A DNA stretch of 51,455 nt. It comes from Sandaracinaceae bacterium (GTDB taxonomy: Bacteria > Myxococcota_A > Polyangia > Polyangiales > Sandaracinaceae). The notes under the pieces were generated by a model that was not told the DNA's origin, made no database searches, and saw only the letters and a program-made list of their open reading frames with translations. Positions 1 through 51,455 of this stretch are shown here, in pieces. The stretch covers positions 1 to 51,455 of the forward strand of contig JAHBWG010000070.1 in the NCBI GenBank assembly GCA_019637095.1, read 5' to 3'. A program made the translations under genes and the position numbers. The stretch's first letter is position 1. The number at the start of each line of letters is the position of its first letter.

Positions 1-199
1 CTTCAGCAGAGCGCGGGACATTCCCAAGGAAACGCGATCTCCTCCGCCAGAACGGGACACGAAATCTGCGCATCACCACGACAACACCGACCTCTCGCGG
101 CAGCCTTGCCAAGGCTTCGATCGATTGCCGGCCCCCCGAGTCCCAGTAGAATTCGGCGCCCTGCACGACGGAACCGGCCGCGCGACGCCGAGGACCACC

Positions 200-936
200 A
201 TGAAGACTGCGCCGAAACCACAGGACGCCGAGACCAAGAAGTGGCTCACGACGCTGGTCGAGCGCGCGAAGGCGCTCGACGCGATCTTCGCCTGTGGTGG
301 CGAGGTCGAGGTGGCCGCTCCGCTCTCGCTTCGCGGTCCCGGAGGAAAGAAGCTCGAAATCGTCGAGCGGATCGGTTTTCGGCGGAGCAACGTCGACAAG
401 AAGCTCCGCGCGTGGTGTGCCCCGGCGTCGTTCGGGGAAGGAACGGAGACCCGAACGGACGCTCGCGTGCGCGAAGGGCGACAGCTCTACGCTCGCAACG
501 GGGCGCTCGCTGTCGAAGGGCTCGACGACGCGCTCCACGACATCCTCCGCCAGATTCGCGAATCGCTGTGTCCTCACGAGACGGTGCCGCCGATCGCCGA
601 GCTTCACTCGCTCAACGTCTACGGTCGAGGTGGCCACTTCGTCGCTCACAAGGATACGCCGCGCGAGCCGAGAGTTTTCGGGACGCTCGTCGTGTGCTTG
701 CCGCTTGCCTTCAGCGGCGGACGGCTGATCGTCGAGCAGCAGGCGCGCGCGACCTTCGATTGGGAGACGCGTTCGTATTCCTTTGACTCGTCGCCCGAGA
801 AGGAGGCCCGGCGCATACGTTGGGCAGCATTCTTCGGAGACGTCGATCACCGCATCGAGACGGTCACCTCCGGCTGCCGAGCGACACTGACCTACGAACT
901 GCGGCGCGCGCCCGACTCTCAGGCCGCCGTGCCTAG
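200..936 (+). pseudogene. 2OG-Fe(II) oxygenase gene, 5' fragment, interrupted by an IS
   Basis: This fragment encodes about 245 residues of a prolyl-4-hydroxylase-like 2-oxoglutarate/Fe(II) dioxygenase. The ATG at 200 is preferred over the one at 125 because GAGG lies 6 bases upstream. The iron-binding pattern is visible as H150-x-D152 in 'GGHFVAHKDTPR' and H217 in 'GDVDHRIE', with R227 as the likely 2-oxoglutarate contact. An insertion sequence starts at 937, so translation now runs into it and stops at 1012, giving a chimeric 270-residue product. Joining 936 to 2711 restores an open frame of 446 residues. All the metal ligands lie before the break, so a shortened protein could keep the active-site core. 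The substrate is unknown. The family call rests on motifs only. Confidence 0.8.
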
Positions 937-955
937 AGCACCGATCCGTTTGAAA
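933..955 (+). repeat. Left CTAG and terminal inverted repeat of the IS
   Basis: CTAG at 933-936 is followed by AGCACCGATCCGTTTGAAA at 937-955. This matches the reverse complement of the right end (AACACCGAATCGTTTGAAT) at 15 of 19 positions. Confidence 0.85.
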
Positions 956-2706
956 GCCGTGTCATCTCGATCACTTGGCGCGCGGGGATCGACAGGAGGG
1001 GGTCGATCGTGATCGGCTCGCTCTTCGCGGGCCGTCTGGAACGCGGTCCGAGGAGGCGAGCATGGGTGTACCGCGCTGGAGGCCGGGGAGTGAGATCAGT
1101 AAGCGGGAGGCGTTCCTGCTGAAGCGGATGGTCCGGACGAAGAAGCTCTTCCGCTTGCTGCGCGAGCATCGGCTGGAGCTGTTCGACGACGCCTTTCAGG
1201 ACGAGCTCGCTGAGATGTACCGGGACACGGGCGAGGGCAAGGTTCCCGCGCCGCCCGCGATGCTCGCGGTGGCCGTTCTCCTGCAGGCCTACACCGGGTG
1301 CTCGGACGCCGAGGCGGTGGAGAACGCGGTCGCCGACGCGCGCTGGCGAATGGTCCTGGGGGTGCTCGACGATGAGGAAACGGGGCCGCCGTTCTCGCAG
1401 GGTACGCTGCAGCGCTTCCGCGAGCGGCTCATCGCCCATGACATGGATCGGCGGCTTCTCGAGCGGACCGTCGAGTTCGCCAAGGAAGTCGGGGGCTTCG
1501 ACCACCGCAAGCTTCCCAAGACGGTGCGCCTGGCGGTGGACTCGCGTCCGCTCGAAGGTGCAGGGCGCGTCGAGGACACCTTCAACTTGCTCGGTCATGC
1601 GGCTCGCAAGGTCCTGCGTGTTGCCGCCGCGCTCGCTGAGCGCGCGCCCGAGGAGCTCGCCCACGCGATCGGCGCCCCGGCGCTCGCAGCCAGCAGCGTC
1701 AAGCGCGGCCTCGACATCGACTGGAACGACCCGGAGCAGAAGGCGGACGCCATCAAGGTGCTGGTCAAGCAGATCGACCGGCTTGAAGCGTGGGTCGCCG
1801 AGCACCTCTCGGCAGCCGCCGAAGGGCCGCCGCTGTCGCAGATGCTTGCGACCATCGCGCGGCTGCGCGAGCAGGACCTGGAGCCCGACCCTGACGGTGG
1901 TGGGCCGCGAGTTCGCCCCGCCGTCGCGCCCGAGCGGCAGATCTCCGTCGCGGACCCCGACATGCGCCACGGACGCAAGAGCAAGAGCAAGACCATCAAA
2001 GGCTACAAGAGCCATCTCGGCGCCGACCTCGACACCGGCTTGATCGTCGCGTGCGCCATCACCCCGGCCAACCGCCCCGAGGCCGAGGCTCTGCCGGAGA
2101 TCGTCCAGGACCTCTCCAGGTACTCGGAACGCAACGGCGTGGGCGAGCTGCACATCGACCGCGGCTACGTCGCCAGCGACCTCGTTCGCCAGCTCCATGC
2201 CGACGACGTCCCCATCCTCTCCAGGCCCTGGCGAGCCCCCGCCGGCGAGCTGTTCACCAAGCGCGACTTCAAGCTCCACCTCGGACATCGCACGATCACC
2301 TGCCCCGCAGGCCACACCGAGAAGATCGCTTTCGGAACCACCACACGCTTCCCAGCCGAGCGCTGCGACTCCTGCCCTCTCCGCGCGCAGTGCACGGACG
2401 CTGCTCGAGGCAAGGGACGCTCCGTCAGCATCGCCCAGGACGAGCCCCTGCAGAAGCAGCTGCGTACGCAGATCGCGACCTCCGACGGGCGCGAACGGCT
2501 TCGTGAGCGCGTCCACATCGAGCACCGAATCTCTCACCACGCGCGCCGCCAAGGCACCCGCGCACGCTACCGCGGGATCCGCAACAACACCTTTGACGCT
2601 CGTCGTCATGCGGCGACCCTCAACCTCGAGCACACACAGCTCGCCATGCAGCGTGCCCAGCTCCCCATGGCCGCGTAATCACGATGGATTCAAACGATTC
2701 GGTGTT
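937..2706 (+). mobile_element. IS1182-family-like insertion sequence, 1770 bp
   Basis: The element is bounded by imperfect 19-bp terminal inverted repeats, and CTAG lies outside each end. It contains one transposase gene that fills nearly the whole length. It sits inside an oxygenase gene whose frame is restored exactly when the element and one CTAG are removed, which fixes the ends precisely. CTAG is a palindrome, so it could be a 4-bp target duplication or a shared outer end of the repeats; the restored frame favours the duplication. The family name follows from the transposase sequence. The transposase is open, so the copy may still be active. Confidence 0.9.
1062..2678 (+). CDS. IS1182-like DDE transposase
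   Basis: This is a 538-residue transposase that catalyses movement of the surrounding element. The ATG at 1062 is chosen because AGGAGG lies 5 bases upstream; the frame stays open back to 975 without such a site. The N-terminal region (about residues 15-145) is the helical DNA-binding part typical of IS5/IS1182-like enzymes. Likely catalytic residues are D160 in 'LAVDSRPL', D366 in 'HIDRGYVASD' and E487 in 'RVHIEHR', the last followed by the 'RARYRG' signature. A Cys cluster (435-444, 'CDSCPLRAQC') is also typical of IS1182 transposases. No frameshift is visible, and the length suits an intact enzyme. Confidence 0.93.
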   Translation: MGVPRWRPGSEISKREAFLLKRMVRTKKLFRLLREHRLELFDDAFQDELAEMYRDTGEGKVPAPPAMLAVAVLLQAYTGCSDAEAVENAVADARWRMVLGVLDDEETGPPFSQGTLQRFRERLIAHDMDRRLLERTVEFAKEVGGFDHRKLPKTVRLAVDSRPLEGAGRVEDTFNLLGHAARKVLRVAAALAERAPEELAHAIGAPALAASSVKRGLDIDWNDPEQKADAIKVLVKQIDRLEAWVAEHLSAAAEGPPLSQMLATIARLREQDLEPDPDGGGPRVRPAVAPERQISVADPDMRHGRKSKSKTIKGYKSHLGADLDTGLIVACAITPANRPEAEALPEIVQDLSRYSERNGVGELHIDRGYVASDLVRQLHADDVPILSRPWRAPAGELFTKRDFKLHLGHRTITCPAGHTEKIAFGTTTRFPAERCDSCPLRAQCTDAARGKGRSVSIAQDEPLQKQLRTQIATSDGRERLRERVHIEHRISHHARRQGTRARYRGIRNNTFDARRHAATLNLEHTQLAMQRAQLPMAA

Positions 2707-2710
2707 CTAG
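2688..2710 (+). repeat. Right terminal inverted repeat and CTAG of the IS
   Basis: The right end ATTCAAACGATTCGGTGTT (2688-2706) is the partial inverse of the left end and is followed by CTAG (2707-2710). The host oxygenase coding sequence resumes at 2711. Confidence 0.85.
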
Positions 2711-3314
2711 CCAGCCCGGTGAGGCCGAGGCCGCGTTCACGGCGACCCTCGCCGAAGCACTCGCCGACCCGAAGGTCCTCTCGGACGGGGGGAAGTTCGG
2801 GATGCCTTGCCTGCACCTCTATGCGGTCCCGACTGATGAGAGAACGCTCCCGGGGATCGAGAGCCTCCGCGACAATCTGAAGGGGCGAGACCGTCTCGTT
2901 GCTGCCGCCCTGGAGTGCGCAGGGCTCGAGCCTCGCGTCGCACCATACGTCTTCGAGACGTGCGCGGGCGACAGCTGGCGTCTGCACCGCGACGTCAGCG
3001 CACGAGAAAGGCAGATGTTCGCGCAGAAACGACTCAAGGGGTCGAGCCTAGAGCGGAAGTTGCCGATCGAGTTCCATGCGGATTGGAACCACTCGGACGA
3101 CGTAACGTGGCTGGTTCGTCCTCCCTGGGTCAGCAGCTATCGCGAGCCAGCCGACGGGCGACCCGAGCCGGCGACCGAGCTGCTCGGCCAAACTGAATAC
3201 AGCGCGACCGACTACTTCGGAAACGAGGCGTCGGACGTGTCGTTCTACGCCGCTGCCGCGATCCTCTTCGACGTTCCGCCGGCGTCAGCGAGGAAGCGCG
3301 TCGCGGGAAAGTAG
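2711..3314 (+). pseudogene. 2OG-Fe(II) oxygenase gene, 3' fragment
   Basis: This is the continuation of the oxygenase gene that begins at 200. After the IS and one CTAG are removed in silico, the reading frame passes from V-P across the junction into 'SQPGEAEAAFTATLAEAL' and on to the TAG at 3312-3314. The part after the junction supplies about 200 residues that do not contain the metal ligands. It holds several Trp/His-rich stretches ('FHADWNHSDDVTWLVRPPW') and may be a second accessory domain. An ATG at 2802 lies in frame, but no convincing ribosome site precedes it, so independent translation is doubtful. It faces the minus-strand gene at 3368 tail to tail. Confidence 0.8.
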
Positions 3315-3367
3315 ATGCCGACGATGACGGCGGCGCGATGTACTGCCCCGCCCTGCGACCGACACGC

Positions 3368-4264
3368 TCAGCCCGCGACGACAGCGTCACAGCCGATGGC
3401 GGCGAGCAGTTCGACGCGAGATGGGTCGAGCACACGCACCTCGTGCTCGCCGGCAAAGAAGGTGGTGATGCGGATGTTGGTGAGGGGAGTGCGGCAGACG
3501 ACTCGGTGCAGCCCGAACTTGTTCTCGCTGACCCAACGCCGGAGGGCGAAGCTCTGGTGTGCAGCATCCCAGAGCGCGTGCGTCCACCGGTCGTGCTCGA
3601 TATCCAGGCCGCGCTCCGCGGCAAGCGTGTCAGTCATCCAAGGGTCATCGCGAATGTGCCCTGTCTCGCATCGCTTCGCTCGGTCGTGGATCGAGTTGAA
3701 GGAAAGGTCAGAGCGCGAAAGGACGTCGAACTGCAGCCGCGTGTACTTCTCCCACGTACTCGCGTGCCGCGAAGCCGCTCCGGTCCGAAAGGAATCCCAG
3801 AAGCGAAAGACCTTCGCATCGCCGATGCCGCGGTGCAGATGCACATAGCCCGCCTCGAGCTCTGGTTGCTCGTCGACGGGAACGCACTGGTAGCTTCCGT
3901 GCTGAATGAAGAGGTAGCCCTTCTCTCCTCGCTGCGTGTCGTGCCGATAAACGGCGACTGGAGCCTCGATGCTGCGCCCTGCGAGCCTGCCCTCGTGGTG
4001 CGCGACGCGCTCGACTGCTCCACGGCGAGCTTCCCGCCAGAACGCGAACACGTCGTGTGCATCTTCCCGATGGGTCGCACCGAAATAGACGTGCCGTCGA
4101 AGTCCAGGCTTGCACACCTGCGGCAACACCCATCCGTACTGGAACAAGCTGTCGCGCGCGGGCGGCGACTCCGGCGTGTAGGCCAGTGGCCCTTCCGCGG
4201 CGAGCCACGGAACCAGTCGGTCGTCCGACGTCCTGGTGGTGGTGGAGTATGCCTTCCTCGTCAC
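3368..4264 (-). CDS. Hypothetical protein downstream of abiEii; weak ADP-ribosyltransferase-like pattern
   Basis: This is a 298-residue protein I do not recognise. The GTG at 4264 is preferred because GCGAGGG lies just upstream; the longer open frame to 4474 would overlap abiEii by 169 bases and has Arg-rich shadow-like sequence. The protein is soluble with no signal peptide or membrane segment. Three features resemble the R-S-E active site of ADP-ribosyltransferases: 'HRGIG' (R145), 'LSFNSIHDRA' (S188/S191) and 'FFAGEHEVRVLDPSRV' (E273-x-E275). The spacing is loose, so this is only a hypothesis. The gene begins 41 bases after abiEii on the same strand and could be co-transcribed with it. Confidence 0.6.
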   Translation of the reverse strand: MTRKAYSTTTRTSDDRLVPWLAAEGPLAYTPESPPARDSLFQYGWVLPQVCKPGLRRHVYFGATHREDAHDVFAFWREARRGAVERVAHHEGRLAGRSIEAPVAVYRHDTQRGEKGYLFIQHGSYQCVPVDEQPELEAGYVHLHRGIGDAKVFRFWDSFRTGAASRHASTWEKYTRLQFDVLSRSDLSFNSIHDRAKRCETGHIRDDPWMTDTLAAERGLDIEHDRWTHALWDAAHQSFALRRWVSENKFGLHRVVCRTPLTNIRITTFFAGEHEVRVLDPSRVELLAAIGCDAVVAG

Positions 4265-4305
4265 GGCGCCCTCGCTATGTTGGGTCTGTCGTCGCCTGCT
4301 GCAGC

Positions 4306-5229
4306 TCAACGTCCGAGGGTCCACGGCCCGCCCGGTTGCCAGCGCTGCTCGAAGCTCTCGCCGCCTTCGCAGGCGCGCGCGATCGGCAGCAGGAACTCGG
4401 CGAGGACCGGCGCGACGTCGGACAGCTTCTCGGGGCACTCGGTGTTCGGGAGCTTCTTTCGGAACGCGGTCCACTGCGCCACGGTCGACGCCTGCTCGGT
4501 GAACGCTGGTGTGAAGGCGATCGGCTCGACGTCGATGGCGGTCTCGCGGTTAGCGAAGGTGGCGGCGATGGCCTTCGCGAGCACCGAGCCGTCGAAGGCG
4601 AACTGCCTCGCGAGCAGCCACACGTCGTAGAAGTCCTTCATGCGGCTGTTCAGGGTGCGCAGGTAGACCATCGCCTGGAACTTCTCGGCGACCACCGTCT
4701 CGCGCGGGTAGCCCGAGAGCGCGGGCGCAGGGAAGTCGAGCAGCGCCGGGTACGTGATGTCTACCGCGCCGGGCGTGACGACGTCGCCGAACCCGACATC
4801 GAGCTGCATCGTGATGCGCGCCTTGCCGAGCAGGCCAACGAAGCGGACGCGCACGCCCTCGTAGTCCGCGTCCTCCTTGATGCGCTCGGTCTTGACCGTG
4901 GCCGGGTCGAACGCCATGCCGTCGGGCTCCACGTCGGCGGTGCAGACCTCGCGGACCACGCGCTCGAGGTTCTCGAGCGAGTTGTCGAGACGCCCGAGGA
5001 AGTCGAGGTCCTTCGTTGCACGCGCGAGCGGCGCGTCCCACACGTGCAGCATCAGCGCGCCCTTGAGAACGAAGCGCGCGCGGTGAGGGGTGGTCGACAG
5101 CCGGTAGAGGAAGCGCTCCATCGCGTAATACTGGAGCAGCTCCTGGAACGGCCGTTTGGTCGCGCGCGCGTGGTTCTGGAGACGGGCCTGCACCGAGGCG
5201 GCCAGGTTAGAGGGGTTCTTCACGGTCAC
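4306..5229 (-). CDS. abiEii: AbiEii-type nucleotidyltransferase toxin
   Basis: This is a 307-residue toxin of a type IV toxin-antitoxin/abortive-infection system. The family transfers nucleotides to RNA targets (tRNA in studied homologues) and blocks growth, for example on phage infection. Visible motifs are 'FVLKGALML' (54-62), 'RATKDLDFLG' (70-79, with the D74-x-D76 metal site), 'TVVAEKFQAM' and 'SRMKDFYDVW', in the usual order and spacing. The start is a GTG whose bases overlap the antitoxin stop as GTGA (5226-5229), so translation is coupled. Length is normal for the family. It is probably transcribed from the promoter upstream of abiEi. Confidence 0.93.
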   Translation of the reverse strand: MTVKNPSNLAASVQARLQNHARATKRPFQELLQYYAMERFLYRLSTTPHRARFVLKGALMLHVWDAPLARATKDLDFLGRLDNSLENLERVVREVCTADVEPDGMAFDPATVKTERIKEDADYEGVRVRFVGLLGKARITMQLDVGFGDVVTPGAVDITYPALLDFPAPALSGYPRETVVAEKFQAMVYLRTLNSRMKDFYDVWLLARQFAFDGSVLAKAIAATFANRETAIDVEPIAFTPAFTEQASTVAQWTAFRKKLPNTECPEKLSDVAPVLAEFLLPIARACEGGESFEQRWQPGGPWTLGR

Positions 5230-5831
5230 TGGGTCGCCTCCAGGTAGGGGCGCATCGCGCGCTCGACGTGCCGCATGCGGGCGTACTTCAGCAGGACGTC
5301 GAGCTTCTTGCGTCGGCGTTCACGCCAGCGCCGGAGCGCCTCCAGCACGACGTCGATGCCGATCTGGTTCCGGTACCGGAAGCAATCGACTAGGGTCTTC
5401 TCCGGGTCGTATATGCGGACCGGCACGCCGTCGAGCTCGTGCGTCTCGATGCCCTCGTGGAAAGCCGGCCCGGAGAACCAGAAGAAGCGCGTTGGCGGGT
5501 AGTCGAGGCGCGGCTTCCGCGTCCCGCGTTCGAGCGCAACGTCGGTCACGTGCGGCACCTGCGTCGTCAGCTCGTGGAACGAGAGCGCCGAGATCAGGCA
5601 GAGGACGCCGTGCGGCACGCGTTTGGCCACCGTGACGAGGTCCGGGTGGGCAAGCGGCTCGAGCGACGCGAGGCGGTACACCCCTCGGGAGACGGGCTCG
5701 ACGACGCCGGCGTCGCGCATGGCGTAGAGGGTCTTCCGGTTGATGCCCAGGCTCAGCGCCTCGGTCATGCGAAGACCGCCACCGTGCCGGCGGAACAGCT
5801 CGACCTCGCGCTCGTAGACCTTGGACGCCAC
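5226..5831 (-). CDS. abiEi: AbiEi-type antitoxin, winged-helix transcription regulator
   Basis: This is a 201-residue cognate antitoxin. The N-terminal winged helix (about residues 8-55, 'INRKTLYAMRDAGVVEPVSRG') binds DNA, and the C-terminal domain carries the antitoxin function in this family. Members bind inverted repeats in their own promoter; a matching palindrome lies at 5843-5869, just upstream. The start is GTG at 5831 with no Shine-Dalgarno sequence. The predicted transcription start lies only a few bases ahead of it, so the message may be leaderless. It overlaps the toxin start by 4 bases. AbiE antitoxins of this size are common. Confidence 0.92.
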   Translation of the reverse strand: MASKVYEREVELFRRHGGGLRMTEALSLGINRKTLYAMRDAGVVEPVSRGVYRLASLEPLAHPDLVTVAKRVPHGVLCLISALSFHELTTQVPHVTDVALERGTRKPRLDYPPTRFFWFSGPAFHEGIETHELDGVPVRIYDPEKTLVDCFRYRNQIGIDVVLEALRRWRERRRKKLDVLLKYARMRHVERAMRPYLEATQ

Positions 5832-5837
5832 GGGGAC

Positions 5838-5869
5838 ATAATGCCTTCAAACATCTCACAAGTGAAGGC
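5838..5869 (-). promoter_or_regulatory. abiE promoter overlapped by a palindromic operator
   Basis: On the minus strand, TTCACT (5861-5866) and CATTAT (5838-5843) form a -35/-10 pair separated by exactly 17 bases. A perfect inverted repeat, GCCTTCA...TGAAGGC (5843-5849 and 5863-5869, 13-base spacer), overlaps both boxes. The -10 box ends 6 bases before the GTG of abiEi, so transcription would begin almost at the start codon. AbiEi autorepression through inverted repeats is known for the family. That this palindrome is the operator is inferred. Confidence 0.6.
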
Positions 5870-6209
5870 GTTTTGTACCCGGCGGCCAGCGAGCGGGACT
5901 CCATGCGGGACTCGAACCGGGCGGCGGCAATCGGCCCCCGCATTCGTCGCGGGACAGTGCGAACGCGAGAGAGTGTCCCCGGTCGCATCGCCCAACCACC
6001 TGGATTCGCGAGCGTTCGCATTTCCGGGACCGTCCCGCCGAGAGCCCTGCGAACGGGTTAGCGAGCGGCGCCGAATGCGGAGCTCCTCTGACGGCTGCGC
6101 GAACCGCGCGGCCGTTTCTCTTTACAGGCCCTCGAGCGCGCTCGGCCCGGCAGAATCGAAGCGACCGATGCCGAATGTCCCTCCCGGCGCGTCTCTTCCG
6201 GAGCCGGCC
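5870..6209. other. Intergenic stretch without a supported gene
   Basis: This region lies between the divergent abiE operon and the micro-ORF at 6210. Open frames here look like shadows. It holds a tRNA T-loop-like string on the minus strand (GGTTCGAGTCCCGC, about 5906-5919) followed by a second GAGTCCCGC copy, but no complete tRNA fold. It also holds a short inverted repeat, GGGACA...TGTCCC (about 5951-5979). It marks the change from the left, less GC-rich accessory block to the very GC-rich DNA to the right. Confidence 0.5.
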
Positions 6210-6419
6210 ATGCGCACCGCCACACGATCCCAGCTCGAGCCCGGCCGCGCGTACCGCACCTGGGACCTGCGCCGGTGGGGCGCGAGCCCCGCGCGCCGCG
6301 CGCGACGCCTCGTGGATCGCGAGCGCCTGCGGCCGCTCCACGAGACGACGCTCGCCACCTGGTTCGAGGACGGCACCAGCCTCTCGACGACGTGGCGTGA
6401 GTCGGGGAGGACGCCGTGA
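6210..6419 (+). CDS. Small winged-helix-like protein, antitoxin N-terminus-like
   Basis: This is a 69-residue candidate. The stretch 'RSQLEPGRAYRTWDLRRWG' followed by 'ARRLVDRERLRPLH' resembles the N-terminal winged helix of AbiEi/DUF6088-type antitoxins (an 'R..L..G..YRT.DL' pattern followed by an 'RLV..G.L..L' wing). The rest of such an antitoxin is missing. The stop (6417-6419) overlaps the GTG of the next gene as GTGA, which supports real translation. An alternative ATG lies at 6168. It may be a stand-alone regulator or the remnant of an antitoxin. Family membership is tentative. Confidence 0.5.
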   Translation: MRTATRSQLEPGRAYRTWDLRRWGASPARRARRLVDRERLRPLHETTLATWFEDGTSLSTTWRESGRTP

Positions 6420-7264
6420 GCGAGTACCAGTGCTACGAGTTCGTCGCGCTCGATCGACCTCTGACGGCGGAGCAGATGGCCGAGCTCCGCGCCATCTCGA
6501 CGCGCGCGGAGATCTCCCCCACGCGGTTCTGGAACGAGTACCAGTGGGGCGACCTCGATGCCGACCCCGCGAAGCTCGTGGAGCGCTACTTCGATGCGCA
6601 CCTCTACTTCGCGAGCTGGGGCGCGCACCGGCTCATGCTGCGCATGCCGAAAGCGCGCGTCGACCTGAAGGCGCTCGAGCCGTTCTTCGTCGGAGGACAC
6701 GCGGCGCGCCTCACGAGCACACGGGAGCACGTGCTGCTCGATCTGCGCAGCGACACCGAGGCGCCCGAGTGGGACGAAGAGAGCCACGACTCGCTCGCCG
6801 CGCTGTCTCGAGTACGGTCCGAGCTGATGCGCGGTGACCTGCGTCCGGCATACCTGGCCTGGCTGCTCGCCGTCTCCGCGGGCGACCTCGACGCCGACGC
6901 GGCGGAGCCGCCGGTGCCCGCCGGACTCGCCGAGCTGACCGCGGCGCAGCAGGCGATGGTCGAGCTCCTGCGCATCGACGTCGATCTCGTCTCGGTGGCG
7001 ACGCGTGCGAGCGCGGCTATGCCCAAGAGCGACGCGCCCTTTCGCCGATGGCTCGCGGCGCTTCCCACCGAGGAGAAGGACGCTTGGCTGAGGCGCGCCG
7101 CGGACGATCCCGAGCTGGGGCTCGGAGGCGAGCTGCTCCGGGCGTTTCGGGCCACGACGAAGGCCGAACCCCACAACACACGGCGGACGGTCCGCGAGCT
7201 GCGCGCCCTGGTCGACGCCCAGCGCGCCAAGCGGGAGAACGCGGACGACTCGAGCACGCGGTGA
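6416..7264 (+). CDS. Conserved hypothetical protein
   Basis: This is a 282-residue soluble protein. The N-terminus 'YQCYEFVALDRPLTAEQMAEL' and the segment 'YFDAHLYFASWGAHRLMLRMP' look like a conserved bacterial family I recall only as hypothetical. There is no signal peptide and no catalytic motif I can name. The C-terminal third is helical and charged ('TRRTVRELRALVDAQRAK'). The GTG start overlaps the stop of the micro-ORF at 6210 by 4 bases, with GGGGAGG about 8 bases upstream, so the two are probably co-translated. The pairing of a winged helix with this protein hints at a regulatory unit. Confidence 0.75.
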   Translation: MSEYQCYEFVALDRPLTAEQMAELRAISTRAEISPTRFWNEYQWGDLDADPAKLVERYFDAHLYFASWGAHRLMLRMPKARVDLKALEPFFVGGHAARLTSTREHVLLDLRSDTEAPEWDEESHDSLAALSRVRSELMRGDLRPAYLAWLLAVSAGDLDADAAEPPVPAGLAELTAAQQAMVELLRIDVDLVSVATRASAAMPKSDAPFRRWLAALPTEEKDAWLRRAADDPELGLGGELLRAFRATTKAEPHNTRRTVRELRALVDAQRAKRENADDSSTR

Positions 7265-7402
7265 ACGGGATCGCTGCGAGCGAGACGCGAGCCCGACTCG
7301 ATCGCCGAGACGCGCTCTCTGGAGGAACGCGGAGCGCGGTGCTCATCGGCCGGCCCCCGCGAGGGCTGCCGCCGGAGCTCGCTTTCAGGCACGCTCGCGC
7401 GC

Positions 7403-8836
7403 ATGGAACGCATCGACGTGATCGACAAGGGGCAGAGCGAGAGCTTCGCGCGCGAGATCACCGACATCGAGGGGACGCTGCCCGCAGGGCTCGACGGGAC
7501 GCTGCTGCGCAACGGGGCGGGCGCGACGAGCGTGGGCGAGGATCGCGTAGCCTTCCTCGACGCACACGCGCTCGTGGCGGCGCTCGATGTCCGCGACGGG
7601 CGCGCGTACTTCCGCGCGGTGCACCCGGACACGGCGGCGCGCCGCGAGGAGCTCGCCGCGGGGCGGCTGACGCGGCGGCGGGTGTTCACGAACCTGCGCG
7701 GCTGGTGGAAGAACGCGTTCAACTTGGAGCTCGGCAACTCGGCTTGTCACGACGTGTACGCGTGGGGCGGGAAGGTCTACGCAGCCGACCTCGGCGAGCA
7801 CTGGGCGCTCGCGGCCCCGTCGCTGGCGACCGAGGGGCCGGAGCGCTGGTCGAGCGTGGTGGAGCGAGACGAGCTCCTCGCGCCGATGCCGCGCGACGAC
7901 GTCGCGCGCGGTCGGCTCGTCGCCTACGCGCTGCGCCGCTCGCCGAGCAAGGGCGACTCGCTGGCGTTCGTGGAGGTCGACGAGGCGCTCGGCAAGGTGG
8001 CGCGCACCGCGGCGGTGCCGCTGAAGGGGATCGTGCACGACCAGGCGTTCACGGACCGCTGGTACGCGACCTTCCAGATCCCGGTGACGCCCAAGCCGCT
8101 GCCGGCGCTGCTCGGGACGGCGCCGCTCTGGTGGGCGTTCGGCTGGCGCGACGAGGGGCCGACGCTGATCCTCGCGCCGCGCGGGCGCGAGGGCGAGGCG
8201 GTGAAGGTCCGGCTCGACGCATCGCTGCGCACGATCTTCCACGTCATCAACGCGTACGACGACGGCGACGACGTGGTGATCGACGCGATGGGCTACGACG
8301 GGCCGGTGCTGTTCGACGTGGTGATGCCCGCGGCGAAGAGGCGCGCGCACCGCACGCCGCCGAACAACCGGATCGTGCGCGTGCGGGCGACGCCGGCGAA
8401 CGGGACGGCCACGGTCGAGCCGTTCGAGGGCGCGTTCGGCGAGGCACCGGAGGTCGCGCCGGCGATGCACGGGAAGCGACACCGCGCGGCGTGGTTCGCG
8501 GCGCTGCCGAGCGGGCTCGAGCGCGAGGCGAGCACGTACCTGTTCGCGCGCCGCGTCGGCCGGCTCGACGTGGAGTCCGGGGAGGTGACGAGCTGGGACG
8601 CGGGCGAGGGCTGCCACGTGAGCCCGGTCGCGTTCGCGCCGGACACGTCGAGCGACGACCCGGAGGCGGGCTGGGCGCTGGCGTGGGTGCTCGACCTGGC
8701 GAAGGAGACCTGCGACGTGGTGGTCCTCGACGCGAACGATCTGCCGGCCGGGCCGATCGCGCGCGTGAAGCTCGGCGCGTACCTGCCCGCGACGAGCCAC
8801 ACGCGGTTCGCGCCGGGGCTGCGCACGCGCGCCTGA
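7403..8836 (+). CDS. Carotenoid oxygenase family protein (RPE65/apocarotenoid dioxygenase-like)
   Basis: This 477-residue protein resembles non-haem iron carotenoid/stilbene cleavage dioxygenases. It has the 'GTLLRNGAG' opening (32-40), 'GIVHDQAFTDRWYATF' (H212), 'RTIFHVINAYDDGDDVVIDA' (H280) and a C-terminal 'PATSHTRFAPG' (H466). Family members cleave carotenoid or apocarotenoid double bonds and bind Fe(II) through four His residues. Where the first ligand normally sits ('AHPk.D..tG.L'), this protein reads 'APMPRDDVARGRL', so that His seems absent. Activity or metal binding may therefore differ. It lies alone and converges on tssM with a 45-base gap. The start is the first Met of the family alignment; no strong ribosome site was seen. 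Confidence 0.85.
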   Translation: MERIDVIDKGQSESFAREITDIEGTLPAGLDGTLLRNGAGATSVGEDRVAFLDAHALVAALDVRDGRAYFRAVHPDTAARREELAAGRLTRRRVFTNLRGWWKNAFNLELGNSACHDVYAWGGKVYAADLGEHWALAAPSLATEGPERWSSVVERDELLAPMPRDDVARGRLVAYALRRSPSKGDSLAFVEVDEALGKVARTAAVPLKGIVHDQAFTDRWYATFQIPVTPKPLPALLGTAPLWWAFGWRDEGPTLILAPRGREGEAVKVRLDASLRTIFHVINAYDDGDDVVIDAMGYDGPVLFDVVMPAAKRRAHRTPPNNRIVRVRATPANGTATVEPFEGAFGEAPEVAPAMHGKRHRAAWFAALPSGLEREASTYLFARRVGRLDVESGEVTSWDAGEGCHVSPVAFAPDTSSDDPEAGWALAWVLDLAKETCDVVVLDANDLPAGPIARVKLGAYLPATSHTRFAPGLRTRA

Positions 8837-8881
8837 GGGCGCGTCCATGAAGCTTGCTCGGTCGAGGCGCGGGTCGGCCGG

Positions 8882-11800
8882 CTACTGCCACCACGCGCCG
8901 CCGCGACGGCGAGGCGGCGGGCGGGGCGCGGCGGGCTCGTCGGTGAGCGTGGGCTCGGGCCCCGCGGGCAGGGTGGGCTCGGGCCCGGCGGGCGCGGCGC
9001 CGGTCGGCGCCGGGGTCGCGGCCGCGCCGGTCGGAGCCGCCGGCACGGGGGGCGGCACCCACGCGGAGCCCTCGATCGGCGGCATGAGCAGCGTGCGGAA
9101 GCGCGGGCGCCACGCGTACGGCCGCTCGTCGATCAGCGTGGTCGTGAGCGCGCGCGCGTCGCGCTGGCGCTGCGTGAAGTCGGTCACGTTGGTGCCCGAG
9201 ATGCGGAAGCGGAGCGCGTCGCGCAGGAACTCGAGCTGCTCCTCGTAGCGGCGCGCGGGCGTCACCTGGCGCGCCTGCCCTTGCTGGCGCTCGCGCGACT
9301 CGGGGGGCGCGAAGTCGGTGAAGCCCGTGAACTCGAGGTGCAGCGTCGCCGGGGTCACGAGCACCGCCTGCGGCGCCTCCGCCGTGCCGCCGGTGGCCGA
9401 GCGGAGGCGGTCCGCCGCCGTCCCGGTGAGGCGCCCCGCCGTCTCCGAGGTGATCCCGATCGTCCGGGCGATCCCCATGTTCAGTCGGCGCTGCGCGAGC
9501 CGGCGCGCGCGCTCGCCCGCCTCGCCGGTGTCGATGCCGCGCGCACCCGCCGGCGGCGTGAGGTTCACGTGGTAGGCGACCTGCTGGACGAGCCGCGTGA
9601 GCACCTGCGGCTGCAGGCTCGTCAGCTCCGTCAGCTGCGCGACGTGCTCCTGGTCGCCCGAGGGCGTCGCGACCCAGAGCGAGTCGATGAAGCCCTGCCA
9701 CTCCTCGACGTACTTCTCGAGGAAGTAGGCGCGCAGGTTCGCCACCTGACGCTCGCGCAGCAGCTGCGCCTGGTGCTCGTTCTCCGGCGGCTCGTTGCCG
9801 AGCACCCAGTGCTCGCGGAAGAACTCCGCCGCCTCTTCGTCGATCATCGTCTGGACGTGCTGCTCCCACGCGGGACGCGTGAACGCGGCGCGCACCTGCG
9901 CCCGCGCGCGCAGCCACGACGTCTCGCGCCCGACGAGCGAGCGCAGCGTGACGTCCGGCATGTGGTGACGGCGCTCGACGCGGTCGATGATGCCGTGCAC
10001 CGCCATCTCCTCGTTGCCGAGGAGGTTGAACGCGCCGCGGATCGCGCCGACCGCGCGCATGTCGCGCGGGAAGTAGAGCGCGGGATCGGCGCCGAGCGCG
10101 TTCACGTAGTAGCGCAGGTTCTCTTCCATCATCGGGTAGCGCGGGTCGTGCCGCGGGACCTCCGTCGCCTCGCGCCAGCGGCTCTTCAGCCGCTCGACCA
10201 CCCAGTCCCGCATCGGCCCGTTGATGTCGGGCTCGCGATCCGCGCGCGGCACCGTCAACACGATGTGCAGCTTCAAGCGCTCGTACATCTCGCGCATCTC
10301 GCGGGCCTCGGCGGACGCCGTCGGGCCGAGCGCCTCGAGGCGCTGCTCGAACTCGTGGATCTGCGCGCCGTCGCGGGCGAGCAGCGGCCCGACGACCCGC
10401 CGCCGCAGGGCGTCGAGGTAGACGGCGCGCACCGGCTCGTGCACGCGGCCCTGGTACATGCCGAAGCTCATGAGCAGCGGCGGCCCGCGGCGATCGTAGG
10501 TGCCGAGCTCGACGGCCCGCTGGCGCAGCGGCTCGATCGCCTCGGCGCCGAGCGGCGTGCGCTCGTCGCCGCCGACCACCACCTCGCGCGCCGCGTCGAT
10601 CCGCTCGCGCGTCTCCTCGAGGTAGGCGCGGTTCTTCGCCCACGCGAGCGCGGGGAAGCCGCTGACCGCGAGCGAGAGCCCGAACAGCGTCGCCGCCGCG
10701 ATCCAGGTGCGCACGCGCTGGCGCCGGATCTCCTCCGGGCTGCGGACGGCGACCTCGGCGTCCTTGAACACGACGTTCGAGAACACGTCGCGCAGGAAGT
10801 AGCTCTTGGCCTCCACCTGCGGCGCGGGGAGCTGCACGTCGGGCTGCCCGAACGCCTGCGCCATCTTGCTCATGACGCGATCGATCGGCCGGCCCTCCTG
10901 CGTGCCGCTGGTGAAGTACACGCCGCGCAGGAGCGGCGTCTCCCTGAAGACGTTCTCGCTGAAGAGCGCGTGGCAGAACTCCGCCATGTTCCCGCGCAGG
11001 ACCTCGATCTGCTGCGGGAACGCGTAGATGAGCTCGCGGTTCGAGATCTTGCGATCCTCGCCCATCCGCTTGACCGAGCGGTGCGTCAGGACCTTCACGA
11101 GCTTGTCGAACCCCTCGAGGAAGTACTCGCGCGGCGGCGCGGTCTTCTTCGCGAGCGGGCGCGTGAAGCCCCAGATCTGCCCGCGGTCCTGCTTGGGCAG
11201 GTCGCCGAAGGTCTCGACGAAGCCGGGGATGAGGTCGCACTTGGTGAAGAGCACGTAGACGGGGAGGCTCATCTTGAGCCTCCCCTGCACCTCGTCGATG
11301 CGGTCGCGGATGCGGCGCGCGAGCGCGGCGACCTCGTCCTCGCGAGCGCCGCCGACGTCGTCCACGCTGACCGCCGCGATCATCCCGTTCAGCGGCTTCT
11401 TCGGGCGGAAGCGGCGGATGAGATCGAGGAACCCGATCCACTCGTCGTGATCCTCGTCCTCGCTCGTCCAGCGGCCGGCGGTGTCGAGGATCACGCCGTT
11501 GCTCGTCATCCACCAGTCGCAGTTGCGCGTGCCGCCGAGGCCGCGGACGCCGCCGCCGGACGCGGACAGGTACGGGAACTCGAGCCCGGAGTTGCGCAGC
11601 GCGGTGCTCTTGCCGCAGCCGGGCGGGCCGATGATCGCGTACCAGGGCAGCGCGTAGAGCGCCTTCTTGCCGCCCTTCTTCGAGGTCTTGAGCGCGGAGA
11701 TGGCCTTCTGGAACTCGGCCTGCATCTCGGCGATCTCGTGCTGCAGGTCGGGGCGCGCGCTCGCCGCCTGCGCCTGCGCCTGCGCCGCGAGCGCCTTCTC

Positions 11801-11971
11801 GAGCTCGCGCGCGGCGCGGCGCTCGCGGAGCTTCTCGAGCCCGACGAGCAGGACCAGCACGAGCGCCACGACGAGCGTGACGAGGAGCGGGATCCAGAGC
11901 GGGAAGTCGATGAGCAGCGCGATGACCCAGGCGAGGATCACGATCACGCTGCCGACGATGTACTTGATCAT
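8882..11971 (-). CDS. tssM: Type VI secretion system protein TssM/IcmF
   Basis: This is a 1029-residue inner-membrane component of the T6SS membrane complex. Two N-terminal membrane segments (about 3-22 and 26-45) precede a coiled stretch and an NTPase domain with P-loop GPPGCGKST (115-123), Walker B-like LDTAG (162-166) and TKCD (243-246). A third membrane segment (422-446) leads to the large periplasmic part. It is somewhat shorter than many TssM proteins (about 1100-1200), and the C-terminus is Pro/Ala-rich low-complexity ('APTGAAATPAPTGAAPAG'). No tssJ, tssK, tssL, sheath or hcp gene is visible here, so the copy is solitary in this window. The small gene at 12086 lies upstream on the same strand. 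Confidence 0.93.
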   Translation of the reverse strand: MIKYIVGSVIVILAWVIALLIDFPLWIPLLVTLVVALVLVLLVGLEKLRERRAARELEKALAAQAQAQAASARPDLQHEIAEMQAEFQKAISALKTSKKGGKKALYALPWYAIIGPPGCGKSTALRNSGLEFPYLSASGGGVRGLGGTRNCDWWMTSNGVILDTAGRWTSEDEDHDEWIGFLDLIRRFRPKKPLNGMIAAVSVDDVGGAREDEVAALARRIRDRIDEVQGRLKMSLPVYVLFTKCDLIPGFVETFGDLPKQDRGQIWGFTRPLAKKTAPPREYFLEGFDKLVKVLTHRSVKRMGEDRKISNRELIYAFPQQIEVLRGNMAEFCHALFSENVFRETPLLRGVYFTSGTQEGRPIDRVMSKMAQAFGQPDVQLPAPQVEAKSYFLRDVFSNVVFKDAEVAVRSPEEIRRQRVRTWIAAATLFGLSLAVSGFPALAWAKNRAYLEETRERIDAAREVVVGGDERTPLGAEAIEPLRQRAVELGTYDRRGPPLLMSFGMYQGRVHEPVRAVYLDALRRRVVGPLLARDGAQIHEFEQRLEALGPTASAEAREMREMYERLKLHIVLTVPRADREPDINGPMRDWVVERLKSRWREATEVPRHDPRYPMMEENLRYYVNALGADPALYFPRDMRAVGAIRGAFNLLGNEEMAVHGIIDRVERRHHMPDVTLRSLVGRETSWLRARAQVRAAFTRPAWEQHVQTMIDEEAAEFFREHWVLGNEPPENEHQAQLLRERQVANLRAYFLEKYVEEWQGFIDSLWVATPSGDQEHVAQLTELTSLQPQVLTRLVQQVAYHVNLTPPAGARGIDTGEAGERARRLAQRRLNMGIARTIGITSETAGRLTGTAADRLRSATGGTAEAPQAVLVTPATLHLEFTGFTDFAPPESRERQQGQARQVTPARRYEEQLEFLRDALRFRISGTNVTDFTQRQRDARALTTTLIDERPYAWRPRFRTLLMPPIEGSAWVPPPVPAAPTGAAATPAPTGAAPAGPEPTLPAGPEPTLTDEPAAPRPPPRRRGGAWWQ

Positions 11972-12085
11972 TCTCTTGCCGCCTCGTCGCCGAGTAGGAG
12001 GATCGAGAGCATACCAACCTTTGCCGATCGAGCGGCCTCGTTGGCATCTGCCCCTCCCTCTGGCGGCGAGCCGGGACGCGCGGCG

Positions 12086-12352
12086 TCAGATCACGGCGAG
12101 GCCGAGCGCCTCGCAGTCCGAGACGAGCAGCGCGGTCTCGGGCACGGCCGTGCCAGGCACGCGCGACGCGATCTGCCGCGCCGCGGCGCGCACCTCGCCC
12201 CGCGTCGGGACCGCGCTCGAGTGCTCCGTCGTCATGCACTTGGCGGTCGCGAGCCGGTGCGCGGCGACCGAGAGGCTCCCGGCCTCCTCGAGGAGCCGGC
12301 GCAGGCCGTCGCGTTCACGGATCACCTCTTGGAGCCACTCGAGCGGAATCAT
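12086..12352 (-). CDS. Small hypothetical protein upstream of tssM
   Basis: This is an 88-residue protein of unknown function. ATG at 12352 is chosen because GGAGG sits 7 bases upstream; an in-frame start at 12370 has no such site. The N-terminal half is predicted helical ('WLQEVIRERDGLRRLLEEAGSL'), and the C-terminus reads 'ALLVSDCEALGLAVI'. It has no signal peptide. It lies 114 bases ahead of tssM on the same strand and could be a T6SS accessory protein, but that is guilt by location only. Confidence 0.65.
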   Translation of the reverse strand: MIPLEWLQEVIRERDGLRRLLEEAGSLSVAAHRLATAKCMTTEHSSAVPTRGEVRAAARQIASRVPGTAVPETALLVSDCEALGLAVI

Positions 12353-12550
12353 ACGGCTGCCTCCCAACACGGTGTGCGCAAGTGAGTTTGCAACCGAAGT
12401 GCCATCGCCCGGACCTCGGTCACACCGCCCTTCGACGGCTACGCGCGTGAATCGATCGGGTCAAGAAACCGACATGAATGCCAGACCTCGGCCGGCGAGG
12501 GAGCCCGACGACTTGCGGAAGGGGCGCGGCGATGGTCGAATGGCGCGACC

Positions 12551-13966
12551 ATGCGCCGCGCTCGTGCGCTCATCGGGATCGCCGCGCTCGCGCTCGCCGG
12601 AGGCGGCGCGATCGCGCAGGACCTGCCCGCGCGGTGCACGGATCTGACGCGCGCCGACGCCGCCGGGCGCTTCGTCGCGATGCTCGACCTCGCCCGCCCC
12701 GAGAGCCCGCTCGACGGTGACGACCTGCTCGCGGTGGTCGATCGCTCGCCCGAGGGCGCGCTCGCGCCGGACTACCGCCCCGACGACCTCGTCGACCTGA
12801 CGACGATGCGCCCGGCGCGCGCATCCCAGTGTACGCCGCCCGCGCGGCAGTGCCTGCGGCGCGAGGCCGCGCACGCGTACCGCGAGCTCGCGCGCGCGAT
12901 GCGCGACGCGGGCCACGTCCCCCACGTCACGAGCGCGTTCCGCGACTACCGCGTGCAGTGCTCGACGTTCCAGCGGTGGGTGAGCCGCGGCGGGTTCTGC
13001 GAGGCCGCGCAGGCGAGCGCGCTCCCCGGCCACTCGCAGCACCAGCTCGGCACGACGCTCGATCTGTTCACGTACGCGTGGACGCTCGGCGGCGACAAGT
13101 TCCGCCCGGGCTTCGGCTGCTCGGAGGGCGGCCGCTGGCTCGCGGAGCACGCCGAGTCGTTCGGCTTCGTCGTGCCCTACCCGCTGCACCCCGATCACCG
13201 TGTGGCGGGCAGCACGTGCGCGGCGATCGACGGCGACGAGGCGCGCCTCGACCCGCGGACCGGCTATCGCTACGAGCCCTGGCACCTGCGCTACGTCGGG
13301 CGCGAGACGGTCGCGCGCTTCCGCGCCGCCCGCGAGGCGAGCGGCCCCGACACCGCGGCCGAGATCACCCTCGATCAGTTCCTGCGCGCGCACCGCGGCG
13401 CGGCGCGACCGGTCGGCGTGCCGGTTTGCGACGGCTGCAACTGCGATCGCTGCGCGACGTACGCGCCCGACGGACCGTGCGCGCCGCCGGCGTGGCGCCT
13501 CGACGCGTCGGGCCACCTGCCCGCGCCCGCGCACGCGCCGCGCCTGCGGTCCGCCGCGCTGTCACGGCGCGGGCCCGAGCTCGTGCTCGAGGCGCGGATC
13601 GAGGTCGCGCCGAACACGGCGACGCACGGCCCGATCGTGACCGAGCGCTCCGGCGCCTGGTACGCGCGCGGCGCCCGCGAGGTGAGGCTCGCGAGCGGCA
13701 CGTCGCGCGCGTTCCCCGCCATCGACGGCGCGCACCGCCTCGCGATCGGCTTCGGCGATCGCGGGGACTGGCCGTGGCACGCGGCGCTCGTCGGCCCCGA
13801 CCGCGACGGCGCCGAGAACGGGTTCGACGCGCCGATCCCGGCGGCGCCCGGCGTGCTCGTGGTGCGCGTCCCCATGCGCGGCGTGCGCGCGGGCACGGAG
13901 GTGCGCGTCGGGATCGCGCACGCGCACGACCCCGTCGCGCTCGCGTGGACCGGGGCCGCGCCGTGA
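12551..13966 (+). CDS. Secreted D-alanyl-D-alanine carboxypeptidase, VanY/M15B family
   Basis: This is a 471-residue exported zinc peptidase. A signal peptide (1-22) ends at AIAQ. The M15 motifs are clear: 'SAFRDY' (R131), 'HSQHQLGTTLDL' (H164 and D171) and 'EPWHLRYVG' (H245, with E242 as likely general base). Six or more Cys residues in the core suggest disulphides in the periplasm. After about residue 285 a Cys-rich link ('CDGCNCDRC') joins a beta-rich C-terminal domain of unknown role. M15B enzymes trim peptidoglycan stem peptides. The stop overlaps the GTG of the next gene (GTGA), which makes it the first gene of a three-gene operon. Confidence 0.9.
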   Translation: MRRARALIGIAALALAGGGAIAQDLPARCTDLTRADAAGRFVAMLDLARPESPLDGDDLLAVVDRSPEGALAPDYRPDDLVDLTTMRPARASQCTPPARQCLRREAAHAYRELARAMRDAGHVPHVTSAFRDYRVQCSTFQRWVSRGGFCEAAQASALPGHSQHQLGTTLDLFTYAWTLGGDKFRPGFGCSEGGRWLAEHAESFGFVVPYPLHPDHRVAGSTCAAIDGDEARLDPRTGYRYEPWHLRYVGRETVARFRAAREASGPDTAAEITLDQFLRAHRGAARPVGVPVCDGCNCDRCATYAPDGPCAPPAWRLDASGHLPAPAHAPRLRSAALSRRGPELVLEARIEVAPNTATHGPIVTERSGAWYARGAREVRLASGTSRAFPAIDGAHRLAIGFGDRGDWPWHAALVGPDRDGAENGFDAPIPAAPGVLVVRVPMRGVRAGTEVRVGIAHAHDPVALAWTGAAP

Positions 13967-15264
13967 GCGAGCCCTTCGCTCGCGAGGCGCGCGCGGCCGT
14001 CGCGCGCGCCGCGCGCGAGGCGGAGGGCGCGCCCGGACCGCTCACCGCGCTCGCCCTCTCGACCGGCGCGGTCACGGTCGCGCTCGTCGCGTCGCGGATC
14101 CTCGCGCGCGCGCCGGCGGCGTCGGGAGGATGGGTAGGCGTCGCGCTCGTGACCGGCGCCGCGCTCGCGCTCCTGCTCGCGGTGCCGGTGTGGCGGCTGC
14201 GCGCGCGGCGCCGCGCGAGACCTGCGCCGACGCCGACGAGCGCGCGCTGCCCACGCTGCGCCGCGCCCTTGCTGGCGCACGGCCCGACCGTCGCCGCGCG
14301 CCGCACGTGCGGCCGGTGCGCCGCCGCGCTCCTCGAGGCCGCGGGGCTGTTCGTCGTCGACGCCCCGGAGCGCGCGATCCGGCGGGCGCGCTGGCAGGCG
14401 GCGGCCCGCGCGCGCGTTCGGCGAGGTCGCGCCGCGCCGGTGCTCGGCCCCACGCGGGCGCTCGCGGCGAGCCTCGTCGCGATCGCCGCGGTCACGGCGT
14501 CGGCCCACGCGCTCGGCGTCGTGCCGGACCCGATCGCGCACCTCGAGCTCGCCGAGGACGAAGACCGCGCCGCGGGGCGGCCGGGCATCGCGCGGGCGCT
14601 CGTCGACGCCCCGTCGCTCGGCACGCCGACGCGCGCGTACGCGCCACGGATCGTCGGGACGCAGGTGCTCGCGCGCAGCGGCGCGGGGCCCTGGCACCAG
14701 CTCGCGGTGATCGTCGCGATCCGGGCCCGCAGCGCCCACTGCGTGTTCGCCGACGGCGACGTGGCCTGGGTCGCCGACGACGGACTGCTCGAGCCCGAGC
14801 TCGGCCCGGGCGACGCGGTGCGCGTCGTCGACGGCGAGGGTCGCGCGAGCGACGGTACCGTCACCGCGCGCGTCGGCGCCGCGATCCGCGTGGACGCGCG
14901 CTGGACCAGCGCGGCGCGCGTCCGCGTGCGCGCCGATGCGCCACACCCCGCGCGCGACGGTCCGGCGCGCGAGGTCGCCGCCAACGGCTGGGTCGAGCTC
15001 CGCGACGGCGCCGCCGGCTGGCGTCCCGGGGTGGTCGCCGAGCGCGACGGCCTGCGCGCGCTGGTCCTGCTCGATCGTGGGGACGCGCACTGGGTCGAGC
15101 AAGCCGTATTGCGCCCGCAGGCGATCGGCCCCGGAGTCCGCGTCGAGGCCGACGACCGCCCCGGCGCGTACGTCGTCGCGGCGCGCGTCGGCGACGCGCT
15201 CGTGCTCGTCGACGCGCGCGGCGGCCGGCGCTGGGCCTCGCTCGCCGAGGTGCGGCGGCGTTGA
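13963..15264 (+). CDS. Membrane protein with zinc ribbon and SH3/Tudor-like repeats
   Basis: This 433-residue protein has two membrane segments (about 27-48 and 57-78), then a zinc ribbon with C96-x2-C99 and C116-x2-C119 that resembles TFIIB-type ribbons, then a third segment (166-187). The outer C-terminal half holds repeated beta units of the form 'G..VLA......WHQLAVI...CVFADGDVAWVADDGLL', resembling Agenet/Tudor-like or SH3-like barrels. The start is GTG overlapping the upstream stop, and its own stop overlaps the next start (TTGA), so the three genes are translationally coupled. The function is not known. The zinc site and barrels suggest a binding or scaffold role at the membrane. Confidence 0.75.
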   Translation: MSEPFAREARAAVARAAREAEGAPGPLTALALSTGAVTVALVASRILARAPAASGGWVGVALVTGAALALLLAVPVWRLRARRRARPAPTPTSARCPRCAAPLLAHGPTVAARRTCGRCAAALLEAAGLFVVDAPERAIRRARWQAAARARVRRGRAAPVLGPTRALAASLVAIAAVTASAHALGVVPDPIAHLELAEDEDRAAGRPGIARALVDAPSLGTPTRAYAPRIVGTQVLARSGAGPWHQLAVIVAIRARSAHCVFADGDVAWVADDGLLEPELGPGDAVRVVDGEGRASDGTVTARVGAAIRVDARWTSAARVRVRADAPHPARDGPAREVAANGWVELRDGAAGWRPGVVAERDGLRALVLLDRGDAHWVEQAVLRPQAIGPGVRVEADDRPGAYVVAARVGDALVLVDARGGRRWASLAEVRRR

Positions 15265-16724
15265 CCCTCCTCTTGCCGTGCTGCACGTTCCTGCGCGTCT
15301 TCGACACCACGCCGGAGCGCGAGGTGCTCACGCTCCCCGAGCTCACCGCGGCGCTCCGGCGGTTCGAGGTCAAGACGCAGACCGCCGCGAAGATCGAGCG
15401 CGAGATCGCGCGGATCCGCCAGGCGAGCGCGCGCCTCGCCGCGGGCGAGCCGGTCCGCGGCAAGTTCATGGGGCGCCTCGCCAAGGCGCGTGAGAGCGCG
15501 ACGCGCGCGGGGGAAGAGCCCGCGCGCGCGCTCGTCACGGCGACCGAGCACATGGTCGTCGAGACGGAGAAGAGCGCGAAGCGTGACCTGCGCCTCTGGA
15601 GCCCGGCCCTCTATCGTCCGGGCGCGACGAAGCGCGGCTCGGACGGCGTCACCCACGTCTCGTGCCTCGTGCTCGACTACGACGACGGCACCGCGATCCG
15701 CGAGGCGACGACGACGTGGAGCAGCTGGTTCCACCTCGTCTACACGACGTGGAGCCACACGCCCACGAGCCCGCGCTTCCGCCTCGTGCTCCCGCTCGCG
15801 TTCGCGGTCGCGTCGGAGGACTGGCCGAGCGTCTGGAGCTGGGCGGAGGAGCACGCGCACTTCAGCATCGACCCCGCGATGAAGAGCCCGGCGGCGACGT
15901 ACGCGCTGCCCGCGGTGCGCAGCCTCGAGTGGCCGCGCGAGGCGTTCTCGCGGCCGGGCGCGATCCTCGATCCGGTCGACGTCGGCGTGCTCGCGCGCCG
16001 AACGCGCCTCGCGCTCGAGCCGCTGCGGCCGCCCCACGGGACCCCGAGCGCGCTGCGCGGCGAGGACCCGGAGAAGGAGTACGTCGATCACCTCGACGAG
16101 GACGCGGTCTACTTCGTCGACGAGCCGTGGGAGAGCGACGCGGACTGGGAGCCCGCACCGCTCGCTGGTCCCGCGCCGATCGCCGCGCCCATCGCCGCGG
16201 CCGAGCCGCCCCCCGACCCACCGGCGCGCGCCCCTGCCAGCGGCCTCGTCGACGCGCTCGAGCGGCTCGAGGCGCTGCACGCCCGCGGGTTCCTCAGCGA
16301 TGACGAGGTCGCGCTCGCGAAGGCCAAGCTCCTCGCGCCCGAGCCGGGCGCGCCGCCGCCGCGCCCGCGTATCGGCGTCGACTTCGACGGGGTGCTCCAC
16401 TCGTACGCGAGCGGTTGGCGGGGCGCGGCGGTAGTCGCCGACCCGCCGGTCGCGGGCGCGATCGACTGGCTCGTCGCGCTCGACGAGCGCTTCGACCTCG
16501 CGATCGTGTCGGTGCGCAACGCACACCCCGAGGGCCCGACCGCCATGCGCGCGTGGCTCGGAGCGCACGGCCTGCCCGACCGCGTCCTCTCGCGGATCGC
16601 CTTCCCCGCGAGCCTCCCCGCCGACCTCTCGGTCCTGATCGACGATCGCGCGTTCCGCTTCGAGGGCCGGTTCCCGACGTGGGACGAGCTCGGACGGCTC
16701 GTCCCGTGGCACGAGCGACCGTGA
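15261..16724 (+). CDS. Fusion: primase-polymerase-like domain, SHOCT-like hairpin, HAD phosphatase
   Basis: This is a 487-residue protein with an unusual layout. Residues 130-225 ('SCLVLDYDDG', 'YTTWSHTPTSPRFRLVLPL', 'KSPAATYALPAVRS') resemble the core of phage/plasmid archaeo-eukaryotic-type primases, with D139-x-D141 and H166 as candidate catalytic residues. Residues 329-359 ('LERLEALHARGFLSDDEVALAKAKLL') match the SHOCT pattern. Residues 370-487 form a HAD-like phosphatase (D374-F-D376-G, S417, D461-D462). The TTG start at 15261 overlaps the upstream stop; a GTG at 15324 is an alternative. Nucleic-acid synthesis or end repair is a possible role. The primase match is by eye and needs structure comparison. 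Confidence 0.7.
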   Translation: MTLLLPCCTFLRVFDTTPEREVLTLPELTAALRRFEVKTQTAAKIEREIARIRQASARLAAGEPVRGKFMGRLAKARESATRAGEEPARALVTATEHMVVETEKSAKRDLRLWSPALYRPGATKRGSDGVTHVSCLVLDYDDGTAIREATTTWSSWFHLVYTTWSHTPTSPRFRLVLPLAFAVASEDWPSVWSWAEEHAHFSIDPAMKSPAATYALPAVRSLEWPREAFSRPGAILDPVDVGVLARRTRLALEPLRPPHGTPSALRGEDPEKEYVDHLDEDAVYFVDEPWESDADWEPAPLAGPAPIAAPIAAAEPPPDPPARAPASGLVDALERLEALHARGFLSDDEVALAKAKLLAPEPGAPPPRPRIGVDFDGVLHSYASGWRGAAVVADPPVAGAIDWLVALDERFDLAIVSVRNAHPEGPTAMRAWLGAHGLPDRVLSRIAFPASLPADLSVLIDDRAFRFEGRFPTWDELGRLVPWHERP

Positions 16725-16843
16725 ACCAAAGGAAGGAAACGTGCGTGGACCGCGACACACATGTCCGGCCCCGAGCGCGCCGCTCCTCTCGTGATCGCAG
16801 CCGCACCCAACGGGCACGTCGCCTGCACGGTCGTAGAGGCGCG

Positions 16844-17008
16844 ATGCTGCCCGCGTACATCATCGAAGAGCTCCGCCGGCGCGAGGAGGCTCGCAAGGAG
16901 CCCGAGGCGCGACCGACGCTCGACCTCCCCCTGCCCCTTCGCCGGACCCGCCCGTCCGCGGACGAGGCCCCCGACCGCGGGGTCGTGATCATCGAGCTGA
17001 TGCGCTGA
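16844..17008 (+). CDS. Small conserved myxobacterial-type protein
   Basis: This is a 54-residue protein beginning 'MLPAYIIEELRRREEARK', with a Pro/Arg-rich middle ('LDLPLPLRRTRP') and a hydrophobic end ('GVVIIELMR'). I recall very similar short proteins scattered through myxobacterial genomes with no known function. AGAGG lies 5 bases before the ATG. Its stop is directly followed by the stop of the convergent gene at 17009. Confidence 0.7.
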   Translation: MLPAYIIEELRRREEARKEPEARPTLDLPLPLRRTRPSADEAPDRGVVIIELMR

Positions 17009-17659
17009 TCACCGACCCGCCCGCCGCCACCAAGCGAGCCCCACGACCACCGCGGCGAGCAACGGCAGCCCGTTCTTCGAGGTTCCGGCGGAACGGCAGC
17101 CGCAGCCACCGTCGCTCGTTCCGCTAGAGCCCGCGTCGACGGCGAGCGCGCCCGCGTCGATCCCGGCGTCGACGCCTGCATCCATCGTCGCTGCGCCCGC
17201 GTCGGTCCCGCCGCCCGCGTCGGTCCCGCCGCCCCCGTCGGTCGGGGTCGGACCCGCGTCGAGGTCCCCGGCGTCGGCCCCTCCACCGTCCACGCCCGCG
17301 TCGGTGCGCTCGCCACGCACGCACACGCGACGCGCCTCGCACGTCGCCCCGAAGCCCGAGCAGCCGCCGCCGGTGCACGGGCCGGCGACGTGATCGTACT
17401 CGAGCGGCGCGCTCCCGCAGCCCCGTCCGTTGCAGCAGTGGACGACGACGCAGAGATCACGGGTCGCGCAGATCATGCCGCCGCCACAGTCGCCGTCGTC
17501 GGTGCACGACGCGATCTGACACGTCGGCGGCCCGTGGCAGAAGTCGAGCGCGACGGAGCCCTCGGGACAGTCTGTGGGAGCGGGCGACACGGCATCGGCT
17601 CGGGCCACCATCGGAGCCCAGAGCGCGGCGAGCAAGGTGAGCGCGAGGAGACGAGGCAT
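17009..17659 (-). CDS. Secreted Cys-rich protein with MYXO-CTERM-like anchor
   Basis: This 216-residue exported protein has a signal peptide (1-21, ending ARA). A Cys-rich domain (31-116) with about 16 cysteines follows, then a long Asp-Ala-Gly/Thr linker ('DAGVDAGIDAGALAVDAG'). The tail 'GGCGCRSAG', a hydrophobic helix and terminal 'WWRRAGR' have the MYXO-CTERM layout, a sorting signal thought to direct surface anchoring in myxobacteria. The Cys pattern resembles the small disulphide modules common in secreted myxobacterial proteins. The binding partner is unknown. Confidence 0.8.
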   Translation of the reverse strand: MPRLLALTLLAALWAPMVARADAVSPAPTDCPEGSVALDFCHGPPTCQIASCTDDGDCGGGMICATRDLCVVVHCCNGRGCGSAPLEYDHVAGPCTGGGCSGFGATCEARRVCVRGERTDAGVDGGGADAGDLDAGPTPTDGGGGTDAGGGTDAGAATMDAGVDAGIDAGALAVDAGSSGTSDGGCGCRSAGTSKNGLPLLAAVVVGLAWWRRAGR

Positions 17660-17691
17660 CTCGCGAGGGTGCCACGAGACGGAGGCCAGCG

Positions 17692-17997
17692 TCAGGCGGC
17701 GCGGATCTCGAAGCTGAACTCGGCCATGTCGATGCGGGCGCTGCGGTCGAACGCGTAGGGGAGCTGCCGCTCGCCCGAGGGCGCGATCGGGAGGGCGCGC
17801 AGGTCGACGGGCTGGTCGCCGAACGAGGCGCGCGCGCCGTCCGGGATGCAGAGCGCCCAGCCCCCGCCGATCCGTTCGAGCAGGCCGAACCCGTCGGCGT
17901 GGTCGATGGACAGCGTGCGGCGCATCTCGCTCCCAGGGGAGCGCAGCGCGACCTCGATGGTGGGCAGGAGCATGGTCACCGGTCCAGCAGGCACCAT
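17692..17997 (-). CDS. Hypothetical small beta-rich protein
   Basis: This is a protein of up to 101 residues with no signal peptide; an in-frame ATG at 17973 would give 93. The sequence 'DGFGLLERIGGGWALCIPDGARASFGD' and 'LPYAFDRSARIDMAEFSFEIRAA' suggests a small beta barrel. I recall similar modules in multi-domain myxobacterial signalling proteins, but I cannot name this one. There is no strong ribosome site for either start. It lies downstream of the steroid-reductase-like gene on the same strand. Confidence 0.55.
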   Translation of the reverse strand: MVPAGPVTMLLPTIEVALRSPGSEMRRTLSIDHADGFGLLERIGGGWALCIPDGARASFGDQPVDLRALPIAPSGERQLPYAFDRSARIDMAEFSFEIRAA

Positions 17998-18108
17998 GCC
18001 ACGCCGGCTCTCTGCGCGGAGCAGGGCCTGGGGCGCGGGCGTGTCACCGCGATCGTTACGATCGACACGCTCGATGTTCCGCTCGCGCGACGCTCGGCGC
18101 GAGAACCC

Positions 18109-18870
18109 TCACAGGATGAACGGGATGAGCGCGCGTCGCTCCTTGGGGTACTCGTCGCCGAACTTCTCGACGTACCAGCGGTGGTTGCTCACCGCGCGGG
18201 GCCCGACGTTGGCGGCGGTGTAGATCGCGAACGCGAGGCCGGGCAGCGACCACGTCATGATCGCCCATCCCGTCCACTCGAGGATCTCCCCGAGGTAGTT
18301 GGGGCACGTGACGAACCGGTAGAGGCCGCCGCGCGGGATCTTGTAGCCGGACTCGCCCGGCGCGCGGAGGTTGATGAGGACGGTGTCCGCGTGGAGGTTG
18401 ATCGCCATGCCGGCCGCGAAGACCGCGAGGCCGGCGAGGAAGCGCGGATCGTAGAGCCAGCTCGTGCCGTACTCGCCGAGGTGCGAGATCCAGCGCGCGT
18501 TGACGTACGCGTTGAGCGAGTTGAAGCCCACCGCCATGAGCGGGATCGAGAGCGGCATGCGCTTGCCCTCGGCGCGGAGGCGGAACGGGAAGATGAAGGT
18601 CCGGTGGACGTAGTGGACCTGCCACACCGTGAGCAGCACGAGCGGGGCGAGCTCGAGCGAGCGGTCGCCGAGGAAGAAGATCGCCGCGAAGAGGGCGGAC
18701 GCGGGCAGCTCCATCAGGATCCAGCCGGCCCGCGCGGGGATCGTCGGGCCCCAGCCCTCGCGCGCGTGCCGCCCGTACGGCGCGGAGATCCAGAGGAGCG
18801 CCACCAGCGTCGGGATGGCGATCCCGATCTGCGTCAACGTGAGGTAGAAATGGAGGGTCGCTTCCGGCAC
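18109..18870 (-). CDS. Steroid 5-alpha-reductase-like membrane oxidoreductase
   Basis: This 253-residue protein has about six membrane segments. It belongs to the 3-oxo-5-alpha-steroid 4-dehydrogenase C-terminal/DUF1295 group, which reduces sterol or enone double bonds with NADPH, or methylates lipids in related branches. The C-terminal hallmark is present: 'GGLYRFVTCPNYLGEILEWTGWAI' (about 180-203), followed by 'ANVGPRAVSNHRWYVEKFG' and 'RALIPFIL'. The start ATG at 18870 gives the family's usual length. Sterol synthesis is known in some myxobacteria, so a sterol substrate is plausible, but no neighbour supports a pathway. Confidence 0.85.
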   Translation of the reverse strand: MPEATLHFYLTLTQIGIAIPTLVALLWISAPYGRHAREGWGPTIPARAGWILMELPASALFAAIFFLGDRSLELAPLVLLTVWQVHYVHRTFIFPFRLRAEGKRMPLSIPLMAVGFNSLNAYVNARWISHLGEYGTSWLYDPRFLAGLAVFAAGMAINLHADTVLINLRAPGESGYKIPRGGLYRFVTCPNYLGEILEWTGWAIMTWSLPGLAFAIYTAANVGPRAVSNHRWYVEKFGDEYPKERRALIPFIL

Positions 18871-18924
18871 GCGGGGCGATCATACCCTCGAATAGCCGGC
18901 CCTGGCCCCACGTCCTCGGTGCAC

Positions 18925-19491
18925 ATGCGATCGCTACGACACGCCCTGCTCCCCCTCGCCACTCTGAGCGCCGCGCTCCTCTGGCCGAGCCCCGCGCCGA
19001 GCCAGGACGCGCCGCCGCCGGACCGCTGGTCGATCATGAGCCAGCGCCTCGACGCGGTGTGGGTGCTCGACATGCCCGTCGCGACCGCGCGGCAGACGGT
19101 CGACGGCGCGATCGACGAGGCCGTCAACGCGATGAACATGATGCTGCGCGGCGTCGCGCGGCCGATGATCCGCGACAACACGCCGGTCAACCGCGAGATC
19201 GAGCTGCGCTTCCGCGAAGGCCAGAACATCTTCGTGCGCTTCGACACCCGCGCGCGCTACACGACGCCGCTCGGCGCGACGCGGACGGTGCGCACGCCCG
19301 AGGGCGACTCGATGCGCATGACGCAGCACTTCCGCGGCGAGAACCTGGAGCAGGTCTTTCAGGCGGACAACGGCACGCGCTGGAACACGTACATCCCGCT
19401 GCCCGACGGGCGGATGCGCGTCGACGCGGTGACCCAGGGCGCGATGATGCCGCAGGCGATGCGGTTCTCGCTCACGTATCGCCGCCAGTGA
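18925..19491 (+). CDS. Secreted hypothetical protein
   Basis: This 188-residue protein has a signal peptide (1-26, ending PSQ). The mature part ('DAVWVLDMPVATARQTVDGAIDEAVNAMNMMLRG' is split here for length: 'DAVWVLDMPVATARQ' then 'TVDGAIDEAVNAMN') shows helix then beta strands, with no Cys. It may form a lipocalin-like or SRPBCC-like fold, but I cannot assign it. It is divergent from the 5-alpha-reductase-like gene (54-base gap) and its last 20 bases overlap the tail of the nitrilase fusion on the other strand. Confidence 0.7.
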   Translation: MRSLRHALLPLATLSAALLWPSPAPSQDAPPPDRWSIMSQRLDAVWVLDMPVATARQTVDGAIDEAVNAMNMMLRGVARPMIRDNTPVNREIELRFREGQNIFVRFDTRARYTTPLGATRTVRTPEGDSMRMTQHFRGENLEQVFQADNGTRWNTYIPLPDGRMRVDAVTQGAMMPQAMRFSLTYRRQ

Positions 19492-21052
19492 GGTCGAACG
19501 CGGCGGGGTCGTCGGGACGCCAGAGCACGCGGTAGAGGTCGCCGCGGCGATCGAGCCAGTTCTGGGTCGTCCCCGTGCGCCGCGCGTGGCGCAAGAGCTC
19601 GAGGTCGACGTCCTGGAACAGCACGGTCTCGACGTTGGGCTCCGCCTCCGCCGCGACGCCATCGCGCGCGAACATGATGTCGCTCGGGGTGAAGATCCCC
19701 GACTGCGCGTAGTGCGTGTCCGCGTTCTCGACGAAGGGGAGGTTGCCGACGCAACCCGCGTTGACGACGTAGACCTGGTTCTCGATCGCGCGCGCCTGGC
19801 AGCAGATGCGCACGCGCAGGTGGCCGCGGCGATCGTTCGTGTTGGAGGGGACGAAGAGGATCTGCGCTCCGCGATCCACCGCCACGCGGGCGAGCTCGGG
19901 GAACTCGGCGTCGTAGCAGACGAGGATCGCGACCTTGCCGAAGTCGGTCTCGAACACGTTCAGCTCGTCCCCGCCGCGGACGCCCCACCAGCGCGTCTCG
20001 TTCGGCGTCGGGTGGATCTTGCGCTGCTGCTCGATGCGGCCGTCGCGGTGGAAGAAGTACGCGACGTTGTAGAGGCGCCCGTCGTCCTCGACGGCGAGCG
20101 AGGTGCCCCCGACGATGTTGATCGCGTAGTGCGTCGCGAGGCGGCCGAACAGCTCGAGGTACTCCGGGGTGAACCGCGCGAGGTCGCGCGCGCCGCGCTC
20201 GGGCCGGCCTGGCTCGACGAGCGAGAGGAGCTGGACGGTGAAGAGCTCGGGGAAGCAGAGGAAGTCGGCCTTGTAGTCGCTGGCGGTGTCGACGAAGAAC
20301 TCGCACTGCGCCTCGAACTGCTCCCACGACGTGATCTGGCGCATCTGGTACTGCACGAGCGCGAGCCGGACGCTGTGGACCAGGCGGCGACCCTTCTTGA
20401 ACCGCGTGTGCGGGACGTAGTCGAGGTTCGGCCACTCGAGGCACGTGGCCCAGCCGCCGGAGTCCTCGTCGCTCGGCAGGTAGTCCTCGATGAGCTGGCG
20501 GAGCTGGAAGCCGTTGGAGAGCTGGGTCGTCAGCACCGGATCGTAGAGAGACTTGCCGATCACGCGCTCCACGTACTGATGCGCGCTCAGCTCGCCGCGG
20601 TGCGCCGCGTAGCCGGGGATCCGGCCCCCGATGATCATGCGCGCGAGGTTGTGGTCGCGACAGAGCTGCTTGCGATGATCGTAGAGACGCCGCGCGAGCT
20701 TGCGCCCGCGGTGGCCGGGGTGGACCATCAGCTCGATGCCGTAGAGCGTGTCGCCCTCGGGGTCGTGATTGGTGATGTAGCCCCGGTCCGAGATCTCGAG
20801 GTAGTCGTGCCAGTCGGTGTAGTCGTCGTAGCGCACGATCAGCGCGCACGAGGACGCGACGAGCTCCGCGTCGATCTCGATCGCGACCTGCCCCTCGGGG
20901 AAGTGCCGCAACATGCTGGCGAACTGGTCCTCGTTCCACGGCGGGAGCTTCGGGAAGCACGCGAGGAGCAGCGCGCGGTACGCGGAGTAATCCTCGAGGG
21001 TCAGTGGACGGACCCGGATCCGGGTCTCGAAGTCGGAGACGTCGATCGACAT
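19472..21052 (-). CDS. GNAT acetyltransferase-nitrilase fusion protein
   Basis: This is a 526-residue protein. The N-terminal GNAT domain (about 10-215) carries the acetyl-CoA loop 'HPGHRGRKLARRL' (111-123). The C-terminal carbon-nitrogen hydrolase domain (about 226-510) has the E269-K345-C379 triad in 'FPEL', 'QRKIHP' and 'LVCYDAEFPE'. The same fusion exists in Bacillus YhcX-type proteins and in other bacteria, where it is thought to hydrolyse an amide or nitrile and act on the product. The substrate is not known. All catalytic residues are intact and the length is typical. Confidence 0.93.
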   Translation of the reverse strand: MSIDVSDFETRIRVRPLTLEDYSAYRALLLACFPKLPPWNEDQFASMLRHFPEGQVAIEIDAELVASSCALIVRYDDYTDWHDYLEISDRGYITNHDPEGDTLYGIELMVHPGHRGRKLARRLYDHRKQLCRDHNLARMIIGGRIPGYAAHRGELSAHQYVERVIGKSLYDPVLTTQLSNGFQLRQLIEDYLPSDEDSGGWATCLEWPNLDYVPHTRFKKGRRLVHSVRLALVQYQMRQITSWEQFEAQCEFFVDTASDYKADFLCFPELFTVQLLSLVEPGRPERGARDLARFTPEYLELFGRLATHYAINIVGGTSLAVEDDGRLYNVAYFFHRDGRIEQQRKIHPTPNETRWWGVRGGDELNVFETDFGKVAILVCYDAEFPELARVAVDRGAQILFVPSNTNDRRGHLRVRICCQARAIENQVYVVNAGCVGNLPFVENADTHYAQSGIFTPSDIMFARDGVAAEAEPNVETVLFQDVDLELLRHARRTGTTQNWLDRRGDLYRVLWRPDDPAAFDLTGGDT

Positions 21053-21076
21053 GTGGGACGAGCATACCCCGTGTGC

Positions 21077-21625
21077 TCAGCCGGTCCGGGCGGCGAGCCG
21101 CGCGAGCGCGTCGTCGAGCTCCGCACGCAGCGCCTGGATCCGCGACCACCGCGGCGTCTCCTCGAGCTCGTGGCGCAGCTCGTGACACACGTAGACGAGG
21201 CACTTGGCGGGACGCGCCTCGGGCACGAGCGAGCAGCCGCGCGCGCCGCGGAACATGCAGCCGCCGCGCTCGTCGCCGTCGGGCGCGGGCTCGGAGGGCG
21301 GCGCGATACCCGCGAGCTTGATCGCGCGCACCTCGCTCGGCGCGAAGACCTCGAGCGTGGCGGTGCCGCAGCAGCGGCCGCCGTCGAACACGCCCGAGGG
21401 CGCGGCGCACCCCTTCGCGCACCGGGCGCATGCGCGCACCTCGCCGATCGCGTCGGACAGCGTCCGCTTGAGCCGCGCGACGCGCTCGGCCTCGGCGCGC
21501 GCGGCGGGCTCGAGCTCGCGAGGCCCCGGCTGCGCCTCGAAGCGCGCGTAGAGGCGGCCCATCTCCGCCGCGCGCGCGCGGCTCCACCGCCCGCTGCGGA
21601 TCAAGTGCTGGACGAGCACGAGCAT
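21077..21625 (-). CDS. Cys-rich YkgJ-like protein
   Basis: This 182-residue soluble protein has ten Cys residues in clusters: 'CARCAKGCAA', 'RCCG', 'GGCMF', 'GCSL' and 'KCLVYVC'. The last cluster, after 'RPAKC', resembles the zinc/iron-chelating YkgJ group. The flanks are helical. It probably binds a metal or an Fe-S cluster. It follows the metallophosphoesterase gene by 39 bases on the same strand and precedes the nitrilase fusion by 24 bases, so the three may form an operon. Confidence 0.7.
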   Translation of the reverse strand: MLVLVQHLIRSGRWSRARAAEMGRLYARFEAQPGPRELEPAARAEAERVARLKRTLSDAIGEVRACARCAKGCAAPSGVFDGGRCCGTATLEVFAPSEVRAIKLAGIAPPSEPAPDGDERGGCMFRGARGCSLVPEARPAKCLVYVCHELRHELEETPRWSRIQALRAELDDALARLAARTG

Positions 21626-21664
21626 CGCGCGCTCATCATCCCACGGTCGCTCCCGTCCGCGCGC

Positions 21665-23350
21665 TCAATCGCCGCGCAGGGTCGTCTCGCTCTCGATGCG
21701 CGCGTGCCCGCTCGCCGCCGCGACCGCCGCCGCGGCGCTCGCCGGCGTCGGGATCACCAGCTCGACGTTGAGGTTCGCCGGGATGAGCGAGACCGGGTCG
21801 CCCCAGCCCGAGAGGTGCTCCATCAACAGCAGGCGGCGGTAGCGGCGCTCGTCGCACGCGCTCTCGTCGAAGTCGACGAGGGTGCCGAGGATCGAGAGGG
21901 TCCCGTCGCCGTTGTCGACGACCTCCACCACGCGCGCCTGCCCGGGGTAGTCGGCCATCGCGGCGGTCATCACCTCCCAGTAGCCGGGCCGCGCCGCGTC
22001 GGGCCCGGCGATCGGGCGGACGCGGTGCACGTGATCGTGACCGACGAGCCACGCGATCACGTTGTCGTAGCCGGCGACGATCGCCTGGAGCTCCTCCGGA
22101 GGGACCGCGCCCGGGACGACCTCGCTCGAGAGCTGGCCACGAAACACGTCGATCGCGCTCGTCGCGTGGTGCGAGGCGACCATCACGAGCACGCCCGCGT
22201 CGCGGGCCGCGTCGAGCGCGGGGATCAAGAAGCCATCGACCGTCTCGCGCATCACGAGCCCGTTCGAGCCGCCCGTCGGATCGCTCGTGTCGAGGTTCAC
22301 GATCCGCAACAGCCCGGGCACCGCGTCGTGCGTCCAGTTCGCGCCGATCGTGAGGTCTTCGTCGCCCGCGAAGCCGTGCCCGACCGGGCCTGGCGCGCCC
22401 GTGTCCGCGCGCAGCATGGCGACGATGTCCTCGCGCGAGGTGAGGCGCCGCGCCGGATCGGGCGTGAGCTCGGCCATGCTCATCGCCCCCCAGCGCAAGC
22501 GGTAGTCCCGCGTGCCCGCGACCGGGACCCCACCCGTCGCGATGTCGGCGCGCTCGGCCAGCGGCGTGATTCCCACGACGAGCACGTCGTGATTGCCGGC
22601 GACGTAGAGCCAGGGCCCCGGGAACGCGACCGGGTCGAACGGGTCCTTCGGATCGTTGCCGGGACCGGGGATCAGATCGTCGTCGTCGCCCGAGTCCGTG
22701 TGAAGGCCCGGCGCGCCGTTCATGAGGTCGATCACCCAGCGCAGCTCGTTCTCCTGGGCGCTGTCCGCGCAGTCGCCCGAGATCACGGCGAAGTCGTACG
22801 GCCGCTCGGGCCGCGCGATGCGCGCCAGCGTGCGGTTCATCGCGGAGACGGCGCGCGGCAAGTAGGCTTCCTGGGACCGGAGCCCGCCGGGGATCGCGGG
22901 GCTGTCGGACGCGCCGAGGCGGGTCGGCGACTCGTCGTCGACGAGCTGAAAGTCCGCGTAGTGGACGAAGTAGGCGATCGAACGGCGCGTGCCGCCCGGC
23001 GCGGTGGCGCCGCCGAGCTCCGTCCGGCGCACGCGCTCCCAGCCCGGGCCGCGCCCGTAGGCGTCGAGGCCCATCTCGCGGTAGCGGAGCTCGCCGCGCT
23101 CGGTCGCGGGGTTCAGCGCGCCGGGCGAGTCGAGGGGCGCGCGCATCGGCGCGATCGTCCCGACGAGCGTGCTCGCGACGGGGGCGAGCGCCTCGGTGCC
23201 CGGGGGCATCGTGTCCTCGCAGCGATCGTAGAGGGCGAGGGACCCGGCGTCGGCCTCGAGCCCTGCGTCGACGCCCGCGTCGCTGGGAGGGTCACCGTCA
23301 CAGCCAACGAGCGAGAAGAGCGCGACCACCCAGACCCGACGAGAGACCAC
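21665..23350 (-). CDS. Calcineurin-like metallophosphoesterase lipoprotein
   Basis: This is a 561-residue exported lipoprotein with lipobox 'LFSLVGC' (Cys 17) and a short DAG-rich linker. Metallophosphoesterase motifs occur in order: 'VHYADFQLVDDE' (in place of the usual GDxH), 'ISGDCADSAQENE', 'YVAGNHD', 'ASHHAT' and 'GHDHVHRV'. Such enzymes cleave phosphomono- or diesters with two metal ions at the cell surface or in the periplasm. The first motif reads H-x2-D-x-Q rather than D-x-H, as in some purple-acid-phosphatase-like relatives. The substrate is unknown. Confidence 0.85.
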   Translation of the reverse strand: MVSRRVWVVALFSLVGCDGDPPSDAGVDAGLEADAGSLALYDRCEDTMPPGTEALAPVASTLVGTIAPMRAPLDSPGALNPATERGELRYREMGLDAYGRGPGWERVRRTELGGATAPGGTRRSIAYFVHYADFQLVDDESPTRLGASDSPAIPGGLRSQEAYLPRAVSAMNRTLARIARPERPYDFAVISGDCADSAQENELRWVIDLMNGAPGLHTDSGDDDDLIPGPGNDPKDPFDPVAFPGPWLYVAGNHDVLVVGITPLAERADIATGGVPVAGTRDYRLRWGAMSMAELTPDPARRLTSREDIVAMLRADTGAPGPVGHGFAGDEDLTIGANWTHDAVPGLLRIVNLDTSDPTGGSNGLVMRETVDGFLIPALDAARDAGVLVMVASHHATSAIDVFRGQLSSEVVPGAVPPEELQAIVAGYDNVIAWLVGHDHVHRVRPIAGPDAARPGYWEVMTAAMADYPGQARVVEVVDNGDGTLSILGTLVDFDESACDERRYRRLLLMEHLSGWGDPVSLIPANLNVELVIPTPASAAAAVAAASGHARIESETTLRGD

Positions 23351-23460
23351 GGGGCGAGCGTAACGCAGATGTCACACGGATGTCACTCGAGCGCGGCGTC
23401 CACGCGACGCCGCGCATGGGTCGCGTGACGGGCCACGACGCGGCACAATGCACGCAGGGT

Positions 23461-24588
23461 ATGGGTCGCGAAGACGAGCGCGCGCGCGACGGTGCGATCG
23501 AGACGCTCCTCGGGACGGGGCTCGAGGAGCCGGCCGATCCGCTGCTCGAAGCGCTCGGCGCGGTCGCGGAGCTACGCGAGGCCTTGCGCCGCGGGGACGC
23601 CGACGCGGTGCGGCCCAAGCTCGATCTGCACAGCTGGGGCGCGGGGCGTCGCGGCGTGTTGAGCACGCTCGCCGCGACGCGCAGCGTCGAGGAGGCCGTC
23701 GCCAAGCTCGCCCCGTTCTGGCGCACGGCGGAGTACCGCATGGACGCGGGGCGCGTCGTCTCGCCGGACGAGGTCGAGGTCTACGAGACCATCGTGGCGC
23801 CCGGCGGCGAGACGGACCTGCGCACGCTGACGCTCATGCGTCGCCGCGGCGGCCACTGGCGACAGGTCACGTCGATGGACGCCCCGGACGAGAAGCTCGT
23901 CGCGGCGCTGCTGTGTCCGCGCGCGCCGGTCGCGCTCCCCGAGGCGGCGGGTGACGCGAGGATCGAGACCGGCGGGACGGGGAGCCTGCTCCGTGGATCG
24001 CGCGAGGGCTGGGTGGCCCGCGTGCGCGACGTCGCGCCGCCGGACCCGGCGGACGTCACGGACCGGCGGCTGCGCGAGGCCCTCGGCGCGACGGCGCGGG
24101 TGATCTCGCTCGCGCTGCTTCCGTCGCGCGAGCGCGCCGCGCGAATCGCGCAGCTCCGCTGGTTCGCCGGCGCGGTGGCCGCGCTCGGCGAGGCGCTCGG
24201 CGCGGCGCACGCCTACCTGCCGTGGATCGAGCGTCTGATGGCCCCCGCCGCGCTCGCGCTCCCGGAGAACGCCGACCTCGACGAGATCGCGGCGCGGTGG
24301 GTCGCGGTGGTGGCGGTCGATGGCTGGACGGGCACCCGCGGGATGAGCCACCTCATGCTCCCGGAGGTGGAGACGCGCTGGATCGACTGGCCGGACGAGG
24401 AGGTCGCGACCCAGATCGCCGTACGGGCAGCCGAGGATCTGCGCGACGGGGAGTGCTCGCTCGAGCCGCGGACCGACGTCGAGGTCGGCGGCACGCGATG
24501 CCGGGTCGACTACGGGCGGCGCGGCGCGGCGCTCGGTCAGACGTACGGACGCTACGGAGCGGTGCGCCTCGCGCCCTCGCGCGTGTAG
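23461..24588 (+). CDS. Hypothetical protein with DUF4261-like C-terminus
   Basis: This is a 375-residue protein from ATG 23461; the frame is open from 23380, with another ATG at 23416. The N-terminal part ('LREALRRGDADAVRPKLDLHSW') suggests a SnoaL/NTF2-like fold. The C-terminal part ('RWVAVVAVDGWTGTRGMSHL' then 'MLPEVETRWID') resembles DUF4261. Both are weak reads from pattern. It is soluble with no signal peptide. It is followed 11 bases later by the NUDIX gene and may be co-transcribed. It is divergent from the phosphoesterase gene. Confidence 0.6.
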   Translation: MGREDERARDGAIETLLGTGLEEPADPLLEALGAVAELREALRRGDADAVRPKLDLHSWGAGRRGVLSTLAATRSVEEAVAKLAPFWRTAEYRMDAGRVVSPDEVEVYETIVAPGGETDLRTLTLMRRRGGHWRQVTSMDAPDEKLVAALLCPRAPVALPEAAGDARIETGGTGSLLRGSREGWVARVRDVAPPDPADVTDRRLREALGATARVISLALLPSRERAARIAQLRWFAGAVAALGEALGAAHAYLPWIERLMAPAALALPENADLDEIAARWVAVVAVDGWTGTRGMSHLMLPEVETRWIDWPDEEVATQIAVRAAEDLRDGECSLEPRTDVEVGGTRCRVDYGRRGAALGQTYGRYGAVRLAPSRV

Positions 24589-24599
24589 GATGGCGCGCC

Positions 24600-25157
24600 A
24601 TGAGCAGTCACGAGCCTCATCAGCATTGTCACGTCTGCGGCGCGCCCTTCGGCGACACGAGCGGATTTCCCCGCGTCTGCGACGCGTGCGGGAACATGGT
24701 CTGGCTGAACCCGGTGCCCGTCTCGGTCCTGTTGGTGCCCGTCCGCGCCTCGGACCGCGTGGGGCTGCTGGTGATCCGGCGCGGGATCGAGCCGGCGGTC
24801 GGCAAGCTGGCCCTGGTCGGCGGCTTCATCGAGGCCCACGAGACGTGGGAGGCGGGCGGCGCGCGCGAGGTGCTCGAGGAGACCGGCGTGGAGGTCGACG
24901 CGGCGAGCGTGGCGCCCTTCTGGTTCACCTCCTCGGCGCCGCACCCGAACCGCGTGCTGCTCTTCGGGATCGTGCCGGACCTCGACGCGAGCGGCTTCGA
25001 GCCGTTCGAGGCGACGACGGAGACCACTGCGCGGGGCGCCGTGTTCGGCCCCGACGGGCTCGACGAGGAGCTCGCGTTCCCGCTCCACGCCGAGGCCGCG
25101 CGGCGTTGGTTCGCGATGTACTCGATCACCGGCCCCGCCGACTTCACCGAGCTCTGA
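24600..25157 (+). CDS. NUDIX hydrolase with N-terminal zinc ribbon
   Basis: This is a 185-residue enzyme that hydrolyses nucleoside-diphosphate-linked compounds. A zinc ribbon (C10-x2-C13, C27-x2-C30) precedes a perfect Nudix box at residues 75-97 (G-x5-E-x7-REVLEETGV). The layout resembles small NudC/ADP-ribose-pyrophosphatase-like proteins. ATG 24600 is the first Met. A multi-hairpin repeat begins immediately after the stop codon. Confidence 0.92.
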   Translation: MSSHEPHQHCHVCGAPFGDTSGFPRVCDACGNMVWLNPVPVSVLLVPVRASDRVGLLVIRRGIEPAVGKLALVGGFIEAHETWEAGGAREVLEETGVEVDAASVAPFWFTSSAPHPNRVLLFGIVPDLDASGFEPFEATTETTARGAVFGPDGLDEELAFPLHAEAARRWFAMYSITGPADFTEL

Positions 25158-25221
25158 GCTGGCTGACGGGGTGCTTCGCACGCGGCGGGGCCGCCTTCGG
25201 CCCCATCGCGGGGCGATGGGG
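25158..25221 (+). repeat. Multi-hairpin intergenic repeat, copy 1
   Basis: Starting right after the NUDIX stop is GCTGGCTGACGGGGTGCTTC, closely matching the sequence after the stop at 31581. It holds GTGC-TTC-GCAC, then GGGGCCG-CCTT-CGGCCCC (25187-25204), then CCCCATCGC-GGG-GCGATGGGG (25201-25221). The last two share CCCC, so they are mutually exclusive folds. It may act as a terminator or as a REP-like element. Confidence 0.65.
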
Positions 25222-25331
25222 TCCCCTCGGCCAACGGCGCTGCGCGCTGGCCTGGCCTCGAACGAGCCGCTTCGCGCCCGGCGCGGCGCGTCGTTGCGGA
25301 GCCGGACCGCACGCATCAGGATCCGGCCGCG

Positions 25332-26309
25332 ATGAGGTGGCTCCGCACGCGCGCCGGCTCGATCGCGATCGCGCTCGCGATCGCGTGCGTGGGCTCCGTC
25401 GCGATCGCGCAGACGGCGCCGCCGAGCCCCGGCTACCCGGGCGAGGACGAGAGCTGGCGCTTCAACCAGCACGACCGGCGCGTGAAGGTGGTGCTCCTCG
25501 CGGGCTCGATCGGCGCGTTCCGCAACCGCCCGTACGGAGCCCTCATCCACCAGTGGTGCGCAAACGTGGAGGTGCGCAACCTCTCCGTCGTCGGCGCCGG
25601 CGCCCCGCAGCTCTACACGCGCCTGCAGAACGACGTGCTCGAGAACCCGACGTACCCGCGCGGCGCGCGCCACCTCGAGCTCTGGCTGCTGTTCGGCGGC
25701 GGCCTCAACAGCGTCGCGGGCGTCACGCGGACGAACTTCGCGATGAACCGCATGTTCCGCCTCGCGCACCGGCGCGGCCTGCGCGTCGCCGCCATGACGC
25801 TCACGCCGTGGGGTGAGGACGGCACCGACGACGAGCGCTGGCGCGGCGGCCGGGCGCTGCACTCGCTCCGCGCGACCCGCCGCGTCGTCGACTACGTGAT
25901 GGGACGCTCGACGCCCGAGGAGGCGCTCGGCCCGTTCGCGCAACGCCGGCCGCGCGGTGTGGCGCCGTCCGATCCGTGGACGCCCGCCGAGCGCCCGGAC
26001 GTCGCGATCGATCTCTACGACGCGCCCGCCCTGCGCGACGCCGAGGCGAGCCCGTGGCCCCTCGACGACGTCCGACAGCGCATCGAGCGCGACCCGCGTT
26101 GGCGGACGGAGACGGCGCGCCTGTCGGCGGAGGCGCGCGCTGCGCGCCTCGAGGCGGACGCGCGCTTCCTCTCGAACGCGCCGCGCTTCTTCTGGCGCTC
26201 GACGCTGCGCGGCTTCGATCACATCCACCCGAACCGGGAGGGACACGAGACGATCGCGCGCGTCGCGTGCCCGCAGCTCCCTCCGAGCTGGGGCTGCCGG
26301 TGTCCGTGA
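25332..26309 (+). CDS. Secreted SGNH/GDSL-like hydrolase
   Basis: This 325-residue exported protein has a signal peptide (1-26, ending IAQ). The likely nucleophile is in 'LLAGSIGAF' (block I), and the catalytic Asp-His pair is in 'GFDHIHPNREGHETIA' near the C-terminus, as in SGNH hydrolases. Block I reads GSIG rather than GDSL, as in several divergent branches. It acts outside the cytoplasm, probably on an ester. Its last bases overlap the GTG of the alpha/beta hydrolase gene (GTGA), so two secreted/soluble hydrolases appear coupled. Confidence 0.75.
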   Translation: MRWLRTRAGSIAIALAIACVGSVAIAQTAPPSPGYPGEDESWRFNQHDRRVKVVLLAGSIGAFRNRPYGALIHQWCANVEVRNLSVVGAGAPQLYTRLQNDVLENPTYPRGARHLELWLLFGGGLNSVAGVTRTNFAMNRMFRLAHRRGLRVAAMTLTPWGEDGTDDERWRGGRALHSLRATRRVVDYVMGRSTPEEALGPFAQRRPRGVAPSDPWTPAERPDVAIDLYDAPALRDAEASPWPLDDVRQRIERDPRWRTETARLSAEARAARLEADARFLSNAPRFFWRSTLRGFDHIHPNREGHETIARVACPQLPPSWGCRCP

Positions 26310-27127
26310 TCCGCGGGTTCGCGCGCGGCCGCGACGGCACGCGCCTCTACTGGGAGCTCGCGGGGCCAGAGGACGCGCCGCCGCTGCTCCTCATCCGCGG
26401 GCTCGCGCGCTCCTCGAGCTACTGGCTCGGCTTCCGGCCCCTGCTCGAGCGCGAGCGCCGCGTGCTCGTCCTCGACAACCGCGGGGTCGGGCGCAGCGAC
26501 ACGCCGCCGCTCTTCTGGACCACGCGCGACATGGCCGACGACGCGGCGGCCGTGCTCGCCGAGAGCGGCGTGGAGCGCGCCGACGTCTTCGGCATCTCGC
26601 TCGGTGGCATGATCGCGCAGGAGCTCGCCCTGCGGCACCCGCACCGCGTCGGTCACCTCGTGCTCGCGTGCACGAGCCCGGGCGGCGCGGGCGCGCGCCC
26701 GATCTCCCCGCGCGCCGCGCTCTCGCTCGCGCGCACCGCGCGCATGGGCCCGCGCGAGGCGCAGGCGAACAACGCGCGCTGGGTGCTCGCCCCGCGCTTC
26801 CTCGCGGAGCGACCGGACATCGTCGAGGCGTGGACGCAGATCGCGGAGCGCGAGCCGAGCACCACCCGCGGGCTGCTCGGGCAGGTCGCCGCCGCGGCGC
26901 GGCACGACGCGTGGCGCGTGCTGCCGCACCTCACCCACGAGACGCTGGTGCTCTGCGGCGACGCGGACGCGCTCATGCCGCCGGTGAACAGCGAGCGGCT
27001 CGCCGCGCGGCTCCCGAACGCCACGCTCGAGTGGGTGCCGGGTGGTGGGCACGACTTCCCGACCGAGCGCCCCGAGGAGACCGCGGCGCGCGTGCTCGCC
27101 TTCTGTCGCGGGCCCCGGCTCGCCTGA
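26306..27127 (+). CDS. Alpha/beta hydrolase
   Basis: This is a 273-residue cytoplasmic hydrolase. The oxyanion region is 'LLLIRGLARSSSYW', the nucleophile elbow is 'GISLGG' (S98), the acid is in 'CGDADALMP' (D219 or D221), and the His is in 'GGGHDFPTE' (H249). GTG 26306 overlaps the upstream stop by 4 bases; a GTG at 26300 is a close alternative. The family resembles 3-oxoadipate enol-lactonase-like esterases, but the substrate cannot be told. Confidence 0.88.
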   Translation: MIRGFARGRDGTRLYWELAGPEDAPPLLLIRGLARSSSYWLGFRPLLERERRVLVLDNRGVGRSDTPPLFWTTRDMADDAAAVLAESGVERADVFGISLGGMIAQELALRHPHRVGHLVLACTSPGGAGARPISPRAALSLARTARMGPREAQANNARWVLAPRFLAERPDIVEAWTQIAEREPSTTRGLLGQVAAAARHDAWRVLPHLTHETLVLCGDADALMPPVNSERLAARLPNATLEWVPGGGHDFPTERPEETAARVLAFCRGPRLA

Positions 27128-27213
27128 GCGCGCGCGCCGTTGCACACTTCCTCGGCGCGGCCGGTTCTTCGCGTGAGCGCGGGCGCGCGTGGTATCCAAG
27201 CGAGAGTTCCCGC

Positions 27214-27696
27214 ATGCGCAAGGCGATCAACGGTGTGCTCTGGCTCGTCGGCCTGACCGTGGTGCTCGCCGTCTACTTCTTCGTCCCGCTCGGGCGCTAC
27301 ACGCTGTTCGAGCACACGCTGCGCATCGCCGCGACCGAGCCGGCGCAAGAGCTCGGCGACGAGCTCGGCACCGCCACCCGCGAGCTCGGCGAGCGCGCGA
27401 TCGGCGAGTGGGAGACGCGGCGCGAGCTCCGGCGCGAGGCCGCCGGCGAGCCGCCGGGCGAGGGAGCCGGCGGCGCGCTGCGCCTGCGCCTCGAGCGCGA
27501 CGGCGTACACGTCGGCGACCGCGTGCTCTCCGCGGCGGAGCTGCGCGAGCGATTGCGCGAGGCACACCGCGTCGCCTCCGACGTCTCCGCGGTCCTCGAG
27601 GCGGCGCCCGGGGTCTCCGCCGCGGACGTCCAAGCGCTGCGCGAGCTGCTGCGCGAGGAGCGCGTCCCGATCCGAGAGGAGGCCCTCGCGCCTTAG
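27214..27696 (+). CDS. Hypothetical membrane-anchored protein
   Basis: This is a 160-residue protein with one N-terminal membrane segment (about 5-25, 'NGVLWLVGLTVVLAVYFFVP') and a charged outer part. The C-terminal half ('LRLERDGVHVGDRVLSAAEL' then 'RERLREAHRVA') resembles the periplasmic domain of ExbD-like proteins, but the ExbD membrane Asp is not visible. Its stop and that of the convergent KAS III gene share TTAG at 27693-27696. The function is unknown. Confidence 0.65.
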   Translation: MRKAINGVLWLVGLTVVLAVYFFVPLGRYTLFEHTLRIAATEPAQELGDELGTATRELGERAIGEWETRRELRREAAGEPPGEGAGGALRLRLERDGVHVGDRVLSAAELRERLREAHRVASDVSAVLEAAPGVSAADVQALRELLREERVPIREEALAP

Positions 27697-28739
27697 AGGC
27701 GCATCAGGGCCGCGCCCCAGTGGAGCCCGGCGCCGAGCCCGAGGAAGCAGAGGAGCTGGCCTTCCTTCAGCTTCCCGTCGCGCCGCAGCTCGTCGACGAG
27801 GATCGGGATCGTCGCGTCCGACGTGTTGCCGAAGCGCGCGATGTTCGACGGCGCCTTCTCGGGCGGCACGCCCAGGCTCTGCACCACCGCGCCGTTGATC
27901 CGGTCGTTGGCCTGGTGCGCGAGGAACCAGTCGATGTCGTCGAGCGCGACGCCGTGGCGCTCGCACAGCTCGCGCACGACGGCGGGCAGGCGCTGGACCG
28001 CGCACTTGAAGAGCTCGCGCCCTCGCATGCTCGGGATGCGCTCGTCGACCGGGACCTCCCAGTACCGGTAGTGCGTGAAGCCGCCCGCCGGGATGAAGAA
28101 GTGGTCGTGACGCACGCCGTCCGTGCGCGTGAGCGTCCCGATGAGCCCGTGCCCCTCCGCGCGCCTCGGGTGCGGGCGGCAGAGCACCGCGCCCGCGCCA
28201 TCGCCGAAGAGCACCGCGGTCTGCCGGTGCTGCGTCGCGAAGCGATACGCCTCCTCGTCCGAGACCGCGCCCTCGCGCAGCGCCTTCCAGTCCCAGGGCA
28301 TGAAGCCCGCGTGCGCGTTGGCGCCGACGACGAGGATCGTCTCGGCCACCCCGGCGGTCATCAGCGAGTCCGCGACCTGCAACGCGAACGGGAAGAACGC
28401 GCACTGCTGGCGGATGTCGAGCGCCGGCACCCCCTCGAGCCCGAGCTCGGCCCCGAGCAGCCCGCCCGAGCCCGGCAGGATGAAGTCCGGGGTCATCGTC
28501 CCGAAGATGATGTAGTCGACGTCGCGCGGCGTGATCCCGGCGGACTCGATGGCCCGCTGCGCGGCGGGCAGCGCGATCTTGCTGACCCCCTGTCCCTCCT
28601 CCGCGAAGTGCCGCTCGGCGATGCCCGAGCGCGGCCGGATCCACTCGTCGCTCGTGTCCATGACGCGCGCGAGGTCGTCGTTGGTGTACGCGGGGCCCGG
28701 CACGTGGTGCCCCGAGCCGATGATGGTGAGTCCAGGCAT
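27693..28739 (-). CDS. Beta-ketoacyl-ACP synthase III (KAS III)
   Basis: This is a 348-residue thiolase-fold enzyme that condenses an acyl-CoA starter with malonyl-ACP to begin fatty-acid or related synthesis. The Cys-His-Asn triad is intact: C113 in 'DIRQQCAFFPFALQVAD', H275 in 'LAHQAND' and N305 in 'FGNTSDAT'. The C-terminus 'LGLGAGLHWGAALMRL' is typical. ATG 28739 is preferred to the GTG at 28787 because it gives the family length; no strong ribosome site is visible. No fab genes lie nearby, so it could be a specialised KAS III rather than housekeeping FabH. Confidence 0.9.
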   Translation of the reverse strand: MPGLTIIGSGHHVPGPAYTNDDLARVMDTSDEWIRPRSGIAERHFAEEGQGVSKIALPAAQRAIESAGITPRDVDYIIFGTMTPDFILPGSGGLLGAELGLEGVPALDIRQQCAFFPFALQVADSLMTAGVAETILVVGANAHAGFMPWDWKALREGAVSDEEAYRFATQHRQTAVLFGDGAGAVLCRPHPRRAEGHGLIGTLTRTDGVRHDHFFIPAGGFTHYRYWEVPVDERIPSMRGRELFKCAVQRLPAVVRELCERHGVALDDIDWFLAHQANDRINGAVVQSLGVPPEKAPSNIARFGNTSDATIPILVDELRRDGKLKEGQLLCFLGLGAGLHWGAALMRL

Positions 28740-28837
28740 GGCGGAATCGACGGGCGACCCTAGCAGTTGACGAGGTCGATGAGCCACCCGACGTATCTGG
28801 GAATGCTGGTATCCTCCACGACCTCGCGGGGAGCTCG

Positions 28838-29752
28838 ATGACGACCGACTTCGATTTCGCGACCTACGTCGAGCGCAAGCGGACGGGGTCCTGGGGGCGC
28901 GACGAAGGCGTCCGCTACGCCTACTCGGCCGACCTCGCGATGCTGCGCAGCTTCCAGCGCATCCGGCCGGTCGAGCTCGCGGCGGCGTCCGTCGTGCGCA
29001 CGAGCAAGGAGTGGATGCGCGCGCAGCTCCTGGGCTCGACCGTCAAGGTCGGCCCGACCCAGTTCCCCTCGATCTACGCGATCGCCAAGCACTGCGCGGA
29101 CGTGCTCACCGTCCCGATCCCGACGGTCTACATCAAGAACTCGCCCGTCCCGAACGCCTACACCTACGGCACCGACGACGAGTCCTTCATCGTCGTGCAC
29201 TCCGCGCTCGTCGACCACTTCGACGAGGCCGAGCTCAAGTTCGTGATCGGCCACGAGACGGGCCACATCCAGAACAAGCACGTCGTCTACAACACGGCGC
29301 TCATGATCCTGACGCAGGGGATCGGCGTGTTCGTCGGCTGGATCATCCAGCCCGCCCTCATCGCGCTGCAGCAGTGGACGCGGCGGGCGGAGATCACCTG
29401 CGATCGCGCGGGCTTGCTCTGTTGCCAGGACCTCGACGCGGCGAGCCGCAGCTTCCTCAAGCTCGCGACCGGCTCGCACAAGCTCTACCCCGAGATGAAC
29501 CTGGAGGCGTTCCTCGCGCAGTTCGAGGAAGGGCAGAGCAGCGTCGGGCGCCTCAGCGAGGCGTTCGCGTCGCACCCCTACCTCCCCAAGCGCATCCACG
29601 CGCTGCGGGTCTTCGCGGACAGCGAGCTGTACCGCGCCGCGAACGGGCTCGGCGCGGGCGGCCTCGACATGGACGAGGTCGACCGCCGCACGAGCGACAT
29701 CATCCAGATCACGAAGGGCGCGGAGAAGGCGCCCGGGGAGGCAAGCGCATGA
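28838..29752 (+). CDS. M48-family zinc metalloprotease
   Basis: This is a 304-residue membrane peptidase of the HtpX/Ste24-like M48 family. The zinc motif H139-E140-T-G-H143 and the third ligand E185 ('RRAEITCDRAG') are clear. A hydrophobic stretch (about 152-178) between them is probably a membrane hairpin, as in M48 proteins. There is no N-terminal signal. The stop overlaps the ATG of the dynamin-like gene (ATGA, 29749-29752), so the two products are made together. Membrane-protein quality control is the family's usual role; here it may act on or with the GTPase. Confidence 0.9.
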   Translation: MTTDFDFATYVERKRTGSWGRDEGVRYAYSADLAMLRSFQRIRPVELAAASVVRTSKEWMRAQLLGSTVKVGPTQFPSIYAIAKHCADVLTVPIPTVYIKNSPVPNAYTYGTDDESFIVVHSALVDHFDEAELKFVIGHETGHIQNKHVVYNTALMILTQGIGVFVGWIIQPALIALQQWTRRAEITCDRAGLLCCQDLDAASRSFLKLATGSHKLYPEMNLEAFLAQFEEGQSSVGRLSEAFASHPYLPKRIHALRVFADSELYRAANGLGAGGLDMDEVDRRTSDIIQITKGAEKAPGEASA

Positions 29753-31581
29753 CTCGGAGCCCGCTCTCGGACTATCAGGGCGTCAAGCGGGAGGTGCTCG
29801 CGTCGCTGCGCGAGGTGGCCGAGCTCGCCGACGGCACGGGGGCGAGCTCGCTAGCCGACCGGCTCGAGTCCGACCGCATCCCGCGCCTCGAGCAGGAGCG
29901 GTTCCACCTCGTGGTGCTCGGCGAGTTCAACCACGGCAAGACCACGTTCGTGAACGCGCTGCTCGGCGCGCCCGTCCTGCCGGTCGGCGTGACGCCGACG
30001 ACGGCGGTGATCCACCACGTCGTGCACGGGCCGGCGCCCCACGCGAGGGCGGTCGGCGGCGGCGAGGACCACGACGTACCGGTCGAGGACGTCGCGGACT
30101 ACGTGGTCGGCGGCAAGGCGGCCGCCGAGGAGGTGCGCTACCTCGAGATCGACTATCCCGCCGCGATCCTCGAGGGCGGCGTGGTGCTCGTCGACACGCC
30201 CGGGGTCAACGACCTCAACAGCGCGCGCGCCGAGATCACGTACAGCTACCTGCCGCGCGCGGACGCGATCCTGTTCCTGCTCGACGCGGGTCAGATCCTC
30301 AAGGAGTCGGAGCGCGCGTTCATCGCGAACAAGCTCCTCGCGCAGTCGCGCGACAAGGTGATGTTCATCATCAACAAGATCGACCTGCTCGACGACGAGG
30401 AGCGGGAGGAGGCGCTCGCCTACGCGCGCACCCACCTCGCGAAGCTCGTCCCCGAGCCCAAGGTCTTCACGCTGAGCGCGGAGCGCGCGCTCGCGGGCGA
30501 GGCCGACGCGTCGGGGCTGACCCACCTCGTGGGCGAGCTGCGCACCTTCCTGACCGAGGAGCGCGGCCGCGTGCTGCTCGACAACGCGCTCGACGCGGGG
30601 CTCCGGGCCGCCGCGACGCTCGAGCAGAGCATCAAGGTGCAGCGGCGCGCGCTCGAGATGGACCACGCGGAGCTCGAGCGGCGGCTCGCCGCCCTCGAGA
30701 CCGACCTCTCCGGCTCGGTCGAGCTCGCGGACCGGCGCGAGCGGCAGATCCGCGAGTCGCTCGCGGGCGTGAAGGCGCTCGTCCGGCGCGAGACGGTGGA
30801 GTTCGGCAAGCGCTTCGCCCTCGCCCTGCCCGGCGAGATCGAGGGGAGCAAGGCCGAGGACCTCAAGCGCTACCTGCCGAGCTTCATGGAGGAGCGCTTC
30901 CGCTCCTTCGCCGACCAGCAGGGCGAGGAGCTCGCCAAGCGGCTCGAGAAGGTGGCCGAGGAGGCGATCGCGTTCGTGACCGAGGACGCGACGGAGCAGC
31001 GCCGCAAGCTCGAGGAGCTCCTCGGCGGAACGGGGCCGGACGTCGATCTGAGCGTCAACACGCTGGCCTACGACGTCGGCGTGATCGCGCTCGGCGCGTT
31101 CGGCATCGGGATCATGGCGCTCTCGAACATCTTCGTCGGCGGCGCGATGACGCTCGCGGCGCCGGTGCTCGCCTACTTCTTCCGGGGCCGCGCGGACCGG
31201 GAGATGAAGAAGCGGGCGATGGAGGAGGCCCCCGAGGCGGTGCGACAGGCCGCCGGCAAGCTCGCCGACGCGTTCGACAAGCAGATCGACGAGTTCGGCG
31301 ACAAGCTCGTCGAGTTCGTGCGCGCCGCGAACGAGGAGACGACCCGCTCGATCGCGGAGGTCGTCCGGGCGGCCCGCACCGCGCGCGCCGCAGGCGCGGA
31401 GGAGCTCGAGGAGCTCACGCAGACGGTGGGCGGCGCGCTCGGCCGGCTCAAGGTCGTCACCGACCGGATGGCGGCCCAGCGCCGGTCCCTCTGGACCAAT
31501 GGCGGCTCCGACGCAGGGTCCGCGCCCGAAGAGGCCGAGCCCGCGAGCGAGTCGGACGACGACGCGGCCGCGCTCGACTGA
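29749..31581 (+). CDS. Bacterial dynamin-like GTPase
   Basis: This is a 610-residue membrane-remodelling GTPase. G1 is GEFNHGKTT (58-66), G2 is TPTT (82-85), G3 is DTPG (149-152) and G4 is NKID (209-212). Helical stalk segments (about 270-430) flank a hydrophobic hairpin (about 441-477, 'GVIALGAFGIGIMALSN'), with coiled regions after it and an acidic tail. This matches bacterial dynamin-like proteins, which bind and reshape membranes. It overlaps the M48 protease gene by 4 bases. A multi-hairpin repeat begins right after the stop. Confidence 0.9.
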   Translation: MTRSPLSDYQGVKREVLASLREVAELADGTGASSLADRLESDRIPRLEQERFHLVVLGEFNHGKTTFVNALLGAPVLPVGVTPTTAVIHHVVHGPAPHARAVGGGEDHDVPVEDVADYVVGGKAAAEEVRYLEIDYPAAILEGGVVLVDTPGVNDLNSARAEITYSYLPRADAILFLLDAGQILKESERAFIANKLLAQSRDKVMFIINKIDLLDDEEREEALAYARTHLAKLVPEPKVFTLSAERALAGEADASGLTHLVGELRTFLTEERGRVLLDNALDAGLRAAATLEQSIKVQRRALEMDHAELERRLAALETDLSGSVELADRRERQIRESLAGVKALVRRETVEFGKRFALALPGEIEGSKAEDLKRYLPSFMEERFRSFADQQGEELAKRLEKVAEEAIAFVTEDATEQRRKLEELLGGTGPDVDLSVNTLAYDVGVIALGAFGIGIMALSNIFVGGAMTLAAPVLAYFFRGRADREMKKRAMEEAPEAVRQAAGKLADAFDKQIDEFGDKLVEFVRAANEETTRSIAEVVRAARTARAAGAEELEELTQTVGGALGRLKVVTDRMAAQRRSLWTNGGSDAGSAPEEAEPASESDDDAAALD

Positions 31582-31659
31582 GTTGGCTGAGGGGTGCTTC
31601 GCACCCCTCCCCAGCGTGAACGCGGCGAAGCCGCGTTCGACCCCCTCGCGGGGCGAGGG
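31582..31659 (+). repeat. Multi-hairpin intergenic repeat, copy 2 (possible bidirectional terminator)
   Basis: Three perfect hairpins follow the dynamin stop: AGGGGTGC-TTC-GCACCCCT (31590-31608), GAACGCGGC-GAA-GCCGCGTTC (31618-31638) and CCCTCGC-GGG-GCGAGGG (31643-31659). The opening GTTGGCTGA.GGGGTGCTTC matches copy 1 at 25158, as does the last hairpin core. It fills the gap between two convergent genes, so it could terminate both. Confidence 0.7.
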
Positions 31660-31667
31660 CGGCCGCG

Positions 31668-32534
31668 TCAGCTCGTGCAATACCCGCGCGGGGCGCCCTG
31701 GATCTGCCGCAGCACGGCGCGCGCGTCGTTCAGGAGCGGCGAGCGCGGGTGCGCGCGGATGAGGGCGTTGAGCGTCGTGCGCGCGTCCGTGCACGCGTGC
31801 AGGGCGTAGAAGGCGCGGCCGATGCCGAGCAGCGCGTCGTCCTCGGCGTCGCTGCCGCGGTGCTCCTGGATCACCCGCTGCAGCTCACCGAGCGCGGTCG
31901 CCGGACGGTTCTCGTCGAGGTAGCTCGCGCCGACGCGGTACTGCGCCATCCCCGCGCGCGAGTCCGCGCGGTGGCGCTGGACGAACGCGCGGTAGAACGC
32001 GCGCGCCCGCCCGTACTCGCGGGCCTCGTACTGGCGCTGCGCCTCCGCCCAGTGCGCGTCCGCAGCCGCCGGGATCTCCGAGTCCTCGAGCACCACCTCG
32101 ACGCCCGCCGAGCGCGCGATCTTCTGGAGCTGGCGCTGGATCGCCGCGGACTCTTCCTCGGCTTGGGTCTGCCGGCGCTGGAGCTCGTTGCGCATCTCCG
32201 CGAGCTGCCCCTCGAGCGCCATGACCTGGCCTCGGAGCTGCTCGACCTCGGCGCCGGTGTCCGCGGAGTTCCGCGTCACGACCTGCGTGGCCCGCGCCAG
32301 CACCTCCTCGAGGTCGGCCATCTTGGTCTGCGCGTTGGTGAGCTCGGCGCGCAGCTCGTCACGCTGCTGCGCCTGCCCCTGCTCCAGCTCGCGCACTCGC
32401 CGCCGGAGCGCCTCCCCGTCGGAGGCGCTCGTCCAGCAGGCCGACAGGCCCGCGCTGGACGCGAACAGCGCCAGCGCGACCGAGGGCCCTCGCCAGGCGG
32501 TCCTAGCGCTCCTCGAAGTCCGCGCGGCGGTCAC
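31668..32534 (-). CDS. CpoB/YbgF-like coiled-coil TPR lipoprotein
   Basis: This is a 288-residue lipoprotein with lipobox 'AGLSAC'. A long coiled coil (about 45-135, 'VRELEQGQAQQRDELRAELT') precedes TPR repeats (about 155-280, 'HWAEAQRQYEAREYGRARAF'). This is the layout of CpoB, the periplasmic partner of the Tol-Pal system that links outer-membrane constriction to peptidoglycan synthesis. GTG 32534 gives a good signal peptide and overlaps the Pal-like gene by 32 bases. tolQRAB are not in the window. Confidence 0.82.
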   Translation of the reverse strand: MTAARTSRSARTAWRGPSVALALFASSAGLSACWTSASDGEALRRRVRELEQGQAQQRDELRAELTNAQTKMADLEEVLARATQVVTRNSADTGAEVEQLRGQVMALEGQLAEMRNELQRRQTQAEEESAAIQRQLQKIARSAGVEVVLEDSEIPAAADAHWAEAQRQYEAREYGRARAFYRAFVQRHRADSRAGMAQYRVGASYLDENRPATALGELQRVIQEHRGSDAEDDALLGIGRAFYALHACTDARTTLNALIRAHPRSPLLNDARAVLRQIQGAPRGYCTS

Positions 32535-33138
32535 GCGCCCAGCTCGACTCGTCGGACCCACGGGCCATCTCCTCGCCCATGGACTGTGTGGCCGTGCGGT
32601 TGCGCGGGATCCCGAGGCGCTGGACCTGGCCCTGCACCGCCTGCGCCCTGCGGTGGCCGAGCGCGAGGTTGTACTCCTCCGTCCCGCGCGGGTCGCAGTG
32701 ACCGACGATGGTCACCCGCGCGATGTTGCGCGACTGGAAGCACTCCGCGTTGGCCTGCAGCGTGTTGCGCGCGTTCGCGTCGAGCTCGCTCGAGTCGTAC
32801 GCGAAGTACACCGGCTGCATCATGCACTGCTGCGGGGTCTCGATCGGCGTCTCGGCGACGCGCCGCGCCACGCAGCGGTTGTTCACGCACTCCTCGTCGG
32901 GAGCGCAGTCGGCGTCCGAGCCACACCAGCCCGGGATCGGCTCACAGCGGCCGCCCGCGCAACGTTGGCCGGGCCGACAGTCCCGGTCCCCACGGCACTG
33001 CTGGCAGGCGCCGTTCACGCAGAACTCGCCTTCGTGACAGTGCTCGTCGTTGTCGCAGTTCGGATACTCGGGGTTCGAGCACCCGAAGAGCACGAAGGTC
33101 GCGACGAGGCCGCTCTGGATCGCTGTACGCGTCGACAT
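32503..33138 (-). CDS. Pal-like OmpA-domain lipoprotein with Cys-rich insert
   Basis: This 211-residue lipoprotein has lipobox 'VLFGC' (about residue 20). The C-terminal OmpA domain ('YFAYDSSELDANARNTLQA', 'VGHCDPRGTEEYNLALGHRR') has the peptidoglycan-binding signature of Pal. Between them lies a Cys-rich segment of about 75 residues with some 14 cysteines in 'C.....C..G..C..G.C' modules, which ordinary Pal lacks. ATG 33138 has AGGAGG 11 bases upstream. It is probably the first gene of a pal-cpoB operon. Confidence 0.88.
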   Translation of the reverse strand: MSTRTAIQSGLVATFVLFGCSNPEYPNCDNDEHCHEGEFCVNGACQQCRGDRDCRPGQRCAGGRCEPIPGWCGSDADCAPDEECVNNRCVARRVAETPIETPQQCMMQPVYFAYDSSELDANARNTLQANAECFQSRNIARVTIVGHCDPRGTEEYNLALGHRRAQAVQGQVQRLGIPRNRTATQSMGEEMARGSDESSWARDRRADFEER

Positions 33139-33263
33139 CGAGATCACCCCTCCTGGAGTCGGCCGGAGTTACCTGGTTCGAGGCCAGGTGTCAATGCCCG
33201 CGCGGTTGCGCCCCGTCGGCCCCTGCGCCAGGCTCCGCCGACACTCATCCCAGAGAGGCGACC

Positions 33264-34460
33264 ATGACCTTCGAGCTCGCGAGCCGAGTCCGCTCCATGC
33301 CCCCCTCCGCCACCCTGGCGATCACGCAGCGCGCGTCCGAGCTGGCCGCCGCGGGCCACGACGTGATCGGCTTCGGGGTCGGGCAGCCCGACTTCGTGAC
33401 CCCGAGCCACATCCTCGACGCGGCCCGCGAGGCCCTCACGCGCTCGAGCGGCTACACCGCGGTGCGCGGGATCGGGCCCCTGCTCGAGGCGATCCGTGAC
33501 GAGTCGCTGCGGCGTCGCCGCGTCGCGCACGACACGTCCGAGATCGTCGTCTCCGTCGGCGCCAAGCACACCCTCTTCAACCTCGCGATGGTCCTCTACG
33601 AGCCGGGCGACGAGGTCATCATCCCGGCGCCGTACTGGGTGAGCTACCCCGCGCAGGTCGAGCTCTTCGGCGGCGTCCCGAAGATCGTCGAGACGCACGA
33701 AGCGGACGGCTTCCGCCTGAGCCCGGACGCGCTGCGCGCCGCGGTGAGCCCGCGGACGAAGGCGATCATCCTCTGCTCGCCGTCGAACCCGACCGGGGCC
33801 GCGTACCGCCGGGAGGACCTCGAGGCGCTCGCCGGGGCGCTGCGCGAGGGGGACTACTGGATCCTCACCGACGAGATCTACGGCGAGCTCGTCTACGACG
33901 GGTTCGACCAGGTCTCGCTGCTCGAGGTCGCGCCCGACCTGCGCGACCGGCTGATCGTGGTCGACGGCGTGAGCAAGACGTACGCGATGACGGGGTGGCG
34001 GATCGGCTGGGCCCTCGCCCCGGCGGCGGTCGCCAAGGCCGTCGACAAGGTGCAGGGCCAGTCGACGACGAACCCGACCGCGGTCGCGCAGCACGCGGCG
34101 GTCGCCGCGCTCCGCGGCGACAAGGCCCCCGTCGCGGCGATGGTGGCCGCGTTCGCGGAGCGGCGGCGGGCGATCGTCGACGGCCTCAACGCCATCGACG
34201 GGATCTCCTGCCGCGAGCCCGAGGGGGCGTTCTACGCGTTCCCGAACGTCACGGGGCTGCTCGGCCGGAGCGCGGGCGGCCAGGTCCTCACGGACGACCT
34301 CGCGGTCGGCAAGTGGCTGCTCGAGACGGCCGGCTGCGCGCTCGTCCCGGGCACCGAGTTCGGCGCGCCGGGGTTCCTGCGCATGAGCTACGCGACCTCG
34401 ATGGACAACATCGAGCGCGGGCTCGCCAAGATCAGGGCCGCCGTCGCCGAGCTCGGCTGA
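33264..34460 (+). CDS. Aspartate aminotransferase, class I
   Basis: This is a 398-residue PLP enzyme that exchanges amino groups between aspartate (or a related amino acid) and 2-oxoglutarate. The PLP lysine is K238 in 'GVSKTYAMTGWRIGW'. Also seen are N175 ('SNPTG'), D203 and Y206 ('DEIYGELVY'), and the substrate Arg near the end ('FLRMSYATS'). It fits the AspC/Ib subgroup. GAGAGG lies 5 bases before the ATG. Its last 29 bases overlap the tail of the minus-strand gene at 34432. Confidence 0.93.
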   Translation: MTFELASRVRSMPPSATLAITQRASELAAAGHDVIGFGVGQPDFVTPSHILDAAREALTRSSGYTAVRGIGPLLEAIRDESLRRRRVAHDTSEIVVSVGAKHTLFNLAMVLYEPGDEVIIPAPYWVSYPAQVELFGGVPKIVETHEADGFRLSPDALRAAVSPRTKAIILCSPSNPTGAAYRREDLEALAGALREGDYWILTDEIYGELVYDGFDQVSLLEVAPDLRDRLIVVDGVSKTYAMTGWRIGWALAPAAVAKAVDKVQGQSTTNPTAVAQHAAVAALRGDKAPVAAMVAAFAERRRAIVDGLNAIDGISCREPEGAFYAFPNVTGLLGRSAGGQVLTDDLAVGKWLLETAGCALVPGTEFGAPGFLRMSYATSMDNIERGLAKIRAAVAELG

Positions 34461-35805
34461 CGAGCCACACCGCGAGCCCGAGCGCGAACGGGAGCCCCTC
34501 CGGACGCGGGGCCCCGGCGGCTCGGCACGCGCAGCCGCCATCGGTGGGCGGGCCGCCCGGCCCGCCATCGAGGACCGACACGCCGCCGTCGGCGAGCCCG
34601 GCGCCGAAGCCGGTGCCCGACAGGCCCACCGTCACGAGCGGCTCGTCCGGGTCGTTCGTCGCGAGGAAGAGCACCGCGCTCCGCTCGCTGTCGTTGAACG
34701 GCGCGAAGTCCACCGCGAGCCGCGCGCTCGAGCTCGGCGGCAGCACGAGCCGGCGCTCTCCGACGGAGAACGGCGCCGCCGGGTCGCGCACGTCGACCTC
34801 GAGCGTGGCCTCGCCCTCGTTGCGGATCGTGAGCAGGAGCTGGCTCGAGCTGCCGACCGCGGTGGCCTCGAACGCGAGGCTCGAGGGCTCGACGCGGATG
34901 TCCGGCAGCGGGACGTGCACCTCGGCCGTGTTGAACTCCGTCCCGACGTCGAAGTCCGCGATCGGGACGGGGATCTCGGCGATCGGCAGATCGAAGCGCC
35001 GGCCCGCGATGTCGATGTAGAGGCTCGGCGCCAGCGTGATCACGCCGTCGTACGCGATCGTGCCCTCCGGGGTGATGCGCACGTCCTTGGCCGCGCCGAG
35101 CCCCGGCTCGTCCGGCCCCGCGCGGACGACCACCGTCTGCCCCTCCGTCTCGATCGCGTCGACCGCGTCCTCTACCACGATGCGGTTCGTGACGTACTCG
35201 GCGCCGAGCGTCCCGCGCGCCGTGACGCGGAACCCGCCGCGGATCCCCGGGATGGGGATGATCGAGTCGGTGAGCCCGACGTCGAGCACGGGCACCTCGT
35301 CCGTCGAGTCCATCACGCGCGCGACGAGCTCGGACGGCGGGAGCAGGAACGGATCGAACATCGACGCGTCCGCCATGCGCAGGTCCGGCGGGATCCCGCC
35401 CGGGATGGGGATGTCGCCCTCCCACGTGTAGCGCGTGCCCGCGACCTCGACGTCGATCCGGATGCGCGCGACGACCTCGATGCCGTAGTTGATCGCGAGC
35501 CGCCCGGTGCCCGCGCGCCCGAGGACCAGCTGCGCGAGCGGCGGCGGCCACGACGTCACCGACGTGCCGCCCATGTCGACCTGCGTCGAGCCGCCGAGCA
35601 TGAGCCCGAAGCGCACCTGGAGCGGGCTGCCCGCGGGCACCCAGCCCGTGTCGAGCATCACGTCGTCGAAGAGCGCGGAGCGATGTCGGAAGTCGACGTC
35701 CTCGACGTGGCAGCCGATCGCATCGGGTGGACACTCGACTTGCGCGCGCGCGATCGCGGGCAGCGCGAGGAAGCAGGGAAGAAGCCGGAGCAGGCGGCGC
35801 GTCAT
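34432..35805 (-). CDS. Secreted ASH/HYDIN-domain protein with MYXO-CTERM-like tail
   Basis: This 457-residue exported protein has a signal peptide (1-22, ending ARAQ). The main part is a beta-rich domain of unknown type. A C-terminal Ig-like ASH/HYDIN domain (about 325-420) has 'VGSSSQLLLTIRNEGEATLE' and ends 'VTVGLSGTGFG'. The tail 'GGCACRAAG', hydrophobic helix and 'RARRRRP' is MYXO-CTERM-like. It is probably held at the cell surface. ATG 35805 gives the best signal peptide. Confidence 0.8.
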   Translation of the reverse strand: MTRRLLRLLPCFLALPAIARAQVECPPDAIGCHVEDVDFRHRSALFDDVMLDTGWVPAGSPLQVRFGLMLGGSTQVDMGGTSVTSWPPPLAQLVLGRAGTGRLAINYGIEVVARIRIDVEVAGTRYTWEGDIPIPGGIPPDLRMADASMFDPFLLPPSELVARVMDSTDEVPVLDVGLTDSIIPIPGIRGGFRVTARGTLGAEYVTNRIVVEDAVDAIETEGQTVVVRAGPDEPGLGAAKDVRITPEGTIAYDGVITLAPSLYIDIAGRRFDLPIAEIPVPIADFDVGTEFNTAEVHVPLPDIRVEPSSLAFEATAVGSSSQLLLTIRNEGEATLEVDVRDPAAPFSVGERRLVLPPSSSARLAVDFAPFNDSERSAVLFLATNDPDEPLVTVGLSGTGFGAGLADGGVSVLDGGPGGPPTDGGCACRAAGAPRPEGLPFALGLAVWLVSRARRRRP

Positions 35806-35959
35806 CGGGCGACAGCGTTCCAAAGCTCGCGCCGAAGAGCAATGGATCCACGCTTTCTCGATCGCGTCGCGTCGCTCGTGCAAGATCGATCGCCTCCGTC
35901 GTGCCGAACTGTTCTCTCATCGTCAGCGCACTGTGCTATTCGCCTTCACGGAGGCGCGC

Positions 35960-36823
35960 GTGAAACGGGGGGCAAGAGTCGGGGCGATGGTGAGCGGAGT
36001 CGCCGCGCTCGCCCTCGCGGCTTGCTCCGAGGATCCCCGCCCCGCCGACCGCCGCCCCTCTGGCAGCCTCACGAGCGAGGGGCGCGCGGCGCCCGCACCG
36101 CCTCGCTACGAGGTGGTCGAGGTCACGCAAACCGGCACGATCCGAGGCAACGTGCGCTGGCGCGGAGAGCGCCCCGAGACGCCGCGCTTCGACGTCGAGG
36201 TGCACCGCGAGGCGTGCGGCGAGTCGCAGCCCTCGCGCGCGCTGCGGATCTCCGAGCGCGGCGGCGTCGCCGACGTGGTCGTGTCGCTCGACGCGCGGCG
36301 CGGCGCGGCGCTCGCCACGCCGGCGAGGCCTCCCGTGATCGACAACGTCTCGTGCCGATTCGAGCCGCACGTCAGCGTCGTGGGCGTCGGCTGGCCGTTG
36401 ATCTTCCGCAACTCGGACGGCGTCCTGCACAACGTCCACGGCTACGCGGGGGACGACACCGTGCTCGACATGGGCCTGCCCGAGCGGGGCGCCGAAGAGG
36501 AGCGCTCGCTGAGCGCGCCGGGCGTCGTGCGGGTCGTCTGCGACGCGGGGCACGGCTGGCAGGAGGCGTGGATCCACGCGTTCGATCACCCGTACTTCGC
36601 GAAGACCGACGACGAGGGGCGCTTCCAGCTCGGCGCGGTCCCGCCCGGGCAGTACACGCTCCGGCTCTGGCACGAGGGCTGGCGCGTCGTCGGGCGCCGC
36701 GCCGGCCGGCCGCGCTACTCGAGCCCGGTCGTGCTGAGCCGCGCCGTCTCGGTTTCCACCCAGCAGGAGACGGTGGTGGACTTCGAGCTCAGCGCGCAGT
36801 CGGCCGAGATCGCTGGCGACTAG
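35960..36823 (+). CDS. Cupredoxin-like lipoprotein
   Basis: This 287-residue lipoprotein has lipobox 'LALAAC' (about residue 22). The middle 'IFRNSDGVLHNVHGYAGDD' and 'VRVVCDAGHGWQEAWIHAFDHPYFAKTDDEGRF' region (read in two parts: 'VRVVCDAGHGWQ', then 'HPYFAKTDDEGRF') follows the plastocyanin-like/carboxypeptidase-regulatory pattern found near electron-transfer systems. His, Cys and His could bind copper. A fourth ligand Met is not seen. GTG 35960 has GGAGG 6 bases upstream. Its last 35 bases overlap the convergent membrane gene. Confidence 0.75.
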   Translation: MKRGARVGAMVSGVAALALAACSEDPRPADRRPSGSLTSEGRAAPAPPRYEVVEVTQTGTIRGNVRWRGERPETPRFDVEVHREACGESQPSRALRISERGGVADVVVSLDARRGAALATPARPPVIDNVSCRFEPHVSVVGVGWPLIFRNSDGVLHNVHGYAGDDTVLDMGLPERGAEEERSLSAPGVVRVVCDAGHGWQEAWIHAFDHPYFAKTDDEGRFQLGAVPPGQYTLRLWHEGWRVVGRRAGRPRYSSPVVLSRAVSVSTQQETVVDFELSAQSAEIAGD

Positions 36824-37949
36824 CGCGCTCCATCAGCGCGAGCCACGGGTGGCGGTCGCGCCACGGTCCACGCGGATCGAGCGCCTGCGCCGCGCGGGCC
36901 ACGAGCAGCGCCGCCAACACGAGGTAGAGGAGCTGGATCGGCGTGTGCGGCGCGTAGCCCGCGAAGAGCCACAGCGCGAGCCCGGCCGCGAGCTGGCGCA
37001 GCTCCGCACGCCGCGACGCGAGCCCGACCACGACCCCGCCGAGCCCGGCGCCGAACGGCACCGCGTAGAGGAGCGGCACGTCGTCGAGCAGCAGCCCGAA
37101 GCGAAACGCCGCGAAGACCATCAGCCGGAACCGGTGCCCGATCAGGCCGCGCAGCGCGACGCAGGCGACCACCACGGCGACGAGCACGAGCGCCGCGAGG
37201 ACGAACCGCCGGGAGCGCCCGGCGGGCTCGCCGTGCAGGATCGCGAAGCCCCCGGCCAGCGGCACCACGAACCACGCCAGCTCCGCGGCGTGTCGCAGCC
37301 CGAGCAAGACGGCCTGCGTCGTGGAGGGCTCGCGCGCGAGGAGACTGGCCAGGAGCCCGAGCACGCCCCCCTCCGCCGCCGAGACGAGCCCGATCCCGAC
37401 GACGAGGAGCGAGCCGAAGGCGGCGAGCGCCATCGCGGCGGCGGCGATCCGGACGCCGAGCGGCGCGCGGTAGCGCAGGCCCGTGAGCGCCACGAGCGTG
37501 ACGAGCACGTTCGCCGCGGCGAGGGCGAAGATGACGAGCCGCGCGCGCAGCGACGCGTAGGGCAACACCGTGGCGACGAGCAGGCTCGGCACGAAGATCC
37601 CGCTGAACGCCGCGATCGAGAGGCGCCGCGGGATCGACGCGAAGCCCGGGTGACGGAGCAGCGCGGTGAGCGCGACGACCACGCCCAGGATCCCGGCCAC
37701 CGCCGCGAGATTGCGAGGGAATCGCGAGAGATCGCGCAGCGCGCGCAGCGTCTCGAGGTCGAGCACGTCGGGCAGCGCGTTCCAGCCGACGCGTGCGAGG
37801 GCGAGCTCGAACGCGGCCGCGACGACGGCGACGAGCGCGAGCGGGGGCGCCGCGCGCACCGCGGCGAGGGCGAGGTCAGCCGCGCGCTCGTACGGGCTCT
37901 CGGGCGGCTCCACCGGCGGGAACCTACGGCGCCACAGCGTCCGAACCAA
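36789..37949 (-). CDS. Polytopic membrane protein, unknown function
   Basis: This protein of up to 386 residues has about nine or ten membrane segments and few charged residues between them. I do not recognise a transporter or enzyme signature. The first codon of the open frame is TTG, and an in-frame GTG lies at 37913; neither has a clear ribosome site, so the start is uncertain. It is divergent from bioB and overlaps the cupredoxin-like gene tail to tail. Confidence 0.7.
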
Positions 37950-38020
37950 CCGAAATGCGAGCCCGCGCGCCGGCCCTCGCGCTTGCGGACCCCCCTCGGT
38001 GCGAGGTAAGGCGTCCCTCG

Positions 38021-39055
38021 ATGACCGAGCTGCGCCACGACTGGACCCTCGAGGAGGTCCGCGCCATCCACGACCTGCCGCTCACCGCCCTGCTCTTCCG
38101 CGCGCAGGGGACTCATCGCGCGCACCACCAGGCGGACGCCGTCCAGCTCTGCACGCTCTTGTCGGTGAAGACCGGCGGCTGCCGCGAGGACTGCGGGTAC
38201 TGCTCGCAGAGCGCGCACCACGCCACGTTCGTCGAGCCCGAGCGCATGATGCGGCTCGACGAGGTGCTCGACGCGGCGCGCCGCGCACGCGCCGTCGGCG
38301 CGACGCGCCTCTGCATGGGCGCGGCGTGGCGCGACGCGCTCCACGGCCCCGCGTTCGACCAGGTCCTCTCGATGATCCGCGGGGTCCGCGCGGAGGGCCT
38401 CGAGGCGTGCGCGACGCTCGGCATGCTCGACGACGAGCAGGCGCGCAAGCTCGCCGAGGCGGGGCTCACCGCCTACAACCACAACCTCGACACGAGCGAG
38501 GCCTTCTACGGCGAGGTCATCACGACGCGCACCTACCGCGACCGGCTCGACACGCTCGCGCGCGTCCAGAAGGCCGGGATCAGCCTCTGCTGCGGGGGCA
38601 TCATCGGGATGGGCGAGAGCCTCGACGACCGCGCGGAGCTGCTCCGCACCCTCGCCGCGCTCGACCCGCACCCGGGGAGCGTCCCGATCAACGCGCTCGT
38701 CGCGGTCGAGGGCACGCCGCTCGAGGACCGGCCCCCGGTCGATCCGATCGAGCTCGTCCGCATGATCGCCACCGCGCGGATCCTGATGCCGCGCTCGATG
38801 GTGAGGCTCAGCGCAGGCCGCGGCGAGCTGAGCCGCGAGGCGCAGCTCCTCTGCTTCATGGCGGGCGCCAACTCGATCTTCTACGGCGAGCGCCTCCTCA
38901 CGACGGGCAACCCCGACGTCGAGGAAGATCGCGCCCTGCTCGACGCGGCCGGCCTCGTGCCGCTCGACCCGTACGCCTCACCCGATCCCACGGTGCAGGC
39001 GACGCGCGAGCGCGGCCCTCGCGCCCGCGCCCGCCTCCCGATGGTCGCCGAGTAG
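38021..39055 (+). CDS. bioB: Biotin synthase
   Basis: This is a 344-residue radical-SAM enzyme that inserts sulphur into dethiobiotin to form biotin. The radical-SAM cluster is C54-x3-C58-x2-C61 ('[14 protein letters not shown]'). Further conserved segments are '[15 protein letters not shown]' and '[12 protein letters not shown]', whose Arg helps hold the [2Fe-2S] cluster. ATG 38021 sets the usual length. No other bio genes lie in this window. It ends 7 bases before the convergent PDZ lipoprotein gene. Confidence 0.96.
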
Positions 39056-39062
39056 ATCGATC

Positions 39063-39509
39063 TCAGTCGGCGATCGCGTAGCGGAGCTGGCGGCGCGCGC
39101 CGTCCCGCAAGAGCTCGATGGTCAGCTCGCTCGCGACGCGCAGCGAGTTCCACGCGTGGAGCGCCTCTTCGGGTCGCTCGATGCGCATCCCGTTGACGCT
39201 CAAGAGCGTGTCCCCGGGGCGCAGGTCGACCCCCGTGAAGAGGTCCGTGCGCAGCTCGGTCACGCGGAAGCCCACGAAGCGCCCCTCCTCGAGGTGCGGC
39301 TGCGTCTCGACGCGCTGCAGGAAGCGGCCGAGCCCGCCTTCGAGCACCTCGTCGAGCGCCGCGCGCGCGATCGTGCCCTCGCTCCGCGGCAGCGGCGGCG
39401 GCTCCTGCTCGATCGCGGCCGTCGCCGCGGGCTCGCGGGCCTCGGGCGTGGCCGCGCCGCACCCCGCGAGGAGAACCGAACCGAAGAGCACCAGCCGCGC
39501 ACGGATCAT
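39063..39509 (-). CDS. PDZ-domain lipoprotein
   Basis: This 148-residue lipoprotein has lipobox 'VLLAGC' (about residue 16). A PDZ-like domain (about 85-145) includes 'TGVDLRPGDTLLSVNGMRIE', resembling the GspC/HtrA type that binds protein tails or secretion partners. ATG 39509 is the lipoprotein start; the longer frame to 39689 overlaps tmk. It follows tmk on the same strand with a 61-base gap. Confidence 0.82.
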   Translation of the reverse strand: MIRARLVLFGSVLLAGCGAATPEAREPAATAAIEQEPPPLPRSEGTIARAALDEVLEGGLGRFLQRVETQPHLEEGRFVGFRVTELRTDLFTGVDLRPGDTLLSVNGMRIERPEEALHAWNSLRVASELTIELLRDGARRQLRYAIAD

Positions 39510-39570
39510 GCGTTCTCGGTACGCCAGCTCCCCGGCGCCGTCCAGTTTTCGCGGGCGACCGCTCGAGAGC

Positions 39571-40221
39571 TCAAACCTCGCCGCGCAGGACGCGGACCTG
39601 GTGGAGGATCGCGGCGTGCACCTCTTCCCTCGGCCCGCTCGCGTCGATGTGCACGATGCGGTCGCCCGGGAAGTAACGCTCGATGTCACGATAGAAGCTC
39701 GACAGCTGCTCCTGAAGCTCGCTCGCGTCGAAGATCTCGTGGCCGCCGAGGCGCTCCTTGCGCCGACGCGCCGCCTCCTCCGGCTCGACGTCGAGCACGA
39801 GCGTGAGGTCGGGCCGCCGCGCGTGGCGGTTGATCTCGCGCACCCACGCGACCGTGTCGGCCTCGCCGCCCGCGGTCACCGACTGGTACGCGACCGAGGA
39901 GTGATCGTAGCGATCGCTGATCACCGTGACGCCGTCCATGAGGTTCGGGTGCACCGTCGCCTCGAGGTGGTCGAGCCGGTCCGCGGCGAACAGGAGCGCC
40001 ATGGTGCTCCACGACGACGGACGCGCGCCGCTGATGCCCGGGACCACGACTCGACCGGTCAGGATCTGCCGCAGCAGCGCCCCGACCGGCCCGTCGCTCG
40101 GCTCGCGCGTCGTGGTGATGGGCAACCCCCGGCCGCGGAGCGCCTCGGCGAGCAGCTTCGTGTGCGTCGTGGTCCCGGCGCCGTCGACGCCTTCGAGCAC
40201 GATGAACAGCCCCTCGATCAC
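39571..40221 (-). CDS. tmk: Thymidylate kinase, Walker A variant
   Basis: This is a 216-residue enzyme that phosphorylates dTMP to dTDP. The sequence has the Tmk body: 'FIVLEGVDGAG' (6-16), 'DRYDHSSVAYQ' (103-113) and an Arg-rich lid ('ARRRKERLGG'). Where the P-loop Lys is expected the sequence is G16-T17-T18-T19, so Lys is replaced by Thr. I recall similar GAGTTT forms in a few bacterial Tmk proteins but cannot confirm it here. The lid Arg/Lys residues could compensate. GTG 40221 lies 10 bases downstream of the VWA gene. Confidence 0.88.
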   Translation of the reverse strand: MIEGLFIVLEGVDGAGTTTHTKLLAEALRGRGLPITTTREPSDGPVGALLRQILTGRVVVPGISGARPSSWSTMALLFAADRLDHLEATVHPNLMDGVTVISDRYDHSSVAYQSVTAGGEADTVAWVREINRHARRPDLTLVLDVEPEEAARRRKERLGGHEIFDASELQEQLSSFYRDIERYFPGDRIVHIDASGPREEVHAAILHQVRVLRGEV

Positions 40222-40231
40222 GGCGCCGACG

Positions 40232-41461
40232 CTACTCCATGTACGAGGCGCATGCACGCGTCCCGAGCAGGCGGGCCAGCGCAGCGCGAGGGCGCGACCA
40301 GTCGTCCTGGCAGATCGACTGGACGGTCGTGCGGTGGCCGGTCAGCCCGCGCGCCACCTCGACGAGGCGCCGCGGCGGCATGGCGAGCCCGAACCCCGGC
40401 GTGTTGCACGACGGAGCCAGCCGGCTCGGCATCGCGGGGTCCACTCGCTCGATCATCCGCGGATCGCTCGCGATCGCGTCGAAGTCCGCCTCGCGCGGGA
40501 CGTCGGCCGCGAGATCCACCGGCACCCCGACGATCAGGCCGAAGGCCAGGAGGTCCGGGCGCTGCGCGCGCAGCGCCGCGAGCCCGCGCACGTAGCGCTC
40601 GATCGGGTGGAGCGCCTCGGGGTAGGTGAAGCACCGCAGGTTCAGATCCGTGGGCCCGTACCTCGGCGACGACGGGTCGAAGACCTCGGGGTCGATCACC
40701 GAACAGTCCTCCTCGTCGGTCACGACGACCACCGCGAGGAGCGTGTCGTCTCGGACGAAGCCGCGGTTGGCGCCGTCGCCGTGGCCCGAGGTGCCACGAA
40801 AGAAGACCGGCGGGACGTACGACGGACCGGTCCAGGAGGTCGGCGCGGCCGGCGAGAGCGCCTTGAGCGCCGCCTCGAGCTGCTGCTCGAACCCACACCC
40901 GCCCGTGCCGAGGGTGGCCACGCAGGCCACGTCCGCCGCGTAGTCCTCGGGGCGGTCGCGACCAGGCCGAAAGCCGAGAATCGGAGGGTACGTGGCCTGA
41001 CACCCCGGGATCCCCGGGTTGCCCCGGGTCTGGAGGATCCCGTCGTCACCGAAGTCGGCACGCAAGCACGTCGGCACCCTGGCCCCGCCCGTGCCCATGT
41101 CCGTCGTGACGACGCCGATCTGCAGATCCGCGATCGGCAGCCAGTCCGGCGTCCCGTCCCCGTCCTCGTCGGGCGGCTCGACGAGCGAGTGCACGAGCGC
41201 GGGGAGCTGGCGAACGAGGCTCGCCTGCTCCTCCGCCATGGAATTCGAGTTGTCGACGACGAGCAGCAGATCGACGCCCGTCGGCTCGACGCACTTGCCG
41301 AGCGGCGGCCGAAAGGTCCCCTCCGCGTCCGCGCCGGCGTCGCGATAGGCCGCGGCGTCCCACGGCGGCGGCGAGCCATCGGGATCGTCGATCGGGACCT
41401 GCTGGTAGCAGCCCACGCCGAACGAGCAGGCGAGAGCGCAAAGGACGTTGCGGTACCTCAC
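40232..41461 (-). CDS. VWA-domain lipoprotein
   Basis: This is a 409-residue exported lipoprotein with lipobox 'FGVGC' (about residue 18) and a DAG-containing linker. A von Willebrand A domain carries the metal-ion site 'DLLLVVDNSNSMAEEQ' (D-x-S-x-S) and 'VVVTDEEDCSV'. About ten cysteines follow. It is probably a surface adhesion or scaffold protein. GTG 41461 overlaps the stop of the FecR gene (GTGA), so it is co-translated with that gene. Confidence 0.85.
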   Translation of the reverse strand: MRYRNVLCALACSFGVGCYQQVPIDDPDGSPPPWDAAAYRDAGADAEGTFRPPLGKCVEPTGVDLLLVVDNSNSMAEEQASLVRQLPALVHSLVEPPDEDGDGTPDWLPIADLQIGVVTTDMGTGGARVPTCLRADFGDDGILQTRGNPGIPGCQATYPPILGFRPGRDRPEDYAADVACVATLGTGGCGFEQQLEAALKALSPAAPTSWTGPSYVPPVFFRGTSGHGDGANRGFVRDDTLLAVVVVTDEEDCSVIDPEVFDPSSPRYGPTDLNLRCFTYPEALHPIERYVRGLAALRAQRPDLLAFGLIVGVPVDLAADVPREADFDAIASDPRMIERVDPAMPSRLAPSCNTPGFGLAMPPRRLVEVARGLTGHRTTVQSICQDDWSRPRAALARLLGTRACASYME

Positions 41462-42708
41462 GGCGCCTCCGCGCCGCAGGCGTCGGCCTCGCCGAGGCGG
41501 CAGAGCGCGGCGCGCGACGGCCCCGCGAGCGGCCCGCTCGCGCTCTGTTCGAGGTAGCGCCGGTAGCTCGCGCGGGCGGCCTCCGGATCGCGCAGCCGCC
41601 GCTCCTGCATCCGCGCGAGCGCGTAGATCGCGAGGTGGCTCATCGAGCCGGCCCCGAGCCCGGCGGCGCTCTCGTACGCGCGCGCCGCGCCCGCGAGGTC
41701 GCCGCGACGCTCCGCGAGGTCGCCGAGCAGCGTGAACGCCTGCGCCCGGACCGACGGCGGGGCGTCGGGCGCGCCGAGCACCGCGCGCAGCGCTTCGCGC
41801 GCCGCCTCCGTGTTGCCGTCCTCGAGGGCGCGGCGCGCGCGCTCGAGCCGCTGCGCGGGCGCGACGCGCGCGGGCGAAGCGCGCTCGGTCGGTGCGTCGG
41901 CGATCGCTTCGGTCGTCGCGACCGCCACGCGGTGGGGCGCAGCCTCGCGCGCTCGCTCGTCGCCGCCGGCGCCCTCGGCGTTCACCGGGTCGTCCGCCGC
42001 AGCGACGAGCTCCGCCCGCGTCTCCGCGGCCGCGGCGTGCGGCGTCGCGCCGACGCGGATCGACTCGCCCGCGCCGAGGATCCGCGGCTCGCCCGCGTTG
42101 GGCCCGACCGCGTGCGGTACGACGCGCACCCTGCCCTCGACGACCGCGACGTCCGTGGCCTCGCCCGTCTCGCGCACCGAGAACACCGTCCCGACGACCT
42201 CGACCGTCGCGCGCGCCGTGCGGACCGTCATCCCTTCGCGGCCCCGCGCGCGCGGGTGGTACTCGACCCGGATCGCGCCCCGCTCGAGCCCGAACGCCAT
42301 CCGGTCGGCCGCGAGCGCCTCGATGCGCAGCGTCGTCGACGGCTCGATGCGCACCACGCTGTCCTCGATCCGCAGCTCCGCGACCTCGTCGGGCCCCGTC
42401 GTGAGCGAGGAGCCCACGTCGAGCGTCCCGCTCTGCCGGGTCGCGCCGAGCGTTCGCACCTCCATGCGCGCCACCCGCTCCGAGGGTGCCTGCGAGAGCC
42501 ACGCGGCCAGCCCGAGCGCGACGGCCGCCGCGGCCGCGAGCACGCCGGCCGCGGGCACCCAGGCTCGCGTGCGCGGCGGCGCCGCAGCGGGCGCCCGCAC
42601 CGCCTCGAGCAGCCGCCGCTCCATCCGCGCCTTCGCGACCTCGTCGAGCCGCGGCGGGCTCTCGCGCAGCGCGGCGGCGACCGCGTCGCTGTCTTTGTGG
42701 CTCCTCAT
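41458..42708 (-). CDS. FecR-domain membrane protein with C-terminal TPR
   Basis: This is a 416-residue protein. A cytoplasmic N-terminus (1-50) is followed by one membrane segment (about 51-70). A FecR-like beta domain (about 85-225, 'VEVVGTVFSVRETGEATDVA') and a TPR region (about 290-400) come after it. FecR proteins often act as sigma-factor regulators, and the adjacent ECF sigma gene overlaps its start by 4 bases (ATGA). The ribosome site AGGAGG is strong. It is probably the anti-sigma or signal-sensing partner. Confidence 0.85.
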   Translation of the reverse strand: MRSHKDSDAVAAALRESPPRLDEVAKARMERRLLEAVRAPAAAPPRTRAWVPAAGVLAAAAAVALGLAAWLSQAPSERVARMEVRTLGATRQSGTLDVGSSLTTGPDEVAELRIEDSVVRIEPSTTLRIEALAADRMAFGLERGAIRVEYHPRARGREGMTVRTARATVEVVGTVFSVRETGEATDVAVVEGRVRVVPHAVGPNAGEPRILGAGESIRVGATPHAAAAETRAELVAAADDPVNAEGAGGDERAREAAPHRVAVATTEAIADAPTERASPARVAPAQRLERARRALEDGNTEAAREALRAVLGAPDAPPSVRAQAFTLLGDLAERRGDLAGAARAYESAAGLGAGSMSHLAIYALARMQERRLRDPEAARASYRRYLEQSASGPLAGPSRAALCRLGEADACGAEAP

Positions 42709-43322
42709 CGGCCACCTCCTGCACCAAGCGAAGCATCGATGCGCTTGCGCGCCGCCACGAGGCGGGCGTGCAGCGTGGAGATGCCGGCTCCGGTCATCTC
42801 CGAGATCTCCTTCAGCGTGTAGCCCTCGACCTCCTTGAGGACGAAGACGGCCCGCTGGTCGGCGTCGAGCAGCGCGAGGAGCGCCGCCGCCTCGTCGAGG
42901 GCGTCGTGTCGCGCGTCCGGGCGCGCGGCCGGGCGGCCGATCCCGACCAGCTCGGTGAGCTTGCTCCAGCGCCCGCGCCGCGCCCGCGCCCGCGCCGCGT
43001 CGAGCGCCTTGCGCGTCGCGATGCCGACCACCCACGTCGAGACGCGCGAGCGCCCGTCGAACCCGGCTGCGCCCTCGAGCGCGGCCAGGAACACGCGCTG
43101 CGTCACGTCCTCGACGTCCGCGTCGAGCGGGCCGAGGATCCGCGCGACGGTGCGGTGCACGCGCTCGACGTGCGCGCGGTAGAGCTCGCGCACCGCGCGC
43201 TCGTCGCCCGCGGCGGCGGCGCGCAGCCGCTCCACCTCGGGGTCGAGGCCTCCCTCGATCGCCCGCAAGCGCCCGGTGCTCATCGCCGCCGCCACACCCT
43301 TGCGTCGCTCCGTCACTCGCAT
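42705..43322 (-). CDS. ECF-type RNA polymerase sigma factor
   Basis: This is a sigma-70 family protein of up to 205 residues (in-frame ATG at 43283 gives 192). Region 2 is 'ELYRAHVERVHRTVARILG' through 'FDGRSRVSTWVVGIATRKAL', and region 4 is 'DADQRAVFVLKEVEGYTLKE' with 'GISTLHARLVAARKRI' as the helix-turn-helix. It has no region 3, as in ECF sigmas. It overlaps the FecR-like gene by 4 bases, which is the usual sigma/regulator arrangement. Confidence 0.92.
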   Translation of the reverse strand: MRVTERRKGVAAAMSTGRLRAIEGGLDPEVERLRAAAAGDERAVRELYRAHVERVHRTVARILGPLDADVEDVTQRVFLAALEGAAGFDGRSRVSTWVVGIATRKALDAARARARRGRWSKLTELVGIGRPAARPDARHDALDEAAALLALLDADQRAVFVLKEVEGYTLKEISEMTGAGISTLHARLVAARKRIDASLGAGGGR

Positions 43323-43329
43323 AATTCCA

Positions 43330-44418
43330 TCACGGCCTGACCCGAATGGCGAGCACCCCCCACACCGTGAGGATGTCCTCGACGAGGAGGCGCTCGGCGA
43401 AGCCCGTCGGGCAGACGCCCGGGGGGGTCCCCGGGGCCGGCCGCGGCAGCCGCGTGAGGATCGCGGGTGACGTGTGCGCGTCGAGCCCGACGTCGAACAC
43501 GACCTCGAAGGGCCCGCCGACGCGCCACGCCATCTCGACGCTCCCGCGCAGCCCGAAGTTCGTGGTCAGCCGGCTCGCGTCGACCCCGACGAGGCTCGCG
43601 AGCCCGAAGCGGCTCAGGATCCCGAGCCCGAACGCCACCGACAGCGCCTCGTCGATCACGAACGGCCGCAGGAGCAGGCGCAGCGCGAGCGTGATCGGGC
43701 GGTACTGGATCTCCCGACCATCGCAGGCCTCGGTCACCTCGGGGATGAGCGGGAGGTCCCCCTCGAGCATCAGGCACCACGCGGTCTGGCAGAGGCCGAG
43801 GCCGATCCGCGGCGCGAGCTGCGGCGTCAGCCGCTCGGTCGAGAGGCCGCCGAGGAAGCCGAGGTAGACGAGCGGCTTGGCGGTCGCCTCGACGCGCGGG
43901 CGGCGCCCGAAGAAGCCGCCCTCGGGCTCGTGGTAGGTCCACGTCACCTCGCGGCCGGCGCGAAAGAAGGTGCGGCGGAGCGCCTGTCCGGGCGGTGGCC
44001 CCTCGAGCGCGGTGTCGCGCAGCGCCTCGAGCGCGAGCGCGACGGAACGCGCGATCGCGGCGCCGCGCAGGTCCTCGACGAAGACCTCCGTCGCGAACAC
44101 CTGCCCCTCCGGGCCCGCGAGGACGAGCCGCACCGAGGGTCCCTCCGCGTCGATCGCGCAGTGCCCGGCCGGCACCGCCTCGAGGATCTCCGGCGGCGCG
44201 TCCTCGCCCGTCGCGACGGCGACGTCGAGCCGCACCGCCAGGATCCGCGTCACCTGCTCGGCGAGCCGGCGCGCGCCGCGCGTCGGGCGCAAGGTGATCG
44301 GCGCGTCGGCCGCGAGCACGGGCGGTCCGTCCGGCGCCGGGACCTGCGCCTGGGCGTCCGGCCCCCACGCGAGGAGCGCGGCCGCGAGACCGACGGCGTG
44401 CCGCGCGCGAGCCCTCAC
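43330..44418 (-). CDS. Secreted hypothetical protein upstream of the sigma gene
   Basis: This is a 362-residue exported protein from GTG 44418, with signal peptide ending 'DAQAQ' (about residue 25). The mature part holds amphipathic beta strands ('YLGFLGGLSTERLTPQLAPR', 'LTTNFGLRGSVEMAWRVGG') suggestive of an outer-membrane barrel, and ends 'LAIRVRP'. The longer open frame to 44622 is Arg-rich and shadow-like. The sigma gene starts 7 bases after its stop, so it may be the first gene of that operon. Confidence 0.72.
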   Translation of the reverse strand: MRARARHAVGLAAALLAWGPDAQAQVPAPDGPPVLAADAPITLRPTRGARRLAEQVTRILAVRLDVAVATGEDAPPEILEAVPAGHCAIDAEGPSVRLVLAGPEGQVFATEVFVEDLRGAAIARSVALALEALRDTALEGPPPGQALRRTFFRAGREVTWTYHEPEGGFFGRRPRVEATAKPLVYLGFLGGLSTERLTPQLAPRIGLGLCQTAWCLMLEGDLPLIPEVTEACDGREIQYRPITLALRLLLRPFVIDEALSVAFGLGILSRFGLASLVGVDASRLTTNFGLRGSVEMAWRVGGPFEVVFDVGLDAHTSPAILTRLPRPAPGTPPGVCPTGFAERLLVEDILTVWGVLAIRVRP

Positions 44419-44667
44419 GACCCCAGCCCGGCTCGGCCCGTCGCATCGGAGCGCCGCGGCGCGCCGGACGTCGAGGGGCGCGCGCAGAGGCGCGCGATCA
44501 CGAGAGCGCCGAGGGGGTCCGGCGACGACATCTGCGCAGCATACCCCGGCGTGCCGTCGCCCCGAGCCGCTCGACCACCGGAGCCGACGTCTCGAGGCAC
44601 ACCGTCCGCCGCGTCCGCGCACGCGAGGACGCCGGTCGCGCGTGCGCGCCGACGCCCTCGACGGTCC

Positions 44668-46947
44668 TCAGAACTTGTAGGTCGTCCCGAGCCGGAAATA
44701 GAACTGCGTGTCCGCCGCTTCGATCCCGAGGAGGTTCCCGAGCACCCGCCGCGGCGAGTTGTTCAGGATGCCCTCGAGCAGGAACCAGAGATTCCAGTTG
44801 CGGTGCAGGCGCAGCTCGAGCGAGCCGCCGAGCCGGGCGCGCGCCCAGTCGTCGCGCGGGCAGGACACCTGCGACGGCATCGTGGCGTTCGCGACGCAGT
44901 AGTCCGGGGGATCCGACCGCGTCACGCTCGCGCTGTTGCTGTGCCGGACGTACACCGAGGAGTTCAGCGAGTGCCCCGCGTACTCGTCGCTCGTCACGTC
45001 GAGGCCGAGCCACAGCGAGACGGCGGCCTCGTTCCCGAACAGGAGGCTGAAGATCGCGTCGAGGCTGAAGAACGCGCTGTTGATCGGGTAGCTCACCGGC
45101 GTCGACGTCGGGTCGTTCGGTCGGCTCGTGTAGGTCTCGTCCCCGAAGTGAGCCATCCGACGCTGACGCGTGGGGTTCATCGGATCGGGCGCGCACGGAG
45201 GCGCACCCGGGCGGTCGGGCACCGGGCAGTCGATGAACTCGAACCCCGAGTCCGGTCCGTAGTTCAGGCTCGGCCCGAGGCCGCCGCCGAAGCGCGCCTG
45301 CCCGGCGATCGCCACCATCTCGATCGGACGGAAGCCCACGCGCAGGCGCCCCTCGAAGTCGGTGAGGCGGCCGATGCTCCGGATGGCGAAGCCCGCGTCC
45401 ACGAACTCGTGCAAGCCCACGTTCAGGCGCAGCTCACCGAGGTAGGGCCAGCCGACGGACACGTCGATCGACGCCTGCCCTTCCGGGAGCGGCGCCGCCG
45501 AGTGCGTCATCGCGGCGCCCCAGCGCGCCTCCTGCTCCTCCGCGTACTCCTGCCGCTGCTCCTCCGTGAGCCCGTCGGTCATGTGGCGGAGCGTGATGTC
45601 GAAGGGCCGGGCCTCGCCCGAAGGCTGCAAGAGGACTTGCTGGCGGAACTCCTCGTAGCCCGGCGCGGTGACGCTCATCACGTGGGAGCCCGCGGGGAGT
45701 GTCCCGTCGTACGGCACCGGGCCGACCGGCTGGCCGTCGATGAGCAGCATCGCGCCGCTCAGCCCCGGCTGCACGGCCACGCGCACGCGGACCTGCTGCG
45801 GCGTCAACCTCGCTTCCACCTCACAGTTGCGCCCCGGGCCCGTCTCGCACGTCGTGCTGTACTCCTGGTGGCCGTCGGCGCGGACCACGATCGCGTGCGG
45901 CCCCGGCTCCGGCGTCATGACCACCGGCGCCGTGCCGCGGTCCTGGTTGTCGACGAGCACCGACGCGCCCTCGACGTTCGCGCGCACGATGATGCGGCCC
46001 GCCGAGCCCTGCTCCGCCTGCATGTCGAGCGACACGACCCGCTGCTGGCCCGCCGTGACGGTCACCGTCTGCCGCGCGGGCTGGTAGCCCTCCGCGCGCG
46101 CCTCCACGATGTGCTCGCCCGGCGCGAGGTTCGTCGCCGTCGCCGGCGAGGGCCCGAGCGCCTCCCCGTCGACGCTGATGATCGCGCCCGGCGCGCTCGC
46201 GATCACGCGCAGCGAGCCGCCCTGCGCGGACGGCATCGCCACCGTCGCGCGCTGCCCGGCGATCACCGTCACGGTCGTCGAGTAGGCCTCCTGGCCGGGC
46301 GGGCGGATGTCGACGGAGTGAGGGCCGGGCGGCACGCCCTCGATCACCGTCGGGGTCTGACCGCGCGGCGTCCCGTCGAGGAACACCGGCGCGCCCGGCG
46401 GACCCGAGACGAGGATCGAGCCCGTGTCCGGCGCGGCGCGCTCGAGGACCGCCGCGATCCGGACGACCTGCCCGCCGCCGACCTCGACCCACTGCTCGAA
46501 GTCGTTGAAGCCCTCGCGCGTGACGCGCACCTGGTGGCGCCCCGGCTGCAGATCCGTGACCCGGATCGGCACCGGGCCGAGGGTGCCGCCGACCGTGCGC
46601 CCGTCGACCGAGACGCTCGCGCCTTGCGCGTTCGCGTTGCCGGCAGAGACCTCGATGACGCCGAGCGCCCGCAGCACCGCGCGGAACGTCTCGCGGCGCC
46701 GCGCGACGTTGACGGTCAGCCGCGCTTCTTCGTGGTTGGCGAGCTGGAAGATCAGCGTGTGCGTCCCGCGCGCGACGCGCGTGTTCGCGAGCGGCGTCTG
46801 CCCGAGCGGGTTGGCCGTCGAGTCGAGGTACACCGTCGCCCCCGGCGGGACGGACTCGATGTTGATCGGGATCTGGGCGAACGCTCCGGAGGCCGGGCCG
46901 GCGATGGCGCCGAGCGCGGCCAGGGTGATCAGGATCCGTCGAGCCAT
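44668..46947 (-). CDS. PEGA-repeat protein with outer-membrane barrel-like C-terminus
   Basis: This 759-residue exported protein has a signal peptide (1-24, ending AFAQ). About six PEGA repeats follow, each with 'PPGATVYLDS', 'PGAPVFLDGTPRGQTP', 'PGAIISVDGEALGPSP' or a similar form. The C-terminal third has alternating beta strands and a final Phe ('GTTYKF'), as in outer-membrane barrels. PEGA domains often bind the cell wall or display surface proteins. ATG 46947 follows GGGAGG by 6 bases. It lies 249 bases upstream of the 43330 gene. Confidence 0.85.
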   Translation of the reverse strand: MARRILITLAALGAIAGPASGAFAQIPINIESVPPGATVYLDSTANPLGQTPLANTRVARGTHTLIFQLANHEEARLTVNVARRRETFRAVLRALGVIEVSAGNANAQGASVSVDGRTVGGTLGPVPIRVTDLQPGRHQVRVTREGFNDFEQWVEVGGGQVVRIAAVLERAAPDTGSILVSGPPGAPVFLDGTPRGQTPTVIEGVPPGPHSVDIRPPGQEAYSTTVTVIAGQRATVAMPSAQGGSLRVIASAPGAIISVDGEALGPSPATATNLAPGEHIVEARAEGYQPARQTVTVTAGQQRVVSLDMQAEQGSAGRIIVRANVEGASVLVDNQDRGTAPVVMTPEPGPHAIVVRADGHQEYSTTCETGPGRNCEVEARLTPQQVRVRVAVQPGLSGAMLLIDGQPVGPVPYDGTLPAGSHVMSVTAPGYEEFRQQVLLQPSGEARPFDITLRHMTDGLTEEQRQEYAEEQEARWGAAMTHSAAPLPEGQASIDVSVGWPYLGELRLNVGLHEFVDAGFAIRSIGRLTDFEGRLRVGFRPIEMVAIAGQARFGGGLGPSLNYGPDSGFEFIDCPVPDRPGAPPCAPDPMNPTRQRRMAHFGDETYTSRPNDPTSTPVSYPINSAFFSLDAIFSLLFGNEAAVSLWLGLDVTSDEYAGHSLNSSVYVRHSNSASVTRSDPPDYCVANATMPSQVSCPRDDWARARLGGSLELRLHRNWNLWFLLEGILNNSPRRVLGNLLGIEAADTQFYFRLGTTYKF

Positions 46948-46986
46948 GATTGCCTCCCTGGACGGGGGTATGGCTACCGCGTTCGC

Positions 46987-47829
46987 TCAATCTTTTCCAG
47001 AGGGGAACGCCTCGGCGGCCACGACTTCGGCCGACACGCCGCGCGCGCGCGCGATCCGCGCGAGCGCCCAGCGCGTCAGCCGACCGCCCGGCGGTCGGAG
47101 GATCTCCGCGATCTCCGCGTCCTCGAGCACCTCGAGCGGCGGATCGCCCGCGGCGCCCGCGGGCTCCTGCGCCAGGCGCGCGCGCACCTGCGCGGCGCTC
47201 GCGTCGCGATCGCACGCGGCCCGCACGCGGAGCGCGAGCCGCATCCAGCCGTGGTAAGCCACGAGCGTCCGCGCCCACCGCGGGCGCTCTCCCGCGTCGA
47301 GCGCGGCGATCCGGCGCTCGATCTCGTCGAACGGCAGCGCGTCGAGCTCGCGCAGCGCGCCCGGGAAGCGCGCCGCGAGCGCGCGCAGGCGCGGGCGCGG
47401 GTCCTCGGGATCGCCGGCGGCGTGCAGCAGCCGCAGCGCGCGCAGCTCCGCGTACTTCTCCCGGAGCGCGGAGAACGCCTCGTGCTCGGCGTCGTGCACG
47501 TCGGCGAGCGCCGCCGGCTCGCCGCGGGGGCCTGCAGCCGCTGCCTGCTCGCCGCCTCGATCGGCGTCGATCGAGGACGAGGTGTCCTCGGAGCGCCCGG
47601 GCCCGAGCCGCGAAGGCGCCTCGTGGCCGCCGCTCGCACCTTCGGCCGCTCGAGCGGCGTCGATCGGGGACGCGGGGGCCTCGGGGCTCCCGGGCCCGAG
47701 CCGCGACGGCGCGTCGTGGCCGCCGCTCGCACCTTCGGCCGCTCGAGCGGCGTCGATCGGGGACGCGGGGGCCTCGGGGCTCCCGGGCCCGAGCCGCGAA
47801 GGCCCCCCTGCCGCGTCGTCGCCGCTCAC
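46987..47829 (-). CDS. Hypothetical protein with N-terminal 31-residue tandem repeats
   Basis: This is a 280-residue protein from GTG 47829, overlapping the transglycosylase stop as GTGA. Residues 10-71 are two near-identical 31-residue repeats ('PSRLGPGSPEAPASPIDAAR'...), followed by a degenerate third. The rest is helical and Arg-rich ('LREKYAELRALRLLHAAG'), with no membrane segment or known motif. The longer open frame to 49146 runs inside the transglycosylase gene and is a shadow. It is coupled to the transglycosylase and may act with it; function unknown. Confidence 0.65.
   Translation of the reverse strand: MSGDDAAGGPSRLGPGSPEAPASPIDAARAAEGASGGHDAPSRLGPGSPEAPASPIDAARAAEGASGGHEAPSRLGPGRSEDTSSSIDADRGGEQAAAAGPRGEPAALADVHDAEHEAFSALREKYAELRALRLLHAAGDPEDPRPRLRALAARFPGALRELDALPFDEIERRIAALDAGERPRWARTLVAYHGWMRLALRVRAACDRDASAAQVRARLAQEPAGAAGDPPLEVLEDAEIAEILRPPGGRLTRWALARIARARGVSAEVVAAEAFPSGKD
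47596..47802 (-). repeat. 93-bp tandem repeat inside the 46987 gene
   Basis: GCCCGAGCCGCGA recurs at 47601, 47694 and 47787, a spacing of exactly 93 bases, which is a multiple of three. Two full units and a partial third encode 31-residue repeats. The units are nearly identical, so the array is recent or kept uniform. Confidence 0.9.
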
Positions 47830-50255
47830 CAGCTCTCCGTGGGATCGCCCGAGTCCTCCGGGAACGCCTCGGGCTCCTCCTCGTCGCCCTGCTCCGCCGG
47901 CTCGAGGCCGACCGACGCGGTCTCGATGGGGAGCGCGCCGACGCCGCCGCGCCGCCTCGGCGCGAGCGTGATCGGCAGCCCCGGCCGGTGGAAGCGGAGC
48001 GTCTCGATCGCCGCGAGCCCCTCCTCGACGGCCGCGGCGTCGTAGCGACCCCGGCTCCCCAGCGTCCGCAGGAACCGCGCGACGCGGCGCCGATGCGACG
48101 CGGGGATCTCGTCGGCGTCCCAGTGCGAGTGGAAGCCCTTGGGGTTCGGCAGGATCGTCGCCAGGTACGCGGACTCGGCGGGCCCGAGCTCCGCGGGCGT
48201 CCGCCCGAAGTAGTGCATCGCCGCCGCGCGGATCCCGTACACGCCGGGCCCGTACTCGATCACGTTGAGGTAGAGCTCGAGGATGTCGCGCTTGGGCATC
48301 ACCGACTCGAGCCACCACGTGAGCAACACTTCTTGCACCTTGCGCGCGAGCGTCTTCTCGCGGCGCAAGAACACGTTCTTCACGAGCTGCATCGTCACCG
48401 TGGAGGCGCCGTAGACGTAGCGCCCCTCGGTGAGGTTGCGGATCAGCGCGAGCCGGATCGACGGAACGGAGAAGCCCGTGTGGCGGAAGAACCCGCCGTC
48501 CTCGTGGCCGAGCACGGCGTGGACGAAGAACGGGCTGATCGACGCGAGCGGCGTCCACGCTTCCGTCCCGGGCCCCGTCTCCATGGAGAAGACCGTGCCG
48601 TCGGGCTCGACCACGCGATGGACGAACGGCCCCGTGAACCGGGTGATCGCCGCCATGGGCGGCGCGGTCACGAACGTGCACCCGTTCTGGACGTCGATGT
48701 CGAGCCTCGTCTCGTCGAGCGCGCGCGAGTCGATCCGCGCGACGACCCGGCCGCCGATCCGCCCGCGGAACGTGAACCCGGCCGCCTCGGCGAGCAGGTC
48801 CGTGGGGATCGCGCCGACGGCCGCGTTGCACTCGGTGAGGGGCAGCGTGATCGTCGCGTCGAGGAGGTAGTGATCCTCCGGCCACTCGATCGAGCCCGAC
48901 AGCGCGGCGCGCGCCTGGCCGAGGCCGATCGTCGCTTCGCCGATCTCGAGCCGGCGCGAGAGCGGGTGCCAGTCCGCCTCGCCACGAAACGAAGCGGCGA
49001 TCCGGGCCACCGGGATCGGCGCGATCCGCGGTGAGGCGACGGCGAGGTCCTCGACCGACGCCTCCCCGCTCAGGTGCACCCGGCTCGCGGAGTCCCCGCG
49101 GATCGTGAGATCGCCGGAGATCGTCGCCTCCTCCGGCCGATGCCACGGCAGCTCCGGGAGGAACGGGACGAGCAGGACGAACGGGACGCGCTGAAAGTCC
49201 ACGTTCCCCTCGGCGCGCAGACCGTCGGGATCCACGAGCAGACGCCAGCCCAGCCGGCCCCCGCGCCCGGGCTGCCCCTCACCCTGCAAGCGATAGCGCC
49301 CCCCCTCGAGCGCGTGCGCCTCCGAGCTGAGCTCTCTCAGCACCGGCACATCGCCTTCGGCGGACCGCGCGACGACCTCGAGCCCTTCCAGCCGCAGGCT
49401 CGCGCCCTCCGCGAGCCGAGGCGCGATCGCCCGCAAGAGCGACGCCGCCCTCGCGAGGCGCGACGGCTCCTCCTCGCTCGGCGCCTGCCCTGGTGCATCC
49501 ACGCCCGTCGGCGGCGCGATCGCGGCGCCGAGCGACCGCGCGCCTTCGCGGAGGCGATCCCAGATCGGGCTCGGCGCTCCCGCGTCCCGTTCGCGGTAGA
49601 GGAGCCGCACGTCGCGCACGGTCAACCCCTCGACGCGCCACCCGCCCTCGGCGTCCGGGTCGAGCCTGAGCTCTGCCGAAGCGGCCGTCGCGCCCTCCGT
49701 TGCCCCGGGGGCGAGCGCCGTCTCGCCTGCGGCCAGCCTGAACCGACCGCTCGCGAGCCGCTGGAGCTCCCCGTCGGCGATCGTCGCGATCGGTCCTGCA
49801 CCGTCGCGGAGCCCCACCTGGACCCCTTCGACGTCGATCGTAGGCCCGCCCGTCGGCCGAGCCTGCCGATCTCCCTCACCCGCAGGCCGCAAGCGCCGGA
49901 AGACCGCCCCCAGCTCCGGGTGCGAGACGTCGGCGTCGATCCGGACCCCGCGGACCGCGACCCCGCGCACCGCGCCGAGCCCGTCGTACGCGAGGGCCCA
50001 GAGCTCGGCGCGGACGACGACGCGGTCGAGGTGCGCCGACGCGACCTCGCCCGCGCGCAAGTCCACGCCCCGGAGCTCCACCTGCGCCCAGCCGGGATCG
50101 ACCGACGCCACCGTCGCGCTCAGCCCCCGACGGGCCGCGGCCTCGACGAGGCGGCCCTCGATCGCCGCGGGGAGGGCGAACAGCCAGCCGGCGGCGGCGC
50201 CGAGCGCGACGAGCGTCAGCGTGACGGCCGCGGTGATGCCGAGTCGACGCCGCAT
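47826..50255 (-). CDS. Transglycosylase (GT51) with AsmA-like N-terminal region
   Basis: This 809-residue protein has an N-terminal membrane segment (about 8-28). Residues about 30-520 form a long beta-rich, AsmA/lipid-transfer-like region ('VRGVAVRGVRIDADVSHPEL', 'DFQRVPFVLLVPFLPELPWH'). The C-terminal domain is a GT51 peptidoglycan glycosyltransferase: 'VLGHEDGGFFRHTGF' holds catalytic E585, then 'GASTVTMQLVKN' (616-627) and 'RKVQEVLLTWWLE'. No transpeptidase domain follows, so it is a monofunctional polymerase. The AsmA-GT51 fusion is the odd feature. ATG 50255 follows a 32-base gap from the rrn terminator. Confidence 0.85.
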   Translation of the reverse strand: MRRRLGITAAVTLTLVALGAAAGWLFALPAAIEGRLVEAAARRGLSATVASVDPGWAQVELRGVDLRAGEVASAHLDRVVVRAELWALAYDGLGAVRGVAVRGVRIDADVSHPELGAVFRRLRPAGEGDRQARPTGGPTIDVEGVQVGLRDGAGPIATIADGELQRLASGRFRLAAGETALAPGATEGATAASAELRLDPDAEGGWRVEGLTVRDVRLLYRERDAGAPSPIWDRLREGARSLGAAIAPPTGVDAPGQAPSEEEPSRLARAASLLRAIAPRLAEGASLRLEGLEVVARSAEGDVPVLRELSSEAHALEGGRYRLQGEGQPGRGGRLGWRLLVDPDGLRAEGNVDFQRVPFVLLVPFLPELPWHRPEEATISGDLTIRGDSASRVHLSGEASVEDLAVASPRIAPIPVARIAASFRGEADWHPLSRRLEIGEATIGLGQARAALSGSIEWPEDHYLLDATITLPLTECNAAVGAIPTDLLAEAAGFTFRGRIGGRVVARIDSRALDETRLDIDVQNGCTFVTAPPMAAITRFTGPFVHRVVEPDGTVFSMETGPGTEAWTPLASISPFFVHAVLGHEDGGFFRHTGFSVPSIRLALIRNLTEGRYVYGASTVTMQLVKNVFLRREKTLARKVQEVLLTWWLESVMPKRDILELYLNVIEYGPGVYGIRAAAMHYFGRTPAELGPAESAYLATILPNPKGFHSHWDADEIPASHRRRVARFLRTLGSRGRYDAAAVEEGLAAIETLRFHRPGLPITLAPRRRGGVGALPIETASVGLEPAEQGDEEEPEAFPEDSGDPTESW

Positions 50256-50287
50256 TCCGCCGCAGGTCCTATCACAGACGGAAAAGG

Positions 50288-50323
50288 AAAACCCCGGGTC
50301 GGTTTGTTCCGACCCGGGGTTTT
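50288..50323 (-). terminator. Strong intrinsic terminator of the rRNA operon
   Basis: A perfect 15-bp stem (50288-50302 with 50309-50323) closes a 6-base loop. Read on the minus strand it is followed by TTTTCCTTTTCC. It lies 10 bases after the 5S rRNA 3' end and 32 bases before the transglycosylase start, so it ends rRNA transcription ahead of that gene. Confidence 0.92.
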
Positions 50324-50333
50324 GGGGATTAGA

Positions 50334-50449
50334 CCCGGCAGCGTCCTACTCTCCCACACACTCACGCGTGCAGTACCATCGGCTCTGGAGGGCTTAACTT
50401 CCGAGTTCGAGATGGGATCGGGTGTGGCCCCTCCGACATCGCCACCGGA
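50334..50449 (-). rRNA. rrf: 5S ribosomal RNA
   Basis: On the minus strand the conserved 5S core is visible: 'CCACACCCGATCCCATCTCG' and 'GAACTCGGAAGTTAAGCCCT', with 'GAGAGTAGGACGCTGCCGGG' near the 3' end. The two ends pair with each other. The ends are set by this pairing and may be off by a few bases. No tRNA lies between it and the 23S gene. Confidence 0.95.
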
Positions 50450-50559
50450 GAAACTTTGGAAGCACAGAGAGAACTGCTCGTTCCCAGACGTTCGTCAGGG
50501 GATTGGGGCTCTCGCCTCCAACCCTGATCTCGAGCTTCGTACGCTTGCCTTAGAGGTAG

Positions 50560-51455
<896 letters not shown>

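Follow-up and report, generated by a model that had tools for sequence, protein, structure and literature searches.

The 487-residue product of the third gene in a three-gene unit of a Sandaracinaceae bacterium is best explained, with a probability of about 0.4, as a domesticated phage-type PrimPol that would work in patch synthesis of DNA or in the repair of its ends, the genes ahead of it being recent operon neighbours. The unit lies in a stretch of 51,455 nucleotides (contig JAHBWG010000070.1, here called the window) and consists of three same-strand genes placed end to end, which encode a VanY-type peptidase, a membrane protein with a zinc ribbon (ZnR) and Tudor-like barrels, and a protein joining an AEP domain to SHOCT-like and HAD regions. 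The features are as follows:

12551..13966, + strand: gene 1, VanY-type (peptidase M15B), 471 aa
13963..15264, + strand: gene 2, membrane Zn-ribbon protein, 433 aa, GTG start
15261..16724, + strand: gene 3, AEP-SHOCT-HAD protein, 487 aa, TTG start
15264..15992, + strand: predicted AEP fold, residues 2-244 of gene 3 (6ZP9, Z 9.5; PHROG DNA primase, 4e-10; pLDDT)
15672..15689, + strand: AEP motif I, LDYDDG (D139, D141), invariant in the 23-row alignment
15747..15758, + strand: AEP motif II, TWSH (S165, H166), invariant in the 23-row alignment
15867..15884, + strand: AEP motif III, IDPAMK (D204), D204 invariant in the 23-row alignment
15894..15896, + strand: motif-IV-like position, Ala212 (Arg in all 23 phage/mobile-type relatives)
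16251..16334, + strand: SHOCT-like helical hairpin, residues 331-358 (Pfam SHOCT, E 0.0026)
16356..16703, + strand: HAD phosphatase domain, residues 366-481 (structure matches and alignment)

Both junctions of the unit are 4-bp overlaps: gene 2 starts with the GTG of a GTGA that holds the stop of gene 1, and gene 3 starts with the TTG of a TTGA that holds the stop of gene 2. The earlier note had read these overlaps as coupling the three ORFs in an operon, and this stands, as the gene order and overlap type recur in three further genomes, making four genomes from three genera of one family. G345 (L039) has GTGA at both junctions, and G150 (L040) and G489 (L131) have GTGA at the first and ATGA at the second. 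Since the start codons differ among the four genomes while the 4-bp overlaps are constant, retention of the overlaps exceeds chance. Two observations support the TTG start of gene 3: homology begins at about residue 3, and relatives have GTG or ATG at the corresponding place in the overlap.

The AlphaFold2 model of gene 3, made from 23 sequences, has a mean pLDDT of 85, with most of the AEP domain above 90, and at the level of this predicted structure the N-terminal domain is confirmed as an AEP superfamily primase/polymerase fold. The best structural match of residues 2-244 is the AEP domain of S-2L PrimPol (6ZP9; Z 9.5, E 7.6e-6, rmsd 3.4 over 144 residues), followed by the plasmid primase RepB' (Z 6.9). 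PHROG primase profiles match gene 3 at 4e-10 and 1e-5, and there are 53 matches at E <= 0.001 in the viral model library BFVD, many of them annotated as primases, VirE or helicase-primases; a sequence-based PDB profile search returned chance matches only. The primase-polymerase-like core proposed in the earlier note is thus borne out as a fold, while the limits given for it (residues 130-225) were too narrow, the AEP fold extending over approximately residues 2-244. D139, D141, H166 and D204 are also kept throughout a wider alignment of relatives, which is the motif pattern asked of the AEP superfamily; these residues were paired with those of S-2L by sequence order rather than by superposed coordinates.

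In a tree of 51 AEP cores, made without the motif-IV columns, 28 chromosomal Myxococcota proteins are separated from 23 phage/mobile-type proteins with support of 99/95. The grouping was fixed from context and architecture before the tree was built, the phage-type label denoting a viral contig, a neighbouring DUF927 gene, or a protein that itself carries a Zn ribbon or a helicase such as DUF3987. The sister clade includes L106, with an AEP fused to DUF3987, and L058, with an AEP beside a DUF927 gene, and the Myxococcota clade is seemingly chromosomal and helicase-free. Most of the genomes compared are MAGs, and these labels reflect partial context. Motifs I-III (DxD, SH, D) are kept in both clades, including all 28 chromosomal members. 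In contrast, the Arg of an (S/A/G)-R-h pattern that follows motif III occurs in 23/23 phage-type proteins but in only 3/28 chromosomal ones, being lost in the window and 24 others, a distribution that requires three changes on the tree. This Arg is equated with that of motif IV by order and pattern, not by superposed coordinates. The motif IV Arg is R157 in S-2L, and the motif is essential in PolpTN2 (PMC8065100, PMC5862659). An Arg in motif IV is a criterion of the PrimPol-PV1 supergroup, for which integrated mobile elements are a typical, although not strictly defining, location (Kazlauskas 2018). The window protein departs from this supergroup in having Ala212, and the housekeeping neighbours and conserved synteny of its clade make an integrated-mobile-element location less likely.

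Comparison with individual phage and mobile proteins follows the same lines. The cyanophage S-2L PrimPol, an All3500-like member of PrimPol-PV1, shares with the window protein the AEP fold, the acidic motif I, the motif II His and the motif III Asp, but carries PriCT-2 and a VirE/helicase-like C-terminal part, both missing from the window protein. It also retains R157, whose presumed counterpart in the window protein is Ala, and the window protein is chromosomal and ends in SHOCT-HAD. L058, L093 and L106 fall in the sister clade with the same core motifs (L093 is 46% identical over residues 107-219), but have helicase-type partners or a C-terminal Zn ribbon together with the motif-IV-like Arg, which the window clade mostly does not.

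The SHOCT-like hairpin and the HAD phosphatase domain had also been recognised in the earlier note, and both find support. SHOCT (PF09851) scores 17.9 bits in the window against a curated cut-off of 27, and 31.4 and 29.8 in the homologues L047 and L054, respectively. The HAD domain is structurally similar to a 5'(3')-deoxyribonucleotidase (Z 9.2) and the T4 Pnkp phosphatase (Z 7.8), has a HAD-type PHROG match at 1e-14, and counts phage proteins among its relatives; HAD_SAK_2 matches relatives weakly, under the Pfam cut-off. Like these phosphatases, the window HAD carries the DFDG and DD motifs (DFDG and IDDR), but it lies under the Pfam cut-off, is joined to no kinase or ligase domain, and has its motif III Lys replaced (SLPA rather than SKPP). 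This Lys is absent from the window and G345 and present in G150, G357 and G330. Phosphatases of the HAD superfamily are expected to carry a DxDG nucleophile motif, Lys or Arg in motif III and an acidic motif IV.

C-termini vary considerably among the chromosomal proteins. Within the window's family, the proteins of genera g3 and g4 have a HAD C-terminus; SHOCT-HAD is found in the window, G345 and G150, and SHOCT ends the proteins of L014, L015, L018, L027, L029 and L030. In G150 (L040:8723-10885, - strand), a long low-complexity linker of Ser, Asp, Glu and Ala precedes SHOCT-HAD. L017, L022, L024, L026, L078, L140 and others close with acidic F-D-(D)-L-F tails, often doubled. By a rule-based call, an acidic hydrophobic-Phe tail is present in 9/28 chromosomal and 0/24 phage-type proteins; 7/325 called genes of the same loci pass the rule, the AEP genes themselves being among these controls. 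The doubled [ADEG]F[DE](D)LF motifs of the six named SHOCT-less proteins resemble peptides for docking to a replisome partner. A reading of the tails as SSB-like was rejected, as SSBs from several of the genomes concerned terminate in DDDIPF or EDDIPF and the AEPs in FD(D)LF, which is like in kind but not identical. The tails also do not have the Gln of the sliding-clamp motif (QL[SD]LF type). SHOCT is joined to a degenerate HAD in paralogues from the window's own genome (L134:5049-6160, on G000:C24) and G345 (L135:2658-3870); DxDG is lost in the former, and the second Asp of the DD motif is replaced in both. Each paralogue is directly downstream of a gene for an RRM RNA-binding protein, so that the SHOCT-HAD module appears paired with a second nucleic-acid-binding protein.

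The gene 3 protein is matched in 48/379 drawn Myxococcota genomes. Within the order, an alignment search matches 33/184 genomes, including 8/10 of the window's own family. Part of the matches behind these counts are phage/mobile-type or HAD alone. A genome contig search found no match with the single protein and 25 loci with the alignment, the named relatives being Sandaracinaceae and Polyangia MAGs. Synteny of the AEP gene holds within genera and families, and those neighbours that could be identified have housekeeping functions (CTP synthase, coproporphyrinogen oxidase, enoyl-CoA hydratase). Across families, no conserved neighbour was found, be it a DNA ligase, a helicase or another gene of repair. 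The window and G150 have flanking chromosomal genes in common, TssM among them, and thus the three-gene cluster does not resemble a mobile element. This Type VI secretion TssM/IcmF-related gene (window 8882-11971, - strand) is kept beside the unit in both. Further upstream are an AbiEii toxin/AbiEi antitoxin pair (4306-5831, - strand; Pfam 2.7e-47 and 1.9e-10), 7-8 kb from VanY, and a DDE transposase gene (1062-2678, + strand) about 10 kb from the unit.

Gene 1 matches Pfam VanY (E 7.1e-27) and has intact Zn ligands (GHSQH...LD...EPWH), which are the criteria for a VanY (M15B) D,D-carboxypeptidase. Its hydrophobic N-terminus (residues 4-22) suggests that it is secreted, and alignment of the four orthologues reveals in addition a Cys-rich linker and a further C-terminal domain. 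In gene 2, hydropathy and charge indicate three hydrophobic segments, with CPRC/CGRC at 96/116: two N-terminal TM helices are followed by a zinc ribbon (CxxC...CxxC, 96-119) in a strongly basic, presumably cytoplasmic stretch, a third TM helix and four C-terminal SH3/Tudor-like barrels. The barrels, which the earlier note did not mention, have Foldseek matches to tandem Tudor/KOW folds; confidence in the AF2 model is low to moderate (mean pLDDT 57; 65-80 in the barrels), and the barrel repeats alone were used. If the positive-inside rule applies, the barrels would face the periplasm, on the same side as VanY. The G345 zinc-ribbon protein (L039:10034-11656, - strand) contains a (GS)n run.

The domesticated PrimPol reading takes the computed fold, kept DxD/SH/D residues, separate clade and operon together with predicted catalysis, substrate, phosphatase target and cellular role. 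An ancestor of certain Myxococcota would have retained, as a chromosomal gene, the AEP domain of a primase from a phage or mobile element, free of helicase and Zn ribbon. The Sandaracinaceae line would then have acquired a phage-type HAD phosphatase and, in part, the SHOCT hairpin, with the AEP gene inherited largely vertically, the C-terminal modules exchanged and, in one sub-lineage, the AEP gene placed behind VanY-ZnR. The protein most likely binds DNA gaps or ends, where the AEP site is predicted to add nucleotides and the HAD domain to remove terminal or nucleotide phosphates. Such a division of labour would be akin to that of the polymerase and phosphoesterase domains of LigD, operating without Ku in the window genome. 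The VanY and Zn-ribbon/Tudor operon would be a lineage-specific arrangement for joint expression, any common task being putative. LigD and Prim-PolC are likewise bacterial chromosomal AEPs, but the window protein has no ligase domain, and the phosphoesterase of LigD is not a HAD. LigD provides the precedent of an AEP joined with an end-processing domain (PMC5663958).

This reading is supported by the AEP fold with its PHROG primase matches, invariant motif residues and 99/95 clade, by the housekeeping neighbours, synteny and presence in 8/10 family genomes, and by the helicase-linked sister clade, the deoxyribonucleotidase-, T4 Pnkp- and phage-like HAD, and the LigD precedent. Against it, the window protein and 24 other members have lost the motif-IV-like Arg, the HAD motif III Lys is missing from the window and from G345, and no conserved repair-gene neighbour was found across families. 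Ku also has no match in the window genome (G000, 96% complete) or in most other carriers searched, and a Ku-dependent NHEJ role for gene 3 was therefore dropped. Tentatively, the clade could be described as a cellular, non-mobile Myxococcota AEP family whose nucleotide-binding flange is altered and whose C-terminal docking modules (acidic FDLF tails, SHOCT, HAD) are exchangeable; in Sandaracinaceae, it would form a polymerase-phosphatase on one chain that repairs nucleic acids outside Ku-dependent NHEJ.

With one nucleotide-binding residue missing and the window HAD imperfect, a serious, if rather doubtful, rival is that the AEP core has ceased to polymerise and acts as a sensor or scaffold that binds nucleotides or DNA, in a protein that regulates rather than synthesises and whose HAD is partly degenerate. 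Consistent with this, 25/28 members have lost the motif-IV-like Arg, the HAD domains of the window and G345 have lost the motif III Lys, and the SHOCT-HAD paralogues of the same two genomes have lost catalytic Asp residues. However, a pure scaffold would not need the metal-binding DxD and D or the SH, all of which are retained in all 28, and the AEPs of LigD, an established repair polymerase, also do not have the flange Arg (PMC5862659).

The envelope genes and the phage relatives suggest two further alternatives. The earlier note had envisaged one system joining envelope and nucleic-acid functions. In such a system, VanY would open the wall, the membrane protein would pass a signal or substrate, and the AEP-HAD protein would act on internal DNA, for example in DNA uptake or envelope-stress-linked genome repair. 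VanY and ZnR orthologues are found in four genomes only, each time alongside the AEP gene, with both 4-bp overlaps retained across three genera despite changed start codons. However, every other carrier examined, whether from another genus of the family or from a different family, has the AEP gene without the pair. The three-gene order is therefore kept in the three further genomes while the AEP gene stands apart elsewhere, which by the standard set in the earlier note counts in part against its reading, and a joint system is not supported in general; it is possible in this sub-lineage only and there unlikely, as the pair may have landed beside the AEP gene just once and the unit contains no competence or secretion gene. 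More improbable still is a phage or conflict remnant, in which an anti-phage gene or a replication gene from a prophage would continue to act on phages. The phage link drawn in the earlier note is real in that both catalytic domains of gene 3 have phage relatives, and the AbiEii/AbiEi pair is located upstream, but no phage genes are recognised adjacent to the unit, and synteny and the largely vertical pattern point away from it. PADLOC gave no defence family at E <= 1 for any of the three proteins, and a defence function was dropped on this ground.

Neither an AEP-HAD fusion nor a myxobacterial PrimPol was found in the open-access literature searched. A supported clade of phage-type AEPs looks like part of the usual chromosomal make-up of a bacterial family, having mostly lost the Arg that its phage relatives keep and acquired new fusions. 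If active, its members would be a further kind of chromosomal AEP beside LigD and Prim-PolC, with the AEP-HAD fusion as an addition; if inactive, the clade would illustrate a phage primase turned into a binding module.
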